DNA of 64,000 nucleotides, from assembly GCF_016863115.1 (NCBI RefSeq), contig NZ_BOOG01000026.1, forward strand, positions 1 to 64,000, in the 5' to 3' direction. This stretch comes from Sphaerimonospora thailandensis (lineage in GTDB: Bacteria; Actinomycetota; Actinomycetes; Streptosporangiales; Streptosporangiaceae). How positions within the stretch are numbered: the first letter of the stretch is position 1; each line of letters begins with the position of its first letter. Of this stretch, positions 1-64,000 are shown piece by piece. Under the pieces are notes generated by a model that did no database searches, was not told the DNA's origin, and saw nothing but the letters and a program-made list of their open reading frames with translations. The position numbers and the translations under genes are program-made.

Positions 1-1
1 G

Positions 2-667
2 TTGGTGGCGCCGATCACCGCGCCGATCAACGTCTGCGGCAACGCGGTCGCCGTTCTCGGCGACGCCGCCGCCGGATGCCTGGGCGGCGCCCGGGTCGGC
101 GGCGACGCGGGGCGCGGTGGCCACCACTACTGGACCAAGGCAGCGAGCTCCAAGCGCGCCGGGATCATGCGTGAGACGCCCGCACTGCCGATGCTGTCCG
201 GCCTCAAGGAGGCCAGCGGCCTTCGCCAGGCGATGAGCTCGGCCGCCGCTCCGTCGGCGCCGGTCCTCGGCGACCTGCCGAACATGAAGGGCATGTCGGG
301 CCTGCCGAGCCTGCCCGTCGCCGACACCGTGCTGGCCAAGTCGGGCACCACGAAGGGCAAGACCTCGGTCGCCTCGCAGCCCACTGGTTCGCTCCCGACC
401 CGCGACGCGCTCGGCCAGGCGACCCAGACGCTGCAGGCGAACAAGACGGTCCAGAACGCCACCGGCACGCTGCCGCTCAGTGGCGTGACCCGCAACCTGC
501 CGACCGGGGGTCTGCTCGACAACATCGGGCTGATGAGCGCCGAGCAGCCGGTCGGCCTGACCGGCATGAACTCCGGTTCGCTCGCCGCGCTGGTCCTGGG
601 CTCACTGTTCGCCGCCTCGGCGAGCCTGTTCGCCCTCACCCGCCGCGTCCGCTTCCGCCGCAAGTAG
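2..667 (+). CDS. Chaplin-like surface protein, 5'-truncated by the window edge
   Basis: The frame is open at the left edge, so the true start and signal peptide lie outside the window. The first ~30 residues carry a chaplin core (APINVCGNAVAVLGDA, then a second Cys in GCLGG), the hydrophobic two-cysteine module that filamentous actinomycetes use to coat aerial structures. The middle ~150 residues are low-complexity and rich in Ala, Gly, Ser, Thr, Leu and Pro. The C-terminus has a hydrophobic segment (about residues 190-212) followed by the basic tail TRRVRFRRK, as in cell-wall or membrane-anchored long chaplins. The preceding VGLTG is only a diverged version of a sortase LAxTG signal, so simple membrane anchoring is equally possible. 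Confidence 0.7.
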   Translation: MVAPITAPINVCGNAVAVLGDAAAGCLGGARVGGDAGRGGHHYWTKAASSKRAGIMRETPALPMLSGLKEASGLRQAMSSAAAPSAPVLGDLPNMKGMSGLPSLPVADTVLAKSGTTKGKTSVASQPTGSLPTRDALGQATQTLQANKTVQNATGTLPLSGVTRNLPTGGLLDNIGLMSAEQPVGLTGMNSGSLAALVLGSLFAASASLFALTRRVRFRRK

Positions 668-695
668 TCCCGCCGCGAGCAGTCCCGCCGCGAGC
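666..695. repeat. 15-bp tandem duplication over the chaplin stop codon
   Basis: AGTCCCGCCGCGAGC occurs twice in tandem (666-680 and 681-695) and a degenerate third copy follows. The first copy begins inside the TAG stop of the chaplin-like gene, so the duplication does not alter the protein. Confidence 0.7.
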
Positions 696-737
696 AGGAC
701 GCCGCAAGCAGGACGTTCGGGAAGCGCACGTCTGATC

Positions 738-766
738 TGCTGCTTCCGCTTCCCGCGGAAGCAGCA
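738..766 (+). terminator. Hairpin downstream of the chaplin-like gene
   Basis: A perfect 12-bp stem (738-749 with 755-766, TGCTGCTTCCGC and its complement) encloses a 5-base loop about 70 bases after the chaplin stop. There is no U-tract, which is common for actinobacterial terminators. Confidence 0.55.
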
Positions 767-884
767 CCCATCCGCACACTCACCCCCGGCCTTCGCCGCG
801 GCGGAGGTCAGGAATAACACTCGCCCACGCCTGGTGCCGGCGGGGTGACGCTGGACGCTCCTCCCTCCGGGGGTGAGCAAGGAT

Positions 885-931
885 GCTTTGCCCGTTCCGG
901 GGGCGCGGCCCGGAGCGGGCAAAGCGCTTTT
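885..931 (+). terminator. Strong terminator hairpin between chaplin-like gene and DUF5703 gene
   Basis: A 17-bp stem (885-901 with 909-925, one G-U pair) encloses a 7-base loop and is followed by GCTTTT (926-931). The U-run suits + strand transcription, but the hairpin also sits just past the end of the minus-strand DUF5703 gene and could serve both directions. Confidence 0.75.
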
Positions 932-961
932 GACCCACGACTCGCACCGGAGTGGTGTCGC

Positions 962-1147
962 TCACATCGTCCGCGCGGCGCGTATGATCTTGCGGCGTAG
1001 TCGGACACGCCTGCTGCCATCGGGATACAGGCGCAGGCGCTCCAGCTCCCAGTTCCCGTACTCAGCGTGTTCCGTCAGCATTTGCCGGGCCACCTCCCGC
1101 GAGGTGCCCCGGGGCAGATACAGGTCCAAGTAGGAGTAGTCGAGCAC
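962..1147 (-). CDS. DUF5703 family small protein
   Basis: A 61-residue basic protein beginning with GTG (codon complement at 1145-1147). It has the compact pattern of the actinobacterial DUF5703 family as I recall it: LPRGTSREVARQMLTEHAEY, then WELERLRLYPDGSRRVRLRR and a short basic tail. The function of the family is unknown. It is divergent from topA, and I recall the two being near each other in other actinomycetes. No transmembrane segment or signal is visible. Confidence 0.75.
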   Translation of the reverse strand: MLDYSYLDLYLPRGTSREVARQMLTEHAEYGNWELERLRLYPDGSRRVRLRRKIIRAARTM

Positions 1148-1428
1148 AGCGATTAGTCTCCGAGGGCGTGCCAGAGAACCTGATGGGCTCTATTCTGCGT
1201 CCTCGTGGATAACAGGTCCAGGCGGGTTAGATTCCCGGATATAACCGGGTAGCCCGAGGGGAAGGGACTTGCGGTGGCAGGTACCTTCAAAAACGGCCCT
1301 CCGGGGTAGCGGGACCGACCCGGCCTGGTCCAGACGGACCGGTGCCGAGCCGGGAGGACGCGGGCCACGAAACCGGGGAGCACTCGGAAGTACGGGGAAC
1401 GACAGCGGACAGCGAGGTAGGAAGCAGC

Positions 1429-4137
1429 GTGCCAGCCAACAACGGCAACGCCGGCGGAACCCGCCTGGTGATCGTGGAGTCGCCTGCGAAGGCGAAGACG
1501 ATCGCCGGGTACCTCGGGCGCGGCTACATCGTGGAGTCGAGCATCGGTCACATTCGCGATCTTCCGGAGAAGGCCGACGACATCCCGGAGAAGTACAAGG
1601 GACAGACCTGGGCGCGTCTGGGCGTGAACGTCGATCACGAGTTCGAGCCGCTCTACATCGTCAACCCGGACAAGAAGTCCCAGGTCTCCAAGCTCAAGCA
1701 GCTCCTCAAGGAGGCCGACGAGCTCTACCTCGCCACTGACGAGGACCGGGAGGGCGAGGCCATCGCCTGGCACCTGCGCGAGGTGCTCAAGCCCAAGATC
1801 CCGGTCCACCGCATGGTCTTCCACGAGATCACCCCGCATGCGATCCAGGCAGCCGTGGCCAACCCGCGTGCCCTGAACCTGCGGCTCGTCGACGCCCAGG
1901 AGACCCGCCGGATTCTCGACCGCCTCTACGGCTACGAGGTCAGTCCGGTCCTGTGGAAGAAGGTCAAGCCGCGGCTGTCGGCCGGCCGGGTGCAGTCGGT
2001 CGCCACCCGTCTTGTCGTCGAGCGCGAGCGGGAGCGCATGGCGTTCACCGTGGCCAACTACTGGGATCTGCAGGCCGTGTTCGACACCGGCCGCGCGCAG
2101 GACGATCCGAGGACGTTCGGCGCCACGCTCACCGGTGTGAACGGCAGGCGTGTCGCCCAGGGCCGCGACTTCGCCTCGACCGGCAGGCTCAAGAGCGCCG
2201 ATGTTCTCCACCTCGACGAGGCCGCCGCCACGGCGCTGGCCGCAAGTCTCGGCGCCGCCGCCTACTCCGTCAGGTCGGTGGAGCGCAAGCCGTACACGCG
2301 TAAGCCGTACGCGCCGTTCCGGACGACGACCCTGCAGCAGGAGGCGAGCCGCAAGCTGGGCTTCTCCGCCAAGTACACGATGCAGATCGCGCAGCGGCTG
2401 TACGAGAACGGCTACATCACCTACATGCGAACCGACAGCATCACGCTGTCGGAGACCGCGGTCGCGGCCGCCCGCAGCCAGGCCGTCAAGCTGTACGGCT
2501 CGGCGTACGTGCCGGACAAACCGCGCGTCTACGCGAGCAAGGTGAAGAACGCGCAGGAGGCGCACGAGGCGATCCGCCCGGCCGGGGAGGAGTTCCGCAC
2601 GCCGGGCGAGACCGGCCTGAGCGGGGACATGTTCCGGCTGTACGAACTGATCTGGCAGCGGACCGTCGCATCCCAGATGAAGGACGCGGTCGGCGAGTCG
2701 GTCTCCGTGAAGGTCGACGGCGTCGTCGCCGGCGCGGAGAACGCGACCGCCGGGTCGCAGACCTTGAACGCGCAGTTCAGCGCGAGCGGACGCACGATCA
2801 CCTTCTACGGCTTCCTGAAGGCGTACGTGGAAGGCGCCGACGACCCGGCGACCGACCGGGACGACTCGGAGAAGAGGCTGCCCACGCTCGCCGAGGGCGA
2901 CCGGCTCACGGCGGCGGACCTGACGGCGGTCGGCCACTCGACGAAGCCGCCGTCGCGTTACACGGAGGCCTCGCTCGTCAAGGAACTGGAGGAGCGGGAG
3001 ATCGGCCGGCCGTCGACGTACGCGTCGATCATCGGGACGATCCTCGACCGGGGATACGTGACCAAGAAGGGCACCGCGCTGGTGCCGTCGTTCCTCGCGT
3101 TCGCCGTCGTCAACCTGCTGGAGCAGCACTTCGGCAACCTCGTCGACTACGACTTCACCGCCGAGATGGAGAAGGTCCTCGACGACATCGCCAACGACCG
3201 GGCGGAGCGGCTGCCGGAGCTGCGCCGGTTCTACTTCGGGCAGGACGGCGGTGAGGGCCTCAAGGAGATGGTCACCGACCTCGGCGAGATCGACGCCAAG
3301 GAGATCAGCTCCTTCCCGATCAGGGGCACCGACATCGTGATCAGGGTGGGGCGCTACGGGCCGTACCTCGACCGCGACGGCGCCCGGGTGAACATCCCGG
3401 AGGACATGGCACCCGACGAGCTGACCGCCGAGAAGGCCGAGGAGCTGTTCTCCCGGCCCAGTGGTGATCGTGAGCTCGGCAAAGATCCGGTGACCGGCCG
3501 CGTGATCGTGGCGAAGGACGGGCGGTTCGGCCCGTACGTCACGGAGATCCTGCCCGAGGAGCCTCCCGCGCCGACCGAAGGTAAGAAGCGGACAAAGAAG
3601 GCGGACGCCCCCAAACCGCGCACCAGCTCGCTCTTCAAGTCGATGTCGCTGGACACGATCACGCTGGAGCAGGCGCTGGAGCTGCTGCGTCTGCCGCGCG
3701 TCGTCGGGGAGATCGACGGCGAGGAGGTGACCGCGCAGAACGGCAGGTTCGGGCCCTACATCAAGAAGGGCACGGACTCGCGCTCGCTCGCCGCCGAGGA
3801 GGACCTGCTCACGGTCACGGTCGAGCAGGCCAAGGAGCTGTTCGCGCAGCCGAAGGCCCGCGGGCGCGGCCGGGCCGCCGCCGCACCGCCGCTGCGCGAG
3901 CTGGGCGAGGACCCGAACTCGAAGAAGCCGATCGTGGTGAAGGAAGGCCGGTTCGGTCCATACGTCACCGACGGCGAGACCAACGCGTCCCTGCGCAAGG
4001 GCGACACGGTGGAGGACATCACGCTCGAGCGGGCGGCCGAGTTGCTGGCCGAGCGGCGGGAGCGGGCGCCGGCGCCGCGCAAGCGCGCCACGACGACCCG
4101 GGCCAAGACGGCCAAGAAGCCCGCGGCCAAGTCCTGA
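1429..4137 (+). CDS. topA: DNA topoisomerase I
   Basis: Type IA topoisomerase that relaxes negative supercoils by passing one strand through a transient 5'-phosphotyrosine break. The TOPRIM domain starts at TRLVIVESPAKAK and has the acidic metal site at D104/D106 (TDEDREGEA). The catalytic tyrosine is Y332 in ITYMRTDS. Four C-terminal repeats with a G-R-[FY]-G-P-Y core follow, and the protein ends in a Lys/Ala/Thr tail (KRATTTRAKTAKKPAAKS) instead of zinc fingers, as is usual in actinobacteria. The GTG at 1429 is preferred over the upstream GTG at 1342 because AGGTAGGA lies a few bases upstream and the extra N-terminus is non-conserved in character. The product is 902 residues. Confidence 0.93.
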   Translation: MPANNGNAGGTRLVIVESPAKAKTIAGYLGRGYIVESSIGHIRDLPEKADDIPEKYKGQTWARLGVNVDHEFEPLYIVNPDKKSQVSKLKQLLKEADELYLATDEDREGEAIAWHLREVLKPKIPVHRMVFHEITPHAIQAAVANPRALNLRLVDAQETRRILDRLYGYEVSPVLWKKVKPRLSAGRVQSVATRLVVERERERMAFTVANYWDLQAVFDTGRAQDDPRTFGATLTGVNGRRVAQGRDFASTGRLKSADVLHLDEAAATALAASLGAAAYSVRSVERKPYTRKPYAPFRTTTLQQEASRKLGFSAKYTMQIAQRLYENGYITYMRTDSITLSETAVAAARSQAVKLYGSAYVPDKPRVYASKVKNAQEAHEAIRPAGEEFRTPGETGLSGDMFRLYELIWQRTVASQMKDAVGESVSVKVDGVVAGAENATAGSQTLNAQFSASGRTITFYGFLKAYVEGADDPATDRDDSEKRLPTLAEGDRLTAADLTAVGHSTKPPSRYTEASLVKELEEREIGRPSTYASIIGTILDRGYVTKKGTALVPSFLAFAVVNLLEQHFGNLVDYDFTAEMEKVLDDIANDRAERLPELRRFYFGQDGGEGLKEMVTDLGEIDAKEISSFPIRGTDIVIRVGRYGPYLDRDGARVNIPEDMAPDELTAEKAEELFSRPSGDRELGKDPVTGRVIVAKDGRFGPYVTEILPEEPPAPTEGKKRTKKADAPKPRTSSLFKSMSLDTITLEQALELLRLPRVVGEIDGEEVTAQNGRFGPYIKKGTDSRSLAAEEDLLTVTVEQAKELFAQPKARGRGRAAAAPPLRELGEDPNSKKPIVVKEGRFGPYVTDGETNASLRKGDTVEDITLERAAELLAERRERAPAPRKRATTTRAKTAKKPAAKS

Positions 4138-4271
4138 TGCACTGATCTCCTGGAGGCTCCGCTGACCGGCGCTTCGGCGCCGGTCTCGCGCTGTCCGCGG
4201 CGCCGTACGGGCGTGCGCGGCGAGAACCCGGACCTCGTAGCATCTTCCCAGCGGGCCGAGGGGAGATCGCG

Positions 4272-5651
4272 GTGGGGTTTCTGGTCACGATCCTGGTGAC
4301 CGTGGTCGTCGTACACTACTACCTGTGGCGGCGGCTGGTCAGATCGACGACCCTGCCCGGATCGCGCTCACGCCGGTGGTCGACCTGGGCGCTGGTCGCG
4401 CTCGCCGCGCTGCTGCCGCTGACCCTCGTGGGCGGCCGGGCCTTCGGTCAGGGGGTCGGGCACGTCCTGGCCTGGCCGGGCTACCTGTGGCTGGCGATCA
4501 TGTTCTATCTGTTCGTGTTCTCGCTGGTCCTGGAGATCCCCCGGGCGATCGCCCTGCTGACCGTCCGGCGGGCCCGGCGGCCGTCATCGGCCACGGTCGC
4601 TCCGGTGATCGTCGGCAGTCCGGTGAGCGCAGGGGGTTCCGCTGTCGCGGCCGCCGAGACCGCTGTCCAGACCGGGCCCGGGGCCGACGCCGACAACGGC
4701 CTCGCCCACCCGTTCGATCGCGAGCCCGGCCCGGCCGATCGCGAGCCCGGCCCGGACGCCGCGATGATCGGCAGGCGGTTGTTCATCTCCCGTACGACCG
4801 CGGCCGCCGTGGGGGTCGGCGCGCTGGCCACCGTGGGGTACGGCATGCGCGTGGCCCAGGGCGATCCGGTCATCGAGCGGGTCCCCGTGCGCCTGGCCCG
4901 GCTTGATCCGAGGATGAACGGACTGCGGTTCGCCGTGGTCAGCGACATCCATCTCGGGCCTCTTACGGGCCGCGGCCACACCGAGCGCATCGTCCGTATG
5001 ATCAACAGCCTTCAGGCCGACGTCGTCGCGATCGTCGGGGACCTGGTCGACGGCACGGTGGCCGAGCTGGGTCCGTTGGCGACCCCGCTGAGGTCCCTGG
5101 AGTCGCGCTACGGGGCATATTTCGTGACCGGCAACCATGAGTACTACACGGCCAACGGTCCGCAGGAGTGGATCGACGAGCTCGGCTCCCTCGGCGTGCG
5201 TTCGCTGCGCAACGAGCGGGTGGAGATCCGCCACGCGGGAGCCGTACTCGATCTCGCCGGGGTGAACGACCTGAACGGCCAGGTGATGGGAGACGGACCG
5301 GACATGGCCAAGGCGCTGACCGGCCGAGATCCGGGGCGTCCCGTCGTACTGCTCGCGCACCAGCCGCTGCAGGTGGAGCAGGCCGCCGAGCACGGCGTCG
5401 ATCTGCAGCTTTCCGGGCACACCCACGGTGGGCAGATGGTGCCGTTCAACCTGCTCGTGCCGCTGCAGCAGCCGATGGTGGCCGGTCTGGCCGAGGTCCC
5501 CCGCCCGGCGACCGGTGCCGCCGCCGACGCCCGGGGCGCCCGCCCCGACGTCACCCAGGTCTACGTGACCCGCGGCGCTGGATTCTGGGGCCCACCCGTA
5601 CGGGTGGGCGCCCCACCCGAGATCACCCTGCTCGAACTCCGTCCCTCGTGA
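4272..5651 (+). CDS. Membrane-anchored metallophosphoesterase (YkuE/YaeI type)
   Basis: A 459-residue calcineurin-like phosphoesterase. The N-terminus has about three hydrophobic helices within residues 1-95, a Pro/Gly/Asp linker (~110-165), then another hydrophobic helix preceded by GRRLFISR, so the enzyme is held at the membrane. The catalytic domain has every metal-binding block in order: VVSDIHLG (~222), GDLVDG (~257), GNHEYY (~292), AHQP (~360) and SGHTHGGQ (~380). Relatives of this type hydrolyse phosphodiesters such as UDP-diacylglucosamine or lipid intermediates; the substrate here cannot be read. GGGAG stands 7 bases before the GTG start. A -10-like TAGCAT lies near 4238. Confidence 0.85.
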   Translation: MGFLVTILVTVVVVHYYLWRRLVRSTTLPGSRSRRWSTWALVALAALLPLTLVGGRAFGQGVGHVLAWPGYLWLAIMFYLFVFSLVLEIPRAIALLTVRRARRPSSATVAPVIVGSPVSAGGSAVAAAETAVQTGPGADADNGLAHPFDREPGPADREPGPDAAMIGRRLFISRTTAAAVGVGALATVGYGMRVAQGDPVIERVPVRLARLDPRMNGLRFAVVSDIHLGPLTGRGHTERIVRMINSLQADVVAIVGDLVDGTVAELGPLATPLRSLESRYGAYFVTGNHEYYTANGPQEWIDELGSLGVRSLRNERVEIRHAGAVLDLAGVNDLNGQVMGDGPDMAKALTGRDPGRPVVLLAHQPLQVEQAAEHGVDLQLSGHTHGGQMVPFNLLVPLQQPMVAGLAEVPRPATGAAADARGARPDVTQVYVTRGAGFWGPPVRVGAPPEITLLELRPS

Positions 5652-5763
5652 CCGGACTGCGCGGGGACGGGGAACGTAATACGCTCAGGCGACGAGTGGG
5701 GTGGGCAAATCGGTCCGCTCCATCGTTCCCACGGGGACAGACCTAGCCCAGCGAGCACCTGGA

Positions 5764-5769
5764 TACGCT
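5764..5769 (+). promoter_or_regulatory. Putative -10 box for a leaderless MFS-tmk transcript
   Basis: TACGCT ends 6 bases before the ATG at 5776 and there is no Shine-Dalgarno sequence. This is the geometry of a leaderless actinobacterial mRNA. Confidence 0.5.
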
Positions 5770-5775
5770 GACATC

Positions 5776-7851
5776 ATGAGCACCCCTGGCCGGGCCGGCG
5801 CGCGACGCAAGACGCCGCACGTGCTGGCGAACGCGCCGTACCGCAGGCTGTGGACCGCCATGTCGGTCGGCGGCCTCGGTGACTGGCTCACCATCATCGC
5901 GCTGACGGCCCTGGCAGCCCACCTCACCGCCGGGTCCGGCTACCGGACGCAGAGCCTCGCCATCGGCGGGGTCTTCGCGGCCAAGCTGCTTCCCTCGATC
6001 TTGCTCGGTCCCCTCGTCGGGGCCCTGGCCGAGCGGTTCGACCGCAGGGCGACGATGGCCATGGCGGACCTCGTCCGCTTCGCCGTGGTGCTGTCGATCC
6101 CGTTCGTCGGCGGCTACCAGTGGTCGATCATCGCGATGCTCCTGGTCGAGTGCGCGTCCCTCTTCTGGGTGCCGGCCAGAGACACGGCCCTGGCCGGCGT
6201 GGTGCCGAAGGAGCGCCTGGGGGAGGCCGACCGGCTGAACCTTCTGGCGGCGTACGGCACCGCCCCGATCGCGGCGGCGCTGTTCACGGTCGTGGCGGCC
6301 GTGGTCGGCGCGATCACGACGGTGGCACGGACGGCGTCCCTGCCGGCCGCCGGCATCGCGCTCGGCGGGGGCGCCCTGGCCTACCTCGTCTCCGCCGCCC
6401 TGATCTTCACGCTGCGCGGCGCTCCCGGTGATCGCGGCCCGCAGGTGCCGCCGCCCTCGCGGCAGATCTCGGTGTTCCGGCAGATCGCGGACGGCCGCCG
6501 CCGCACCGGCGGCGGCGCGGCGGCGCGCGGGGCGGTCACCGGCATGGCGGCCGTGCTCGCGGCGGGAGCCGCGGTGGTCGCCGTGGCCGGGCCGTACGTC
6601 CAGGCGTTGCACGGTGGCGACGCCGGCTACGGAGCGGTGTTCTGCGCGGTCTTCCTCGGTGTCGGGTACGGCATGTTCTTCGGGCCGCGGCTGCTGGCGG
6701 GGCTGTCGCGCCGCCGGCTGTTCGGGCTGGCGGTCGTCGTGGCGGGTCTCACCCTGGCCGCGGCCGCGCTGATCCAGAACCTGGTGATCGTCGTCATGCT
6801 GGCCGCGCTTCTCGGCGCCTGTGCCGGGGTGGCGTGGATCATCGGCTACCAGGTGGTCGACCTCGAGTTCGGCGACGGGCAGCCAAGCCGTACGCTGCCG
6901 TATCTGCGGTCGCTCGGCCGCGTCGTGCTGCTGGTGGTACTGGCCGTCGCGTGCGCGCTGGCCGGGCTCTTCGGCGGCCACCCGACATCGGAGCCGGGTC
7001 TCGGCTACCGGTTCGACGGGGCCAATCTGGTGCTTCTGGTGGCCGCTCTGCTCGTGGTCGTCGCCGGGTTGCGCGCGCTCAGCCGGCTGGACGACCGGCG
7101 CGGCGTGCCCCTCGGCGCCGACCTGCTGGCGGCGCTGCGCGGCGAGAAGTACGCGCCAGAGGCGGCGGTCGCGACCGAGTCGCGCGGCCTGTTCGTGGCG
7201 TTCGAGGGCGGTGAGGGCTCCGGCAAGACCACCCAGTCGCGGCTGCTCGCCATCTGGCTGCGTGACCAGGGGTTCGACGTCGTGCAGACCCGTGAGCCGG
7301 GGGCGACCAAGGTCGGCATGCGGCTGCGGGCGATCCTGCTCGACGCCGCCCATCAGGGCCTGTCCGCCCGCTCAGAGGCCATGCTCTACGCCGCCGACCG
7401 GGCCGAGCACGTGGAGAAGGTCATCAGGCCCGCGCTCCAGCGGGGCACGACCGTCATCTCGGACCGGTACGTCGACTCGTCCCTGGCGTACCAGGGCGCC
7501 GGCCGGTCGCTCGACTCGGGCGAGGTGGTGAGGATCAACGCCTGGGCGACGGGCGGCCTCGTGCCCGACCTGACCGTGCTGATCGACGTGCCGCCGTCGG
7601 TGGGGCTGCGCCGCATAGCGTCCGCGGCGGACCGGATCGAGGCCGAGCCGATGGACTTCCACGAGCGGGTCCGGCGCGAGTTCCGTGGGCTGGCGGCGGC
7701 CGACCCCGAGCGCTACCTGGTCGTCGACGGCACGCTGCCGCAGCAGGAGGTGTCGCGCCTCATCCAGGACCGGGTGCGCGAGATCCTGCCCGACCCCGTG
7801 CCGCACGAGGCGGAGGCCGCCACCGGCACGATGCCCGCCATCCGGGACTGA
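5776..7851 (+). CDS. tmk: Bifunctional MFS-type membrane protein / thymidylate kinase
   Basis: A 691-residue fusion. Residues ~15-465 are a major-facilitator-like domain of about 12 helices, opening with ANAPYRRLWTAMSVGGLGDW, of the DHA/NarK-like type. Residues ~470-680 are a complete dTMP kinase, which phosphorylates dTMP to dTDP for DNA synthesis: P-loop FEGGEGSGKTT, TREPG, the DRY motif ISDRYVDSS, and a LID region around RRIASAADRIEAE. Such fusions occur in several actinomycete genera. Why a kinase is tied to a transporter fold is unknown; it may simply be membrane localisation. ATG 5776 is chosen because residues encoded from 5701 look non-coding and a -10-like box sits 6 bases upstream. 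It lies directly upstream of holB. Confidence 0.9.
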   Translation: MSTPGRAGARRKTPHVLANAPYRRLWTAMSVGGLGDWLTIIALTALAAHLTAGSGYRTQSLAIGGVFAAKLLPSILLGPLVGALAERFDRRATMAMADLVRFAVVLSIPFVGGYQWSIIAMLLVECASLFWVPARDTALAGVVPKERLGEADRLNLLAAYGTAPIAAALFTVVAAVVGAITTVARTASLPAAGIALGGGALAYLVSAALIFTLRGAPGDRGPQVPPPSRQISVFRQIADGRRRTGGGAAARGAVTGMAAVLAAGAAVVAVAGPYVQALHGGDAGYGAVFCAVFLGVGYGMFFGPRLLAGLSRRRLFGLAVVVAGLTLAAAALIQNLVIVVMLAALLGACAGVAWIIGYQVVDLEFGDGQPSRTLPYLRSLGRVVLLVVLAVACALAGLFGGHPTSEPGLGYRFDGANLVLLVAALLVVVAGLRALSRLDDRRGVPLGADLLAALRGEKYAPEAAVATESRGLFVAFEGGEGSGKTTQSRLLAIWLRDQGFDVVQTREPGATKVGMRLRAILLDAAHQGLSARSEAMLYAADRAEHVEKVIRPALQRGTTVISDRYVDSSLAYQGAGRSLDSGEVVRINAWATGGLVPDLTVLIDVPPSVGLRRIASAADRIEAEPMDFHERVRREFRGLAAADPERYLVVDGTLPQQEVSRLIQDRVREILPDPVPHEAEAATGTMPAIRD

Positions 7852-7899
7852 TCAGGGGCTGATCCGGGGCTGATCCGGGACTAGGGAGGGGGCTCAGAA

Positions 7900-9102
7900 G
7901 TGGGCGGGGTGTTCGCTGAACTGGTGGGGCAGGACCAGGCGGTCGACGTGCTCCGGAGGGCGGCGGCCGCGGCCGCCGAGGCGGTCGCGGGGGGTCGCGG
8001 CACGGGCATGACCCATGCCTGGCTGTTCACCGGCCCCCCGGGCTCTGGCAGATCGAACGCGGCCCGGGCCTTCGCGGCGGCGCTGCTCTGCGACGACGCC
8101 CTGTCCGCTGATCGGGGGTGCGGCAACTGCGGCGCCTGCCATCAGGTCGAGGTCGGCTCGCACCCCGACCTGACGCGGGTGCGCCCCGAGGGCCTGTCGT
8201 ACGGCGTCCGGCAGACCCGTGATCTGGTGCTCAAGGCGGCGGGGGCGCCGACGCTCGGCCGCTGGCGGATCGTCCTGTTCGAAGACGCCGACCGCGTGAC
8301 CGAGGCGGCCGCCAACGCGCTGCTGAAGGCGATCGAGGAGCCGCCGCCCCGGACCGTGTGGCTGCTCTGCGCGCCCTCGCCGGACGACATGATCATCACG
8401 ATCCGGTCCCGCTGCCGCGTGGTGACGCTGCGCACCCCCCCGGCCGAGGCGGTCGCCAGGGTCCTGACCGAGCGTGACGGCGTCCCGCTCGACATGGCGC
8501 TGTTCGCCGCCCGGGCCGCGCGGGGGCACATCGGCCGGGCGCGCCGGCTCGCCCTCGATGAGGAGGTACGGCGGCGTCGCGCCGACGTGTTGTCGATCCC
8601 CGCCTCTCTCAGCGGGGTGGGAGCCTGCGTCACCGCCGCCGAACGCCTGGTCAAGACCTCGACCGAGGAGGCCGACGCCGCTACCGCCGAGCTCAACGAG
8701 ACCGAGACGGCCGAGCTGCGCAAGGTGTACGGCGAGGGCTCGTCCGGCAAGGGCCTCAACAAGGGGTTGGTACGCGGCGGCGCGGGGGCTCTGAAGGAGC
8801 TGGAGACGCTGCAGAAGTCCCGCGCGACCAGGATCAAGCGTGACTCCCTGGATCTCGCCCTGCTCGATCTGGTGGCGTTCTACCGTGATGTGCTCGCAGT
8901 GCAGTTCGGTGCGGGCGTGGAGTTGGCGAACGAGGACCGCAGGCGGGAGATCGAGACGATGGCGCGCGGTTCTTCACCGGAGGACACGCTGCGCCGCACT
9001 CAGGCCATCATGAGGTGCCGCGAACGGCTCGCGGCGAACGTCAACCCTCAGATCGCGGTGGAGGCCATGACCCTCGCCCTCCGATCGCCCGGCCTCGCGT
9101 AG
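7900..9102 (+). CDS. holB: DNA polymerase III subunit delta'
   Basis: Clamp-loader subunit of the replicative polymerase, 400 residues. The AAA+ fold begins FAELVGQDQAVDVLRRA. The Walker A position reads GPPGSGRSNA, with Arg in place of the catalytic Lys, which suits a delta' subunit that does not hydrolyse ATP. A zinc module follows (C-x(n)-GCGNCGACH), then FEDADRVTEAAANALLKAIEEP and the sensor-like ITIRSRC. A GGGAGGGGG Shine-Dalgarno lies 8-10 bases before the GTG at 7900; a second in-frame GTG at 7909 is a possible alternative. It follows the MFS-tmk gene by 48 bases and probably shares its transcript. Confidence 0.9.
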   Translation: MGGVFAELVGQDQAVDVLRRAAAAAAEAVAGGRGTGMTHAWLFTGPPGSGRSNAARAFAAALLCDDALSADRGCGNCGACHQVEVGSHPDLTRVRPEGLSYGVRQTRDLVLKAAGAPTLGRWRIVLFEDADRVTEAAANALLKAIEEPPPRTVWLLCAPSPDDMIITIRSRCRVVTLRTPPAEAVARVLTERDGVPLDMALFAARAARGHIGRARRLALDEEVRRRRADVLSIPASLSGVGACVTAAERLVKTSTEEADAATAELNETETAELRKVYGEGSSGKGLNKGLVRGGAGALKELETLQKSRATRIKRDSLDLALLDLVAFYRDVLAVQFGAGVELANEDRRREIETMARGSSPEDTLRRTQAIMRCRERLAANVNPQIAVEAMTLALRSPGLA

Positions 9103-9106
9103 ACCG

Positions 9107-9116
9107 CGATATATCG
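9107..9116. repeat. AT-rich perfect palindrome upstream of the RicT gene
   Basis: CGATATATCG is a perfect 10-bp palindrome followed by GCATATATTCG, just after the holB stop. It stands out as an AT-rich spot in very GC-rich sequence and may belong to the promoter of the next gene. Confidence 0.35.
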
Positions 9117-9218
9117 GCATATATTCGCCCATTGTCGGGCCGTGACCTGTCCTTGGTGTCGGCGCGTATCGTGGGATGCGGGCGAAAGCCGTACCGGGAT
9201 CTGAGGAGGGCCGGGCTC

Positions 9219-10061
9219 TTGGGCATGATCATGGCCGTGAGCTTCACGCGCTACGGACGGCTCTACTACCTCGATCCCGGCGGTCACTCCCCGAAGGTGG
9301 GGGACAAGGTGCTCGTGCCCACCGACGCCGGGCCGGAGGTGGCCGAGTGCGTGTGGGCCCCGCAGTACGTCAGTGAGGACATCGACGGCCTGCCCGTCTG
9401 TCAGGGGCTCGCGGCCGATCAGCACCTGGCCCGCGACGAGAGCAACCGCCGCCGCAGAGCGGAGGCGCGCAGTGTGTCGAAGCGTCTCATCAAGCGGCAC
9501 GAACTGCCGATGAAGGTGGTCGGCGTTGACTACCTGGACGTCGACAACGTCTTCACCGTCTATTTCTCGGCGCCGCATCGGGTGGACTTCCGCGCGCTCG
9601 TCCGCGATCTGGCCAGGAACCTCCGCGCCCGGGTCGAACTGCGGCAGATCGGGCCGCGGGACGAGGCCAGACTGCAGGGCGGGATCGGGCCGTGCGGGCG
9701 TGACCTGTGCTGCGCGACGTTCCTCAAGGACTTCGAGCCGGTCTCGGTCCGGATGGCGAAGGACCAGGATCTGCCGGTGAATCCGCTCAGAATCGCCGGC
9801 GCGTGCGGGCGTCTGATGTGCTGCCTGAAATATGAGCATCCGCTCTATCAGGAGTTCCGGGCCTCCGCGCCCCGAACGGGGACGGCCGTGGACACCCCGG
9901 AGGGCTCCGGCACGGTCGTCGGCCACAATGTGCCGGGCGACTCGGTGATCGTCCGCCTGAACGACGGAGGCCGCCGGTGCGCCTGCTCCAGGGCGAGCGT
10001 GTGCTCCCCTCGTAAACAGCACGACGAGATGTACGGCAAAGCGGGCGATCCGGAAGAGTAG
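9219..10061 (+). CDS. PSP1 / RicT-family regulatory-complex protein
   Basis: A ~280-residue PSP1-domain protein related to Bacillus RicT (YaaT), part of an Fe-S-containing complex that influences RNA processing there. Two cysteine clusters typical of the family are present: GPCGRDLCCATFLKDF and GACGRLMCCLKYEH. The C-terminal region adds a basic segment with CACSRASVC. The start is uncertain. AGGAGGG (9204-9210) is 8 bases from a TTG at 9219, 14 bases from ATG 9225 and further from ATG 9231. TTG is chosen on spacing; the conserved domain starts at MAVSFTRYGRLYY. Confidence 0.8.
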   Translation: MGMIMAVSFTRYGRLYYLDPGGHSPKVGDKVLVPTDAGPEVAECVWAPQYVSEDIDGLPVCQGLAADQHLARDESNRRRRAEARSVSKRLIKRHELPMKVVGVDYLDVDNVFTVYFSAPHRVDFRALVRDLARNLRARVELRQIGPRDEARLQGGIGPCGRDLCCATFLKDFEPVSVRMAKDQDLPVNPLRIAGACGRLMCCLKYEHPLYQEFRASAPRTGTAVDTPEGSGTVVGHNVPGDSVIVRLNDGGRRCACSRASVCSPRKQHDEMYGKAGDPEE

Positions 10062-10407
10062 TCGTACGTCGGCTGCGCGCGGGGGAGCGACCTGGGAAAG
10101 AGCTGGAGCCGCAAGAACGTTTCTGCTGGCTCACGCTCCCAGTTGGCGGCATGCTGGTCGGCGGTAATGCGATCGGCCGCGTGCGGCCGTGTGACCGGTG
10201 ACCGTGCGTTCGGCTGGACGTTCGGCTGGGTTTTTCTGAGGCGGGGGACCGGGGGCTATGGGGCGGGCGGACGACAGGGACGATGTCGCCGGGTGGTGGC
10301 GGGGAGAACGGCGTTTCCTTACGCGGCGTTTCCTTACGCGGCGTTTCCCCGAGCCCGGGGCCTGGCCGGGGACGCGTGGTGACCGCGGCGACCGCGGCGA
10401 CCCCGGC
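10062..10407. other. Intergenic stretch with a 15-bp tandem repeat
   Basis: No convincing gene is seen here. GGCGTTTCCTTACGC is repeated in tandem at 10310-10324 and 10325-10339, with a partial third copy. An ATG at 10258 opens a frame that runs into the peptidase gene, but the encoded residues are repeat-derived and arginine-rich and would precede a perfectly placed lipoprotein signal, so it is treated as leader or promoter DNA. Confidence 0.5.
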
Positions 10408-11952
10408 GTGATCCGCCGCGTCGCCGTCGCGTCCGTCGCCGCGACATTGCTCGTCGCCGGTTGCACCTCCGCGGCCAGGGGGGACGGCGACTCGCCGGAA
10501 TCGGGCAAGGCAGACCGGAACGCGGCGGCCGAGGCCCCCACGCCCGCGCTTCAGCCGTTCTACGGCCAGCGGGCGGGGTGGCGCGACTGCGGCGGGGGCT
10601 TCGAGTGCGCGAAGATCCAGGTCCCGCTCGACTACGCCGACCCGTCCGGCGAACGGATCGAACTGAGCGTGATCCGCCTGCCCGCCTCGGGCAAGCGGAT
10701 GGGCTCGCTGCTCATCAACCCCGGCGGGCCCGGCGGTTCGGGTGTGGACTACACCCGCATGGCCCGCAACGTGCTCACCGACGGGCTACGCGCCCGGTTC
10801 GACATCGTCGGCTTCGACCCTCGCGGAGTCGGGGAGTCGACTCCGATCCGGTGCATGTCGGGCAAGGAACTGGACGCCTACGTGGCGATGGACACCAGCC
10901 CCGACACCCCCGCCGAGGTCGCGGCGCTGAAGACCGGCTCGAAGGCGTTCGCGGACCGGTGCGGCGCCAAGGCGCGCCGCCTGCTCCCGTTCGTCGGCAC
11001 GCCGGACGCGGCCAGGGACATGGACGTGCTGCGCGCGGTCCTTGGCGACTCCGGTCTCACCTATCTCGGCAAGTCGTACGGCACGTACCTGGGCGCGGTG
11101 TACGCGGATCTCTTCCCGAAGCGGGTGCGGGCCCTGGTGCTCGACGGGGCCGTCGACCCGGCCGTCCCGTCGCTGAAATCCGAACTCGTCCAGGCCCGGG
11201 GGTTCGAGGTGGCCCTGAAGGCGTTCGTGGAGGACTGCTTCAAGGATGCTTCCTGCCCCTTCACCAGCCGTACGGTCGACGGCGCGATGAGGGAGATCAC
11301 CGTCCTGCTCAAGCGCGCCGACGAGCACCCACTGAAGAACGATCTGAAGGACGGTCGCGAGGTCAACGAGTCATGGACGATCCTCGGCATCGTCACCCCG
11401 CTGTACGAGCGTGAGGCGTGGCCGTTGCTGCGCCGGGCTCTCGGCAGTGCCCTCGTCCACGGCAACGGGACGGACCTGCTGCGCATGGCCGACCTGCTGG
11501 TCGAGCGTAAGTCCGACGGGTCGTACTCAAACCAGACCGAGGCGAACCTGGCGATCAACTGCCTGGACCATCCGTACCCGAAGGACATGGCGGCCTTCCG
11601 GAAGGCCGCCGGCGAGGCGGCCAAGGTGTCCCCGCATTTCGGGAGCTTCGTGGTGTGGGGCTCGCTGACCTGCGCGTACTGGCCGATCCCGGCCAAGAGC
11701 GACGACAAGCCGATCAAGGCCGAGGGGGCGCCGCCGATCCTCGTGATCGGCACCGTGCGCGACCCGGCCACGCCGTACGAATGGGCGCAGGGGCTGGCCT
11801 CGGAACTGACGTCCGGCGTGCTGCTCGGATACGACGGGGACGGCCACACGGCCTACCGGACCGGATCGAAGTGCGTCGACCGGGCCGTCGACGACTACCT
11901 GATCTCGCTGCGGGTGCCCGCCGCCGGCACGGTCTGTCCGAACGCGGAATAG
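10408..11952 (+). CDS. Secreted alpha/beta-hydrolase lipoprotein, TAP-type peptidase
   Basis: A 514-residue serine hydrolase of the tripeptidyl-aminopeptidase (TAP/SlpD) group, which releases short peptides from the N-termini of extracellular peptides. From the GTG at 10408 the protein begins MIRRVAVASVAATLLVAGC, an ideal lipoprotein signal with the lipid-modified Cys at 19. The oxyanion/HGGP-like block is INPGGPGGSG. The nucleophile is S223 in GKSYGTYLG. The acid and base are D452 (VRDPATP) and H480 (DGHTAY). The C-terminal TAP segment ends with paired cysteines (KCVDRAV ... GTVC). A longer start at 10258 exists but would bury the signal. No clear Shine-Dalgarno is seen before 10408. Confidence 0.82.
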   Translation: MIRRVAVASVAATLLVAGCTSAARGDGDSPESGKADRNAAAEAPTPALQPFYGQRAGWRDCGGGFECAKIQVPLDYADPSGERIELSVIRLPASGKRMGSLLINPGGPGGSGVDYTRMARNVLTDGLRARFDIVGFDPRGVGESTPIRCMSGKELDAYVAMDTSPDTPAEVAALKTGSKAFADRCGAKARRLLPFVGTPDAARDMDVLRAVLGDSGLTYLGKSYGTYLGAVYADLFPKRVRALVLDGAVDPAVPSLKSELVQARGFEVALKAFVEDCFKDASCPFTSRTVDGAMREITVLLKRADEHPLKNDLKDGREVNESWTILGIVTPLYEREAWPLLRRALGSALVHGNGTDLLRMADLLVERKSDGSYSNQTEANLAINCLDHPYPKDMAAFRKAAGEAAKVSPHFGSFVVWGSLTCAYWPIPAKSDDKPIKAEGAPPILVIGTVRDPATPYEWAQGLASELTSGVLLGYDGDGHTAYRTGSKCVDRAVDDYLISLRVPAAGTVCPNAE

Positions 11953-12040
11953 CCGCGCACGAGCCGTACGAGCCGGTATTCCGCACTGTGCGCGGGGATC
12001 CCGGTGAACATGTAGACTAACCTCGCCGTCGTACGGCATC

Positions 12041-12117
12041 GCCGCCTTAGCTCAGTCGGCCAGAGCGACGCACTCGTAATGCGTAGGTCAAGGGTTCGAT
12101 TCCCTTAGGCGGCTCCA
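12041..12117 (+). tRNA. tRNA-Thr (anticodon CGT)
   Basis: A complete cloverleaf. The acceptor GCCGCCT (12041-12047) pairs with AGGCGGC (12107-12113), with discriminator T and an encoded CCA (12115-12117). The anticodon stem ACGCA/TGCGT encloses loop CTCGTAA, anticodon CGT at 12075-12077 (reads ACG). The T-arm contains GGTTCGATTCC. It stands alone between the peptidase gene and a small orphan ORF. Confidence 0.97.
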
Positions 12118-12126
12118 CTCGCACCA

Positions 12127-12157
12127 GGGCGTTCCTTGATTCCAAGGGGCGCCCTTT
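12127..12157 (+). terminator. Probable tRNA terminator
   Basis: AGGGCGTTCC pairs with GGGGCGCCCT (two G-U pairs) and is followed by TT, 10 bases after the tRNA CCA end. Confidence 0.5.
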
Positions 12158-12230
12158 CGATCTTGCTGCCAGAGTGCCGCAGCCAGGTGCCAGTCGATCA
12201 CTCGCAGGGGTGCCAGGAGGTGCCACGCGA

Positions 12231-12383
12231 TCACGTGTTGGCGCGAACGACCCACACCGACACGTGATCGTCGCCGTAGGTGTAGCGCAGTGTGTACGAG
12301 TCCGCCACGATCTCGAACGCGGTCGGGATGCCGCCGTACGGCCGCGCGCCAGGCGCAGAATAGGCGATCTTAGAAGCGGACAT
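12231..12383 (-). CDS. Small hypothetical protein (50 aa) downstream of tRNA-Thr
   Basis: A minus-strand frame from ATG (complement of 12381-12383) to TGA, 50 residues, beginning MSASKIAYSAP and ending WVVRANT. Its second half (FEIVADSYTLRYTYG, then VSVWVVRANT) alternates hydrophobic and polar residues as in a beta-sheet and resembles the C-terminal strands of small folded proteins, so it looks like real coding sequence or the surviving end of a larger gene. I do not recognise the family. No good Shine-Dalgarno is visible. Its position just downstream of a tRNA gene fits a remnant of an integrated element. Confidence 0.4.
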   Translation of the reverse strand: MSASKIAYSAPGARPYGGIPTAFEIVADSYTLRYTYGDDHVSVWVVRANT

Positions 12384-12415
12384 TAATGGACAAAAGGGAT
12401 TTTAGTGGTTTAATC

Positions 12416-12421
12416 TAGGAT
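12416..12421 (+). promoter_or_regulatory. Candidate -10 box for the Gly/Asn-rich secreted protein
   Basis: TAGGAT lies in an unusually AT-rich patch (12381-12450) and would give a leader of about 170 bases ahead of the ATG at 12600. No convincing -35 is visible. Confidence 0.35.
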
Positions 12422-12520
12422 ATAGAACGACAAGGCTGGATAAAACCGTTATGCGGCGGTTTGTGGTGGGATCGTGCCGGTAATCAAGCAGGTGCAGGAA
12501 AATAGTCCGTTAGGGGGCTG

Positions 12521-12559
12521 CGGAGGCGTTTCTCCTGTGAGGCTACAGAAACGCCTCCG
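12521..12559 (+). promoter_or_regulatory. Perfect 13-bp hairpin in the 5' leader
   Basis: CGGAGGCGTTTCT (12521-12533) pairs perfectly with 12547-12559 across a 13-base loop, and A-rich sequence follows. It ends 40 bases before the ATG at 12600 and has no U-tract on either strand, so it looks like a structured leader element and not a terminator. Confidence 0.55.
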
Positions 12560-12599
12560 AAAATTAAGGGCAATCGAATCCTGTCAAGGGGGACACGTA

Positions 12600-13043
12600 A
12601 TGCCCGCTTTCAAGAACATCATCGCCGGGCTGGCGCTGGGCACCGCGATCACAGGTGGCGCGCTCACTCTGGGCGCCACCGCTGCCAGCGCCACCGTCAT
12701 GCCGGCCTGGGGCGGCGGCTTCGGTGGCTGGGGCGGCGGCTGGGGCGGCGGCTTCGGCTGCGGCGGCGGAGGCGGCTTCGGGGGCGGAGGCGGCTTCGGC
12801 GGCGGTGGGTTCGGAAACTGCAACATGGGCTGGTCGAACAACAACCTCTGGAACCAGAACCAGTTCAACGATCAGTTCAACGACGAGTCTGCCTTCGCGG
12901 TTTCCAACGGTGTCTCGACCATCGCCTTCCAGGGCAGGACGAACTCGAACACCAACTGGTGGAACAACACCAGGCTCAACAACAACATGGGATTCGGTAG
13001 CAGTAACTGGTTCAACAACGGCAACAACAACAATTGGTGGTGA
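12600..13043 (+). CDS. Secreted Gly/Asn-rich low-complexity protein
   Basis: A 147-residue exported protein. Residues 1-31 are a signal peptide ending ATAASA. The mature part opens with a Gly/Trp/Phe block (runs of GGGFGG, ~36-75, with two cysteines), then a middle segment (ESAFAVSNGVSTIAFQGR) that could form a beta-strand pair, and then an Asn/Trp/Phe-rich tail ending NNNNWW. AGGGGG lies 7-8 bases before the ATG. An earlier in-frame GTG at 12474 would add a non-signal extension and cross the leader hairpin, so it is rejected. The composition suggests a self-assembling or surface-coating protein, but it lacks the chaplin core and does not look like a rodlin. Function unknown. Confidence 0.75.
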   Translation: MPAFKNIIAGLALGTAITGGALTLGATAASATVMPAWGGGFGGWGGGWGGGFGCGGGGGFGGGGGFGGGGFGNCNMGWSNNNLWNQNQFNDQFNDESAFAVSNGVSTIAFQGRTNSNTNWWNNTRLNNNMGFGSSNWFNNGNNNNWW

Positions 13044-13176
13044 GAACGAACTCAACTGTGACGGCCGGCGGAACCACCGGCCGATGGCCCGATGGCGCAT
13101 GGTCGCCCTGGTGGGCGCCTGACGGTGCGGTGCGAATGCCGAGCACGACTCGGCCGGGCACGAGCGGTTGAGAAAA

Positions 13177-13208
13177 GGGCCCCGGCGGAAACTCCTCCGC
13201 CGGGGCCC
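13177..13208 (-). terminator. Terminator shared by convergent genes
   Basis: A perfect 13-bp GC stem (13177-13189 with 13196-13208) has a 6-base loop. On the minus strand it is followed by TTTTCTC, so it best fits the end of the aldehyde dehydrogenase-like gene. Confidence 0.8.
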
Positions 13209-13232
13209 TGCCCGTTCGAAGCTTCTATGCGC

Positions 13233-14627
13233 TCAGTCCCGGATGACGCCCTTGGTACGCATGAGAAACTCGGCGAGATAACGGTCGTGCGGCACCCAGG
13301 GTGCCATCCAGTGGGTCGGATGATCGCCGACGTAGACGTTGCCGATCGTCGGTTCCGCCATCAGGCGGTCGATCAGCCCCTCGTCCCCGGTGATCGCGGT
13401 CAGCACCAGAGTGTCCTTCAGCGGCCCGATGCCGTCGTCATATGACCAGGGCGCCACCCAGACGCAGGGGAAGGACAGCTCGATGCCGGTCTGCGGGGCG
13501 TCCGCGCGGTCGACCCGCATGACCGCGGGGCGCAGGACCCCGATGCCGTCCCCGAGATCGTCGACGATGCCGCCGCCACCGAGCAGGATCTCGGCGTCCC
13601 CAACGTGATCGAACAGGTACTTTTCCACGGCCCGGGCGTTGGCGAGAGACTGCGCGGGCAGCACGGCCCCGTCGTCTTCCGGCGGGAGGCTCGGGATGGC
13701 GGACAGCCGCTCGGCCACGGCCTCGCCCAACGGACGGGGGTCGCCCGCCACGAAGACCGCCGTCGTGTTCACGCACGCGGTTCCGCCCTGCGAGCTGACC
13801 GAGTCGACGACGACGTCCAGGTGCGGGGTCCAGTCCTCCTCCGCGATCAGGATCTTCGACCGCCCCGGGCCCTGTGGGAGCACGTTGGTGTTCCGGCCGT
13901 ACTTGCTCACCACGTCCTCGCCGCCGTACACCATCGCGAGGTCGGCATCGCGGATGATGTCGTCGGCCACCGCGTGGTCGGTGGGCAGGAAGACCACCTG
14001 GTCGTCGCCGAAGCCGGCCTCCCGCAGCGCCGTGATCAGACGGTGGGGAGTGAAGGGCTCCCGCCGGGAGGGCCGGACGGCGACCCGATATCCCAGCGCC
14101 ACCGCCTCCAGCCACAGCGTGTGCACGGCCGGGTGATTGCCCGCCGCGTGTACGGCGAAGACATCGCCGCGCCGAGTCCACAGCGCACGGCCGTCTCGGG
14201 TGATCGGGTCCCGCCAGTCGGTGACGGCCCCGTTCGGCCTGGCGTACTGCGTCGAGCCGTACGCCTGGGCCGCGCTGCGCGCGATCGCGTCGGTCGCGGC
14301 CCGGACCACCGAGATCGGCATTCCGCAGACTCGGCTCACGAGCCGCTGGTAGTGCTCGGCGGAAAGCCCGTTGACGGGCCCGGTGGCGAACAGCCGACCG
14401 GCTCGCGCGAGGGCCTTGGCCCGCTCCCCGGGCGGCATGGGCCGCGCCCGGTGCAGTGCCGCCATGGTGCGCTGCACGTAGAGCCGCGGCACCAGGCTGA
14501 GCTCGGCTACCGGGTTTCCGGTGAGATCCGGAACGGTCACGTGCTTGCGGGTACGGTACGGACCGCTCGGGCCGAGCGCGTCGAGCCGGATCGGTTCGGT
14601 CGACAGCGTGCTCATCAGCGCGGCCAT
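13233..14627 (-). CDS. LuxC/EhpG-like acyl reductase (aldehyde dehydrogenase superfamily)
   Basis: A 464-residue NAD(P)-dependent reductase of the aldehyde dehydrogenase fold. The catalytic thiol is C285 in SQGGTACVNTT, in a dehydrogenase-like context (AVHAAGNHPAVHTLW, VRPSRREPFTPH). Relatives reduce an activated acyl group (acyl-CoA, acyl-AMP or acyl-enzyme) to an aldehyde; the phenazine enzyme EhpG and the luciferase-system LuxC are examples recalled from the families. The ATG abuts the TGA of the upstream ligase-like gene (TGAATG) with GGGGGTG before it, so the two are translationally coupled. A second ATG at 14614 (MSTLSTEP) is possible. The substrate cannot be inferred from the sequence. 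Confidence 0.75.
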   Translation of the reverse strand: MAALMSTLSTEPIRLDALGPSGPYRTRKHVTVPDLTGNPVAELSLVPRLYVQRTMAALHRARPMPPGERAKALARAGRLFATGPVNGLSAEHYQRLVSRVCGMPISVVRAATDAIARSAAQAYGSTQYARPNGAVTDWRDPITRDGRALWTRRGDVFAVHAAGNHPAVHTLWLEAVALGYRVAVRPSRREPFTPHRLITALREAGFGDDQVVFLPTDHAVADDIIRDADLAMVYGGEDVVSKYGRNTNVLPQGPGRSKILIAEEDWTPHLDVVVDSVSSQGGTACVNTTAVFVAGDPRPLGEAVAERLSAIPSLPPEDDGAVLPAQSLANARAVEKYLFDHVGDAEILLGGGGIVDDLGDGIGVLRPAVMRVDRADAPQTGIELSFPCVWVAPWSYDDGIGPLKDTLVLTAITGDEGLIDRLMAEPTIGNVYVGDHPTHWMAPWVPHDRYLAEFLMRTKGVIRD

Positions 14628-15737
14628 TCAGTACACCCCCTCGATGACCCGCTCGTCCTCGAAGACGGCGAGCGGTGCGACGTCGGCGACGGCATCGCCG
14701 AGCTGACCCGGTGGCGGCTGGACCCGCAGTGCCGTGTCCCGTTCGAGATTGTTGGGCAGCAGCAGGTTCTTGCTGAGGTGGTGCATCACGACCTGTCCGC
14801 GCTCGCCGTACGGGACCTCCCGCCTGGTCTCCGGGTCGACGACGGAGAAGGAGATGTACGGAGAGAACGGGTCGAAGACACAGGGGTCGTCGTCGTCCAG
14901 GCCTGTCCGTTCGCTCACCGACCCCATGATCATCGTACTTCCGTAGTTTCCGATGATCTTGACGTCCGGGAACACCTCGTCGCGCAGCAGCGCGCGCGTG
15001 TCGGGGTCCAGGTGCGCCCCGGCCCACACGATGACCCGGACCTTCTCGTTGATGAGGGCGACCAGCTCGTCTCGGCGGCTGAGCCGTACCAGCAGCGGCG
15101 GCGTGGTCACGAGGACTCCGATGTCCTGGGTGCGCAGCGCGTAGGCGCTCTGGTCGATCAGGTGCTCCGCGTAGCGGCCGGCCTCGTCGAGGCGGTTCTC
15201 GGAGATGAGCTTCTTCACCCAGCGCGGGTCGAGGTCGACGGAGAACCTGAAACCACCACGCCTGCGGACCTGCTGCCTGATCAGCTCGCCGAAGATGTGC
15301 GGCCCGCTCGGACCCAGTGACAGCCAGTTGGCTACCCGCGGGTAACCATGCTCGTCCATGAGACGGTTGTGGTGGTGCATCAGCCGGTCCATCCAGTCGG
15401 CGAGCAGGACCACCAGCTTCGGCGGGCCGGTCGTGCCGCCGCTCTCGAAGACGCCGATCACCTCGGGCCGGGAGCCGTACCCTTTGGGCACGAGATCCTC
15501 GACGCGGACGTCACGGAACTCGTTGACCACGTTGGGGAAGAGTCGCAGGTCGGCGAAGGTGTGCACGTCGGTCAGCGGATCGAAGTCGAGGTTTTCCGCC
15601 CGCTTCAGCCAGAACGGCGAGCCTGTCTGAGGATCGAAGTGCCAGCGCATGGCCGCCTCGACGAACTCCCGGCCGTCCGGCACCTGATCGACGGGGCAGT
15701 CAAGCACGTCAAGGACTGGATCCGTGGCATTCGACAT
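14628..15737 (-). CDS. LuxE/EhpF-like adenylate-forming acyl-activating enzyme
   Basis: A 369-residue member of the ANL (adenylating) superfamily of the short LuxE / phenazine EhpF type. It has the phosphate-binding P-loop ESGGTTGPPK (98-107), an aromatic and His-rich segment (MDRLMHHHNRLMDEHG), an IGNYGSTMIMG block corresponding to the A5 region, and ERGQVVMHH near the hinge. Such enzymes activate a carboxylate with ATP for a partner reductase, here the coupled LuxC/EhpG-like gene. GGGAG stands 6 bases before the ATG. No biosynthetic genes adjoin the pair, so its substrate is unknown. Confidence 0.75.
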   Translation of the reverse strand: MSNATDPVLDVLDCPVDQVPDGREFVEAAMRWHFDPQTGSPFWLKRAENLDFDPLTDVHTFADLRLFPNVVNEFRDVRVEDLVPKGYGSRPEVIGVFESGGTTGPPKLVVLLADWMDRLMHHHNRLMDEHGYPRVANWLSLGPSGPHIFGELIRQQVRRRGGFRFSVDLDPRWVKKLISENRLDEAGRYAEHLIDQSAYALRTQDIGVLVTTPPLLVRLSRRDELVALINEKVRVIVWAGAHLDPDTRALLRDEVFPDVKIIGNYGSTMIMGSVSERTGLDDDDPCVFDPFSPYISFSVVDPETRREVPYGERGQVVMHHLSKNLLLPNNLERDTALRVQPPPGQLGDAVADVAPLAVFEDERVIEGVY

Positions 15738-15913
15738 GTCGTCTCCCGTTGCCCCGGGGCACGTCCGAACAGACTATTTCGGTTTAAGTCACTTATGTAC
15801 CAAATCTCTCCATCTATCCCGTTCGGTGGACGGAAAAATCTCGGGCGGCGCCGGCGTGAGCGCGAGTCGCGCCTACCTGACCCTGTCGCCAGGCCGTGGG
15901 CATGTTGTCCAGA

Positions 15914-16327
15914 TCAGATTTTGATCACGGTGACTCGGCCGCGGCACATGGCGGAGATGTCGTCGGGGTCGGAGGTGAGGACGGTCGTCGGACCCGGGGC
16001 CGCGAGCGCGGTGGCGGACAGCATGGCGTCGATGGCGTACTTGTGTCCGTGTAATCCGGCATCGGCGAGCAGGGCCGCCGCTTTTCGGGCGATCGGCTCG
16101 GTGACGGGTTCGATCACGATTCGCGACAGGATCCAATCGAGCGCTGAGCGATTTATTCGGGGATGTATGACCTCTACCAGCGTGGCGGTACTGGTGATGA
16201 CACGGAGGTCGTCCGTACGGGCCAGCGCGAGCCAGGCGGTGACGTCGCGGTCGCGGAGCACGGCCTTGGCCAAGCCCTCGCTGTCGAGGAGGAGGGTGCC
16301 GCCAGGTGTGGCGGAGGGCCGGGTCAC
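15914..16327 (-). CDS. vapC: VapC-type PIN-domain toxin
   Basis: A 137-residue PIN-domain ribonuclease. The acidic metal-binding set is present: D15 (LLLDSEG), E52 (LVEVIH), D100 (YAIDAMLS) and D120/D122 (TSDPDD). Toxins of this type cleave specific RNAs when freed from their antitoxin. The GTG start overlaps the TGA of the antitoxin gene by four bases (GTGA), the classical antitoxin-then-toxin arrangement. The set of catalytic residues suggests it is functional. Confidence 0.85.
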   Translation of the reverse strand: MTRPSATPGGTLLLDSEGLAKAVLRDRDVTAWLALARTDDLRVITSTATLVEVIHPRINRSALDWILSRIVIEPVTEPIARKAAALLADAGLHGHKYAIDAMLSATALAAPGPTTVLTSDPDDISAMCRGRVTVIKI

Positions 16328-16590
16328 GCGGCAGACGTTCTGGAGGAGCCGTGCTGATTCTCGCGGGCACGCCGAAGGATGTCGCGCTTCTGATTGATTT
16401 CCTCATCGGTGATGGGACCGTGGTCGGCCTCTGCGACCGCGATGAGCTCGTTGAGGTTGTCGCGTTCGATCTGCCTGGCGACTGCGGCGGCCACATAGGC
16501 GGACAGGCCGGAGGGGCCGCTGCGCACGCGAGCGGCCTCTGCGACGTCGCGGGGCATGGTGATCGAGTACTTCTGGGTAGGCTCGCTCAT
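16324..16590 (-). CDS. vapB: Ribbon-helix-helix antitoxin partner of VapC
   Basis: An 88-residue protein beginning MSEPTQKYSITMPRDVA, a ribbon-helix-helix strand and helix (KYSITMPRDVAEAARVR, then GLSAYVAAAVARQIER). The charged C-terminal tail (EEINQKRDILRRARENQH) would wrap the toxin. The longer frame upstream of ATG 16590 runs antisense through a duplicated ABC-F leader and is rejected. The promoter should lie in 16591-16625, where a TAGCAT-like box can be read on the minus strand. Confidence 0.8.
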   Translation of the reverse strand: MSEPTQKYSITMPRDVAEAARVRSGPSGLSAYVAAAVARQIERDNLNELIAVAEADHGPITDEEINQKRDILRRARENQHGSSRTSAA

Positions 16591-16625
16591 GCTCTTTATG
16601 CTACCGCGGATACCCCAGCATCGGC

Positions 16626-16667
16626 AGGAGAACACCGTGGGACACGTCGAGGTCGGGCACCTCACGC
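16626..16667 (+). repeat. Direct repeat copy 1: copy of the ABC-F gene's ribosome-binding site and start
   Basis: This 42-bp stretch, beginning AGGAGAACACCGTGGGACAC, matches 18432-18473 at 41 of 42 positions (one C/T change). It contains the Shine-Dalgarno, GTG and first ten codons of the ABC-F gene but leads into no continuing frame. The two copies are 1,806 bp apart and bracket the AAA-DUF4143 gene and the Fic-like remnant. Confidence 0.9.
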
Positions 16668-16878
16668 GCAAACCATGACCTCCTTGAGATAGATCAATCA
16701 CGGAAAGGATGCCCCTCGCTCACCCCGGGGCTCAGCAGGGCAGCTTCACCAGCTTCGTGGTCTGTCGGTATTTGACTCCGTCATATGTCGTTGATCGTTG
16801 TTGGGTCTGCCGGTTTCAGGAGCCGTCAAATGTCGATCTGGCCTATGCTGGGCTCGATCGCCGCGGAGGGGAGCTGCA
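16668..16878. other. Upstream region of the DUF4143 ATPase with an 11-bp direct repeat
   Basis: No gene is seen. GTCATATGTCG (16780-16790) recurs as GTCAAATGTCG (16825-16835), 45 bp apart and 44 bp before the ATPase start, which could be a regulator site pair. TATGCT at 16844-16849 is a possible -10 box. Confidence 0.4.
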
Positions 16879-18132
16879 ATGCCCGAGCTGGTCTCACGTC
16901 GCATAACCGGTCATGCCGAGGAGTTCCTCGACGCCTTCAGAGTGGTGATCGTGAACGGACCGAGGCAGTCGGGCAAGACTACTCTGCTTCAGCAGTTCAA
17001 CGAGGGGAGAGAGGGGACGTATCTCACTCTTGATGACGGCCCCTTGAGATCGGCCGCGCAGGCCGATCCTGCTGTCTTCATCGCCGACGGGTCGCGTCCG
17101 ATGATGATCGACGAGATCCAGCGGGGGGGAGACGACCTGATCCTCGCGATCAAGGCGGAGGTCGATCGGAAGGCCGAACGCGGGCAGTTCGTCCTGGCGG
17201 GTTCCACGAGGTTTCTGTCCACGCCGTCGTTGAGCGAATCACTTGCCGGGCGCGCGGGCATCCTCGAACTCTGGCCATTCGCCCAGGAGGAGCTTGCCGG
17301 AACCGGTGAATCCTTTCTTGTGACGGCCTTCAACGATCCCGAAGCGTTGCGGTCTTCATCGCTCAGCGACTACAGCCGAAGGGACTACTTCGAGTTGGTC
17401 TGCCGAGGTTTCTACCCGGAGGCAGTCACGATGAGGTCGGAGTTCACTCGAGACAGGTGGTACCGGACCTATGTTCAGTCGATCATCGATACCGACATCA
17501 GGGAGATGGCGCGAGTCGATGAGCCGAGCAGTCTCCGGCAACTACTCACCCTTGTTGCGGCGAGTACGGCGCAAGAGCCGAACATGGTCAAGATCGGCAG
17601 TGATCTCCAGCTCCATCGAAGTACGGTCAACCGTTATGTCGGCCTGCTGGAGACCGTCTTCCTGATCCGTCAGGTTCCGGCGTGGTCTCGAAATCTTGTG
17701 GCCCGGGCGGTTCGCCGTCCCAAGCTGCACGTCACCGATACCGGCCTCGCCTCTCATCTGATCGGTGTCGACGCGGACGGCCTGGCTGCCAGGGTCTCGC
17801 CCGCACGAGGCCCTCTCATCGAGTCGTTCATCGTCAACGAGATCGCGAAGCAGGCCACGTGGGCGCCGTTCCGAGTAGGACTCCATCACTGGAGAGTCAG
17901 CCAGGGGGCTGAGGTCGACCTCGTACTTGAACGGAACAACGGGCGGATCGTCGGTGTGGAGGCCAAAGCCACCGACTCTGTCAATCAGGCCGATTTCAAG
18001 GGCCTTGTAGCTCTACGCGAGAGCCTCGGCGAGGATTTCCTTCACGGCTTTGTCTTCTACACCGGAGTGAGATCGCTGTCGTTCGGAGACCGGCTGACAG
18101 CGTTGCCCATCAGCGCCCTCTGGGACAGGTAG
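16879..18132 (+). CDS. AAA ATPase with DUF4143 C-terminal domain
   Basis: A 417-residue ATPase of the AAA_14/DUF4143 group. Walker A is GPRQSGKTT (27-35) and Walker B is MMIDEIQ (~75-81). An arginine-containing sensor region (AGSTRFLS) and a winged-helix-like stretch (MVKIGSDLQLHRSTVNRY) follow. The C-terminal DUF4143 part contains HVTDTGLASHL, a GPLIESFIVNEI helix and a restriction-endonuclease-like core, GAEVDLVLE then VGVEAKA. Genes of this group are patchily distributed and tend to sit in variable regions; their biological role is poorly defined. GGAGGGGAG precedes the ATG at 16879. The gene is visibly less GC-rich than its neighbours and lies between 42-bp direct repeats. Confidence 0.85.
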   Translation: MPELVSRRITGHAEEFLDAFRVVIVNGPRQSGKTTLLQQFNEGREGTYLTLDDGPLRSAAQADPAVFIADGSRPMMIDEIQRGGDDLILAIKAEVDRKAERGQFVLAGSTRFLSTPSLSESLAGRAGILELWPFAQEELAGTGESFLVTAFNDPEALRSSSLSDYSRRDYFELVCRGFYPEAVTMRSEFTRDRWYRTYVQSIIDTDIREMARVDEPSSLRQLLTLVAASTAQEPNMVKIGSDLQLHRSTVNRYVGLLETVFLIRQVPAWSRNLVARAVRRPKLHVTDTGLASHLIGVDADGLAARVSPARGPLIESFIVNEIAKQATWAPFRVGLHHWRVSQGAEVDLVLERNNGRIVGVEAKATDSVNQADFKGLVALRESLGEDFLHGFVFYTGVRSLSFGDRLTALPISALWDR

Positions 18133-18283
18133 AGCTTCGAGGGCGGCCCGGGCGTGGGCGAGCAGATGGCCCAGCCTTCATCAGGAGGTCCGGCAGGTAG
18201 GCCCGGTAGTGGCAAGGCCGGCGCTCTGCCCGTGTCGCGCCGCTCGGAGTCCCCGGCCATGACATGGCGATGTACTCAGCCAC
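18110..18283 (-). pseudogene. Truncated N-terminal remnant of a Fic-like gene
   Basis: A 57-codon minus-strand frame opens with a GTG preceded by a strong GGAGGG site about 7 bases away. Its first 40 residues (VAEYIAMSWPGTPSGATRA, later PCHYRAYLPDLLMKAG) resemble, from memory, the N-terminus of actinobacterial Fic-family proteins, in which a YRAYLPDPL-like segment precedes the Fic core. The frame then loses sense and stops inside the convergent ATPase gene, so the catalytic core (HPFxxGN motif) is absent. It probably lost its body when the ATPase gene arrived or when the region was rearranged. Confidence 0.5.
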
Positions 18284-18301
18284 AAGTGTTCCCTCCGCCC
18301 G

Positions 18302-18338
18302 GCCATACGAACACTTAAAGGCTAACCGTTCGTATGGC
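18302..18338. promoter_or_regulatory. 11-bp perfect inverted repeat between divergent genes
   Basis: GCCATACGAAC (18302-18312) and GTTCGTATGGC (18328-18338) are perfect inverted copies separated by a 15-base AT-rich spacer. They lie between the minus-strand Fic-like remnant and the plus-strand ABC-F gene. The layout suits an operator for a dimeric regulator of the former Fic-like gene. Confidence 0.55.
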
Positions 18339-18431
18339 TCCGAGGTGGGAACGCCGCCAACCCGGGGGAGGCTGGCGGAAAACGAGATGCCCGGGGGCGA
18401 AGCCGCTGGATAGCCTGCGTGCGAGCGTGGG

Positions 18432-18473
18432 AGGAGAACACCGTGGGACACGTCGAGGTCGGGCATCTCACGC
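18432..18473 (+). repeat. Direct repeat copy 2: native ABC-F start region
   Basis: This copy includes the working Shine-Dalgarno AGGAG, the GTG start at 18443 and the first codons of the ABC-F gene. It pairs with 16626-16667. Confidence 0.9.
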
Positions 18474-20053
18474 ATGTGCTGCCCGATGGCAGGCCGCTGC
18501 TGGACGACGTCTCGTTCCGGATCGGGGAGGGTGTCAAGGCCGCCCTCGTCGGCCCCAACGGAGCGGGCAAGACGACGCTGATCCGTCTGATCTCCGGTGA
18601 TCTCCAGCCGGTCGAGGGCTCGGTGGCGCACTCCGGCGGTCTCGGCGTGATGCGCCAGTTCATCGGCGGAATCCGCGACGGCAGCACGGTCCACGACCTG
18701 CTGCTCGGGGTCGCGCCCACGCGGGTGCGGGAGGCCGCGGCCCGGCTCCACGACGCCGAGCTCGCGATGATGGAGCGCGACGACGAGAAGACCCAGATGC
18801 GGTACGCCCAGGCGATCACCGACTACACCGACGCCGGCGGCTACGACGCCGAGGTGCTCTGGGACGCCTGTACGGTCGCCGCCCTCGGCCTGCCGTACGA
18901 CAAGGTGAAATACCGTGACGTGGGGACGCTCTCGGGGGGTGAGCAGAAGCGGCTCGTGCTGGAGGCGCTGCTGCGCGGGCCGGATCAGACCCTGCTGCTC
19001 GACGAGCCGGACAACTACCTCGACGTGCCGGGCAAGCTCTGGCTGGAGCAGGCGCTGCGGGAGACCCCGAAGACGGTCCTGCTCGTCTCCCACGACAGGC
19101 AGCTCCTGGCCAACGCGGCGGACCGGATCGTCACCGTCGAGTCCGGGAACATCTGGGTCCACGGCGGCGGATTCGCTACGTACGCCGAGGCCCGGAGGGA
19201 ACGCAACGAGCGGCTCGACGAGCTGCGCCGCCGCTGGGACGAGGAGCACGCCAAGCTCAGGCGCCTGGTGAACATGCTCAAACAGAAGGCGCGCTACAAC
19301 GACGGCATGGCCCCGGCCTATCACGCGGCGCAGACGCGTCTGCGCAGGTTCGAGGAGGCGGGGCCGCCCGAGCTCGCGCCCAAGGACCAGCTCATCAGCA
19401 TGCGCCTGCACGGCGGCCGCACCGGCAAACGCGCCATCATCTGCGAGAACCTCGAACTCAGCGGCCTGATGAAGCCGTTCGATCTGGAAGTCTGGTATGG
19501 CGAGCGCGTCGCCGTACTCGGCTCCAACGGGTCGGGCAAGTCCCACTTCCTGCGGCTGCTCTCGGGCGAGGAGATCCGGCACACCGGGGCGGCCCGGCTC
19601 GGCGCAAGGGTCGTTCCCGGGCATTTCGCTCAGACGCATGCCCGTCCTGAGCTGTTCGGGCGTACGCCGTGCGAGATCGTGATGACCGAGCACGCCCGGC
19701 TCAGGAACGAGGCGATGAAGGCCCTGGCCCGTTACGAACTGGCCGGACGGGTCGCCGACCAGCGGTTCGAGACGCTGTCGGGAGGTCAGCAGGCCAGGCT
19801 GCAGATCCTGCTGCTCGAGCTGTCCGGCGCCACGCTGCTGCTGCTCGACGAGCCGACCGACAACCTCGACCTGGCCAGCGCGGAGGCGCTTCAGGAAGGC
19901 CTGGACTCCTTCGACGGCACCGTGCTGGCGGTGACCCACGACCGATGGTTCGCCGCCGATTTCGACCGTTACCTGGTCTTCGGCGCCGACGGGCGGGTCT
20001 ACGAATCGCCCGAGCCGGTCTGGGACGAACGTAGGGTCGCCCGCCCGAGATAG
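18443..20053 (+). CDS. ABC-F family ATP-binding protein
   Basis: A 536-residue soluble tandem ATPase without membrane segments. Domain 1 has Walker A GPNGAGKTT (37-45), signature LSGGEQKRL and Walker B LLLDEPDNYLD. Domain 2 has Walker A GSNGSGKS (~360), signature LSGGQQARL and Walker B LLLDEPTDNLD. They are joined by a charged helical linker (ARRERNERLDELRRRWDEEH and onward). ABC-F proteins act on the ribosome, either in translation control or in protection from antibiotics; which applies here cannot be told from motifs. The GTG at 18443 follows AGGAG by 6 bases, and this exact start region is duplicated 1.8 kb upstream. Confidence 0.88.
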   Translation: MGHVEVGHLTHVLPDGRPLLDDVSFRIGEGVKAALVGPNGAGKTTLIRLISGDLQPVEGSVAHSGGLGVMRQFIGGIRDGSTVHDLLLGVAPTRVREAAARLHDAELAMMERDDEKTQMRYAQAITDYTDAGGYDAEVLWDACTVAALGLPYDKVKYRDVGTLSGGEQKRLVLEALLRGPDQTLLLDEPDNYLDVPGKLWLEQALRETPKTVLLVSHDRQLLANAADRIVTVESGNIWVHGGGFATYAEARRERNERLDELRRRWDEEHAKLRRLVNMLKQKARYNDGMAPAYHAAQTRLRRFEEAGPPELAPKDQLISMRLHGGRTGKRAIICENLELSGLMKPFDLEVWYGERVAVLGSNGSGKSHFLRLLSGEEIRHTGAARLGARVVPGHFAQTHARPELFGRTPCEIVMTEHARLRNEAMKALARYELAGRVADQRFETLSGGQQARLQILLLELSGATLLLLDEPTDNLDLASAEALQEGLDSFDGTVLAVTHDRWFAADFDRYLVFGADGRVYESPEPVWDERRVARPR

Positions 20054-20168
20054 CGATGCCGGGCCGGGAACGCCCGTCGGAAACAGCCAGGTGAAAGCCC
20101 GTAAAGATACCGTACGGCCTGCGCGTGTCCGAGGCCTCGCCGCCCGTTTCAGGGGTTATGACGTCTAA

Positions 20169-20966
20169 GTGACTCGACGTAGCCGAATGACGATCGCCCT
20201 CGCTCTCGCCCTAGCCGGCCTGGCGCCGGCGGCGTGCGGCGAAGACAAGCAGGCGGATATCCGGCCGCTCGTCCTCAAGGAGCAGGTCTCCTCCATCGCG
20301 AAGTCCGGCGCCGGCTATGTGGTGAGCTGGGCGGGCGTGCTCAGCAACGCCAACCGCTGGCACTTCGGGGAGCACGCGATCGCGACCGTCACCGCTGTGG
20401 ACGCGGCGGGCAAGCAGGTCGCCCACCTGGAGCAACCGCTGGACGCGGTGCCACCGGGGAGGTCCGTGGCGTTCAGCGGCCAGACGACGGCCACCGGGCA
20501 GCCGGTCCGGGTGAAGATCGAATGCGGCCACGCGACCTGGCATCTCGTTCCGCGCATTCCGTCGGCCTTCCTGACGTTCCCGATCTCCGATGTCGTCACC
20601 GAACGGCTGCACGAGGGCAGCTATCTGATCACGGGCTACGTGCTCGATCCCTTCCTCAAGGCGGCGAGCGGCGTCGCGGTGACGGCCCTGTTGAGAGACG
20701 CCGCGGGCAAGCTGGCCGGGGGCGGCACCGCCTACCTCGAGAAGGTCCAGTCGAACCTCAAACGCCGCTTCGTGATCACGATCGACGGTGTGACCGGCGG
20801 CACGGTCGCCAAGACCGACGTGCGTGCCAGGACGTGGGGGACGACCGCCAAGCCGTACATCGACCTGGCCCTCGCCGGGGCGGTTCCGATCCACACCGTC
20901 GCGCCGAGCACCAAGCCGTTCGACAAGGACCGCGGCTATCAGGTGCTCGCCGATCGGCGGCAGTGA
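20169..20966 (+). CDS. Putative secreted lipoprotein of unknown function
   Basis: A 265-residue exported protein. The N-terminus MTRRSRMTIALALALAGLAP is a signal peptide, and C23 (APAAC) is a probable lipidation site although Pro at -3 is atypical. The body has two beta-rich halves, each like an Ig or FxLYD-type fold: VSWAGVLSNANRWHFGEHAI in the first and LITGYVLDPFLKAAS in the second. No catalytic motif is apparent. Two starts are possible, GTG 20169 and ATG 20187; the later one leaves a shorter, cleaner signal. The gene is followed 84 bp downstream by a reductase gene on the same strand. Confidence 0.7.
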   Translation: MTRRSRMTIALALALAGLAPAACGEDKQADIRPLVLKEQVSSIAKSGAGYVVSWAGVLSNANRWHFGEHAIATVTAVDAAGKQVAHLEQPLDAVPPGRSVAFSGQTTATGQPVRVKIECGHATWHLVPRIPSAFLTFPISDVVTERLHEGSYLITGYVLDPFLKAASGVAVTALLRDAAGKLAGGGTAYLEKVQSNLKRRFVITIDGVTGGTVAKTDVRARTWGTTAKPYIDLALAGAVPIHTVAPSTKPFDKDRGYQVLADRRQ

Positions 20967-21049
20967 GCGGCGCGCGGCGAGCAGCGGATCACGGGCGGGG
21001 ACCGGCGCCACCACCGGCACCGGCAGCCGGGGCAGGTTACCGTGAGGGC

Positions 21050-22150
21050 ATGAGAACCCCGAGGATCGTGCTCTTCGGAGCCACCGGGTTCACCGGCCGG
21101 CTCGCGGCGGCGGCGCTGATCGCGCGCGGAGCCCGGCCGCTGCTCGTGGGGCGCGACCCCGCCAGACTGGATGCCTTCGCCGCGTCTCTGCCGGTCCGGC
21201 CGCCGACGGCGGTCGCCGACGTGAGCCGCCCGGAGTCGGTTCGCAGAACCGTCGGCCCGGGTGACGTGCTGATCTCGGCGGTCGGACCGTTCATGCGCTG
21301 GGGGGAGGCGGCGGTCGCGGCGGCGACCGAGGCGGGCGCCGTCTACCTGGACACCGCGGGCGAGCCCCCGTTCATCAAGCGGATCTTCCAGCGGTACGGC
21401 CCGGCCGCCGGCGCGGGCGGCGCCACACTGATCACCGCCTTCGGATACGACTACGTGCCCGGCAACCTGGCCGCGGCCCTGGCTCTGCACAAGGCGGGCT
21501 CCGAGGCCGTGCGGGTGGACATCGGCTACTTCGTGCGCGGCGACCTGGCCGCCCGCCTCAGCCCCGGCACGCGCGCCTCCGCGCTCGGCGTCCTTCTCGA
21601 TCCGATGTACGGCTTCCGCGAGGGCCGCATCGTCCGAGAACACGGCCGCACCCGTGCCTTCGTCGTCGGGGGACGCCGGCGGTACGGCATGGCCGTGGGG
21701 ACCTCGGAGCACTTCGCGCTGCCGCCGGCCCATCCCGGCCTGCGTGAAGTCAACGTCTACCTCGGCTGGCTGGGCAGGTTGACCCGGGCCGCGGGGACGC
21801 TGGCCCGGGCGACTCCGGTGCTCGCCGCCATGCCGGGCGCCAGGCGGGTGACGGACGCGTTGGTCGATCGGGTCATCCGCTCGGGGCGGCCACCCGGCCA
21901 CGCCGCGCCGGCGGTCTCCTCCCAGATCGTCGCGGAGGCGTACGACGCGAGAGGGCGCCTGCTCGCCGCCGTGGAGCTCAACGGAGGAGACCCGTACGAC
22001 TTCACCGCGCGGATCCTGGCCTGGGGCGCGACCACCGCACTCGCCGAGGGCGTACGAGGCACGGGCGCACTCGGCCCGGTGGACGCCTTCGGTCTTGAGG
22101 CGCTCACCCGGGGGTGTGCGGAGGCCGGGCTCGGGGCGGAGACTCGCTGA
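21050..22150 (+). CDS. Saccharopine dehydrogenase-like NAD(P)-binding protein
   Basis: A 366-residue protein with an N-terminal Rossmann fold (IVLFGATGFTGRL, 6-18) of the saccharopine dehydrogenase / trans-acting enoyl reductase group. Typical features are GDVLISAVGPFMRWG, the small-residue turn AGAVYLDTAGEPPF and TAFGYDYVPGNLA. Relatives reduce or isomerise lipid or polyketide intermediates in actinomycetes; the substrate here is unknown. A TACCGT box (21038-21043) ends 6 bases before the ATG with no Shine-Dalgarno, so the mRNA may be leaderless. The long frame open from 20234 is an antiphase extension and is rejected. Confidence 0.8.
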   Translation: MRTPRIVLFGATGFTGRLAAAALIARGARPLLVGRDPARLDAFAASLPVRPPTAVADVSRPESVRRTVGPGDVLISAVGPFMRWGEAAVAAATEAGAVYLDTAGEPPFIKRIFQRYGPAAGAGGATLITAFGYDYVPGNLAAALALHKAGSEAVRVDIGYFVRGDLAARLSPGTRASALGVLLDPMYGFREGRIVREHGRTRAFVVGGRRRYGMAVGTSEHFALPPAHPGLREVNVYLGWLGRLTRAAGTLARATPVLAAMPGARRVTDALVDRVIRSGRPPGHAAPAVSSQIVAEAYDARGRLLAAVELNGGDPYDFTARILAWGATTALAEGVRGTGALGPVDAFGLEALTRGCAEAGLGAETR

Positions 22151-22334
22151 GGCGCTATGTGCGGGATTTGCCCGATCAATACTGATTTTTACCGCTAGTT
22201 AAACAAATAAATCCCTGAACCGGCAAATAAGTAGACAATTTTGGTGGGGAGATCGGGGGTGATTTCACCGCGTTCTGGGCGCGCTTCGGGGAAAGGGTAG
22301 AGCGGGTAGTTACCGAGCATTTACTCTGAGTTAT

Positions 22335-24416
22335 ATGAATGATGGCGTCCTGGTCGAGGCGTTGCGTGCACGCGATCCGGGTGCTCTCGCCGCGCTCTAT
22401 GACATGTATGCGGAGAGCATCTACCGATACTGCCGGATGATGCTGGACGGTCCCGACAACGCCCAGGTCGCGTTAAGAGACACTTTGATCGCCGCCGAGG
22501 CCCTCGTCGGTTCGCTGACGGACCACGAGTCGTTCCGGCCGTGGTTGTACGCCCTGGCGCGCGGGGAGTGCCTGCGCCGCAGGACACCGGGTACGTCGCC
22601 GGACGACCGGACCCGTAACGGCGATCAGGCGAGCGATCAGGCGAGTGATCCGGGGGCCGCGCCGAGCACGATGCCGTTCGGCGTCACGCCGTTCCACGCC
22701 GCGCAGTTCCAAACGGGACAGTTCGGTACAGGAAAGTTCGCGGCAGTGCCGTACGGTACTGCCGACGTCACCGGCCCGGTGGGTTCCACCGACGCGGTGG
22801 CGGCCGATCTGCGGGTGGTGGCCCAGGGCGCCGTGTCCGCGCTGGCGTCGGAGTACCGCGAGGTTCTCGAGTTGACCACGCGGCACGACCTGTCGACGGC
22901 CGAGGTGGCGACTATGTTCGGCACCGGCCAGCGTTATGTGGAGGGATTGCGTGAGTCGGCGGCCGACCGGCTGCGCGACGCGATCACGGCCGAGATCCTC
23001 GCGAGGAAGAACGCGACCGGCTGCGATCGGGCCGACAAGATGCTCGAGGGGTTCTCCGGTCGGCTCACCTCTCAGACGCGCCAGCGGTTGATCAAGCATC
23101 TGGCGCGGTGCGAAAGCTGTTCCAGGCACCGGATCCGCCAGGTCTCTCCGGCCAAGGTCTTCGCTCAACTACCCGAGACCGCCCTGCCCGACACGCTGCG
23201 CGTCCGGGTGCTGAGCTGCTTCGTCGATCCCGAGCTCGTTCCCTATCGGCGGTTCGTCGCGAAACGGGTGGGTGCGCTCGATCCGTCGGGTTTTCCCAGG
23301 GCGGGCACCCGGCGGGAGGGTCGGTTGGCGCAGGCGGTGGCTGGGGCGGTGGCCACGATAGCGGCCGCGGCGGCGATCGCCCTGGTCTTCGCACAGTTCT
23401 CCGGTGACATCACGGATTCGGCCACCGGGGGCATCGCGCGGCGGTGGCCCGTCGCCGGCGGGGTCGTCGGCCAGACGCCGGGTACGCCGGGTACGCCGGG
23501 GCCTGACAGCACCTCGGAGGGCGCCGACGCCCGCGCCCAGCATCCGCCTCAGCCCGAGCCCGAGTCTCAGCCCGGCCACTACGACCTGGCCGAGCCGGTG
23601 ATCCCAGTGATCCCGGCCGGCCCGGTTCCGCTGCCGGCTCCCGCGCCCCGCCCGGCTCCGCCTCCATCCGAACCCCCACACCCGTCACCCCCACACTCAT
23701 CTCACCCACGCTCGCCGCGACCGGCGCCGAACCCGTCCGCGGAGCCGTCCGGCCCGGAGCCGATGCCGCCAGGCGAGGAGCCGGAGGACATTCCCCCGAG
23801 TGACACCGGGTCCACTCCATCGCCCAAGCCGCCCTCCGGGTTCCCGTCCGAAGGCCCCCCACCACACCGGCCCGGTCACAGGCCACCGCCGCACCGTCCA
23901 GGACCCTGGCCGGGCGGTCACCATCCCGGACCCTGGCCGGATCACGGTCACTGGCCGGGCCGCGATCACCAGCACCACCGTTGGCCGCATAAGGACTGGG
24001 ACGAGACGCCCCGGCCGACGGTGCGACCTTCACCCACTCCGACGTCCCCGCCGAGTAGCGCCATGCCGCGGACCCCTTCGGCCCGGCCGTACCCGCCCGG
24101 TTCGCGCCGCTGGTTCCGCTACGGCGGGAGCAGAGCGGACCGCTACGGCGGGGGCAGAGCGGACCGGGCCGGGACGGTGAAAACCGGAGCAGCGAGCGGA
24201 GCGCGGGACGAGCGGCGGGTGCCGCGGGCGGAGCGTTCCGCGTCTTCCGCGTCTTCCGCGTCTTCCGCGTCTTCCGCGTCTTCCGCGTCATCCGAGCCCT
24301 CCGCGCCGAGCGGGAGGCCGACACCGGAACCCGAGCCAGGGCCGGCCCCGCCGCCTGCACCGCAGATCACCCCGCAGGCCGAGGCGCGGCCGACGCCGCA
24401 GCCGTCATCTTCCTGA
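22335..24416 (+). CDS. Membrane-tethered ECF-like sigma factor with internal zinc domain and Pro-rich exterior
   Basis: A 693-residue protein with four parts. Residues ~1-85 are sigma region 2 (LRARDPGALAALYDMYAESI, then RPWLYALARGECLRRR). A variable linker with repeats follows, then region 4 (~165-215, ALASEYREVLELTTRHDLS, then VATMFGTGQRYVEGL). Residues ~230-270 carry HLARCESC, the Hx3Cx2C pattern of a ZAS anti-sigma zinc domain. A single hydrophobic helix (~333-355) and then ~340 residues of Pro/Ser/Gly/His-rich, presumably extracytoplasmic, sequence follow. One polypeptide thus appears to hold sigma factor, inhibitory domain, membrane anchor and wall-spanning sensor. Related long actinobacterial ECF proteins are known. 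The upstream 180 bp is AT-rich and contains TTTACTCTGAGTTAT right at the ATG. Confidence 0.8.
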   Translation: MNDGVLVEALRARDPGALAALYDMYAESIYRYCRMMLDGPDNAQVALRDTLIAAEALVGSLTDHESFRPWLYALARGECLRRRTPGTSPDDRTRNGDQASDQASDPGAAPSTMPFGVTPFHAAQFQTGQFGTGKFAAVPYGTADVTGPVGSTDAVAADLRVVAQGAVSALASEYREVLELTTRHDLSTAEVATMFGTGQRYVEGLRESAADRLRDAITAEILARKNATGCDRADKMLEGFSGRLTSQTRQRLIKHLARCESCSRHRIRQVSPAKVFAQLPETALPDTLRVRVLSCFVDPELVPYRRFVAKRVGALDPSGFPRAGTRREGRLAQAVAGAVATIAAAAAIALVFAQFSGDITDSATGGIARRWPVAGGVVGQTPGTPGTPGPDSTSEGADARAQHPPQPEPESQPGHYDLAEPVIPVIPAGPVPLPAPAPRPAPPPSEPPHPSPPHSSHPRSPRPAPNPSAEPSGPEPMPPGEEPEDIPPSDTGSTPSPKPPSGFPSEGPPPHRPGHRPPPHRPGPWPGGHHPGPWPDHGHWPGRDHQHHRWPHKDWDETPRPTVRPSPTPTSPPSSAMPRTPSARPYPPGSRRWFRYGGSRADRYGGGRADRAGTVKTGAASGARDERRVPRAERSASSASSASSASSASSASSEPSAPSGRPTPEPEPGPAPPPAPQITPQAEARPTPQPSSS
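24241..24294 (+). repeat. 9-bp tandem repeat in the sigma-factor C-terminus
   Basis: CGTCTTCCG is repeated five times perfectly and once with a change (CGTCATCCG), encoding an Ala-Ser-Ser-like run in the extracytoplasmic tail. Being in frame, copy-number change would alter tail length only. Confidence 0.9.
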
Positions 24417-24480
24417 TGGCCCGGCTGTCCCGGTCGATTTCGCCGCTGTACTTATCGGGACGATCTCCTACATATGGCGA

Positions 24481-24519
24481 TTACTCTATGTACTCAAGAT
24501 GTGTACGCAGAGTAATCAC
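24481..24519. promoter_or_regulatory. Inverted repeat upstream of the NlpC/P60 gene
   Basis: GATTACTCT (24481-24489) and AGAGTAATC (24511-24519) are perfect inverted arms, with a second pair of GTAC blocks inside. It lies 38 bases before the ATG in an AT-rich patch. The half-site TTACTCT also occurs at the start of the upstream sigma gene (near 22321). It may be an operator or a leader stem-loop. Confidence 0.5.
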
Positions 24520-24557
24520 AGGGAACTTGGGGGAGTGGACGCACGGAAGGGGTAGTA

Positions 24558-25748
24558 ATGCCACTCCTCAGAGCATCGGGGCTCGTCGCTGGACTGGGAA
24601 CGGGCCTGGTCCTGACCCTGGGCGGCGCGGCCGGCGCGGATCCGAGACCGTCCGCCGAAGATGTGGCGAAGGCCCGGGCGACCGCCCAGGAGCGAGCCCA
24701 CGAACTGGACAAGGTGGGAGCCGACCTGGTCGCGGCGCGGGCCCGTCAGGACGATCTGGCACAGGACGCCGAAGGGCTCGTCGAGGCGTACAACGGTGAG
24801 CTCGTCCGGCTTGAGGCGATAAAGGCGAGCTATGAGCAGGCGACACGGCGGCTGCGCGGCGCGGCCGATCAGGTCCGGGAGGCCCGCGCCGCGGTCGCTG
24901 CCGAGGCGACGGCGAGTTACGGGGGCGTGAGTTATGGGGCGCTGGACCTCTCCGTGCCGGGTGTCCTCGTCGAGGGCCTGGGCGACATCGGGGATCTGCT
25001 GCAGCGGGCCAGCCTGCTGACGCATATGTCGGACGCACGAGTCGCCACCCTGGAGCGGCTGCGCGACACCCTGCGGGTTCACGAGATTCTCCGCGCCCAG
25101 GCCGCCCAGGCGTACACCGCGCAGCTTCGCGCGACCGAGCGGGTACGGCTGGCCAGGGACACGGCGCAGGAGGCCGTGGACCGGCAGATGGAGACGACTC
25201 GGCGGATCGAACAGGAGAAACGGGAGCTGTCCCGGCGTCTCGAGGCCGCCCGTTCTCGGGTCGACGAGCTGAGACGCGCCAAACGGGAGCCGCGGCGACA
25301 TCCGGCGCGAGAACCCTCGGCGGCCGGCCGTCGCGGAGGCAGGAACAAGATTCTGGCGTGGGTCGGCCGCCTGGGAGCGGGCCGGGGCGGGCTCGCCGCC
25401 CAATGGGCGCTCAAACAGCTCGGCAAACCGTACGTCTGGGCGGCCGACGGGCCCTCGGGCTTCGACTGCTCAGGACTGACCATGAGAGCCTGGCAGCGGG
25501 CGGGGGTCTCACTCGACCACTGGACCGGCACCCAGTGGACGTCGGGACGCCATGTGTCGCTGAAGAACCTGCGCACCGGGGATCTGGTGTTCTACGGCAG
25601 TTTGAGCCGAGATCCGGGCACCATCCGTCACGTGGGGATCTACATCGGGCGAGGACTGATGGTCCACGCCCCCCGGACGGGGGACGTGGTACGCATCTCA
25701 CCAATCTGGCGGCACGATCTGGTGGGCGCCACCAGGCCCGACACCTGA
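24558..25748 (+). CDS. Secreted NlpC/P60 peptidoglycan endopeptidase (RipA-like)
   Basis: A 396-residue exported wall hydrolase. A signal peptide (~1-27, ending GAAGA) is followed by long coiled-coil segments (~30-245) that usually keep such enzymes inactive or tie them to a partner. A basic linker and the NlpC/P60 domain (~278-396) come next. The catalytic residues are C304 (GFDCSGLT), H358 (IRHVGIYIG) and the following His in MVHAPRTG. The enzyme cleaves the D-Glu to diamino-acid bond of stem peptides. GAAGGGG precedes the ATG. It lies directly downstream of the tethered sigma-factor gene and is an obvious candidate target of it, though this is inference. Confidence 0.87.
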   Translation: MPLLRASGLVAGLGTGLVLTLGGAAGADPRPSAEDVAKARATAQERAHELDKVGADLVAARARQDDLAQDAEGLVEAYNGELVRLEAIKASYEQATRRLRGAADQVREARAAVAAEATASYGGVSYGALDLSVPGVLVEGLGDIGDLLQRASLLTHMSDARVATLERLRDTLRVHEILRAQAAQAYTAQLRATERVRLARDTAQEAVDRQMETTRRIEQEKRELSRRLEAARSRVDELRRAKREPRRHPAREPSAAGRRGGRNKILAWVGRLGAGRGGLAAQWALKQLGKPYVWAADGPSGFDCSGLTMRAWQRAGVSLDHWTGTQWTSGRHVSLKNLRTGDLVFYGSLSRDPGTIRHVGIYIGRGLMVHAPRTGDVVRISPIWRHDLVGATRPDT

Positions 25749-25789
25749 CCCGCCGCCCGACCTACCGCCTGACCTGTGGGACGGTCGGC

Positions 25790-26293
25790 TCAGTGCTCCT
25801 CGGCGATTCCCTCTTCTTCCTCGCACCGCTTGAAAGACGCGATGATCTCGGCCTCGGCCTCCGTCCGGCCGACCCAGTTGGCGCCCTCGACGGACTTGCC
25901 GGGCTCCAGGTCCTTGTAGACCTCGAAGAAGTGCTGGATCTCCAGCCGATCGAACTCGGCGACATGGTGGATGTCGCGGATGTGCTCCATGCGAGGGTCC
26001 GTGGCCGGGACGCACAGCACCTTGTCGTCGCCGCCCTTCTCGTCGGTCATGCGGAACATGCCCACCGCGCGGCAGCTGATCAGGCAGCCGGGGAAGGTCG
26101 GCTCCGAGAGCAGCACCAGCGCGTCAAGCGGATCTCCGTCCTCACCCAGCGTGTTCTCTATGAAGCCATAGTCCGCGGGGTACTGGGTCGACGTGAAGAG
26201 CAGGCGATCCAACCGGATGCGGCCAGTCTTGTGGTCCACTTCGTACTTGTTCCGTTGTCCTTTGGGAATCTCCACGACAACGTCGAACTCCAC
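25790..26293 (-). CDS. ppa: Inorganic pyrophosphatase
   Basis: A 167-residue soluble family I pyrophosphatase, which hydrolyses pyrophosphate to pull biosynthetic reactions forward. The family signature is complete: [13 protein letters not shown], the metal-binding [10 protein letters not shown], and [16 protein letters not shown] near the C-terminus. GGAGG (minus strand) is 5 bases before the ATG. The gene is convergent with the NlpC/P60 gene and divergent from dacB, an arrangement I recall as conserved in actinobacteria. Confidence 0.96.
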
Positions 26294-26379
26294 TGGTTCC
26301 TCCGCTCAAGCCCCCGGTGTCCCGGGTGGGCATTAATGTCTCGTAGGCGTGGTTCCGGTCGGCGCGAAATGAGGGTCTC

Positions 26380-27897
26380 GTGGTACTGCGACGTGAGCGG
26401 TGGATGGTGTTGGCCACCCTCGCCCTGCTGCAGATCTTCGTCGTCGTCGCGGGTGTCTATGGCTACGTGGTCATCCATGACGCCACCCGGACGCCGGCCC
26501 CGATCGCGTCCCCGGAACCGACCCCCACCCCCATCATCACCGCCGGCCCGGTTCTGGCCGCGGCTGGGGACGGGGTCCTTCCCGCCAAGGGTACTTTGAC
26601 CTCCCGATTGCGTGGCGCGATGGGTGCCCCGGGACTGGGCAGGAACGTGGCGGGGATCGTTCTCGACGCCAGGACCGGGGAGACGCTCTTCGACGGCCGT
26701 TCGACGGCGCCGACCACGCCGGCCTCGACGACCAAGGTCGTCACCGCGTTGGCCGTGCTGGCCGCGGTGGGGCCCGACGCCCGGTTCGCGACGCGAGTCG
26801 TCCAGGGCGAGGCGAAGAACTCGATCGTCCTGGTCGGGGGTGGGGACCCCACCCTCGCGGGTCTCCGAGGTACGGGGAAGGGCGGCTATCCACGTCCGGC
26901 CTCCCTCGCCCAGCTCGCCTCGCGTACGGCCAAGGCGCTCAAAGCGGCCCGGACCACCCGGGTGACCCTGTCGTACGACGCGTCCCTGTTCGCCGGTCCG
27001 CGGTTGGCGCCCGGCTGGAAGCCGAACTACATCCCGGAGGGCAGCGTGGCGCCGGTCGCCGCGCTCACGATGGACGAGGGCCGGACGGCCGGCGGCGGGC
27101 TGCTGGCCGACCCCCCGCGGGAAACCGCCGCCGCCTTCGCCGCGCTGCTGCGGCGCAACGGCGTCAAGGTCGGCGACAAGATCGCGCCCGCCGACGCGCC
27201 CCCCACCGACCAGGTGGTCAGCGGCTCGCCCGGCACGGACGCGTCGAACGCCGACGGGCAGGACGGTGCCGCGCAGAACGGTGTCGGGCAGAACAGGGCC
27301 GGGCAGAACAGGGCCGGGCAGGGAGCTGGGGCGCGAGTCGGTCAGGAACTCGCACGGGTGGAGTCGCCGCCGGTCTACGCCCTGGTCGAACGCATGCTCA
27401 CACTCAGTGACAACGATCTCGCCGAGGCGCTGGCCCGTCAGGTGGCGGTGCAGGAGGGCACGCCGCACACCTTCACGGGAGCCACGGACGCGATCCACCG
27501 GGTGCTGGCCCGACTGAAGCTGGACGAGGGCGTCGAGGTCCATGACGGCAGTGGCCTGTCCACGCGCAACCGCATCACTCCGGCCGCCCTGGGCCGCCTG
27601 CTGGCGGCCGCCGCCTCTCCCGCCAACCCGGCGCTGCACTCGTTGATCAGTGGACTGCCCGTCGCCGGGTTCACCGGCACCCTGCACGGCAGGTACGGAA
27701 AATCCGACTCCGCGGCCGGCGCCGGATTGGTCCGCGCGAAGACGGGGACGCTCAACGGGGTGAACACCCTCGCGGGCATCTCGTACACGACCAACGGGCG
27801 ACTGGTGACGTTCGCGTTCATGGCGGACGAGGTGGCCGATGCGCACGGGGCGATAGTCGCGCTCGACAAGATGGCCACGATCGTCTCCCAGAGTTGA
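26380..27897 (+). CDS. dacB: D-alanyl-D-alanine carboxypeptidase / endopeptidase (PBP4 type)
   Basis: A 505-residue penicillin-binding protein of the DacB family, removing terminal D-Ala from, or cutting cross-links in, peptidoglycan. An N-terminal membrane anchor (~10-30) is followed by the three active-site motifs: S116-T-T-K119 (PASTTKVV), S343-D-N345 and K454-T-G. A family insertion region (~280-320) holds a Gln/Asn/Gly run encoded by two perfect copies of a 15-bp unit (27286-27315). GAGGG lies 5 bases before the GTG start. An 11-bp hairpin follows the stop. Confidence 0.9.
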   Translation: MVLRRERWMVLATLALLQIFVVVAGVYGYVVIHDATRTPAPIASPEPTPTPIITAGPVLAAAGDGVLPAKGTLTSRLRGAMGAPGLGRNVAGIVLDARTGETLFDGRSTAPTTPASTTKVVTALAVLAAVGPDARFATRVVQGEAKNSIVLVGGGDPTLAGLRGTGKGGYPRPASLAQLASRTAKALKAARTTRVTLSYDASLFAGPRLAPGWKPNYIPEGSVAPVAALTMDEGRTAGGGLLADPPRETAAAFAALLRRNGVKVGDKIAPADAPPTDQVVSGSPGTDASNADGQDGAAQNGVGQNRAGQNRAGQGAGARVGQELARVESPPVYALVERMLTLSDNDLAEALARQVAVQEGTPHTFTGATDAIHRVLARLKLDEGVEVHDGSGLSTRNRITPAALGRLLAAAASPANPALHSLISGLPVAGFTGTLHGRYGKSDSAAGAGLVRAKTGTLNGVNTLAGISYTTNGRLVTFAFMADEVADAHGAIVALDKMATIVSQS

Positions 27898-27898
27898 T

Positions 27899-27930
27899 TC
27901 CGCGTTCCCTTCGCGCGGCGGGAACGCGGA
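27899..27930 (+). terminator. dacB terminator hairpin
   Basis: TCCGCGTTCCC (27899-27909) pairs perfectly with 27920-27930 across a 10-base loop. It begins inside the 3' flank of dacB and ends 5 bases before the -10 box of the next gene. Confidence 0.65.
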
Positions 27931-27935
27931 GAACG

Positions 27936-27941
27936 TACGGT
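27936..27941 (+). promoter_or_regulatory. Putative -10 box of a leaderless transcript
   Basis: TACGGT ends 7 bases before the ATG at 27949, and no Shine-Dalgarno is present. Confidence 0.45.
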
Positions 27942-27948
27942 GGTGGGT

Positions 27949-28998
27949 ATGCAGGTGATCGACTGGGATCTGGCCGTCGCGACCGGAGTTCGCCTCGTGC
28001 GCCCCGGGCCACAGGTGAGCCGTGAGGAGGCCAGGCAGGCGGTCGCCGACCTGCGGCGGCTGTCGCGGGACGCGGAAGGACACGTGCGGGAGTTCACCCG
28101 CCTCGACTCGGCGCCGCCCGAGGCGGCGACGATCGTGGACCGACCCGGCTGGATCAGAGCCAACGTGGACGGGTTCCGCGTGGTGCTGGAGCCGCTCACC
28201 GAGAAGATGTCGAGCATGCCGGCGATCGTGGGCGCGGTCGGGTCTCGCATCACCGGGCTCGAGGTGGGCGCCGTGCTGGCATTCCTGGCCTCCCGGGTGC
28301 TGGGGCAGTACGAGCTGTTCCTCCCGCCCGACCCCGGCGGGGTCGCCCCGGCGGGACGTCTGACGCTGGTCGCGCCCAACATCGTGCACGCCGAGCGCGA
28401 ACTCGCCGTCGATCCGCGCGACTTCCGCCTGTGGGTGTGCCTGCACGAGGAGACCCACCGGGTCCAGTTCACCGGAGTGCCGTGGCTGAGGGAATACGTC
28501 CGGGGCCAGATGACCGAGTTCCTGCTGGCCTCCGAGATGGATCTCACGACCCTGCTGGAGCGGCTTCGGGCGGCCTCGGACGCGGTCGCCGACGCTTTCA
28601 GAGGTGGGGACGGCAACCTGATCGAGGCCATCCAGACCCCTGAGCAGCGGGCCGTCCTCGACCGGGTCACCGCGGTGATGACGCTGGTGGAGGGGCACGG
28701 CGACTACGTGATGGACGCGGTGGGACCGTCGGTGGTGCCGTCCGTCGCCGAGATCAGGGCCAAGTTCCAGCGCCGCCGGGAGGGCGGATCACGCATGGAC
28801 CAGCTCGTCCGGCGGCTGCTGGGCATCGAGCTCAAGATGAAGCAGTACGCCGAAGGCTCCAGGTTCGTCCGGACCGTGGTCGAGGAGGCCGGGATGGACG
28901 GGTTCAACCGGGTCTGGACCTCGCCCGAGACGCTTCCCGATCGCGACGAGATCGCCGACCCCAACGCCTGGATGTCCCGCGTCCTCACCGGGGTGTGA
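27949..28998 (+). CDS. Zinc-metalloprotease-like DUF2342 protein
   Basis: A 349-residue protein of the actinobacterial DUF2342 family, sometimes annotated as a coenzyme F420 biosynthesis-associated or zinc-dependent metalloprotease. The metal motif is H166-E-E-T-H170 (VCLHEETHRVQF), followed by LLASEMD and, further on, LVEGHGDYVMD, which would supply the third ligand. No signal or membrane helix is seen. ATG 27949 is chosen because MQVIDWDLAVATG matches the family start as I recall it and a -10 box sits 7 bases upstream. It precedes tilS by 36 bp. Confidence 0.82.
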   Translation: MQVIDWDLAVATGVRLVRPGPQVSREEARQAVADLRRLSRDAEGHVREFTRLDSAPPEAATIVDRPGWIRANVDGFRVVLEPLTEKMSSMPAIVGAVGSRITGLEVGAVLAFLASRVLGQYELFLPPDPGGVAPAGRLTLVAPNIVHAERELAVDPRDFRLWVCLHEETHRVQFTGVPWLREYVRGQMTEFLLASEMDLTTLLERLRAASDAVADAFRGGDGNLIEAIQTPEQRAVLDRVTAVMTLVEGHGDYVMDAVGPSVVPSVAEIRAKFQRRREGGSRMDQLVRRLLGIELKMKQYAEGSRFVRTVVEEAGMDGFNRVWTSPETLPDRDEIADPNAWMSRVLTGV

Positions 28999-29034
28999 CT
29001 TCCGACCGGAGATCACCGCGGGAGAATGGGAGGC

Positions 29035-30129
29035 ATGGGTCCGCATCCCGCCGTGGCCGACGTGCGACGTGCCGTACGGCTGTGCCTCGCCGATCTGTCG
29101 AACCGTAAGCCCGGCAAGTCGGGCAAGTCCGGTAAGTCCGGTAAGTCCGATGAGCGGGGGCAGGGTCCGCTTGTGCTGGTCGCGTGCAGCGGCGGGGCCG
29201 ACTCGCTCGCGCTCGCCGCTGCCCTCGGATTCTGTGCGCCGCGTCTCGGCCTGCGCGCCGGGCTGCTGACCGTCGATCACGGTCTCCAGGAGGGTTCGGC
29301 CGAGCGGGCCCGGGAGGTCGTACGGCTCGCGCCCGCGCTCGGCCTGGAGTCCGCCGAAGCTCTGACCGTCGTCGTGGGCGGGGCCGGTGGCCCGGAGGCT
29401 GCGGCGCGTGAGGCGCGCTACGAGGCGTTGTCGCGGGCTGCGCGGCGCCTCGATGCGGCGGTCGTACTGCTCGGCCATACGCTGGACGACCAGGCCGAGA
29501 CCGTGCTCCTGCGATTGGCTCGCGGTAGCGGCACCCGATCGCTGGCCGGCATGCCGGAAATTTCCGGCATCTATCGCCGCCCGCTGCTGGGTCTCGCCCG
29601 GGTGAGAACCAGGCAGGCGTGCGCCGCGCTGGGCCTGTCGCCCTGGGATGATCCGCACAACGCCGACCCCGCGTACACCAGGCCGAGGGTCAGGCACGAG
29701 GTCCTGCCGGTGCTCGAGGCCGCGCTGGGGCCGGGCGTCACCGAGGCGCTCGCCCGTACGGCACGGCTCTGCCGGGACGACGCGGACGCCCTGGACGAGT
29801 GGGCCGGCGACGTCTACGTCAAGTCGCTGGAGGCGGGCGGCGGGGCGGCGGGTGTCGGGGAGGCGGGTGTCGGGGAGGTGGATGGCGGACTGTCGGCGGC
29901 CGTGCTGGCGGAGGCGCCCGCGGCCGTCCGGCGGCGGGTCCTGCGGCGGGCGGCCGTGGCCGCCGGGTCCTCGGCGTCGGCGCTGGCGGCCGTCCACATC
30001 GAGGAGGTGGATCGTCTGGTGACGGGCTGGCACGGTCAGAAGGGGGTCGACCTGCCCGGCGGGATCGGAGTGGTCCGGCGCTATGGCACCCTGTACTTCG
30101 TCGGGAAGCTCGTCGACAACCTCGCGTAA
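29035..30129 (+). CDS. tilS: tRNA(Ile)-lysidine synthase
   Basis: A 364-residue PP-loop ATPase that converts cytidine-34 of the CAU-anticodon tRNA-Ile to lysidine, allowing AUA decoding. The PP-loop is S52-GGADSLALA. The next family blocks are VDHGLQEGS and [21 protein letters not shown], then [20 protein letters not shown]. Between the N-terminal helix and the PP-loop a [11 protein letters not shown] run is encoded by four 9-bp tandem units (29113-29148). GAGAAT ends 7 bases before ATG 29035; an in-frame ATG at 29026 is possible. It is followed 12 bp later by hpt. Confidence 0.92.
29113..29148 (+). repeat. 9-bp tandem repeat in tilS
   Basis: Four units of GGCAAGTCC-type sequence encode Gly-Lys-Ser repeats in a loop ahead of the PP-loop. 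Confidence 0.85.
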
Positions 30130-30141
30130 GGAAACCCCCAG

Positions 30142-30699
30142 GTGGATGCAGCCGACATGGGCAAGGACCTCTCCAGCGTCCTCATTTCGGAAGCAGAGCT
30201 CCAAGCCAAGATCAAAGAGCTCGCCGGCCAGATAGACACCGACTACGCCGGACAGGAACTCCTGCTCGTCGGTGTGCTCAAGGGCGCCGTCATGGTGATG
30301 GCGGACCTCGCGCGGGCGCTGCACGTTCCGGTGCAGATGGACTGGATGGCCGTTTCGTCCTACGGCGCCGGGACCAGGTCATCCGGGGTGGTCCGGGTGC
30401 TCAAGGATCTCGACACCGACATCGCGGGCCGGCACGTGCTCGTGGTCGAGGACATCATCGACTCAGGTCTGACGCTGTCATGGCTGATGAACAACCTGAA
30501 GTCACGCGACCCCGCCTCTGTGGAGATCTGCGCCCTCCTGCGCAAGCCGGAGGCCGTGAAGGTGCCGCTCGATGTGCGATATGTGGGGTTCGACATCCCC
30601 AACGAGTTCGTCATCGGCTATGGGCTCGACTACGCGGAGCAGTACCGTAACCTGCCGTTCATCGGCACCCTCGCGCCACACGTCTATGGGGGCGAGTAA
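30142..30699 (+). CDS. hpt: Hypoxanthine phosphoribosyltransferase
   Basis: A 185-residue purine-salvage enzyme converting hypoxanthine (and guanine) plus PRPP to the nucleotides. The PRPP-binding signature is [14 protein letters not shown] (~99-112). The substrate blocks [17 protein letters not shown] and [20 protein letters not shown] match the family. AAGGA lies 9 bases before the GTG start. tilS-hpt-ftsH is a common bacterial order. Confidence 0.94.
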
Positions 30700-30968
30700 G
30701 CCCTGAGCGAATCCCTCTTCCGAATTGAGCGTGATTCGCGCCCAGGTAGGGGAACACGGGAATGCCTGACGTACGTTGGAATGGCAAAGCCGGACGCCGC
30801 GCGGGCGGTTACCCCGAGCGGCGCGCGGGTGTACCTTCGGATATCCATAGGGTGCCTGAGGGTAGCCTCCGGTAGTCAGTAGGAGCGGTAAGGGATGCCG
30901 CGACCCCGGGACCTCCCGGGGCCAGGCCTCGGTCAGGAAGGAACGGGCCCCCCGGGGTTCCGCAACGG

Positions 30969-33002
<2,034 letters not shown>

Positions 33003-33004
33003 CG

Positions 33005-33589
33005 ATGGTCCACCCCTACCCGGGCTTCGACCATGATCGAATCGAGAAGGCCGTTCGCGAGATCCTGCTCGCCATCGGCGAAGACCCGGATCGTGACGGA
33101 CTGCGCGACACCCCCGCGCGTGTCGCCCGCGCGTACGCCGAGCAGTTCGCCGGGCTCGGTCAGCGGCCGGAGGACGCGCTGACCACGCTGTTCGACGCGG
33201 ATCACGACGAGATGGTGCTCGTGAAGGACATCGAGGTGATGTCCACCTGCGAGCACCACCTCCTGCCGTTCCACGGCGTCGCGCACATCGGCTACACACC
33301 GAACGAGAAGGGGCAGATCACCGGCCTGTCGAAGCTGGCCAGGCTGGTGGACGTCTACGCCCGGCGTCCGCAGGTGCAGGAGCGGATGACCTCACAGATA
33401 GCGGACGGCCTGATGGCTGTGCTGGAGCCGCGCGGGGTGATCGTGGTCATCGAGGCCGAGCACATGTGCATGACGATGCGCGGAGTCCGCAAGCCGGGCG
33501 CCAAGACGATCACGTCTGCGGTCCGCGGCGACTTCCGCACGTGCGAGGCGACCCGGGCCGAGGCCATGTCGCTGATCCTGCGCGGTTGA
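33005..33589 (+). CDS. folE: GTP cyclohydrolase I
   Basis: A 194-residue enzyme for the first step of pterin and folate synthesis, GTP to dihydroneopterin triphosphate. Zinc ligands are visible in [13 protein letters not shown] and [31 protein letters not shown] and [11 protein letters not shown] are family blocks. The ATG is two bases after the ftsH stop, so it is co-transcribed. The frame open upstream within ftsH is in a different register and is ignored. Confidence 0.95.
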
Positions 33590-33676
33590 TCGCCGCACGG
33601 CCCGTTTCCGATTCCATCAGGCCCTGCCTGTCCACAGGGCGGACCCCCACGGGACCGATCGTGACCTCTCAACATC

Positions 33677-33682
33677 TAGGCT
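33677..33682 (+). promoter_or_regulatory. Putative -10 box for folP
   Basis: TAGGCT ends 7 bases before the folP ATG and no Shine-Dalgarno is present, suggesting a separate leaderless start inside the folate cluster. Confidence 0.45.
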
Positions 33683-33689
33683 TGACTTC

Positions 33690-34592
33690 ATGACCGGATG
33701 GAGCGTGCCTGGGATGCCGGAACCCGGCCGCTGTCTGGTCATGGGTGTTGTGAACGTGACCCCTGACTCCTTCTCTGACGGAGGGCGGTGGTTCGACCCC
33801 GACATCGCGATCCGGCACGGCCTCGACCTCGTGGCCGAGGGGGCCGACATCGTCGATGTGGGAGGGGAGTCCACCCGTCCCGGTGCCGCCAGGGTCTCGC
33901 TCGAGGAGGAACTGCGCCGGATCGAGCCGGTGATCCGCGCTCTCTCGGCGGAGGGGGTGACGGTCAGCGTCGACACCATGCGTGCCGAGGTGGCCGAGGT
34001 GGCGGTCGCGGCCGGCGCCCGGCTCGTCAACGACGTGAGCGGCGGTCTCGCCGATCCCGACATGCCACGGGTGGTGGCCGCGACGGGCGTGCCGTACGTG
34101 GTGATGCACTGGCGCGGCCACAGCCGTGACATGGACAGCCGCGCCCGCTACCACGACGTGGTGACCGAGGTCGCCGAGGAGCTGCGCAAGCGGGTCGATT
34201 CCGTGCTCGACGAAGGTGTCGGAGAGGAGCAGATCATCCTCGATCCGGGGCTCGGCTTCTCCAAGCAGGCGAAGCACAACTGGGCCGTGCTGGCCGGCAT
34301 CGACACGCTCAACCGACTCGGCCGTCCACTGATCATCGGGGCGTCGCGCAAGCGTTTCCTCGGCCGCCTCCTCGCGGACGCCGAGGGCACGCCACGGCCG
34401 TTCGAGCACGGCGACGACGCCACTCTCGCCGTCACCGCACTCGCCGCACGAGCGGGCGCGTGGTGCGTGCGGGTGCACAAGGTCGGCCCCAACGCGGACG
34501 CCGTACGCGTCGCCGCCGCGTGGCTGGCAGCCGAAAGAGGCGATGCCGGCGCGAACGCCGATAGGCGCGAGCCTGACGAGGGACGGCGATGA
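33690..34592 (+). CDS. folP: Dihydropteroate synthase
   Basis: A 300-residue TIM-barrel enzyme joining the pterin pyrophosphate to p-aminobenzoate; this family is the sulfonamide target. Conserved loops are all present: NVTPDSFSDGG, DVGGESTRPG, SVDTMRAEVA, NDVSGG, DPGLGFSK and GASRKRFLG. It begins a run of overlapping genes: the next ATG is 7 bases past its stop, and folB and folK follow. Confidence 0.94.
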   Translation: MTGWSVPGMPEPGRCLVMGVVNVTPDSFSDGGRWFDPDIAIRHGLDLVAEGADIVDVGGESTRPGAARVSLEEELRRIEPVIRALSAEGVTVSVDTMRAEVAEVAVAAGARLVNDVSGGLADPDMPRVVAATGVPYVVMHWRGHSRDMDSRARYHDVVTEVAEELRKRVDSVLDEGVGEEQIILDPGLGFSKQAKHNWAVLAGIDTLNRLGRPLIIGASRKRFLGRLLADAEGTPRPFEHGDDATLAVTALAARAGAWCVRVHKVGPNADAVRVAAAWLAAERGDAGANADRREPDEGRR

Positions 34593-34598
34593 AAGAGG

Positions 34599-35048
34599 AT
34601 GATGAAAGAGGATATCGAGCAGATCGAGGCGCTCAACGAGGCGTTCTATCACGCGTTTGAGAGCGGTGACCTCGACAAGATGTCCGAGGTCTGGATCGAG
34701 GACACCGATGACCGGGTCGCGATGTGCGTGCATCCCGGCTGGGCGATGCTGGCCGGGCGTTCCTCCGTGCTGCGCTCGTGGGCGCTGTTCATGGCGAACA
34801 CGACGTACATCCAGTTCGTGCTGAGCGACGTGCGCACCATGCTGAGCGGCGACGTCGCGGTCGTGACCTGCACCGAGGACGTCCTGGTCCCGGCCGGGAC
34901 CGACGAACTGGGCTTCGCGGCCGGCGTCGTCGTCGCCACCAACACCTTCATCAGGACCGAGTCGGGCTGGCGGCTCTGGCTGCACCACGGCTCTCCCGTC
35001 ATGCAGGACGAGGACGAGGACGAGGGCGAGGGCGGCCATGAGCAGTGA
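34599..35048 (+). CDS. SnoaL/NTF2-like protein within the folate operon
   Basis: A 149-residue single-domain protein with the cone-shaped NTF2 fold pattern: an N-terminal helix (IEQIEALNEAFYHAFESGD), a conserved VHPGWAMLAGRSSVLRSW and C-terminal strands ending GWRLWLHHGSPV. The acidic tail (DEDEDEGEGG) is encoded in the stretch overlapping folB by 11 bases. Its place between folP and folB recalls the same order in other actinomycetes, but no pathway role is established; ligand binding or an accessory part in pterin metabolism is conceivable. Starts at ATG 34599 or ATG 34602 are both possible. Confidence 0.75.
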   Translation: MMKEDIEQIEALNEAFYHAFESGDLDKMSEVWIEDTDDRVAMCVHPGWAMLAGRSSVLRSWALFMANTTYIQFVLSDVRTMLSGDVAVVTCTEDVLVPAGTDELGFAAGVVVATNTFIRTESGWRLWLHHGSPVMQDEDEDEGEGGHEQ

Positions 35049-35403
35049 CACCATCCGGCTCGCCGGGCTGCGGGTGCGCGGCAGGCACGGGTGCCTTCCC
35101 GCCGAACGCGAACTCGGTCAGGAGTTCGTCGTCGATGTGACGCTCTTCCTGAACACCGCGCCGGCCGCCGCGCACGACGACCTGAGCAGGACCGTCGACT
35201 ACGGCGCTCTCGCCGTACGGCTCGCCGAGATCGTGGCGGGTGAACCCGTCGACCTGATCGAGACTCTCGCCGACCGCCTGGCGTCCGCATGCCTGGCACA
35301 CGACGTGGTAGAGGAGGCGGAGGTGAGTGTGCACAAACCGGCGGCGCCGATCCCGCTGTCGTTCGATGACGTGGTGGTGACCATCAGAAGGAGCCGCGCA
35401 TGA
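35038..35403 (+). CDS. folB: Dihydroneopterin aldolase
   Basis: A 121-residue enzyme that splits dihydroneopterin to 6-hydroxymethyl-dihydropterin. The family blocks are LRVRGRHGCLPAERELGQEF, TVDYGAL, IETLADRLA and VSVHKP, including the pterin-binding Glu and the catalytic Lys. It overlaps the preceding gene by 11 bases and folK by 4 bases (ATGA), implying translational coupling. Confidence 0.93.
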   Translation: MSSDTIRLAGLRVRGRHGCLPAERELGQEFVVDVTLFLNTAPAAAHDDLSRTVDYGALAVRLAEIVAGEPVDLIETLADRLASACLAHDVVEEAEVSVHKPAAPIPLSFDDVVVTIRRSRA

Positions 35404-35900
35404 GGGTCGTGCTCTCGCTCGGTAGCAACCTGGGCCGCCGGATCGACTGTCTCCAGGGTGCGCTGGATGTGCTTTTCGACGCTCCGGGACTGACGTTCGT
35501 GGCGGTGTCCCCCGTGTACGAGACCGACCCGGTGGGCGGTCCCGAGCAGGGGCCCTACCTCAATGCCGTCGTGATCGCCGAGGGAATGCAGGACCCGCGC
35601 ACGCTGCTGGAGCGGGCGCAGGGCGTTGAGACCGCTTTCGGCCGCAGACGCGAGGAGCGGTGGGGGCCGCGTACGCTGGACGTCGACCTGATCACCGTGG
35701 ACGGTGTGGTGTCGGATGATCCGGAGCTGACGCTGCCCCATCCCCGGGCGCACGAGCGGGCGTTCGTCCTGGTCCCGTGGGCCCAGATCGATCCGGACGC
35801 GGTGCTTCCCGGCCACGGACCGGTCGGGGCGCTACTGGCCGATCTGGACCAGAGCGGCGTACGGCTGCGGCCCGACCTCGCGCTGGAACCGCCCGGCTGA
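35400..35900 (+). CDS. folK: 6-hydroxymethyl-dihydropterin pyrophosphokinase
   Basis: A 166-residue kinase that activates the pterin for FolP. The motifs are LSLGSNLGRR, SPVYETDPVGG and RWGPRTLDVDLITVDG, followed by LPHPRAHERAFVLVPW. It overlaps folB by four bases. Confidence 0.94.
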   Translation: MRVVLSLGSNLGRRIDCLQGALDVLFDAPGLTFVAVSPVYETDPVGGPEQGPYLNAVVIAEGMQDPRTLLERAQGVETAFGRRREERWGPRTLDVDLITVDGVVSDDPELTLPHPRAHERAFVLVPWAQIDPDAVLPGHGPVGALLADLDQSGVRLRPDLALEPPG

Positions 35901-35967
35901 ACGGACAGAACCGCATCAGCCCCATGAGCCCCAGCAGCCCCGTCAGCTCCAGAAGAGCGGAGTGTGC

Positions 35968-36435
35968 GTGAAACCCAGCAACCCCGGCGTCCTGGTCGGT
36001 CTGGTGGTGGTGTTCGGGCTTGTAACGTGGGGTGTGCTGCAGCAGGCCTACGCGGTGCTGCCGACCGTCCCGTGGACGGCCATCCCCACCACGTTGCTGC
36101 TCGCGCTCGGCGAGGCGTACACCGGCTGGCTGACGCGCGCGCGGATCTTGCGCAGGCCGGACACCAAGCCCGTCGAGCCGCTGGCCGTGGCCAGGCTGGC
36201 GGCGCTGGCCAAGGCCACGGCGTACGCGGGGGCGGTGTTCGGCGGGGTGTTCGCCGGGTTCGTGCTCCGCGTGGTCGACATGCTCGACCTGCCCAAGCCG
36301 CGCCAGGACGCGCTGGTCGCGGGGGGATCATTCCTGTCGTGCGTGATTCTGGTCTGCGCGGCGCTGTTCCTGGAATACTGCTGCCGCGTCCCCCGCAAAC
36401 CTGAAGATCGCGCTCCCGGCAAGCCAGACGATTAG
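35968..36435 (+). CDS. DUF3180 membrane protein
   Basis: A 155-residue integral membrane protein with about four helices (VLVGLVVVFGLVTWGVLQ; a second around VPWTAIPTTLLLAL; AYAGAVFGGVFAGFVL; FLSCVILVCAALFLEY) and a charged C-terminal tail. This is the family that commonly follows folK in actinobacteria; its function is unknown. GTG 35968 is chosen over GTG 35962 because AGCGGAG then has a normal spacing. It converges on the NuoD-like gene with only 2 bp between the stops. Confidence 0.78.
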   Translation: MKPSNPGVLVGLVVVFGLVTWGVLQQAYAVLPTVPWTAIPTTLLLALGEAYTGWLTRARILRRPDTKPVEPLAVARLAALAKATAYAGAVFGGVFAGFVLRVVDMLDLPKPRQDALVAGGSFLSCVILVCAALFLEYCCRVPRKPEDRAPGKPDD

Positions 36436-36437
36436 GG

Positions 36438-37652
36438 TTATTTGTCGATGTCCCCGACGACGAAGAACATCGAGCCGAGGATGGCCACCATGTCGGAGAC
36501 CAGGTGTCCCGGCAGCATCTCCCGCAGCACCTGGATGTTGTTGTACGAGGCGCTGCGGAGCTTGAGCCGCCAAGGAGTCTTCTCGCCCCGGGACACCAGG
36601 TAGTAGCCGTTGAGGCCGAGCGGGTTCTCGGTCCAGGCGTAGGTGTGGCCCTCCGGGACCTTGAGCACCTTCGGCAACCGCTGGTTGATCGGCCCCGGCG
36701 GCAGGTCCCGCAGCCGCGCCACGCAGGCGTCGGCCAGGTCCAGGGACACCCTGACCTGATCGAGGAGCACCTGGAACCGGGCGTTGCAGTCACCGGCCGA
36801 ACGGGTCACCACCTTGACCGGCAGCTCGCCGTAGGCCAGGTACGGCTCGTCGCGCCGTAGGTCGAGATCGACGCCCGAGGCCCGGGCGACAGGGCCGCTC
36901 ACGCCGTACTGCATGATCGTCTCGCGGTCGAGAACGCCGATGCCTCTGGTCCTGGCCAGGAAGATCTCGTTACCGAAGATCAGCTCTTCGATGTCCGGCA
37001 GGCGGCGCCGTACGTCTGCGACGGCGTGGGCCACCCGGTCGAGCCAGCCGAGCGGGAGGTCCTCCTTCAGTCCACCGACCCGGTTGAACATGTAGTGCAT
37101 GCGGCCGCCGGAGATCTCCTCCATGACGTGCTGCAGCGTCTCCCGCTCGCGGAAGGCGTAGAAGACCGGGGTGATCGCGCCGAGCTCGAGGGGATAGGAA
37201 CCGAGGAACATGAGATGGTTGAGCACGCGGTTGAGCTCGGCCAGCAGCGTACGTGCCCACACTGCCCGCCGCGGGACCTCCATCCCGAGCATGCGCTCGA
37301 CCGCCAGCACCACCCCCAGCTCGTTGGCGAAGGCCGACAGCCAGTCGTGCCGGTTGGCGAGGACGATGATCTGCCGGTAGTCGCGTACCTCGAACAGCTT
37401 CTCCGCGCCCCGGTGCATGTACCCGACGATCGGCTCGGCGGCGGCGATCCGCTCACCGTCGAGCGTGAGCCGCAGCCGCAGCACACCGTGCGTGGACGGA
37501 TGCTGCGGGCCGATGTTGAGGACCATGTCCTCGGTGGCCAATTCCTTCGAGGTGGCCGGGTCTTTCGGGGTGCACAGCTCCCTCGGCTGGACGGCGTCCG
37601 CGCCGGCGCCGATCCCGACCACGCGCTCCCGCCGCATGCCCTCCTCGGTCAT
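36438..37652 (-). CDS. Orphan NADH-quinone oxidoreductase subunit D paralogue
   Basis: A 404-residue NuoD / [NiFe]-hydrogenase large-subunit fold protein. The quinone-site block [15 protein letters not shown] is intact, as are [31 protein letters not shown] and the C-terminal VVGDIDK. No other nuo gene is nearby, so this is a stand-alone copy like the nuoD2 I recall in Streptomyces. It may assemble into an alternative complex I or a membrane-bound oxidoreductase. Start ATG 37652 has GGGAGC about 9 bases upstream; an ATG at 37637 is an alternative. The Nudix gene lies 64 bp upstream on the same strand. Confidence 0.85.
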
Positions 37653-37716
37653 ACGGCCATGCTCCCACGCCGTACGGCACAGCGAAGTGCCCGTACGGCA
37701 CCGCGAAGGGCCGCCG

Positions 37717-38229
37717 TCACGGCGCACCCTCCACGATGTGGCTCCACGGTGCGGCTTCATGAGGCAGGTAGACGGCACGTTGGTCTTTCCTGGCCCGGCG
37801 GGCGGCGGGCAGACGCGGGGCGGTGGTGACCGGCAGCAGGGCGGAGGCCTGCTCCCAGGGGAAGAACCCGAGGTCGTCCAGCTCCTCCTCCTGTAGCCGG
37901 AGCGGCGTGCCGTCACTGATCGTGCCGCCGTCGAAGAGGAAGTTGACCATCGAGCGCGGCCGCTCGCCGAGCGGCGGCGCCCAGTCCAGGACGAGCAGCG
38001 CACCGGCCTCTACCCGGAGGTCGAGCTCTTCGTAGATCTCGCGGCGGGCACCGTCGTGGGGCGACTCGCCGTCTTCGACGATGCCACCGGGGATCGCCCA
38101 CCCCGGCCGGTAGTTGGGCTTGACCAGCAGGACCCGGTCGTGGACGTCGGTGAGCAGCACGCACGCCGAGGCGAACACGGTGGGCAGGGTGGCGAACCAC
38201 TCCGTTGGTTCGAGATAAGGGTTGCTCAT
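37717..38229 (-). CDS. Nudix hydrolase
   Basis: A 170-residue hydrolase of nucleoside-diphosphate-linked compounds. The Nudix box is complete: G-x5-E from GGIVEDGE, then [11 protein letters not shown] supplying the REUxEE core. The surrounding [20 protein letters not shown] and PGWAIPGG are typical of MutT-like members. The substrate cannot be read. It probably shares a transcript with the downstream NuoD paralogue. Confidence 0.85.
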
Positions 38230-38525
38230 CGGCTCACGCTACCCCGGCCGATCCCGGCCCAACCGGCACCTGCTCGTACTCCTCATGTCAGACCGGCGGA
38301 GATGCGTGATGGCGGAGGAATGGTGGTCACAAAATTCTGGACAGAGTCCACATCATCCGACTATTGCCCCAAGCATCACATCGGGTCGCCATTCAGCGCG
38401 CGTGATCCCGTTCAGTGGGACGGGCGGGGCGGGCCATCCGGGCTCCGCGTCAGTGTGATGGTGCACACAATGGCCAGGTGAGCGGCGCCGGTCGGTCCCT
38501 GCGCTTTTCCTTTCAAGGAGCAGTA

Positions 38526-40169
38526 GTGAGATCACACATTCCGCTCCGTTCCCGCATTACGGCAGCGCTTCTCGCGAGTTGTCTGATCGTCACCGGATGC
38601 GCGAACTCGTCATCGAAGAATGAGGGAGTCGATCGGGGCGGCTCCGCCGGGCCCTCCGAGGGCCCGAGCAAGGCCGAGATCTACACCACCGGGCTCGTCA
38701 ACGCCGACGACGCCGGGACTCCCGTCAAGGGCGGCACGCTGACCGTCGCCGAGTACGCGGAGGCCCGGAGTCTGAACCCGGTCGAGACCTATGCCAACGG
38801 CGCCACGGGAGGCAGCGCCATGGCGGCGGTCTACGACGAGCTGATGCGCTACGACTACAAGACGGACAGTTTCGAACCCTGGCTCGCCGAATCGCTCACG
38901 TCCGACGACAACGTCACATGGACGTTGAAACTCCGGGACGGAGTGAAGTTCACCGACGGTACGCCGCTGAATGCCAAGGCGGTCGTCGGGAGTATCGGCT
39001 TCTACCAGAAGAACTACGCCTACAACTCACTGCTCCTGCTGGGCAACATCGCCGAGATGAAGGCGACGGACGACCTTACCGTTGTGTTCAAGGCACGCGC
39101 CCCGTGGGCCAAGTTCCCGAACATGCTCGCGCAGGGCCCCGGCATGATCATGGCTCCCGCCGCTTACAAGGACCCCAAGAACTTCAAGCCGATCGGCGCC
39201 GGCCCCTTCATGCTCGACCATTACTCGCCGGGCGAGGAACTGGTGCTGAAGGCCAACCCGGGGTACTGGAACGGCGCGCCCAATCTGGACGCGCTGCGTT
39301 TCGTGTGGGTGGGCGGCGCCGACGACACCGCCAAGCTCGACTCGCTCAAGAACGGGGACGTCGACGCCGTTTTCATGCGGGACGCCACGGCGGTGGAGGA
39401 GGCCCGCCGTGCGGGTTACCCGGGGATGATGTTCGTGACCGGCATGGGCGGCAACCTGTGGATCAACGTGCGTAAGGGCCGCCCGGGGGCGGATGTCCGC
39501 GTCCGGCAGGCCATCGACTACGCGTTCGACCCGAAGGCGTACATGGACCGGTTGGACGAAGGCGCCGGTCTGCCCGCCAAGGCGCTCTTCCCGGAGACCT
39601 CGCCCTGGCGCACCGGTGTCGAGCCGAACAAGGCCGACCCCGAGAAGGCCAAGAGCCTTCTCCAGGCCGCCATGGCGGACGGATTCGACGGGAAGATCAG
39701 CTACTCCCACTCGACGGATGCGTCCTCGCAGGCCGCCGCGGTCGCGATCAAGGCCGTGCTGGAGGCGGTCGGCTTCAAGGTGACCCTCGTGCCGCTGCGT
39801 ACGGTCGCCGACCAGGTGCAGAAGCTGTACGTCGACCACGACTTCGACCTCGCGGTGGCCGGTACGACGATCCCCGACGAGGATCCTTACTCCCGGCTGT
39901 CGGGTGTCCTGGGCAGCGAGTCCCCCTCGAACACCTCGGGCTACTCCAACCCCGAGATGGACAAGCTGCTGGGAGAGCTTCGGGCCGCCTCGGGACCGCA
40001 GGACGGCAAGGCGGTCCTGGCCAAGATCGAGGAGCTCTGGAAGAAGGAGGTGCCCGGCATCGGCATCGAGGTCGGCGGCACCTTCCAGGCCTGGCAGAAG
40101 AACGTGCACGGGCTGATCCCCACCAGCGAGACGATGTTCCTCTACAGCAAGGCGTGGAAGAGCGAGTAA
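38526..40169 (+). CDS. Peptide/nickel-type ABC transporter substrate-binding lipoprotein
   Basis: A 547-residue family 5 extracellular solute-binding protein. The signal peptide ends LIVTGC with lipid-modified C25. The family blocks are GGTLTVAEYAEARSLNPVET, YDELMRYDYKTDSFEPWLAE, NVTWTLKLRDGVKFTDGTPL and the C-terminal GFKVTLVPL region. AAGGAG precedes the GTG at 38526. It is convergent with, and separated by a terminator from, the amidase-importer operon on the opposite strand, which holds the matching permeases and ATPases but no binding protein of its own, so this is the likely partner. Confidence 0.88.
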   Translation: MRSHIPLRSRITAALLASCLIVTGCANSSSKNEGVDRGGSAGPSEGPSKAEIYTTGLVNADDAGTPVKGGTLTVAEYAEARSLNPVETYANGATGGSAMAAVYDELMRYDYKTDSFEPWLAESLTSDDNVTWTLKLRDGVKFTDGTPLNAKAVVGSIGFYQKNYAYNSLLLLGNIAEMKATDDLTVVFKARAPWAKFPNMLAQGPGMIMAPAAYKDPKNFKPIGAGPFMLDHYSPGEELVLKANPGYWNGAPNLDALRFVWVGGADDTAKLDSLKNGDVDAVFMRDATAVEEARRAGYPGMMFVTGMGGNLWINVRKGRPGADVRVRQAIDYAFDPKAYMDRLDEGAGLPAKALFPETSPWRTGVEPNKADPEKAKSLLQAAMADGFDGKISYSHSTDASSQAAAVAIKAVLEAVGFKVTLVPLRTVADQVQKLYVDHDFDLAVAGTTIPDEDPYSRLSGVLGSESPSNTSGYSNPEMDKLLGELRAASGPQDGKAVLAKIEELWKKEVPGIGIEVGGTFQAWQKNVHGLIPTSETMFLYSKAWKSE

Positions 40170-40202
40170 CCCGCATCGCCCGCTCAACCGCGCAAACCGC
40201 GA

Positions 40203-40232
40203 GGACCGCCATCCGTGTGGGGATGGCGGTCC
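40203..40232. terminator. Bidirectional terminator between convergent genes
   Basis: GGACCGCCATCC (40203-40214) pairs perfectly with 40221-40232 across a 6-base loop, midway between the stops of the binding-protein gene and the amidase gene. Confidence 0.75.
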
Positions 40233-40258
40233 GCGCCGTCAACCGAGCGATCCAGTCG

Positions 40259-41686
40259 TTACTTCGCGTAACCGGATGCCAGGCGCCGCCACGGCGACGC
40301 CTGCTCCAGTTGGGCGGCCAGTGAGAGAAGCAGCTCCTCGCCCCCCAGGTCCGCGGCGAACTGCACCCCCAGTGGCATGCCCCGCTGGTCGGCGGCGAGC
40401 GGAAGGGACATGGCCGGCATGCCGGTGACGTTGAACGGGCTGGTCCAGCAGGAGAACAGCGGGGCGGACTCGTACATCGTCTCGGCACGGCCGGTGTCCA
40501 ACACGCCGTGCTCGGGCGTCGGCCGCGCGAGGGTCGGGGTGAGCAGGACGTCGAAGGTGTCGAATTTCGTGCCGAGCTTCCAGCCGATCTCCTGGACCCC
40601 GCGCATGGCCCGGGTCACGTCGGCGCCGCTGAGCCGACGGTACTGCTCCAGCAGGAAATGAGTGAACGGCTCGAGGTCGTCGTCGCGCAGTTCGCGGCCC
40701 AGGAAGGCCAGCCAGTCGTCGATCGCCACCACGAGTTCGGTGCCCATGGCCGTCGCCGAGGTTGTCGCGGCTTCGGCGTAGTCGAACCCGCAGTCGGTCT
40801 CGGTCACCTCGTGGCCGAGTCGCTCGCAGAGCGTCGCGACGCGCTCGACCGCGGCGACACACTCGGCGTCCGTTTCCGGGCCGTTGGTCTGCTTGACGGC
40901 CATGCCGATGCGCAGCCTGCCGGGGTCCCGCCTGGTGGCGTCGAGGAAGCTGGTACGCGGAGCCGGCGCCGAGAAGGCCTCACCCTTCATCGGCCCGGCC
41001 GCGATGTCGAGCAGCAGCGCGCTGTCGCGCACGGTGGTGGTGAGCGCGTGGTTCACCGACACGGGCCCGGCGAGCGTCCCGGGGTCGGGAAAGCCGGTGA
41101 CGCGGCCGCGGCTCGGCTTGAGCCCGAACAGGCCGCACATGGCCGCCGGGATGCGGATCGACCCGCCGCCGTCGCTGGCGTGCGCGACCGGCACCATGCC
41201 CCCGGCCACGGCCGCAGCGGAACCTCCACTCGACCCGCCGGGTGAGAAGCCTCGCCGGTGGGGATTGTGGGTCGGGCCGAACAGGGCGGGCTCGGTGCTC
41301 GCGTTCAGGCCGAGCTCGGGGGTGTTGGTGGTGCCGAGCACGACCATTCCGGCCTGACGGTAGCGGCGGACGAGTTCGCTGTCGTGCTCGGGCACGTAGT
41401 TCGCGAACAACCGGCTGCCGCTGGTGCTCGGCAGCCCGGCGACGTCGGCGCCGAGGTTCTTGATGAGAACGGGCACGCCGGTCAGCGGACCCTCGGGCAG
41501 GCCAGCCTCGACCTCATCGAGCGCTTCCTCGAACCGGAAGCCCACGACCGCGTTCAGTGCCGGGTTGTGCTTCTCGATGCGGGCGATGGCGTCCTCGACG
41601 GCCTCCCTCGCGCTGATCTCACCGGAGCGGATGGCGGCCGCGAGGGCGACGGCATCGCGCGGTGCGTCAGCAGAGCCTTCCAACAT
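40259..41686 (-). CDS. Amidase-signature family hydrolase
   Basis: A 475-residue amidase with the Lys-Ser-Ser catalytic triad pattern: VLIKNLGA (Lys), GFSPGGSSGGSAAAVAGG (cis-Ser region) and SDGGGSIRIPAAMCG (nucleophile Ser). Family members hydrolyse carboxamides, including aryl-acetamides, fatty amides and the Glu of Gln-tRNA precursors. It lacks gatC/gatB neighbours, so a catabolic amidase is more likely than GatA. AAAGGAA precedes the ATG. It ends the importer operon, suggesting that the imported solute carries an amide bond. Confidence 0.85.
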   Translation of the reverse strand: MLEGSADAPRDAVALAAAIRSGEISAREAVEDAIARIEKHNPALNAVVGFRFEEALDEVEAGLPEGPLTGVPVLIKNLGADVAGLPSTSGSRLFANYVPEHDSELVRRYRQAGMVVLGTTNTPELGLNASTEPALFGPTHNPHRRGFSPGGSSGGSAAAVAGGMVPVAHASDGGGSIRIPAAMCGLFGLKPSRGRVTGFPDPGTLAGPVSVNHALTTTVRDSALLLDIAAGPMKGEAFSAPAPRTSFLDATRRDPGRLRIGMAVKQTNGPETDAECVAAVERVATLCERLGHEVTETDCGFDYAEAATTSATAMGTELVVAIDDWLAFLGRELRDDDLEPFTHFLLEQYRRLSGADVTRAMRGVQEIGWKLGTKFDTFDVLLTPTLARPTPEHGVLDTGRAETMYESAPLFSCWTSPFNVTGMPAMSLPLAADQRGMPLGVQFAADLGGEELLLSLAAQLEQASPWRRLASGYAK

Positions 41687-41734
41687 GGCGTTCCTTTCGT
41701 TCGGTGGCGTGCCGCCTGGCCGTACCGGGCTCTT

Positions 41735-42736
41735 TCAGGCCGTGGGGACGTGCGCCGCATCGACGTGGTGACAGGCGACGAAGTGGCCGGGGCCGAGTTC
41801 GCGAAGCACCGGTTCCTCGGCAGCGCACCGATCAGTGGCCAGCGGACACCGCGTGCGGAACCGGCAACCCGAGGGCGGGTCGAGCGGCGAGGGCAGCTCT
41901 GTCGCGGGCTGCGTCTGCCGCGATCCGCCCTCGGTCGCCTCGGGCACCGAGGCGAGGAGGAGCCGGGTGTAGGGGTGGACGGCGCGGGTGTCGAGGTGCG
42001 CCGACGGCAGGACCTCGCAGGTCTTGCCGAGATAGAGCACCATCACCCGGTCGCTGATGTTCTTGACCACGGCGACGTCATGGGCGATGAACACCAGGCT
42101 GAGCAGGTGGCTGCGCTTGCTGCGCTCCAGCAGATTCAGGATCTGCGCCTGCACCGAGACGTCGAGGCTGGCGACCGGCTCGTCGCAGATCAGCACGGAC
42201 GGCTTCAGCATCAGGGCACGCGCGATGCAGACCCGCTGGCACTGCCCGCCGGACAGCTCATGCGGCCGACGGTTCCACACCACCTCGGGTTCCAGACCGA
42301 CCGCGTGCAGCGTCTCCCGGATCAGCCGGTCCTCATCTTCGCCCTCGAATCCCCAGATGGAAAGCCCCTCGGCGACCAGGTCCCTGACTCTGCGCCGCGG
42401 ATTCAGCGAGGAGACCGGGTCCTGCATGATCATCTGCATCTTGGCCCGGGCCCGCCTAAGCTCGCGGGACCTGAGGCGGGTGAGTTCCGTGCCGTGCAGC
42501 AGTACGGATCCCGAAGTCGGCGGGGGCATCTGCATGAAGGCGCGTCCGGCGCTGGACTTACCGCAGCCGGACTCGCCGAGGATGCCCAACGTCTCTCCCG
42601 CGAGCAGGTCGAGGTTCAGCCCGGAGACGGCGTGCACCTTCTGCCGCCGCCCGACGGGGAACTCCACCACCAGGTCCCGGACCGACAGAACCGGCTGCTC
42701 AGACTCCCGCAAATGTACGGTGCCGCTGCCTGCCAT
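41735..42736 (-). CDS. Oligopeptide/dipeptide ABC transporter ATPase (OppF type)
   Basis: A 333-residue ATPase with Walker A GESGCGKSS, signature LSGGQCQRV and Walker B SVLICDEPVASLDV. The C-terminal oligopeptide-transporter domain ends with the Cys cluster SGCRFRTRCPLATDRC. Its ATG overlaps the upstream oppD stop (TGATG), so the two are translated together. Frames extending further upstream are antiphase. Confidence 0.9.
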   Translation of the reverse strand: MAGSGTVHLRESEQPVLSVRDLVVEFPVGRRQKVHAVSGLNLDLLAGETLGILGESGCGKSSAGRAFMQMPPPTSGSVLLHGTELTRLRSRELRRARAKMQMIMQDPVSSLNPRRRVRDLVAEGLSIWGFEGEDEDRLIRETLHAVGLEPEVVWNRRPHELSGGQCQRVCIARALMLKPSVLICDEPVASLDVSVQAQILNLLERSKRSHLLSLVFIAHDVAVVKNISDRVMVLYLGKTCEVLPSAHLDTRAVHPYTRLLLASVPEATEGGSRQTQPATELPSPLDPPSGCRFRTRCPLATDRCAAEEPVLRELGPGHFVACHHVDAAHVPTA

Positions 42737-43857
42737 CAGTCGTCTCCCCCGTTCATCGAGTCGGCGTTCCCCGAGTCGGCGTTCCCCGAGTCGGCGTTCG
42801 GCGCGGGCAGCAGAGGCGCGTGGCAGGCCACGCTGTGGCGCGCGTCGTACGCCAGCGGCTCGTGCGGCGGCGGAGCCTCCTCGCGACAGCGCTCGAAGGC
42901 GTGAACGCATCGTGGCGCGAAGCGGCAACCGGGCGGCGGCGCCGACATGTCGGGCGGGTTGCCGTCGATCACCCGCAACTCGGCGTGCGGTTCGTTCGAC
43001 AGTCGTGGGATCGAGCCGATGAGCGCGTCGGTGTAGGGGTGGAGCGGATGCTCGAACACGGCGGCCGTGGCGGCGGTCTCGGCGATCCGTCCCGCGTACA
43101 TCACCGCCACCCGGTCCGTGCGGCCCGCGATCACGCCGAGGTCGTGGCTGATCAGGATCGTCGCCATGTCCAGGCGCTCCGCCAGCGTGCCCAGCAGGTC
43201 GAGGATCTGCTTCTGCACCGTGACGTCGAGCGCCGTCGTCGGTTCGTCCGCGATCAGCAGCTTCGGGGAGCAGGCCAGCGCCAGGGCGATCACCACTCGT
43301 TGGCGCATGCCGCCCGAGAGTTCGTGCGGGAACTGTCTCACCCGGCGGCGAGGCTCCGGGATGCCCACCTGTACGAGCAGCTCGATCGCGCGGTCGGCGG
43401 CCGCCCCGCGACGGAGACCGAGGTGCAGACGGAGGGTTTCGGTGAGATGGGTGCCGATCCGCTTCGTCGGGTTCAACGACGTCATCGGGTCCTGGAACAC
43501 CATGGCGACCTCGGGCCCCCAGAGCCGTCGGCGCTCGCCGGGAGCGAGAGCGTGGACGTCCCGGCCACCTATCCGCACCGTTCCCTGGACCTCGGTGGCC
43601 GGGCCGGCGGAGATCAACCCCATGATGGTGCGGCCCAGCACGGACTTGCCCGAACCGGACTCGCCGACGACCCCGATCGTCTCGCCCGCGGACAGTCGCA
43701 ACGAGACGCCGTCGACGGCGCGCACCGCGCCTCGCGGGGTGTGAAAGGTGGTGCGCAGGTCGTCAACTTCGAGAAGGGGCGTGGCGGTCGACCCCACGGT
43801 CACGGGCGGCTCCGGGGTCATGGGCGGCTCTTGGGACATGGGCGGTTCTGGGGTCAC
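42736..43857 (-). CDS. Oligopeptide/dipeptide ABC transporter ATPase (OppD type)
   Basis: A 373-residue ATPase with Walker A GESGSGKSV, signature LSGGMRQRV and Walker B LLIADEPTTALDV, plus the C-terminal GCRFAPRCVHAFERC cluster. The start is the GTG overlapping the permease stop (GTGA). The first ~20 residues are a PEPP-rich repeat ([18 protein letters not shown]) formed by near-identical 18-bp units. The protein ends with NADSGNADSGNADS, again an in-frame repeat. Confidence 0.9.
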   Translation of the reverse strand: MTPEPPMSQEPPMTPEPPVTVGSTATPLLEVDDLRTTFHTPRGAVRAVDGVSLRLSAGETIGVVGESGSGKSVLGRTIMGLISAGPATEVQGTVRIGGRDVHALAPGERRRLWGPEVAMVFQDPMTSLNPTKRIGTHLTETLRLHLGLRRGAAADRAIELLVQVGIPEPRRRVRQFPHELSGGMRQRVVIALALACSPKLLIADEPTTALDVTVQKQILDLLGTLAERLDMATILISHDLGVIAGRTDRVAVMYAGRIAETAATAAVFEHPLHPYTDALIGSIPRLSNEPHAELRVIDGNPPDMSAPPPGCRFAPRCVHAFERCREEAPPPHEPLAYDARHSVACHAPLLPAPNADSGNADSGNADSMNGGDD

Positions 43858-44861
43858 GAGGCGGCGCTCCTGGGGTTCCAGCGCTTCTGTGCCTTCTCGC
43901 CGAGTACGTTGAACGCGAAGACGGTCAGGAACAGGAAGGTTCCGGGCACCAGCACCATGGACGGGTGCTTCTGAAGGACCCCGCCCTGTGCTTCGGCGAT
44001 CATGTTCCCCCAGGTGGGCTCGGGCGGCCGGACGCCGAGGCCGAGGAAGCTCAGCGACGCCTCCGCGACGATAAGACCCGAGATGACCACGACCGCCATC
44101 GACAGCAGCGGCGGCAACACGTTCGGCACCAGTTCCCTGGCCATGATCCGTAGGCGGCCGGCTCCCATGGCCTCCGCCGCGAACACGAACTCGCGTTGCC
44201 GGAAGGAAATGGTGTTGGCACGGGCGAGGCGGATCATGCTCGGCACGGTGAGCAGCGACAGGACCAGCACCATGTTCCGGATGCTGGGTTCCAGCAGGGT
44301 GGACAGCGCGATGAGCAGGATCAGCGGGGGTACGGCCAGAAGCGCGTTCGTGAGCACACCGATGACGCTGTCCACGCCCCGTCGGTAGTAGCCCGCGATC
44401 ACTCCGATCGCGCCTCCGAGAACCGTGCCGATGGTGACTGCGAGCAGGGACACGGTCAGTGAGGTGCGGGCGCCGTACAGGCACCGGGCGAGCATGTCGA
44501 GACCGGCGCTGTTGGTGCCCAACGGATGGTCGTAGTAGCGCAACGGCTCCAGGTAGACCGGCTCCAGGAGCGTGGCGGCCACGTCCCGGTGCTCTTTCAG
44601 CGGAAGGACCGGTGCCAGCACCGCGGCGACGATCAGCACGGCCAGCCAGGCCAGGCAGACCCAGGGCAGGAGGTCCACCCGCTGCCGCCGCAGCCCCCAG
44701 ACCAGCCGCGACACACCGGAGAAGGCGGTCACCACCCCCGCGAGTGCCAGGAGCACGCGGACGGCCACGATGAGCGGGGCGACAAGCCCGAGGGCGAGCA
44801 GGAATACGCCGACGGCCGTCAGCCCGGCCCCAAGGCTGATCAGCCGGCGCCGGGGGATCAT
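43854..44861 (-). CDS. ABC transporter permease (DppC type)
   Basis: A 335-residue inner-membrane permease. An N-terminal extension holds about three extra helices. The binding-protein-dependent transport core follows from [19 protein letters not shown], and the EAA loop reads [23 protein letters not shown] 44861 is chosen because AGGGAGA lies 9 bases upstream; ATG 44882 is in frame but would place the Shine-Dalgarno inside the gene. The operon order dppB-dppC-oppD-oppF-amidase is compact with short overlaps. Confidence 0.88.
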
Positions 44862-44874
44862 GGTGGTGGTCTCC

Positions 44875-45828
44875 CTAGGCATGAACACGACGCGTCCTCG
44901 GGTCAAGGAATCCGTAGGCGAGGTCGATACCGATGTTGACGAGCACGTACGCCGCGGCGATGAGCAGGGTGGCCCCCTGCACCATGGGGAAGTCGCCCTG
45001 GTTGGCCGCGTTGACCACGAGTGACCCCATGCCCGGAAGGGCGAACAGGGTTTCGACGATGACGGTGCTGCCGATGAGGCTGCCGAAGCTCAGGCCGAGC
45101 AGGGTGAGCAGCGAGAACGACGACGGCCGCAGTGCGTCGCCGACGAGGACACGCCACCGCGGCATGCCCCTCGCCCGCGCGGCGAGCACGAAGTCTTCGC
45201 GCAGGGTGACGACGAGGTCGCTGCGGAGGATGCGGGTGAACACCGCCGCCTCCGACAGCGCGATGACGACCGCCGGGAGCAGGGCGTGATGCAGGTTGCC
45301 GGTGATGCTCTCCGAGACCCTGACCCACTGGCCTCGGGGGAACCATCCGAGGCCGTTGACCAGCACCATGATGAGCAGGAGGCCGGACAGGAAGGACGGG
45401 ACGGACAGGACGGCGAACGTCGAGGCGCCGATGGCCCGGTCGACGAGGCCGCCCTCGCGCGCCGCGGACCACATGGCCAGCGGGATGGCCAACGCCATCG
45501 CCAGCAGCAGTCCCAGGATCGCGAGTTCGGCGCTGACGGGAAGGGCCGCGAGCACCCGGTCGATCACGGCCGACCTGGGCGGCACTATGGAGTGACCCAG
45601 ATCGCCGGTGAGCGCTCCTCCCAGCCAATCCAGGTAGCGGTTGAGGATCGGCTGGTCGAGGCCGAGTTCGGCACGGAGCGCGGCATAGTCCTCCGGCGGG
45701 TGCCCCTCGCCGAGGATGGCGACGGCGGGATCGCCGGGGATCAGAGCGACGAGGAGGAAGACTCCGAAGCTGACCAGGGCGAGCACGACGACCAGCTCAC
45801 CCAAGCGGAGCAGAAGCTTGCGAGTCAC
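44875..45828 (-). CDS. ABC transporter permease (DppB type)
   Basis: A 317-residue permease with six helices. The N-terminus ([20 protein letters not shown]) and [13 protein letters not shown] are typical of DppB, as is the EAA-like loop [26 protein letters not shown] stands 5 bases before the GTG start. First gene of the importer operon; its promoter should lie in 45829-45988. Confidence 0.9.
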
Positions 45829-45988
45829 CGGGCTCCTTGGGGTGTTTGCCGTGAATGCTGCAAATATGCGGCCGGTTGAACGCGCAGGCTAGGGCCCGTG
45901 AGCGGCGTCACATGCCCGTTGTCCCGCTCATCGGGATCGACGGGCGGTGTCCCCTCTAAAGACGTGAGAGCGGTGGGTGCGCCGCTTC

Positions 45989-46678
45989 TCAGTCGTCGCT
46001 CACGGTGACGCCCAGGAGGTGGGCGAACGCCGGGGCGAGCTCCATCAGTTGGAGGCCGCTGATGGTCGCGCCGCGCAGTGCGTCGTACCCGTCCGCGATG
46101 CCCAGCGCGGTGGCGCCGCGCAGATCGACCTCGGTCATCCGCGCCTTGTCGAACCGCACCCTTTCCAGGCTGGAGCCGGGGAAGGCGACACCGGTCAGCG
46201 TGGCACCGGCGAAGTCAACGTCGCGCAGCGTGCAGTCCACGAACGACACCTCACGCAACGCCGCGACGCGGAGGTTGACCGAGTCGAGCTTGCACCGGTG
46301 GAACACCACGCTGCGCATCCGGCAGTCCGGCATCGCCGTACCGGCGAGCACGCTCGCGATGATCTCGGCGTCCGCCAAGGAGGTCTCGGTGAAGTCGCCG
46401 CCCACCCACCGCACGGTGTTCAGCCACACGTCGCTGAACCGGGCGCGCCGGTAGCGCCCGCCGGTGAACGTCACCGACGTGAACGCCGACTCCATGAACC
46501 GGGCGTCGCGGGCGTCCTCCTCCTCGAACTCCTGTCCGTCGAACAGGACCGTGTCGTAGTCACCGCTCTGGGCCAGCCGGCCGCTGAACGGCTCGAGGTA
46601 CCCCGCGTACGGCAGCGCGGCCAGTTCACGGGGCTCCGCAAAGGTGTGTTCACGGCGCTGTCCACGGCGTTTCGGCAT
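45989..46678 (-). CDS. Pentapeptide-repeat protein
   Basis: A 229-residue protein built of A(D/N)Lxx-like pentapeptides (DARDARFMES, ARFSDVWLNT, VDFAGATLTGVAF, VDLRGATALG), which fold as a right-handed quadrilateral beta-helix. No signal peptide or membrane segment is seen. Some relatives mimic DNA and protect gyrase from quinolones, but most are uncharacterised; nothing here separates the two. It follows the cysteine desulfurase-like gene by 66 bp on the same strand and may be co-transcribed. Confidence 0.8.
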   Translation of the reverse strand: MPKRRGQRREHTFAEPRELAALPYAGYLEPFSGRLAQSGDYDTVLFDGQEFEEEDARDARFMESAFTSVTFTGGRYRRARFSDVWLNTVRWVGGDFTETSLADAEIIASVLAGTAMPDCRMRSVVFHRCKLDSVNLRVAALREVSFVDCTLRDVDFAGATLTGVAFPGSSLERVRFDKARMTEVDLRGATALGIADGYDALRGATISGLQLMELAPAFAHLLGVTVSDD

Positions 46679-46744
46679 CGCTCCAACCTATAAGGGGTGG
46701 CCGACAACTCATCGCCGGGCGGCGTTCGCCGGATCAGGGCCGGA

Positions 46745-48067
46745 TCAGCGAGCGGCGATCTCCCGTAGGGCCTCGATGAGGCGGTCGACGTGCTCCGCTG
46801 TGGAGCCGATGCCGATCGACGCCCGGATCGCCCCGGTCGCGCCGTCTTCGCAGCCGCCGTCCCCGGCGCCACCATCCGAGAGGAGATGCCGGACGAACGG
46901 GTGGGCGCAGAACTTGCCGTCCCTGACGCCGATGCCGTGCTCGGCCGCCAGCGTCTCCGCGACCTCGCGGGCGTCCCGGCCGGCCACGGTGAACGACACG
47001 ATGCCGACCCGTGGGTGGTCGGGGCCCCACAGCGACAGCTCACGTACGCCCTCGATCGTGGCGAGTCCGGCGCGCAGGCGGGCGAGCAGCCGCTTCTCCT
47101 CCCGGATCAGCGGCTTCCAGCCGGTGGCGTTCAGCGCGTCGCAGGCGGCGGCCAGCGCGACCGCGCCCAGCACGTTGGGGGTGCCCGCCTCGTGCCTGGC
47201 CTCGGGGTCGTCGCTCCACTCGAGGAGGTCGGGGGCGTCGCCGACGGCGCGCACCGCGCCCCCGCCCCGCAGGTACGGCTCGGCCCGCGCGAGCCAGTCC
47301 GGCCGGCCGATCAGCGCGCCCGCGCCGAAGGGAGCGTAGAGCTTGTGCCCGGAGAACGCGACGTAGTCGAGGTCGAGCGCGGTCAGGTTGAGCCGCCGGT
47401 GCGGGACGAGCTGGGCGGCGTCGACGGCGATGCGGGCGCCGTACCGGTGGGCGATGTGGGCCAGGCCCGCGATGGGCCACAGTTCGCCGGTGACGTTGGA
47501 GGCGGCGGTGACGACCAGCAGCGCCGGACCCTCGATCGACGCGAGCGCCTCGTCGGCCGCCCGGACCGCCTCGCCGGGGAACGCCGGCGGCGCGAGCCGT
47601 ACGGCACGCGGCCAGGGCAGCAGGGAGGCGTGGTGCTCGGAGTCGAACACCACGACCGTGGTGCCCTCGGGCAGGCAGCGGGCCAGCAGGTTCATCGCGT
47701 CGGTCGTGTTGCGCGTGAAGATCAGCGCGTCGTCGGGCCGGGCGCCGACGAAGGCCCGCACGCTGTGCCTGGCCTGCTCGTACCGGGCCGTCGTGAGCTG
47801 CGAGGCGTACCCGGCCCCCCGATGGACGCTCGAGTAGGCCGGGAGCGCGGCGGCGACGGCGGCGCTCACCGGCTCGAGACAGGGCGCGCTGGCCGCGTAG
47901 TCCAGATTGGCGTACGGCACGAGCCTGCCGCCCTTGACGGGCACCCGCAGGTCGGCGCCCAGCACGGCCGGGATCTCACGGGAGCCGGCGGAAACGGGGA
48001 CTGCGGCGGGATCATCGGCAGCGTGGTCACCGGCAGTGGGGGTGAGGATGCTGAGAACAGCGGACAA
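46745..48067 (-). CDS. Class V aminotransferase / cysteine desulfurase-like enzyme
   Basis: A 440-residue PLP enzyme. The PLP lysine is in AFSGHKLYAPFG. A cysteine-containing loop, VRDGKFCAHP, corresponds to the catalytic RxGxHCA loop of group II desulfurases. DAAQLVPHR and HEAGTPNVLG match the SufS/CsdA family. It is therefore probably a desulfurase or cysteine/cystine lyase, although its partner is unknown. The preferred start is an uncommon TTG at 48067, with AAGGAGG 7 bases away. A SAM-IV riboswitch occupies the leader, so expression should fall when S-adenosylmethionine is plentiful, which places it in sulfur metabolism. Confidence 0.83.
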   Translation of the reverse strand: MSAVLSILTPTAGDHAADDPAAVPVSAGSREIPAVLGADLRVPVKGGRLVPYANLDYAASAPCLEPVSAAVAAALPAYSSVHRGAGYASQLTTARYEQARHSVRAFVGARPDDALIFTRNTTDAMNLLARCLPEGTTVVVFDSEHHASLLPWPRAVRLAPPAFPGEAVRAADEALASIEGPALLVVTAASNVTGELWPIAGLAHIAHRYGARIAVDAAQLVPHRRLNLTALDLDYVAFSGHKLYAPFGAGALIGRPDWLARAEPYLRGGGAVRAVGDAPDLLEWSDDPEARHEAGTPNVLGAVALAAACDALNATGWKPLIREEKRLLARLRAGLATIEGVRELSLWGPDHPRVGIVSFTVAGRDAREVAETLAAEHGIGVRDGKFCAHPFVRHLLSDGGAGDGGCEDGATGAIRASIGIGSTAEHVDRLIEALREIAAR

Positions 48068-48119
48068 CGCCAGGCCTCCTTGGAGTCGAGGACCCCGACC
48101 ACGGCGTCGTACGGCGGAG

Positions 48120-48233
48120 CCCGCGCTTGTCCGGCACACCTCGTGCCGAACCCGGTCCTCACCCGGGGCACCCCGCCGCGGACGCGAGGGTTGCCGGCCA
48201 GCGAGCCGGGGCTTGGCGCTGGCACTCATGACC
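48120..48233 (-). promoter_or_regulatory. SAM-IV riboswitch
   Basis: Read on the minus strand, the leader begins GGTCATGAGTGCCAGCG and continues with CAAGCCCCGGCTCGCTGG, CCGGCAACCCTC, GGGGTGCCCCGGGTGAGGACC and, after a hairpin (GGCAC-GAGGT-GTGCC), ACAAGCGCGGG. These are the conserved strands of the actinobacterial SAM-IV class: P1 closes GGTC with GACC, and the downstream pseudoknot strand is present. It lies 50 bases before the Shine-Dalgarno of the desulfurase-like gene. Confidence 0.9.
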
Positions 48234-48241
48234 TGATCCGC

Positions 48242-48247
48242 ACTATA
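48242..48247 (-). promoter_or_regulatory. -10 box for the riboswitch transcript
   Basis: TATAGT on the minus strand ends about 8 bases before the riboswitch P1 strand, so transcription would begin right at the aptamer. Confidence 0.6.
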
Positions 48248-48368
48248 ACCCACCGGCCCACACCGCCACCCAAGCCCCCCACCTCCCACCCTCCACCCCT
48301 CCAAAAAGACCACCGTGATCTTGCACTTGGGGGAGGCGTCGACACGTTGAATGGTCCAGGGATAGGAG

Positions 48369-49598
48369 ATGCCCGGTTGGATGCGTATGGTGTGCATTGT
48401 GAAGTTTGATCCCTGGAATCCCGAGTTCATCGCTCACCCGTACGACGCCTATCGTCACCTGCGCGAGAACGACCCAGTCGGCTTCTTCGAGCCGACCGGA
48501 CAGTGGCTGATCGCCCGCCACGCCGACGTGAACGCGCTGCTGCGCGACCGGCGACTGGGCCGGTCCTATCTCCACATGGCCACCCATGAGGAGTTCGGCA
48601 GGCAGCCCGAGCCGGAGTTCCAGGAGCCGTTCTGGCGGGTCGTCCGCGCCGGGATGCTGGATGTCGAGCCGCCGGTCCACACCCGGCTGCGCCGCCTGGT
48701 GTCCAAGGCCTTCACCCCCCGGATGGTCGAGTCGCTCCGCCCCCGCGTACGGAAGATCGCGACGGAGTTGACCGAGGGACTGGTCGAGCGAGGCGGCGGC
48801 GACCTGCTGGCCGAGGTGGCCGAACCGCTGCCGGTGACCGTGATCGCCGAGATGCTCGGTGTGCCGGAGGCCGACCGGCACCTGCTGCGGCCGTGGTCGG
48901 CGGACATCTGCGGGATGTACGAGCTCAACCCCTCGCTGGAGGCACAGCACACGGCGGTGCGGGCGGCCCAGGAGTTCGCCGAATACCTGCGCGACCTCGC
49001 CCGGATACGCCGGGACCGGCCGGGCGACGACATGATCTCCGCGCTGGCCCAGGTCGTGGACGACGGGGACCGGCTCACCGAGGACGAGCTGGTCGGCACC
49101 TGTGTACTGCTGCTCAACGCCGGGCACGAGGCGACGGTCAACGCGACCGGCAGCGGGTGGTGGGCGCTGTTCCGTAACCCCGGTGAGCTGGAGCGCCTGC
49201 GTGCCGACCCCGGTCTGATGCCGACCGCCGTCGAGGAGTTGCTGCGCTGGGACACCCCGGCGCAGATGTTCGAGCGATGGGTGCTGGAGGACATCGAGGT
49301 CGGCGGGGTGACGATCCCCCGCGGGGTCGAGGTGGCACTGCTGTTCGGCTCGGCCAACCGGGACCCGGAGGTCTTCGCCGACCCCGATCGCCTCGACATC
49401 GGCCGGGTCGACAATCCGCACATCTCGTTCGGAGCCGGCATCCACTTCTGTCTCGGCGCGCCGCTCGCGCGGATCGAGATGGCGGAGTCGTTCGGCGCCC
49501 TCCTGCGGCTGGCTCCCAGGCTGGCGCTCGCCGAGGAGCCCGCCTGGAAGCCCAGCTACGTCATCCGCGGTCTGGAGTCGCTCAAGGTCACCGTTTGA
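48369..49598 (+). CDS. Cytochrome P450
   Basis: A 409-residue soluble bacterial P450 (CYP). The heme-binding loop is FGAGIHFCLG with the axial thiolate at C361. The I-helix oxygen-activation motif reads NAGHEATVN and the K-helix ExxR is EELLRW. An unusual aromatic FERWVLEDIEVGG precedes the beta region. The oxidised substrate is unknown, and no redox partner is adjacent. Several starts are possible (ATG 48369, 48381, 48387, GTG 48399); family members start near KFDPWNPEF, so the true N-terminus may be up to 10 residues shorter. Confidence 0.92.
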   Translation: MPGWMRMVCIVKFDPWNPEFIAHPYDAYRHLRENDPVGFFEPTGQWLIARHADVNALLRDRRLGRSYLHMATHEEFGRQPEPEFQEPFWRVVRAGMLDVEPPVHTRLRRLVSKAFTPRMVESLRPRVRKIATELTEGLVERGGGDLLAEVAEPLPVTVIAEMLGVPEADRHLLRPWSADICGMYELNPSLEAQHTAVRAAQEFAEYLRDLARIRRDRPGDDMISALAQVVDDGDRLTEDELVGTCVLLLNAGHEATVNATGSGWWALFRNPGELERLRADPGLMPTAVEELLRWDTPAQMFERWVLEDIEVGGVTIPRGVEVALLFGSANRDPEVFADPDRLDIGRVDNPHISFGAGIHFCLGAPLARIEMAESFGALLRLAPRLALAEEPAWKPSYVIRGLESLKVTV

Positions 49599-50574
49599 GC
49601 TGGCTCAGCCAGCCGAAGCCGCCGAGGCCCGTGGGGTCGATCAGCTCGGCCTCCTCGGCCGCCCGACCGAGCGCCCGCACGTAGCCGAGTGGATCGGCGG
49701 AGGCGAGCTCGATCGGCGGCCGGGCGCCGGCGACCCCGAGATCGCGCAGCGCGGCCCGCTGGGTGGTCAGCGTCGTGGCAGTGGCGCCGGCCCGCTCGCC
49801 CGCCGCCGCGCACGCGTCCAGCGCGACGTGCGCGGTGACGTCGCACGACCCGTCCGGTACGGCCGGCACCACCGAGCCGTCCCGGTAGGCCGTGAGGCTG
49901 CCGAGGAGCGGACGGGCGCCGGCATGGTGGGCGTAGTCGACGGCGACGGCCGTACCGCGCCCGAGCCGTACGATCACCGAGGCCCAGGCCTCGTCGCGTG
50001 GGCGGCCGATCTCCGCCCGCCGGCCGTCGACATCGTCCAGATCGTTCAGCGGCCACCAGCGGTCCAGCCAGGCGAGATCCTCGGGGGCCGGAGGCGGGCC
50101 GAGGCGTTCGGCGCCGGTCTCGGGATCGACCAGCACGAGGCGCGGGCCCGACGGGGTCTGCTCGACGATGTCCACCGGGACGTTGTCCAGCCACTCGTTG
50201 GCGACGACCAGCCCTTCGACGCGGTCGGGCACGGCGTCGGCCCAGGAGATCCGTGCGTCCAGGTCCGCGGGTCGCGAGGAGAGGTCGACGGCGGTGATCC
50301 GCAGCCGCTCGGCCAGACCCGGCGGCGCGGACGCCAGGACGCGGGCGGGCAACAGGCCGTCGCCGCTGCCGACGTCGACGAGATCGAGCACGTCGGGACG
50401 GCCGAGGTCCGCGTCGACCCGGTCGATCAGACGGAGCAGCGCCCCGGCGAAGGCCGCGGACACGTGCACGGACGTCCGGAAATGCCGACCGGGCCGTTCC
50501 CTCAGATAGAAGCCCTCGTCACCGTAGAGCGCGCGCCGCGTGGCCGCGCGCCAGGTCAACCACACGCGCCTCAC
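49588..50574 (-). CDS. MidA/NDUFAF7-type SAM-dependent methyltransferase
   Basis: A 328-residue methyltransferase of the COG1565 group. The SAM loop is LVDVGSGDGLLPARVL. FRTSVHVSAAFAGAL, VVANEWLDNVPVD and VAVDYAH are characteristic of this family, whose mitochondrial member methylates an arginine of the NDUFS2/NuoD subunit. An orphan NuoD paralogue lies 12 kb away, which is interesting but unproven as a partner. It overlaps the P450 gene by 11 bases at the 3' ends. Confidence 0.82.
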   Translation of the reverse strand: MRRVWLTWRAATRRALYGDEGFYLRERPGRHFRTSVHVSAAFAGALLRLIDRVDADLGRPDVLDLVDVGSGDGLLPARVLASAPPGLAERLRITAVDLSSRPADLDARISWADAVPDRVEGLVVANEWLDNVPVDIVEQTPSGPRLVLVDPETGAERLGPPPAPEDLAWLDRWWPLNDLDDVDGRRAEIGRPRDEAWASVIVRLGRGTAVAVDYAHHAGARPLLGSLTAYRDGSVVPAVPDGSCDVTAHVALDACAAAGERAGATATTLTTQRAALRDLGVAGARPPIELASADPLGYVRALGRAAEEAELIDPTGLGGFGWLSQLKR

Positions 50575-50723
50575 GTTACCCAGCGCGCCGAAGATGACGA
50601 AAAGTAATCACCTTCGTACTCGTGGCTCAACATGCCGCAGGGGGAAGTGGGACAAAATCTGACCATAGGGCAGGGCCGGGCAGGCCCGCCCGGCGACGCT
50701 ACCCTGAGCCGTGGGGAGGCCTC

Positions 50724-51614
50724 ATGGACACTAGCGACCGCCCTGCGCGGCTTGCCGTGGGAGTGCTCGGCGCGGGACGGGTGGGTTCGGTGCTCGGCGC
50801 CGCGCTCCGGCTCGCCGGACACCGGGTGGTGGCCGCGAGCGGAGTTTCCGACATGTCCCGGCGGCAGGCGGCGGACCGGCTCGGCGTGGGATTGAGCAGG
50901 CCCGAGGAGGTGATCCGGCAGGCCGAGCTCGTACTGCTGACCGTGCCGGACGACGTGCTCCCCGAGCTGGTCGCCGGCCTCGCCGCCACCGGTGCGGACC
51001 TGCGCGGCAAGCTGCTCGTCCACGCCAGCGGCGCGTACGGCCTGGCCGTGCTGGACCCGGCGGCCGAGGTGGGCGCGGTGCCGCTGGCGCTGCATCCGGT
51101 GATGACGTTCACCGGCCGCGATGACGATCTCACCAAGCTCAACGGGTGTTCCTTCGGGGTGACCGCACCGCTGATGCTGCGTCCGGTGGCCGAGGCACTC
51201 GTGATCGAGATGGGCGGCGAGCCCGTCTGGATCGCGGAGCAGGATCGTGCCCTCTATCACGCCGCCCTGGCCGGCGCCGCGAACCACATGATCACGCTGA
51301 TCGCGGAGTCGCAGGAACTGCTCTCGAAGATCGGCGTCGAGCATCCGGGGAGGATGCTCGGCCCGCTGCTCGGCGCCGCGCTGGACAACGTGCTGCGCCT
51401 GGGCATCGGCGGGCTGACCGGGCCGGTGGTGCGTGGTGACGCCGGCACGGTCCGCAAGCACGTCGACGCGCTCATCCTGGCCGCCCCCGAGGCCGCCGAC
51501 GCCTATGTGGCCCTCGCTAGGCTCACCGCGGACCGGGCGCTGGCCGCCGGGCTGCTGAAGCCCGAGGCGGCCGAGCGCCTCCTGGACGCGCTGGGAGGAA
51601 ACATATGGACCTGA
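50724..51614 (+). CDS. Rossmann-fold DUF2520 protein
   Basis: A 296-residue protein with an NAD(P)-binding N-terminal domain ([17 protein letters not shown]) and a C-terminal all-helical DUF2520 domain ([20 protein letters not shown]). The shape resembles ketopantoate reductase or pyrroline-carboxylate reductase. It sits directly before panC and overlaps its start by 10 bases, so a role in pantothenate synthesis has been suggested for the family but is not shown here. GGGGAGG precedes the ATG at 50724. The upstream GTG extension is ignored. Confidence 0.82.
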
Positions 51615-52516
51615 CCGTGGCGGGCGACCGGACGGAACTCGCCAAGGCGCTGGAGGCACTCGCCGGCGGCCACGGTGAGGGCCGGACCGAGGGCGCAAGC
51701 GGAGGCCGAACCGGAGGCCGCGGTGCGGGCAGGGTCGCCCTGGTCCCCACGATGGGGGCGCTGCACGAGGGCCATCGGTCGCTGATCCGGCTGGCGCACG
51801 AGCACGCCGATCACGTGGTGGTGAGCGTGTTCGTCAATCCCCTCCAGTTCGGCCCAGGTGAGGATTTTTCCCGATATCCCCGGACGTTCGAGGCGGACCT
51901 GGCGGCCTGCGCGGAGGAGAACGTCTCGGTGGTCTTCGCGCCGGCGGCCGACGACCTCTACCTTCCGGACCGCCAGGTCGGGGTGTCGTCCGGCCACATG
52001 GGCACGGTCGTCGAGGGCGCCTACCGGCCGGGCCACTTCGACGGCATGCTGACCGTCGTGCTCAAGTTGTTCAACCTGGTCAGGCCGGACGTGGCGGTCT
52101 TCGGGCAGAAGGACGCCCAGCAGTTCGCGCTCATCCGCCGCATGGTCGCCGACCTCGATGTGCCCGTCTCCGTCGTCGCCGGGCCGACCCTGCGCGAGCC
52201 CGACGGCCTCGCCCTGTCGAGCCGCAACCGCTATCTCTCCCCCGAGGACCGGACCACCGCCCTCGCCCTGTCGCGTGCGCTCCAGGAGGGCGCGCGGTAC
52301 GGCACACCGAAGGAGATCCTCCGCGCGGCCCGTGCCGTACTGGATGGGGCGGCCCGGGCGCGGCCGCCCCTCGTGCTCGACTATCTGGTGCTGGCCGATC
52401 CCGCCACGTTCGCCGAGGTCGGCGATGACCATCGAGGCGAGGCCGTGCTCGCGGTGGCCGCCAGGGTCGGCGCCACCCGCCTGATCGACAACGTGGTCGT
52501 ACGGCTCCCCGGCTGA
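51605..52516 (+). CDS. panC: Pantothenate synthetase
   Basis: A 303-residue class I tRNA-synthetase-fold ligase that joins pantoate and beta-alanine. The nucleotide motifs are [11 protein letters not shown] (HIGH-like) and [10 protein letters not shown] (KMSKS-like). [32 protein letters not shown] and VFGQKDAQQ fit the family. A short Gly/Arg-rich insert (~26-42) is present near the N-terminus. GGGAGG is 7 bases before the ATG. panB and panD are not in the window. Confidence 0.94.
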
Positions 52517-52617
52517 GGGCACAGCTGATCGGGCACGGCTGATCGAAACAGGCAGGGCGGGGACGCATCACCACGACCGGGGCGTTATCGTCATAGTGAC
52601 GAAAGGGGAACCCCCGC

Positions 52618-55332
52618 ATGGTGGCGATTCCGAGGAAGCTCACTGCCCCCGCTCCCGGATGGAGCGTGTACGCCGACGCCGTGGTCGTCGGGTCAGGGAT
52701 CGCGGGCCTCACCGTGGCCCTGCGCTACACCGAGCTGACCCCCGCGGGGCGAGTGCTCGTCGTCACCAAGGACGTGCTCTCCGCCGGGTCCACCCGCTGG
52801 GCCCAGGGCGGCATCGCCGCGGTCCTCGACCCCGAGGACACCCCCGATGAGCACCTGAACGACACGCTCGTCGCCGGCGTCGGGCTCTGCGACGAGGACG
52901 CCGTACGGATCCTCGTCACGGAGGGCCCCGACGCGCTCAAGCGGCTCATCGACCACGGTGCCAGGTTCGACCGGGGCGTCGACGGGCAGCTTCAGCTCAC
53001 CCGCGAGGGTGGCCACCGGCGCAACCGCATCGTTCACGCGGGCGGCGACGCGACCGGAGCAGAGGTGCAGCGCGCGCTGGTCGAGGCCGTGCTCGCCGAG
53101 CCCAGGATCGAGGTGATCGAGCATGCGCTCGCACTCGACCTGCTGCTCGACGCAGCCGGCCAGGCGCGTGGGGTCACCCTCCACGTCATGGGTGAGGGCG
53201 CCAGGGACGGCGTGGGCGCGGTGCGCGCCGGGGCCGTGATCCTGGCCAGCGGCGGCATGGGCCAGATCTACGCCGCGACGACGAACCCGTCCGTCTCCAC
53301 CGGCGACGGCGTCGCGCTCGCCCTCCGGGCCGGAGCGGTGGTGCGTGATCTGGAGTTCGTGCAGTTCCACCCGACCGTGCTGTGGCTCGGCGAGGGTTCG
53401 ACGGGCCAGCAGCCCCTCGTCTCCGAGGCGGTCAGGGGCGAGGGCGCGGTGCTCGTCGACGCGTCCGGCGATCGGTTCATGCGCGGCGTCCACGAACTGG
53501 CCGATCTCGCACCACGTGACGTGGTGGCCAAGGCCATCACCAGGAAGATGCGCGAGACCGGCGCCGATCACGTCTACCTGGACGCCCGCCACTTCGGCGA
53601 GGACAAGTGGCGGGCCAGATTCCCCACGATCCTGGCGGTCTGCCGCGAGCACGGAATCGATCCGGTCACACAGCCGATCCCGGTAGCGCCCGCGGCCCAC
53701 TACGCGAGCGGCGGCGTACGGACCGACCTGTCCGGCCGGACCAGCGTTCCCGGGCTGTACGCCTGCGGAGAGGTCGCCTGCACCGGCGTACACGGCGCGA
53801 ACCGGCTCGCCTCCAACTCCCTGCTGGAGGGGCTCGTCTTCGCCGAGCGCATCGCCTGCGATCTGGCGGCACGTGATTCGGACGGCCGGGATTCGACCGA
53901 GCCGGGCGAGTCGACCGAGCCGGGCGAGTCGGCCGAGCATGATGACCGCCCCGACGGGCTGGTCGATCCGCGTACCCGTGCCAGGATCCAGAACCACATG
54001 AGCCGGGGGGCCGGCGTTTTGCGCAGTGCGGGCAGCCTCGCCGAGGTGGCCCGCGCACTCGGGGACGCCAGGTGGACGCCCGTCGCGGTCGAGCCGTGCA
54101 CCGAGTCGTGGGAGGCGACCAATCTCCTGACGGTGGCGTCCGCCCTGGTGGCCGCCGCCGCTGGCCGTGAGGAGACCCGTGGCTCGCACTGGCGTGAGGA
54201 TCACCCTGACCGTGACGACGACCGTTGGCGGGCGCACGTTGACATCGCCCTGGGAGCGAAAGGACTGACCATGCGGCACGCGCCCCACGCCGAGCAGCCG
54301 GAGCAGGCACAGGAACCGGAGCAGGCACAGGAACCGGAGCAAGCACAGGAACCGGAGCAGGCACTGCCACCGGAGCAGTCGGCACAGCTGGAGCGGGAGG
54401 ACCCGCTCTGGGCCGAGCTCGCCGGGCTCGGCATCGACCCGGACGGGCTGTTCCGCCTCGTGCACACCGCGCTCGCCGAGGACCTCGCGGGCGGCCAGGA
54501 CGTGACCTCGGCCGCCACCATCCCGGCCGGGCTGACGGCGGTGGCCGACGTGGTCGCGCGCAAGGAGGGTGTGGTGGCCGGCCTGCCGGTCGTCGAGGCC
54601 GTCTTCCGCTGTGCCGACTCAGGCTTCCACCGGGCCGACTCAGGCTTCCACCGGGCCGACTCAGGCTTCCGCCGGGCCGCCGAGCCGGTGACGGTCGAAC
54701 GGCGCGCGGCCGACGGCGATCGGGTCGCTCCCGGCGACGTCCTCATGACGGTGCGCGGTCCGGTGGCCGACCTGCTCACGCTGGAGCGGACCGCGCTGAA
54801 CTTCCTCACCCACCTGTCGGGGGTCGCCACCCTCACCCGGCGCTGGGTGGACGCGGTGGACGGCACCGGGGCCCGCATCCGTGACAGCCGCAAGACGCTG
54901 CCCGGGTTGCGCGCGTTGGAGAAGTACGCGGTGCGCCGCGGTGGCGGGGTCAACCATCGCATGGGCCTGCACGACGCCGCGCTGATCAAGGACAACCACG
55001 TCGTGGCCGCGGGCGGGGTCGCCGCCGCGTTCCGTGCCGTACGGCAGGCCTTCCCCGGCCTGCCGATCGAGGTGGAGGTCGACCGGATCGACCAGATCGA
55101 GCCCGTTCTGGCCGAGGGGGCGGACGAGATCCTGCTCGACAACTTCACCGTGGAGCAGCTCGCCGAGGCCGTACGCCTGGTGAACGGGCGGGCGCGGCTG
55201 GAGTCGAGCGGCGGGCTCACCCTGGACACGGCGCGGGCGGTGGCCGAGACCGGGGTCGACTACCTGGCGGTCGGTGCGCTGACCCATTCGGCACCGGCTC
55301 TCGATATCGGTCTGGATCTTCGTGGTGCATAA
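52618..55332 (+). CDS. nadB-nadC: Fused L-aspartate oxidase - quinolinate phosphoribosyltransferase
   Basis: A single 904-residue frame covering two steps of NAD synthesis. Residues ~20-560 are NadB: the FAD motif VVGSGIAGLTVALRY, active-site stretch RWAQGGIAAVL, and HYASGGVRTDLSGRTSVPGLY. Residues ~595-904 are NadC: HTALAEDLAGGQDVTSAATIP, RDSRKTLPGLRALEKYAV and DNHVVAAGG, with ESSGGLTLDTARAV closing the phosphate site. The join is an EPEQAQ repeat linker (nt 54301-54372). No stop or second Shine-Dalgarno is seen between them. The intermediate made by NadB needs NadA, absent from the window. A GGGGAA site precedes the ATG. A sequencing error joining two genes is unlikely because the linker is in frame and repetitive. 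Confidence 0.88.
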   Translation: MVAIPRKLTAPAPGWSVYADAVVVGSGIAGLTVALRYTELTPAGRVLVVTKDVLSAGSTRWAQGGIAAVLDPEDTPDEHLNDTLVAGVGLCDEDAVRILVTEGPDALKRLIDHGARFDRGVDGQLQLTREGGHRRNRIVHAGGDATGAEVQRALVEAVLAEPRIEVIEHALALDLLLDAAGQARGVTLHVMGEGARDGVGAVRAGAVILASGGMGQIYAATTNPSVSTGDGVALALRAGAVVRDLEFVQFHPTVLWLGEGSTGQQPLVSEAVRGEGAVLVDASGDRFMRGVHELADLAPRDVVAKAITRKMRETGADHVYLDARHFGEDKWRARFPTILAVCREHGIDPVTQPIPVAPAAHYASGGVRTDLSGRTSVPGLYACGEVACTGVHGANRLASNSLLEGLVFAERIACDLAARDSDGRDSTEPGESTEPGESAEHDDRPDGLVDPRTRARIQNHMSRGAGVLRSAGSLAEVARALGDARWTPVAVEPCTESWEATNLLTVASALVAAAAGREETRGSHWREDHPDRDDDRWRAHVDIALGAKGLTMRHAPHAEQPEQAQEPEQAQEPEQAQEPEQALPPEQSAQLEREDPLWAELAGLGIDPDGLFRLVHTALAEDLAGGQDVTSAATIPAGLTAVADVVARKEGVVAGLPVVEAVFRCADSGFHRADSGFHRADSGFRRAAEPVTVERRAADGDRVAPGDVLMTVRGPVADLLTLERTALNFLTHLSGVATLTRRWVDAVDGTGARIRDSRKTLPGLRALEKYAVRRGGGVNHRMGLHDAALIKDNHVVAAGGVAAAFRAVRQAFPGLPIEVEVDRIDQIEPVLAEGADEILLDNFTVEQLAEAVRLVNGRARLESSGGLTLDTARAVAETGVDYLAVGALTHSAPALDIGLDLRGA
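54301..54372 (+). repeat. 18-bp tandem repeat forming the NadB-NadC linker
   Basis: Three units close to GAGCAGGCACAGGAACCG, with a partial fourth, encode Glu-Gln-Ala-Gln-Glu-Pro repeats at the join of the two enzyme domains. Confidence 0.9.
54613..54675 (+). repeat. 21-bp tandem repeat inside the NadC domain
   Basis: GCCGACTCAGGCTTCCACCG and its next base repeat three times (the third with one change), encoding ADSGFHR, ADSGFHR, ADSGFRR within the NadC N-terminal domain, where the family normally has a short loop. Confidence 0.9.
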
Positions 55333-55339
55333 TCGGGGA

Positions 55340-56122
55340 ATGCTGCTCACCATCGACGTCAGCAACACCCATACGGTGCTTGGCCTGTTCGAGGGTGAAG
55401 AGGTGATCGAGCACTGGCGGATCGCGACCGATCCCCGCCGCACGGCGGACGAGATAGCGGTCGTGCTGCAGGGCCTGCTCGGGCAGTCGCCGATCCTGAA
55501 GGACGCCGACATCGGCGGCATCGCGATCTGCTCGACGGTCCCGTCGGTGCTGAACGAGATGCGAGAGATGTCCCGGCGCTACTTCGGGGATGTCACGACC
55601 GTGGTCGTCGAGCCGGGCGTCCGCACCGGCGTCCCGGTGCGGATGGACAACCCCAAGGAGGTCGGCAGCGACCGCATCGTCAACGCGCTCGCCGCCGCCA
55701 CCCTGTACGGCGGGCCGTGCGTGATCGTGGACTTCGGCACGGCGACGTCGTTCGACGCGGTCTCGGGCCGGGGAGAGTACGTCGGCGCCGTCACGGCCCC
55801 CGGCCTGGAGATCTCGGTGGACGCGCTCGCCGAGGCCGGCGCGCAACTCCACAAGGTCGAGTTGATCCGCCCGAGGTCGGTCATCGCGAAGAACACGGTG
55901 GAGGCGGTGCAGTCCGGCATAATCTACGGCTTCGCCGGGCTGGTCGACGGCATCGTGGACCGGATGACGGCGGAGTTGGCCGCCGACCCCGACGACGTCA
56001 CCGTGGTGGCCACCGGCACCGGTGCCCCGCTGGTCGTCGGGGAGGCCCGCACGATCGACGTGCACGAGCCGTGGCTCACGCTGATCGGACTCCGCCTGGT
56101 CTATGCCCGCAACACCTCCTGA
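55340..56122 (+). CDS. coaX: Type III pantothenate kinase
   Basis: A 260-residue kinase of the ASKHA fold, phosphorylating pantothenate for coenzyme A. The nucleotide motif is IDVSNTHTVLGLF, followed by GSDRIVNALAA and the catalytic IVDFGTATSFD. The ATG at 55340 is 5 bases past the nadB-nadC stop with a weak CGGGGA site. With panC and the DUF2520 gene it forms a CoA/NAD cofactor cluster. Confidence 0.93.
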   Translation: MLLTIDVSNTHTVLGLFEGEEVIEHWRIATDPRRTADEIAVVLQGLLGQSPILKDADIGGIAICSTVPSVLNEMREMSRRYFGDVTTVVVEPGVRTGVPVRMDNPKEVGSDRIVNALAAATLYGGPCVIVDFGTATSFDAVSGRGEYVGAVTAPGLEISVDALAEAGAQLHKVELIRPRSVIAKNTVEAVQSGIIYGFAGLVDGIVDRMTAELAADPDDVTVVATGTGAPLVVGEARTIDVHEPWLTLIGLRLVYARNTS

Positions 56123-56163
56123 GGTCCGGTGTTACGGAGAAGTGCGGAGTCCCACCCCGACAC

Positions 56164-56192
56164 TTGACGACTCTGGTGGGAGATGTTTACCT
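56164..56192 (+). promoter_or_regulatory. Sigma-70-type promoter for the LuxR-type HTH gene
   Basis: TTGACG (56164-56169), a 17-base spacer and TTACCT (56187-56192) form a good housekeeping-type promoter 50 bases before the ATG. Confidence 0.6.
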
Positions 56193-56241
56193 TCCTTCGA
56201 GGATGGGTTCGGCCATTCGTCGCCGTGGGGAGGGACTGACG

Positions 56242-56502
56242 ATGGGGTTTCCCGACGTCGTCTCCAGCTCGTCAGCGCTGGGTGACGATCTCGCCCGGGA
56301 CCTTGACGGTGCCGATCTCACCGACGACGATCTGCTGCTTCTCGCCGAGCTCGCCAAGGGGGTCAGCGCTGACCGGGTGGGGCGCCGCCTCGACGTGAGC
56401 GGTCGGACCGTACGGCGGCGCCTGCGCGGCATCTGCGACAGGATCGGCGTGGAGACCGCGATCGAGGCGGTCGCGTGGGCGGCCCGCCGTCGGCTGATCT
56501 GA
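56242..56502 (+). CDS. Small LuxR-type helix-turn-helix regulator
   Basis: An 86-residue DNA-binding protein. LTDDDLLLLAELAKGVSADR and VGRRLDVSGRTVRRRLRGIC form the four-helix LuxR/GerE-type HTH; IGVETAIEAVAWAARRRLI closes it. There is no receiver domain, only a short Ser/Asp-rich N-terminus, so control would depend on its amount or a partner. GGAGG lies 8 bases before the ATG and a clear promoter is upstream. Frames that begin within coaX are shadows. Confidence 0.8.
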   Translation: MGFPDVVSSSSALGDDLARDLDGADLTDDDLLLLAELAKGVSADRVGRRLDVSGRTVRRRLRGICDRIGVETAIEAVAWAARRRLI

Positions 56503-56518
56503 TCGTCCGAAACACTCC

Positions 56519-57535
56519 CTAGTCGGCCGTCAGCGGCGTGCGTGCATCCCTTGAGGGAACAGGCGCGGCGCGCGCCGAGGGGCCGTCGTCCGTCACGGAG
56601 TCGTAGAGGGGCCGTGCCAGACCCGGCTTCGGTTCGTGACGCTCGAGCCAGTGCAGGGTCGACTCGGTGGCCCGCTCGATCAGGCCGGCCGTCTGGCGGA
56701 AATCTATCGGCAGCACCTCGACCGGGTACAGCGGCGGGAGCACGTGTATCGCCGTGCGGTCCTGGTTGCGTCTGATGGAGGCGCTGATCCGCAGCTCGCT
56801 GAGCAGATTGAAGCCATGCAGGGCCATGGCGATCACCGTGGACGGCGGCTCCGGCAGCGGGCAGGAGAAGCCGGCGGAGAGCACATAGACCTCGTCGGCC
56901 CCCGCGTTGACGGCCTGATCCAGGACCGTCCGGTCGGCCACGCCGCCGTCCATCAGCACCCGGTCGCCGATCCGCACGTTGGGATAGATCGCGGGCATGG
57001 CGGTGCTGGCCAGCAGCGCGGGCAGCGCCGGTCCGCGGGAGAGCAGGACGGCCTGACCGCTGAGGACGTCGGTGGTCAGCACCGACAGCGGGAGCCGGGC
57101 GTCCTCCAGGTTCTCGACCGGGAGGATGCGCTCCAGAAACCGGCGCAGCGAGTGGTTGTCGAACAGGTGGTTGCGGCCGCCGAGCAGTCCGCCGACGAAC
57201 GTCAGCGGGTTGAAAGGGAAGGTGTAGTTCAGCGTGCCGAACGCCTGCAGCGCGCCCCGCAACGGGTGGAAGGGAAGGCTGTCCACCAGGGTGCGCAGCG
57301 CGTCCCGGCTGCTGAGCGGGTACACGTCATGGCCGCTGACCGAGAGCCACAGGCGCGCGAGATCCTCGACTCCCTCGGCATCGGGGCGTGCCGCGTAGTA
57401 GGCGCCGTTGAGCGCGCCCACCGAGGCGCCCACCACCATGTCGGCGCGCACTCCGCGAGCCGTCAGCGCGCGCAACATGCCCACCTGGGCCGCTCCCACG
57501 CTGCCGCCGCCCCACAGTACGAAGACCGTCGTCAT
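56519..57535 (-). CDS. Patatin-like phospholipase
   Basis: A 338-residue lipid acyl hydrolase. The Ser-Asp dyad is S38 in VVGASVGAL and D197 in LMDGGVAD; the oxyanion loop is WGGGSVGAAQVG. No signal peptide is present. The ATG at 57535 follows AGGAG by 7 bases; the longer frame reaching 57589 lacks a site. Members act on membrane or storage lipids, sometimes in defence, but there is no defence context here. Confidence 0.87.
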   Translation of the reverse strand: MTTVFVLWGGGSVGAAQVGMLRALTARGVRADMVVGASVGALNGAYYAARPDAEGVEDLARLWLSVSGHDVYPLSSRDALRTLVDSLPFHPLRGALQAFGTLNYTFPFNPLTFVGGLLGGRNHLFDNHSLRRFLERILPVENLEDARLPLSVLTTDVLSGQAVLLSRGPALPALLASTAMPAIYPNVRIGDRVLMDGGVADRTVLDQAVNAGADEVYVLSAGFSCPLPEPPSTVIAMALHGFNLLSELRISASIRRNQDRTAIHVLPPLYPVEVLPIDFRQTAGLIERATESTLHWLERHEPKPGLARPLYDSVTDDGPSARAAPVPSRDARTPLTAD

Positions 57536-57690
57536 CGTCGCTCCTCTCACGAGAGCGAAACGGCTGGGAATTCGGAGCGCGCGGAGCACACTCCGGTATT
57601 CATTGTCGGTTCCCGGCCGATGTCCCGGCGAATCGGGTCGCGATGGTCAGCCTGCCGGAGCCGCGTCGGAGCCGCCGGGGCCGCTCAGCC

Positions 57691-57720
57691 CGGGTCGGCC
57701 CGGGTCGGCCCGGGTCGGCC
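57691..57720. repeat. 10-bp tandem repeat between patatin and NlpC/P60 genes
   Basis: CGGGTCGGCC is repeated three times in tandem just after the NlpC/P60 stop codon. Confidence 0.85.
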
Positions 57721-57731
57721 CGCGCGGTCGC

Positions 57732-58754
57732 TCAGTCCGCGATTCGTACGGCTCCGGCGAACGGCCGGCCGGTGATCTTCGCGACGCGTACGACATCACC
57801 GGTGCGCGGTGCGTGGACCATGTAGCCGCCGCCGATGTAGACGCCGACGTGATGGAGGTCGGAGTAGAAGAACACGAGGTCGCCCGGGCGCATGTCTTCG
57901 CGGTCGATGTGCGTGCCGGCGGTCCACTGGTCGCCGGTGTAGTGCGGGAGGCTGATCCCGACCCGCTGGTAGGCCGCCATGACGAGGCCTGAACAGTCGT
58001 ACGACGTGGGCCCTTCCGCGCCCCAGACGTAGGGCCGCAGCTGCTGGGTCAGCGCCCAGCGGGCCGCCTCGGCCGCCTTGCCGTCGCCGACGATGGGGAA
58101 CGAGATCCGGGTCGCCCGGCCGCCGATGCTCCCGGCGACCTGGCTGTAGAGGCTGCTCTCGGTCTTCTCGATCAAAGTCCTGATCTTGTCCTTGCGGGTT
58201 TCGAGGCTCTTCAGCAGCTTCTTCACCTCGGCCTGGCGGGCGGCGGCGCCGGCCTTGGCCCGTTCGGCGGCCTTCATCACGTTGGTGACCTCGGTGACCT
58301 CCTGGCCCTGCTGCATCTGCAGGGCGTAGGTGGTCGAGGCCTGGTCGAGGTAGGTCTCGGGGTCGGTCGAGCCGGCCATGGGGAGCAGTGAGCCGATGCC
58401 GCCGTTCATATAGGAGTTCTGCGCGAGCGCGCTCGCCTTCTGGCGGCGGACGGCCAGTTCGGACTCGCTCTTGGCGAGGTTCTTCTGGGCGATGGCGGCG
58501 GAGCGCTGGGCGGCCTTGAGCCGGACACGCTCACCGTTGTACTCCTCGGTGAGGCTCTCGATCTCCTCGTAGAGGCGCTCCACCTCGGCCGCGAGCTTCT
58601 TGAGGCTCGGCTTCGGCTCGGCCGTGGCGGCCCCCACGGGGGCGCCGAAGGCGATCATGGTCAGCGCGACCGTCACGAGGGCCAACCGGCGAATGTTCCC
58701 GGGTCCGGCCTTTCTGGCGCGGGCGTGCCTGCCTGCGGGCCGTCCTCCACGCAT
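57732..58754 (-). CDS. Secreted NlpC/P60 peptidoglycan endopeptidase under c-di-AMP control
   Basis: A 340-residue exported hydrolase. An Arg-rich N-terminus leads into a signal helix (~20-45, LALVTVALTMIAFGAPVGAA). Coiled coils (~50-215) and the NlpC/P60 domain (~225-340) follow, with C254 (SYDCSGLV), HHVGVYIGG and YMVHAPRTGDVV. It resembles the 24.6-kb enzyme in the last 110 residues. AGGAG is 11 bases before the ATG. The leader carries a c-di-AMP riboswitch, which would turn it down when c-di-AMP is high, as is usual for such wall hydrolases. Confidence 0.88.
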   Translation of the reverse strand: MRGGRPAGRHARARKAGPGNIRRLALVTVALTMIAFGAPVGAATAEPKPSLKKLAAEVERLYEEIESLTEEYNGERVRLKAAQRSAAIAQKNLAKSESELAVRRQKASALAQNSYMNGGIGSLLPMAGSTDPETYLDQASTTYALQMQQGQEVTEVTNVMKAAERAKAGAAARQAEVKKLLKSLETRKDKIRTLIEKTESSLYSQVAGSIGGRATRISFPIVGDGKAAEAARWALTQQLRPYVWGAEGPTSYDCSGLVMAAYQRVGISLPHYTGDQWTAGTHIDREDMRPGDLVFFYSDLHHVGVYIGGGYMVHAPRTGDVVRVAKITGRPFAGAVRIAD

Positions 58755-58842
58755 GCGGTTCCAAGCTCCTCTCCTCGATGGTGCCGCGTGAGGACCGCTC
58801 CCTGTGGCCGCCGTTGGCCGGGCGTGTCCGTACGGCACTGCT

Positions 58843-59008
58843 TGACGCCTACCGGGTTAGCTGACGGGTTCGGGCCGGAGTAGCCCTACCTTTCGGATTC
58901 ACCCCGTTATCGAGCAGCAGTCGGCGCCGAGCCGGACCGCTTGCCGATTCGTACAGTTGGGTCCCCGGCTCCCCTCCACACCAGGTGCGTTGAAGATTCG
59001 GCATCGTC
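58843..59008 (-). promoter_or_regulatory. c-di-AMP (ydaO/yuaA) riboswitch
   Basis: On the minus strand the RNA contains the class hallmarks in order: GATGCCGAATC, GAGCCGGGGACCCAA, GGGGTGAATCC, GGTAGGG and finally CCCGTCAGCTAACCCGGTAG with GCGTC closing P1 (58843-58852). Length ~166 bases fits the class. It lies 90 bases before the NlpC/P60 start. Confidence 0.92.
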
Positions 59009-59313
59009 GCTGGACGATAGTGCACCCTGAGGTTCCCGCTCAACCAGAACTCTCGATCTCGTCTAGATTTCACAACTGAACGATCACGGTCATGTCACGG
59101 TCTCGGATGGCACGCATCCCCATCAACCTGCCTTTACTCGCTCAGTAGGATCACTCTTCGAGGCCAAGGCGGCCGCCGAAGTCGGGAAAATCCGGATAAG
59201 ACGGCAAGAAACTGAGCGTCTACGCTCCGTACTTCCGCCGCGACTTTCTGTCGCACGGGTCCACGCTCTCGGTGTCATGGCAGGACACGTAATCCGGGTG
59301 TCGCGGGCGCGAC
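59009..59313. other. Intergenic region between riboswitch and GNAT gene
   Basis: No gene is seen. It should hold the minus-strand promoter for the riboswitch transcript and, at 59314, the plus-strand promoter of the acetyltransferase gene. CTAGATTT and ACTATCG occur, but no clean -35/-10 pair can be called. Confidence 0.4.
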
Positions 59314-59319
59314 TACGCT
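59314..59319 (+). promoter_or_regulatory. Putative -10 box for a leaderless GNAT transcript
   Basis: TACGCT ends 8 bases before the ATG at 59328; no Shine-Dalgarno is present. Confidence 0.45.
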
Positions 59320-59327
59320 GACGGCTC

Positions 59328-59879
59328 ATGGAGCAGGTCGCCGAGGAGACGTCAGCCGAGTCCGGACCACCAGCCCTAGCCGTACGCCGCGCCAGGACAC
59401 TTGATGTGCGCGTGATCCGTCGCCTCGTCGACGCGTACTCCGGAGCGGGGCCGCGCCTGCTGGAGAAGAGCACGGTCACGCTCTTTGAGGACATCCAGGA
59501 GTTCTGGGTTGCGGAGAGCGGCGGACGCGTCATCGGCTGTGGCGCCCTGCACGTGCTCTGGGAGGATCTGGCCGAGATCCGCACCCTCGCCGTCGACCCC
59601 GAGACGCGGGGCCGGGGCGTCGGTCACCGGATCGTCGCGGCGCTCATCAAGACCGCGCGTGAGCTGGGAGTCCGCCGGGTCTTCTGCCTAACGTTCGAGG
59701 TGGAGTTCTTCGGCCGGCACGGGTTCGTGCCGATCCAGGGCACGCCGGTGTCGCCCGAGGTCTACGCCGAGCTGCTCGCCTCGTACGACGAGGGCGTCGC
59801 GGAGTTCCTGGATCTGGAGCATGTCAAGCCCAACACCCTCGGTAACACCCGCATGCTGTTGCACCTCCACCCTGGGTAA
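59328..59879 (+). CDS. GNAT N-acetyltransferase, short ArgA-like
   Basis: A 183-residue GNAT-fold acetyltransferase. The acetyl-CoA loop reads VDPETRGRGVGHRIV, preceded by IGCGALHVLWEDLAEIRTLA, and YAELLASYDEGVAEFLDLE closes the domain. The short single-domain type is the usual amino-acid N-acetyltransferase annotated as an ArgA substitute in actinomycetes, acetylating glutamate in arginine synthesis. Whether that is so here cannot be told. Confidence 0.82.
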   Translation: MEQVAEETSAESGPPALAVRRARTLDVRVIRRLVDAYSGAGPRLLEKSTVTLFEDIQEFWVAESGGRVIGCGALHVLWEDLAEIRTLAVDPETRGRGVGHRIVAALIKTARELGVRRVFCLTFEVEFFGRHGFVPIQGTPVSPEVYAELLASYDEGVAEFLDLEHVKPNTLGNTRMLLHLHPG

Positions 59880-59890
59880 TCTTAAGGTGG

Positions 59891-59919
59891 TTGACGGTAA
59901 AGCAAACTCAGGGTAAAGG
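59891..59919 (+). promoter_or_regulatory. Candidate promoter for the RDD gene
   Basis: TTGACG (59891-59896), 17 bases and TAAAGG (59914-59919) resemble a promoter; the -10 is weak. The leader would be about 85 bases. Confidence 0.35.
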
Positions 59920-60008
59920 TGACTGTTGTTACGCCGGTCGCTACTTTGGGCGATATCAGCATGGAGCCTGAGACGCGGGCGCATGCGTATCTGAAACGAG
60001 GTGACACG

Positions 60009-61229
60009 GTGAGCACAGGACAGCCACCGTATCCGCAGGGCGGTTCGGATGGTACGCCAGCGCCTTCCGGCCGCGGTGCCGACGCGGACAGGCGTGCGCA
60101 GGAATTCGACCCCGAGGCCACGGTCGTCAACTATCTGAACCCGGATCAGCAGGCGGGTTCGCAGCAGGCCCAGGGACACGAGCAGCCGTACGGCCAGCAG
60201 GGCTATGGCCAGCAGGGCTATGGCCAACAGGGCTACGGTCAGCAGGCCTACGGGCAGCAGACCGGGCCCCAACAGCACGGTCAGCAGGCCTACGGTCAGC
60301 AGCCGTACGGCCAGCAGAGCTATGGCCAACAGCAATATGGTCAGCAGGCCTCCGGCTACGGCCAGCAGCCCGGCTATGGCCAGCAGCCCGGATACGACCA
60401 GCAGGCCTCCGGCTACGGGCAGTCTCAGCCCGGGCAGCAGCCGTACGGCCAGCAGGGCCATGGCCAACAGCAATACGGTCAGCAGCAATACGGTCAGCAG
60501 GCCCCTGACTATGGCCAACAGCCCGGATACGGCCAACAGCAGTACGGCCAGCAGGCCCCTGGCTATGGTCAAGGCCAGCAGCCGGGGTACGGGCAGTCGC
60601 AGTACGGCGACCAGCAGTACGGTCAGCAGCAGGGATATGGCCAGCAGCAGTACGGCCAGCCCGGATACGGCCAGCAACCGGCCTACGGCCAGCCGTACGG
60701 CGCCGCGATCCCGCCCGGTGCCCCGGCTCCGCTCGCGGAGTGGTGGCAGCGCCTGGTGGCGAGGCTCATCGACGGCGTCATCGTCGGCATCCCGTTCTGG
60801 ATCATCTCGGCCGTCATCACGGCGATCGTGGTCACCCAGGGCAGCTACAACCTCCGTACCGGCGTGCTCGTCGAGCCGAGCGGTTACTTCCTCGCCGCGG
60901 TGCTCATCGGGATCGTCAGCGGCGTGGTGATGCTCGTGTACGAGTTCCTGATGTTGAAGATGCGGGGGCAGACGATCGGAAAGATCGCCATGGGCATCAA
61001 GGTGGTCCCGGTCGGCGGCACTCTCGACGCCGCCGGTCTGTCGCAGGATGTCGCGGTCAAGCGTGCCGGCGTGCTGTTCGGACCGCAGTTGCTGCGTTGG
61101 ATTCCCATTGTCGAGTATCTGCTCGGCATCTTCGCCCTCCTGAACGTGCTCTGGCTGCTCTGGGACAGGCCTCTGCAGCAGGCTCTGCACGACAAGGCGG
61201 CGGGCACCGTGGTGGTCAAGGTCAAGTAG
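60009..61229 (+). CDS. RDD-family membrane protein with Gln/Gly/Tyr repeat domain
   Basis: A 406-residue protein. After a short N-terminus ([19 protein letters not shown]), residues ~58-235 consist of about thirty YGQQ/GYGQ-type repeats, strikingly poor in charged and aliphatic residues. The RDD domain (~240-406) has three helices (around [33 protein letters not shown] and [15 protein letters not shown]), with ARLIDG supplying the R-D signature. The domain is membrane-embedded, the repeat probably cytoplasmic. The GTG at 60009 is preceded by GAGGTGAC; an ATG at 59961 would extend it. It is followed by a strong terminator, so it is monocistronic. Confidence 0.85.
60184..60700 (+). repeat. Tandem Tyr-Gly-Gln-Gln coding repeat
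   Basis: Units of about 12-15 bp, centred on TACGGCCAGCAG or TATGGTCAGCAG, run through ~510 bp. Synonymous changes between units (TAC/TAT, GGC/GGT, CAG/CAA) show that the array is old and kept for its protein sequence. Confidence 0.95.
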
Positions 61230-61235
61230 TGCCAT

Positions 61236-61274
61236 AAAACGGGGTCGATGGAGCGAACCATCGGCCCCGTTTTT
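61236..61274 (+). terminator. Intrinsic terminator after the RDD gene
   Basis: A 16-bp stem with one mismatch (AAAACGGGG... and its partner) encloses AGCGAA and ends in five T residues. Confidence 0.9.
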
Positions 61275-62643
61275 CGTACCTTCGTCACAGGAAGCGGCCC
61301 AGGCGCCTGCATCGCGGAAATCCCGTAACAGGAGGGTCTAAACCATGGGATGCTTGGCCGACGCATGTAGGCCGCTTGCACCGGAGTGGATCCTGAGAGG
61401 CACGGCAAGGTCCGTCTGCTCCGCTGGGGCCTCGAATCCATGGCGCCGAAACCACGGCGCCGAAACCATGACCCCGAATCCATACGGTCATCCGGGCCGG
61501 CCTCACCGCCGGTTGCCCTACGCGGTCGGTCGCCGAATGGCGACCCGTTTGGACCGCTCGAATCATCGGTGCCCACGCCTTCTGCCGCGTCGGCGTGATT
61601 TTCGGGACAGTCACAAACCGATCTTCGGTGACCGCCTGTCGATCTGCTGGAAGAAGCCTGAAGACCCGCTTGGACGGCCGGGTTTCCATTCCTTGCGATC
61701 TTGAAAAAGTCGTCGGCGTCCTGCCCGCCCGCGCGCCTCCGTTTCCGCGATCTTGCGGAAACCGGTATTCAAGGCTGTTGGGCGTGGCCAAGGTCCCCGA
61801 CGGTCTCCCATCACAAGATCGCGTAAATCGAAGTCACAGGTGAACTGGGTCACAGGAGAGTTTGTGCGAGATCGGCAAAGCGGGTGGCGCGGGTCATCGG
61901 CCGATGTTCACGAGCTTTTGCGAGACCACCGGGTGATTTGTCGTTCCGCTGCATCCCCTGCCTCTGGCTGACGGTCGGTGTGCGCAACTCCCCCTTTACC
62001 GGTCGGCCGTCGTCGCACAGTGGCCGATCGGGGGCTGACCAGCGCCTTCATGGGGTGGGATTGCGAAGAAGGCATTGTGCGGGCACCACATGACGGCGGG
62101 CCGGTCCGATGCCGACGGCCCGCCCGACACTGGACGAACCCTGGGCGACGGCTGGATGAACGCTGTGCGGATGTTGTGCGGATGTGCTGGATGCCAGGTT
62201 GACGGCCTGTCGATGCCGACTCGCTCCCTGCCCGCCGGGCCCGGAACCTGCCCGAAACTACGGACGTCAACTGGGGCCTGACTTCGGCGGTTCCGCCCAC
62301 TGGACATTCTGGGTACGATTTCGAGTGCATCCGGTAAGACGGCTGGAGAGACGGAGATTACCTTCGGCATCACGGGTAGGCTGGATGGGCGTACGTGGTC
62401 TCCGGCGGCGCCGGGAGTGTTTGACGAATGCCGTCCGGTGTGAGCGAGGATCCGATGGATCGCCGCGAGGTGGAGGAGGAGCCTGCGGCGAGTGACATCC
62501 GGGGCCCCGCGCACGGGACATGATTTGCTGAACACGCCCTGAGATCGCTCTCCGCGACCACCCCAGAAGGCGCCGGGGGACCCGGACCCGTCCCCCGAAT
62601 TCCAGACGGGTGCCGTAAGACACCCCGGCACGAGTGAGGCAGA
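61275..62643. other. 1.4-kb region without a recognisable gene
   Basis: Open frames here are short, lack Shine-Dalgarno sites and have no strand-wide codon bias. Structured spots include a perfect 8-bp hairpin GTTTCCGC-GATCTT-GCGGAAAC (61741-61762), other GATCTTG/CAAGATC motifs nearby (61697, 61813), and a 9-bp stem GGCGGGCCG with CGGCCCGCC (62095-62124). A tandem TGTGCGGATGT occurs near 62164-62186. It is less GC-biased than the flanks. I see no RNA gene I can name. Confidence 0.55.
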
Positions 62644-62808
62644 ATGACAGAGGTATTGTCCGCCTTGATACCTTCCGCGGTCGTCGCCGGAGCCGTCGTG
62701 TACGGCATCGTAAAGTTGGTGCGTTCCGACGCGGCGGGGCTGCGGGCGGCACGAGAGCCCCCTGAGAACCCACCGGACACAGAAGTTGCCGAGAATCCGC
62801 ATAGGTGA
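62644..62808 (+). CDS. Small hypothetical membrane-associated protein (54 aa)
   Basis: MTEVLSALIPSAVVAGAVVY begins a 54-residue frame with one hydrophobic helix (~6-25), then a basic turn (KLVRS) and a Pro/Glu-rich tail (REPPENPPDTEVAENPHR). GAGG lies about 5 bases before the ATG. It ends 71 bp before lsr2 on the same strand. The strongly GC-biased third positions and clean topology make it a credible small gene of unknown function. Confidence 0.55.
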   Translation: MTEVLSALIPSAVVAGAVVYGIVKLVRSDAAGLRAAREPPENPPDTEVAENPHR

Positions 62809-62879
62809 ATTGTCAAACGGGGAATCCGGGTATATGTTTGGCTGACGAAACAAACTATGCTCTGCGAAAGGATTGCCGG

Positions 62880-63218
62880 ATGGCCAAGCATACGCAGGTG
62901 ATTCTCATCGACGATCTCGATGGTGGCGAGGCCAATGAGACGGTCACCTTCGCGCTTGACGGCACGTCATATGAGATTGACCTGAGCGACGGCAACGCCA
63001 AGCGGCTGCGTGACGCGCTGTCGCCATTCGTCGGCGGCGCCCGACGTGCGGAGGTCGCTCAGCCGCGCGGTCGCCGTCGTGGCGGCGCCGGCCAGCGGGC
63101 GATGTCCCGTGAGAAGAGCGCCGAGATCCGTGCCTGGGCCAAGTCACATGGTCACCCCGTAAGTGAGCGTGGCCGCATCGCGCAGTCGATCGTCGACGCG
63201 TACGACGCGGCGCACTAA
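62880..63218 (+). CDS. lsr2: Lsr2 nucleoid-associated protein
   Basis: A 112-residue H-NS-like xenogeneic silencer that binds AT-rich DNA. The N-terminal oligomerisation domain (MAKHTQVILIDDLDGGEA, then TVTFALDGTSYEIDLS) is joined by a Gly/Arg linker (RRGGAGQRA) to the DNA-binding C-terminus (IRAWAKSHGHPVSERGRI), which contains the AT-hook-like RGR. AAAGGA precedes the ATG by about 8 bases. It lies just before clpC, as usual in actinobacteria. Confidence 0.96.
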   Translation: MAKHTQVILIDDLDGGEANETVTFALDGTSYEIDLSDGNAKRLRDALSPFVGGARRAEVAQPRGRRRGGAGQRAMSREKSAEIRAWAKSHGHPVSERGRIAQSIVDAYDAAH

Positions 63219-63229
63219 CTACGCCCTTG

Positions 63230-63284
63230 ATCGTGCGGTTATGTCGGTCGTCGGATGTTCTGACGACCGGGATAACCGCACGAT
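63230..63284 (+). terminator. Long hairpin after lsr2
   Basis: ATCGTGCGGTTAT (63230-63242) pairs perfectly with 63272-63284, and an inner CGGTCGTC / GACGACCG stem closes a 9-base loop. A second small hairpin (GGAGAGA / TCTCTCC, 63294-63312) follows. Confidence 0.85.
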
Positions 63285-63324
63285 TCTGCATGTGGAGAGA
63301 TCGTGTCTCTCCCCCTAAAACCTC

Positions 63325-63340
63325 GTTCGCTTGCGGCGTA
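63325..63340 (+). promoter_or_regulatory. Candidate ClgR operator upstream of clpC
   Basis: GTTCGCTTGCGGCG contains CGC-N5-GCG (63328-63338), the pattern described for ClgR, the activator of clp genes in actinobacteria. It is 160 bases before the clpC ATG. Confidence 0.45.
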
Positions 63341-63501
63341 TCGGGAACATGTCACGCCCGGCAGGGGGTTGGATAGAGCGTGAACGCCCTGCTCTCGGGG
63401 AACCCTTCAACCAGAGGAGCGGTCGCTGGGTCGGGGCTACCATGCGGAACGACGGGCCGGACCTCCCGCGCTCGCCTGACCGCTCTGTGAGGAGCGACGA
63501 G

Positions 63502-64000
63502 ATGTTCGAAAGGTTCACCGACCGTGCGCGGCGGGTTGTCGTCCTGGCTCAAGAAGAAGCCCGGATGCTCAATCACAACTACATCGGTACTGAGCACATT
63601 CTTCTGGGCTTGATCCATGAGGGTGAGGGCGTTGCCGCCAAGGCTCTGGAGAGCCTGGGCATCAGTCTTGAGGGTGTGCGCCAGCAGGTCGAGGAGATCA
63701 TCGGCCAGGGCCAGTCGGCGCCGTCGGGGCACATTCCCTTCACCCCGCGTGCCAAGAAGGTCCTTGAGCTGTCGCTCCGCGAGGCCTTGCAGCTCGGTCA
63801 CAACTACATCGGCACGGAGCACATCCTGCTCGGTTTGATCCGTGAGGGTGAGGGCGTCGCCGCCCAGGTGCTGGTGAAGCTTGGGGCCGACCTCAACCGG
63901 GTGCGGCAGCAGGTCATTCAGCTGCTGCACGGTTACCAGGGCAAGGAGCCGGCGGCGGCCGGGGGGCCGCAGGAGTCCGCTCCCTCGACATCTCTTGTGC
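63502..64000 (+). CDS. clpC: Clp protease ATP-binding subunit ClpC, 3'-truncated by the window edge
   Basis: The first 166 residues of ClpC. Two N-terminal Clp repeats are complete: [20 protein letters not shown] and [19 protein letters not shown], followed by [15 protein letters not shown]. The Walker modules lie beyond the edge. ClpC unfolds substrates for the ClpP peptidase. AGGAG is 7 bases before the ATG. Confidence 0.95.

Follow-up and report, generated by a model that had tools for sequence, protein, structure and literature searches.

The open reading frame at 22335-24416 on the forward strand of the window (the whole stretch of 64,000 nucleotides of DNA of the soil actinobacterium Sphaerimonospora thailandensis that was analysed) starts with ATG and encodes a 693-residue protein, which we regard, with about even confidence, as a membrane-anchored descendant of the ECF52-like sigma/anti-sigma fusions of actinobacteria that no longer acts mainly as a promoter-specifying sigma subunit, its region 2-like domain serving instead as a sigma mimic or adaptor at the membrane. 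Because the residues with which a sigma factor grips RNA polymerase are replaced throughout the orthologue group, and because some relatives consist only of one sigma domain and an anchor, signalling is probably by a route other than promoter switching. Such a membrane-tethered sigma-like signalling protein, be it a mimic or an adaptor, seems to us more likely than a sigma factor that can be set free.

The first-pass annotation had described sigma regions 2 and 4, a ZAS-like zinc domain, a transmembrane helix and a tail of about 340 residues in a single chain, and this architecture is borne out by the reading frame, the profile matches and the zinc ligands, with the tail measured at 337 residues. 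The parts are as follows (dN/dS values are those against Sphaerimonospora mesophila):

22335..22586, forward strand: sigma region 2-like domain, residues 1-84 (20.3 bits to Pfam Sigma70_r2, against a cut-off of 24; PDB profile matches to SigW and SigL; VALRDT replaces D-x-V-Q-E-T; dN/dS 0.09)
22587..22799, forward strand: variable linker, residues 85-155 (45% identity to S. mesophila; dN/dS 0.73)
22800..23000, forward strand: sigma region 4-like domain, residues 156-222 (17.5 bits to Pfam Sigma70_r4_2, against a cut-off of 25.7; inside the PDB profile matches; recognition helix without net positive charge; dN/dS 0.18)
23001..23159, forward strand: zinc anti-sigma-like domain, residues 223-275 (zf-HC2, 18.5 bits, below the cut-off; C230, H255, C259 and C262; dN/dS 0.54)
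23160..23321, forward strand: juxtamembrane segment KVF..LP..LRVRVLS.F.DPEL..YR..VA.R....D..GFP, residues 276-329 (96% identity to S. mesophila; dN/dS 0.05)
23322..23402, forward strand: transmembrane helix, residues 330-356 (hydropathy peak 2.37, basic flank on the N-terminal side; dN/dS 0.06)
23403..24413, forward strand: extracytoplasmic Pro/Ser/Gly/His-rich tail, residues 357-693 (26% Pro, 13% Ser; without a Pfam domain; dN/dS 0.48)

The linker between regions 2 and 4, about 71 residues long and fast-evolving, did not figure in the first description; none of its 71 columns is conserved at 90%. The single-pass layout likewise stands, since there is one clear hydrophobic stretch, at about residues 334-353 (top Kyte-Doolittle value 2.37, next non-overlapping 1.24), and the basic flank suggests an N-in/C-out orientation.

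Taken alone, the window protein matches sigma models only at low scores: it gives the lowest of the 34 region 2 matches of its genome (24.8 bits in that scan), and 30.4 bits to NCBIfam TIGR02937 (sigma70-ECF; cut-off 42.9). Among 40 orthologues (rows with regions 2 and 4 and the zinc motif, the window included), Pfam at E up to 0.01 finds region 2 in 37, zf-HC2 in 27 and Sigma70_r4_2 in 24. This set contains L022, which has neither transmembrane helix nor tail, the contig-cut L088 and L018, which lies off the conserved locus (L047); L080, L059, L060 and L057 were excluded as duplicates of rows already present. A profile built from the 40 orthologues matched solved ECF sigma factors in the PDB over regions 2 to 4 (SigW, 8e-12; SigL, 4e-10), and an ECF-like fold is predicted from these sequence profiles. 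The zinc domain reaches 18.5-20.5 bits against a zf-HC2 cut-off of 22.2; nonetheless, its four ligands, C230...H255-x3-C259-x2-C262 (an Hx3Cx2C motif with an upstream Cys), are invariant in 40 of 40 orthologues. An AlphaFold2 model made from 2 sequences (mean pLDDT 36.5) was uninformative on the packing of the zinc domain between regions 2 and 4.

The group departs from other sigma factors at the residues expected to contact polymerase and promoter. At residue 45, the acidic position of region 2.2 (V45 in the window), an acid is found in 0/40 orthologues and 0/33 orthologues reduced to region 2 (described below), compared with 37/40 other fusions and 33/33 other sigma factors of the genome. 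Residue 48 is Arg (R48) in all 40 and all 33 group members, and Gln in 28 of the 33 genome sigma factors and 22 of the 40 fusions; Gln-48 is thus not universal, being missing from 5 and 18 of these, respectively. By analogy with E. coli sigma-70, we take the acid at 45 and the Gln at 48 to be contacts for the beta-prime coiled coil. Asn at position 77, which is common but not general elsewhere (14/33 genome sigma factors and 18/40 fusions), occurs in none of the 73 group members. Region 2.2 is described as the main core polymerase interface (PMC4598750). For region 4, the recognition helix has a mean net charge of -0.9 over the 40 orthologues versus +2.4 over 7 relatives, and of +3 to +6 in 6 ECF factors of the genome, a set biased by having been found with a canonical-helix pattern only. 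Both the 7 relatives and the 40 fusions include L021, an orthologue of another family, f2, which synteny (L049) assigns to the locus of the window's group and which keeps the acid (EEAVRDT). This, like the incomplete conservation of Gln-48 and Asn-77 elsewhere, speaks against our reading. Nine of 42 fusion rows were dropped from the tree and the residue count, namely L182, L183, L184, L190 and L193, which belong to the window's group, and the duplicates L164, L202, L204 and L205.

Such replacements bear directly on the earlier reading of the protein as a sigma factor that is released to read promoters. The absence of core- or DNA-contact residues from regions 2 and 4 had been named as evidence against that reading, and it is largely what was found: the acid and the Gln of region 2.2 are replaced in 40/40 and 33/33 proteins, the region 4 helix carries the negative mean charge given above, and region 4 is undetectable in 33/33 loci of one clade. 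The claim of a released, promoter-reading sigma factor is accordingly unsupported. In its most complete form, that alternative is a working ECF52-like sigma factor kept silent at the membrane by its zinc domain, which would restrain regions 2 and 4 until a wall signal at the tail triggers proteolysis, whereupon the sigma part activates wall genes such as the adjoining NlpC/P60 gene, the change in region 2.2 being compensated elsewhere. We consider this possible but rather unlikely. The architecture is that of ECF48, ECF52 and ECF53, for which proteolytic activation is predicted (PMC8999054), 46 of the 56 transcripts affected in an SCO4117 mutant are reported as down (PMC5826349), and the intact zinc ligands are as this model would have them; but core- and -10-side positions are replaced throughout the group, the recognition helix is not basic and region 4 has been lost in one clade.

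That clade consists of region-2-only orthologues. Within a single genus, 33 of 40 genomes gave a match to them; the 33 loci analysed comprise 30 fetched from that genus together with L028-L030. With each of five queries, region 4 and the zinc domain were found at 0/33 of these loci, compared with control recoveries of 21/21 loci by four queries and 20/21 by one. What the locus has lost is region 4, the zinc domain, the tail and the adjacent NlpC gene (0/33); what it retains is region 2, the juxtamembrane segment (25/33 loci by tblastn, and visible in the alignment) and the anchor (a hydrophobic helix in 32/33). The reduced form is about 190 residues long; one member, L103, is frameshifted. Since Pfam Sigma70_r2 at E up to 0.01 matched just 1/33 of these proteins, their kinship rests on alignment, synteny and a region 2 tree (84 columns), in which 16 region-2-only rows cluster together (SH-aLRT 99) within the 38-row group (89); L031, although labelled region-2-only there, lies apart from this cluster and does not count towards the 33. 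In the 14 pairs of reduced proteins that, out of 435, are most alike in region 2 without exceeding 97% identity, dN/dS for region 2 is 0.10-0.44, which indicates purifying selection, and outside region 2 it is 0.20-1.14, exceeding 1 in 2/14 pairs (pairs share members).

The most constrained parts of the window protein, namely region 2, the juxtamembrane segment and the transmembrane helix, are those kept by the region-2-only clade; 47/84 columns of region 2 and 23/54 of the juxtamembrane segment are conserved at 90% or more, the former across the 40 orthologues. This pattern is at odds with a decaying fusion that is retained chiefly for its membrane or wall-spanning part, with its sigma domains as partnerless relics. 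The weak Pfam scores, the relaxed zinc domain and tail (0.54 and 0.48) and the loss of domains in the region-2-only clade are all in keeping with decay, but region 2, with a dN/dS of 0.09, is well conserved, and a relic should be the first part to vanish, whereas the reduced clade has held on to precisely this domain; we consider decay improbable. A split sigma factor, in which the membrane-bound region 2-like domain would be joined by a region 4 from another protein as in Bacillus subtilis SigO-RsoA, is more doubtful still and in our view very unlikely. Region 2 is indeed among the most constrained domains, and RsoA, which supplies region 2 to the region 4 of SigO, illustrates that a region-2-only protein can still join initiation and serve transcription (PMC8103513); against this, the changed residues are the region 2.2 core contacts themselves, and no family-type region 4 was found in the fetched stretches of the 33 region-2-only loci (mostly extending about 1.5 kb downstream), a search that an unrelated or distant region 4 would escape. 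In the full-length forms, the invariant zinc ligands and a region 4 dN/dS of 0.18 suggest that a sigma-like function may persist.

The orthologue group usually lies at a sigma–NlpC/P60–ppa locus of Streptosporangiales, which in the window continues downstream with two genes:

24558..25748, forward strand: NlpC/P60 (RipC-like) wall peptidase gene (396 residues; Pfam NLPC_P60, 84 bits)
25790..26293, reverse strand: inorganic pyrophosphatase gene (ppa), the locus marker that adjoins the sigma/NlpC pair in relatives

The first-pass identification of the next gene as a wall endopeptidase holds, on the NLPC_P60 score and on its presence as neighbour in 39/41 assessable loci with both sigma regions (a count that includes L049, the same locus in another family); against the RipC model it scores 96.7 bits, below the cut-off of 425. 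The ppa gene stands beside the pair in 29/29 assessable regions and at 32/33 region-2-only loci. The regions assessed for ppa, NlpC and upstream comparison were hand-picked from the match list rather than drawn at random. The co-occurrence of the NlpC/P60 gene with region 4, present in those 39 loci and missing from all 33 loci without it, is a further point in favour of a working sigma factor. An Rfam scan of window positions 20000-30000 (E up to 1) returned no RNA element.

The DNA upstream of the two genes is less favourable to that alternative, and contains two conserved blocks:

22296..22334, forward strand: conserved promoter block GGTRGARC-N4-AGTTAC...TTTACNCT before the sigma gene, with a TANNNT -10 element at 22322-22327
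24479..24517, no strand assigned: 39-bp imperfect palindrome of two 18-bp arms before the NlpC/P60 gene, the arms being the only genome matches to TGTGTACNNAGAGTAATC at up to 2 mismatches

Across 42 distinct orthologue upstream regions, TANNNT lies at -13..-8 in 39, and a GTTAC-like/TTTAC direct repeat of 11 bp is found in 39/42. From this position the transcript probably begins at the ATG, and a TANNNT so placed for a leaderless start would point to a housekeeping sigma factor rather than to autoregulation, again counting against a working sigma factor, although scanning 22100-24600 with the sigma-70 consensus revealed no promoter. A promoter motif shared by the sigma and NlpC/P60 genes, which the first-pass annotation had suggested looking for, is not supported, since each conserved block occurs once in the genome, at its own place (that of the sigma gene being the sole match at up to 3 mismatches); the lack of a common block also speaks against the working sigma factor. 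The shared promoter was rejected on a genome search for the two blocks, which a short two-box motif could escape, and the letters they have in common are TTACTCT and GTNAC half-sites only. The palindrome arm nearer the NlpC/P60 gene is recognisable in many relatives, and the intergenic stretch before that gene has a folding z of -1.04. The likeness of GTTACC-N5-TTTACT upstream of the sigma gene to the Streptomyces MtrA consensus, given as GtnAcC-n5-GTnAcn (PMC13189361, PMC5650626), offers possible MtrA control as a lead. Against it, the second half of the site overlaps the -10 element, the bare pattern is barely enriched in the genome (8 matches versus 5 in a reversed control), and by eye it is missing from 9/10 more distant upstream regions.

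The tail is read in frame, as 280/337 codons align with those of S. mesophila (pN 0.27 versus pS 0.45), and it ranges from 124 to 379 residues over 31 orthologue tails, the window included. A Pfam scan of the tail at E up to 1 gave no family and no carbohydrate-binding domain. It does contain a short conserved motif:

23961..23978, forward strand: RDHQHH, within a His/Trp/Pro-rich island

The corresponding pattern [RH][DE]H[QE] occurs in 18/31 tails, compared with a shuffled mean of 0.24 and a maximum of 3 in 500, a contrast to be read in the knowledge that the pattern was picked after the tails had been seen and that many of the 31 rows are close kin.

On our preferred reading, that of a tethered mimic or adaptor, the region 2-like domain at the membrane would bind a partner, for which an anti-sigma factor, a second sigma factor and RNA polymerase are candidates. 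The full-length forms would have their regions 2 and 4 clamped by the zinc domain, and exposure of the partner surface would be governed by the Pro/His-rich wall tail and its conserved RDHQHH island, possibly through metal binding, wall-state binding or proteolysis. More tentatively, and with somewhat less than even confidence, we propose a class of pseudo-sigma proteins at the NlpC/ppa locus of Streptosporangiales, in which an ECF region 2 has been repurposed as a membrane adaptor or mimic, the wall is read through a His-motif tail and one clade has been stripped to region 2, the juxtamembrane segment and the anchor. The usual view of fused sigma/anti-sigma proteins is that of stress sensors in one piece from which a sigma factor is released; the present group suggests that such a fusion can outlive promoter reading, dropping its DNA-binding half and keeping region 2, juxtamembrane segment and anchor. 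If this is correct, those actinobacterial genes of the group that pass for genes of RNA polymerase sigma factors do not encode sigma factors, and the reduced form is a small membrane sigma mimic that lends itself to testing and can be set beside PhyR, although it arose independently.

Among the literature matches listed, with subscription journals mostly outside the scope of the search, no paper dealt with the locus or with membrane-tethered proteins that have region 2 alone. PhyR, an anti-anti-sigma factor, offers a precedent for a degenerate sigma-like domain: its regions 2 and 4 are described as ECF-shaped, and their contacts to core and promoter as degenerate (PMC8103513). Pfam PhyR_sigma2 matches 1/40 orthologues (E 0.0012) and PDB 2lfw is a weak match at E 0.05; in contrast to PhyR, the window protein is membrane-anchored, has its own zinc anti-sigma-like domain and lacks a receiver domain, none being present among its Pfam hits or the best 25 of its 32 NCBIfam matches. 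In Pseudomonas putida, IutY (ECF243) is a sigma factor joined in one protein to an anti-sigma part in the membrane, from which Prc and RseP free it; this Gram-negative iron system has a working sigma domain and, as described, differs in having neither a zinc domain nor a wall tail (PMC8999054). ECF48 and ECF53, compared here by description only, also carry a C-terminal fusion with a zinc finger and one or two transmembrane helices (PMC8999054).

A close parallel in architecture is the actinobacterial ECF52 (SCO4117 of Streptomyces coelicolor), described as likewise combining regions 2 and 4, a zinc finger, a single transmembrane helix and a Pro-rich extracytoplasmic part in one chain (PMC5826349). 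The earlier idea of a sensor and sigma factor in one fusion is thus real as architecture but already known in general. Compared with ECF52, the window protein lacks a carbohydrate-binding domain (Pfam, E up to 1), its group includes region-2-only orthologues, and its region 2.2 contacts are replaced, whereas DDVVQ[ED]TM is kept in 8/8 Streptomyces-like fusions (family f20; genus inferred, SCO4117 outside the set). In the region 2 tree these eight form a separate branch (97), none of them being shown to be orthologous to SCO4117, which is itself outside the tree. The fusion architecture being already known, what is unusual here is the orthologue group, with its loss of contacts and its region-2-only clade.

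The 693-residue protein encoded at this locus carries sigma regions 2 and 4 followed by a zinc anti-sigma-like domain, a juxtamembrane segment, a single transmembrane helix with a basic flank N-terminal to it, and a tail of 337 residues (Pro 26%, Ser 13%), and its anatomy thus bears out the one-chain layout of sigma, zinc, anchor and tail parts claimed by the first-pass annotation. The features of the locus are:

22335-24416, + strand: open reading frame of the sigma-like fusion
24240-24293: tandem gcgtcttcc repeat of five copies plus one variant, noted by direct reading of the sequence and encoding a Ser-Ala-Ser run in the tail
24479-24517: 39-bp imperfect palindrome, GATTACTCTATGTACTCA-AGA-TGTGTACGCAGAGTAATC, before the NlpC/P60 gene
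24558-25748, + strand: NlpC/P60 gene
25790-26293, - strand: ppa

Profile comparison firmly establishes homology to ECF sigma factors (SigW, 8e-12; SigL, 4e-10; regions 2 and 4 both covered); the protein alone falls below the Pfam cut-offs, and it scores lowest among the 34 region 2 matches in its own genome. The zinc ligands (C230, H255, C259, C262) are invariant in all 40 orthologues with both sigma regions, the window's included. A Pfam scan of the tail returned no domain, and structure prediction of the protein was uninformative.

The combination of sigma, zinc finger, transmembrane and Pro-rich parts in one chain is that of the ECF48, ECF52 and ECF53 groups, whose activation by proteolysis is presented as a prediction (PMC5826349, PMC8999054); the ECF52 member SCO4117 is a developmental regulator of S. 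coelicolor (PMC5826349). Because this architecture is known, and because a class-wide search with a relative as query gave matches in 79 of 394 genomes (E up to 1e-15; among the matches listed, the window's own group is included and some short frames may be plain ECF factors), the layout by itself is of an already known kind. A zinc motif lies downstream of region 2 in all 42 fusion loci inspected, some of them duplicates. Among three Streptomyces-like fusions (L197-L199), the L197 tail ends in a CAP domain (PF00188, E 5e-23), which the L199 tail resembles by eye; an orthologue off the conserved locus (L018) has a BACON-like domain. A second fusion of this type in the same genome (C78:4800-8000; L163:296-2881, - strand; 862 residues from ATG) has an intact region 2.2 acid (EEVLVET), Val at the Gln position, a stretch of Gly/Ser/Gln/Thr repeats and a large extracytoplasmic portion that gave no match in a Pfam search.

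Sigma factors contact the beta-prime coiled coil mainly through region 2.2 (PMC4598750). At the position of this region's conserved acid the window protein has V45; in alignment, an acid occurs here in 33/33 other sigma factors of the genome and 37/40 other fusions, and in 0/40 both-region and 0/33 region-2-only orthologues. The R48 position is Gln in 28/33 genome sigma factors and 22/40 fusions, and Arg in every orthologue (40/40 and 33/33); the G77 position is Asn in 14/33, 18/40 and 0/73, respectively. The region 4 recognition helix has a mean net charge of -0.9 in the 40 orthologues versus +2.4 in seven relatives, and of +3 to +6 in six genome ECF factors, a biased set chosen by canonical-helix pattern. 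Residues for core and DNA contact are thus replaced across the orthologue group. However, Gln is not universal among sigma factors, and the orthologue from another family at the conserved locus (L021/L049) retains the acid (EEAVRDT) and looks like an intermediate.

Among the 40 genomes of one genus, 33 have a match to a protein reduced to region 2, juxtamembrane segment and helix (30 fetched; open frames of 192-337 codons), and three further genomes (L028-L030) carry the same form; the fetched loci and these three make up the set of 33 loci analysed. Each of five region 4/zinc queries found 0 of these 33 loci, and 21, 21, 21, 21 and 20 of 21 control loci. The juxtamembrane query found 25/33 (controls 21/21), a hydrophobic helix is present in 32/33, and ppa lies on the opposite strand 390-844 bp downstream in 32/33; no NlpC gene was seen in the fetched stretches (ca. 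1.5 kb downstream in most). Pfam sees region 2 in just one of the 33 proteins. In a region 2 tree of 84 columns with many open forks, sixteen of these proteins group as a single branch (SH-aLRT 99) inside a 38-row group that includes L021 (SH-aLRT 89); a single loss is the simplest reading. One orthologue (L212) retains both region 4 and the motif of the tail and has a shifted zinc motif (HGCDAC), possibly a step toward loss of the zinc domain; another (L022/L050) ends shortly past the GFP motif, ahead of any clear transmembrane helix, and may be either frameshifted or truly soluble.

Between the window protein and that of the closely related Sphaerimonospora mesophila (80% identity in the cytoplasmic part), dN/dS is 0.09 in region 2, 0.05 in the juxtamembrane segment and 0.06 in the helix, and 0.18 in region 4, 0.54 in the zinc domain, 0.73 in the linker and 0.48 in the tail. 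In region-2-only proteins it is 0.10-0.44 in region 2 (14 pairs) and 0.20-1.14 elsewhere; one member (L103) is frameshifted. The parts under strongest constraint are those that the reduced clade retains, and mainly for this reason a membrane-bound sigma-like signalling protein is preferred to a releasable, ECF52-like sigma factor. The latter, proposed by the first-pass annotation, is less favored but the strongest rival, and a relic is improbable. In our best reading, given about an even chance, the protein would stay membrane-tethered and work as a sigma mimic or adaptor; the data establish its anatomy, its conservation, the losses and the locus, whereas we infer its partner, its signal and any proteolysis.

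The tail is more than a spacer and may bind metal or wall. Of 31 tails, 18 contain [RH][DE]H[QE], in many cases as RDHQHH, 114-202 residues in, against a mean of 0.24 and at most 3 in 500 shuffles; the pattern was picked after the tails were read, and many rows are close kin. In one orthologue (L130) the place of RDHQHH is taken by an extended repeat of Asp/Glu and His, with 19 His among 40 residues.

Across the order, a region 2 query matches 258 of 297 genomes (E up to 1e-12, paralogues counted). NlpC/P60 comes next after the sigma-like gene in 39/41 loci with both regions and enough downstream sequence (10/12, 19/19 and 10/10 in three region sets; in the first, L047 and L051 lack it, L044 was not assessable and L056 is a paralogue; in the second, L131 was not assessable). 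Convergent ppa and further genes, presumably dacB, a zinc protease and tilS, follow in most regions of the first set. Conservation is high in the promoter block of the sigma-like gene, where TANNNT ends 7 bases ahead of ATG in 39/42 upstream sequences; region-2-only genes have TAGATT at a similar distance. This placement suggests that a housekeeping-type sigma factor drives leaderless transcription. The palindrome looks like a putative operator for a dimeric regulator; its arm nearer NlpC/P60 is recognizable in many relatives. Since the promoter block occurs once in the genome, the palindrome arms have no other occurrence at up to 2 mismatches, and the two elements differ, the predicted promoter shared by both genes found no support in the tests run.

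RsoA, a region-2-only protein, does act in transcription, with SigO (PMC8103513), as a precedent for the reduced form; a split sigma factor is the least probable reading here. For the preferred sigma mimic or adaptor, the precedent is PhyR, whose degenerate sigma-like domain titrates an anti-sigma factor (PMC8103513).
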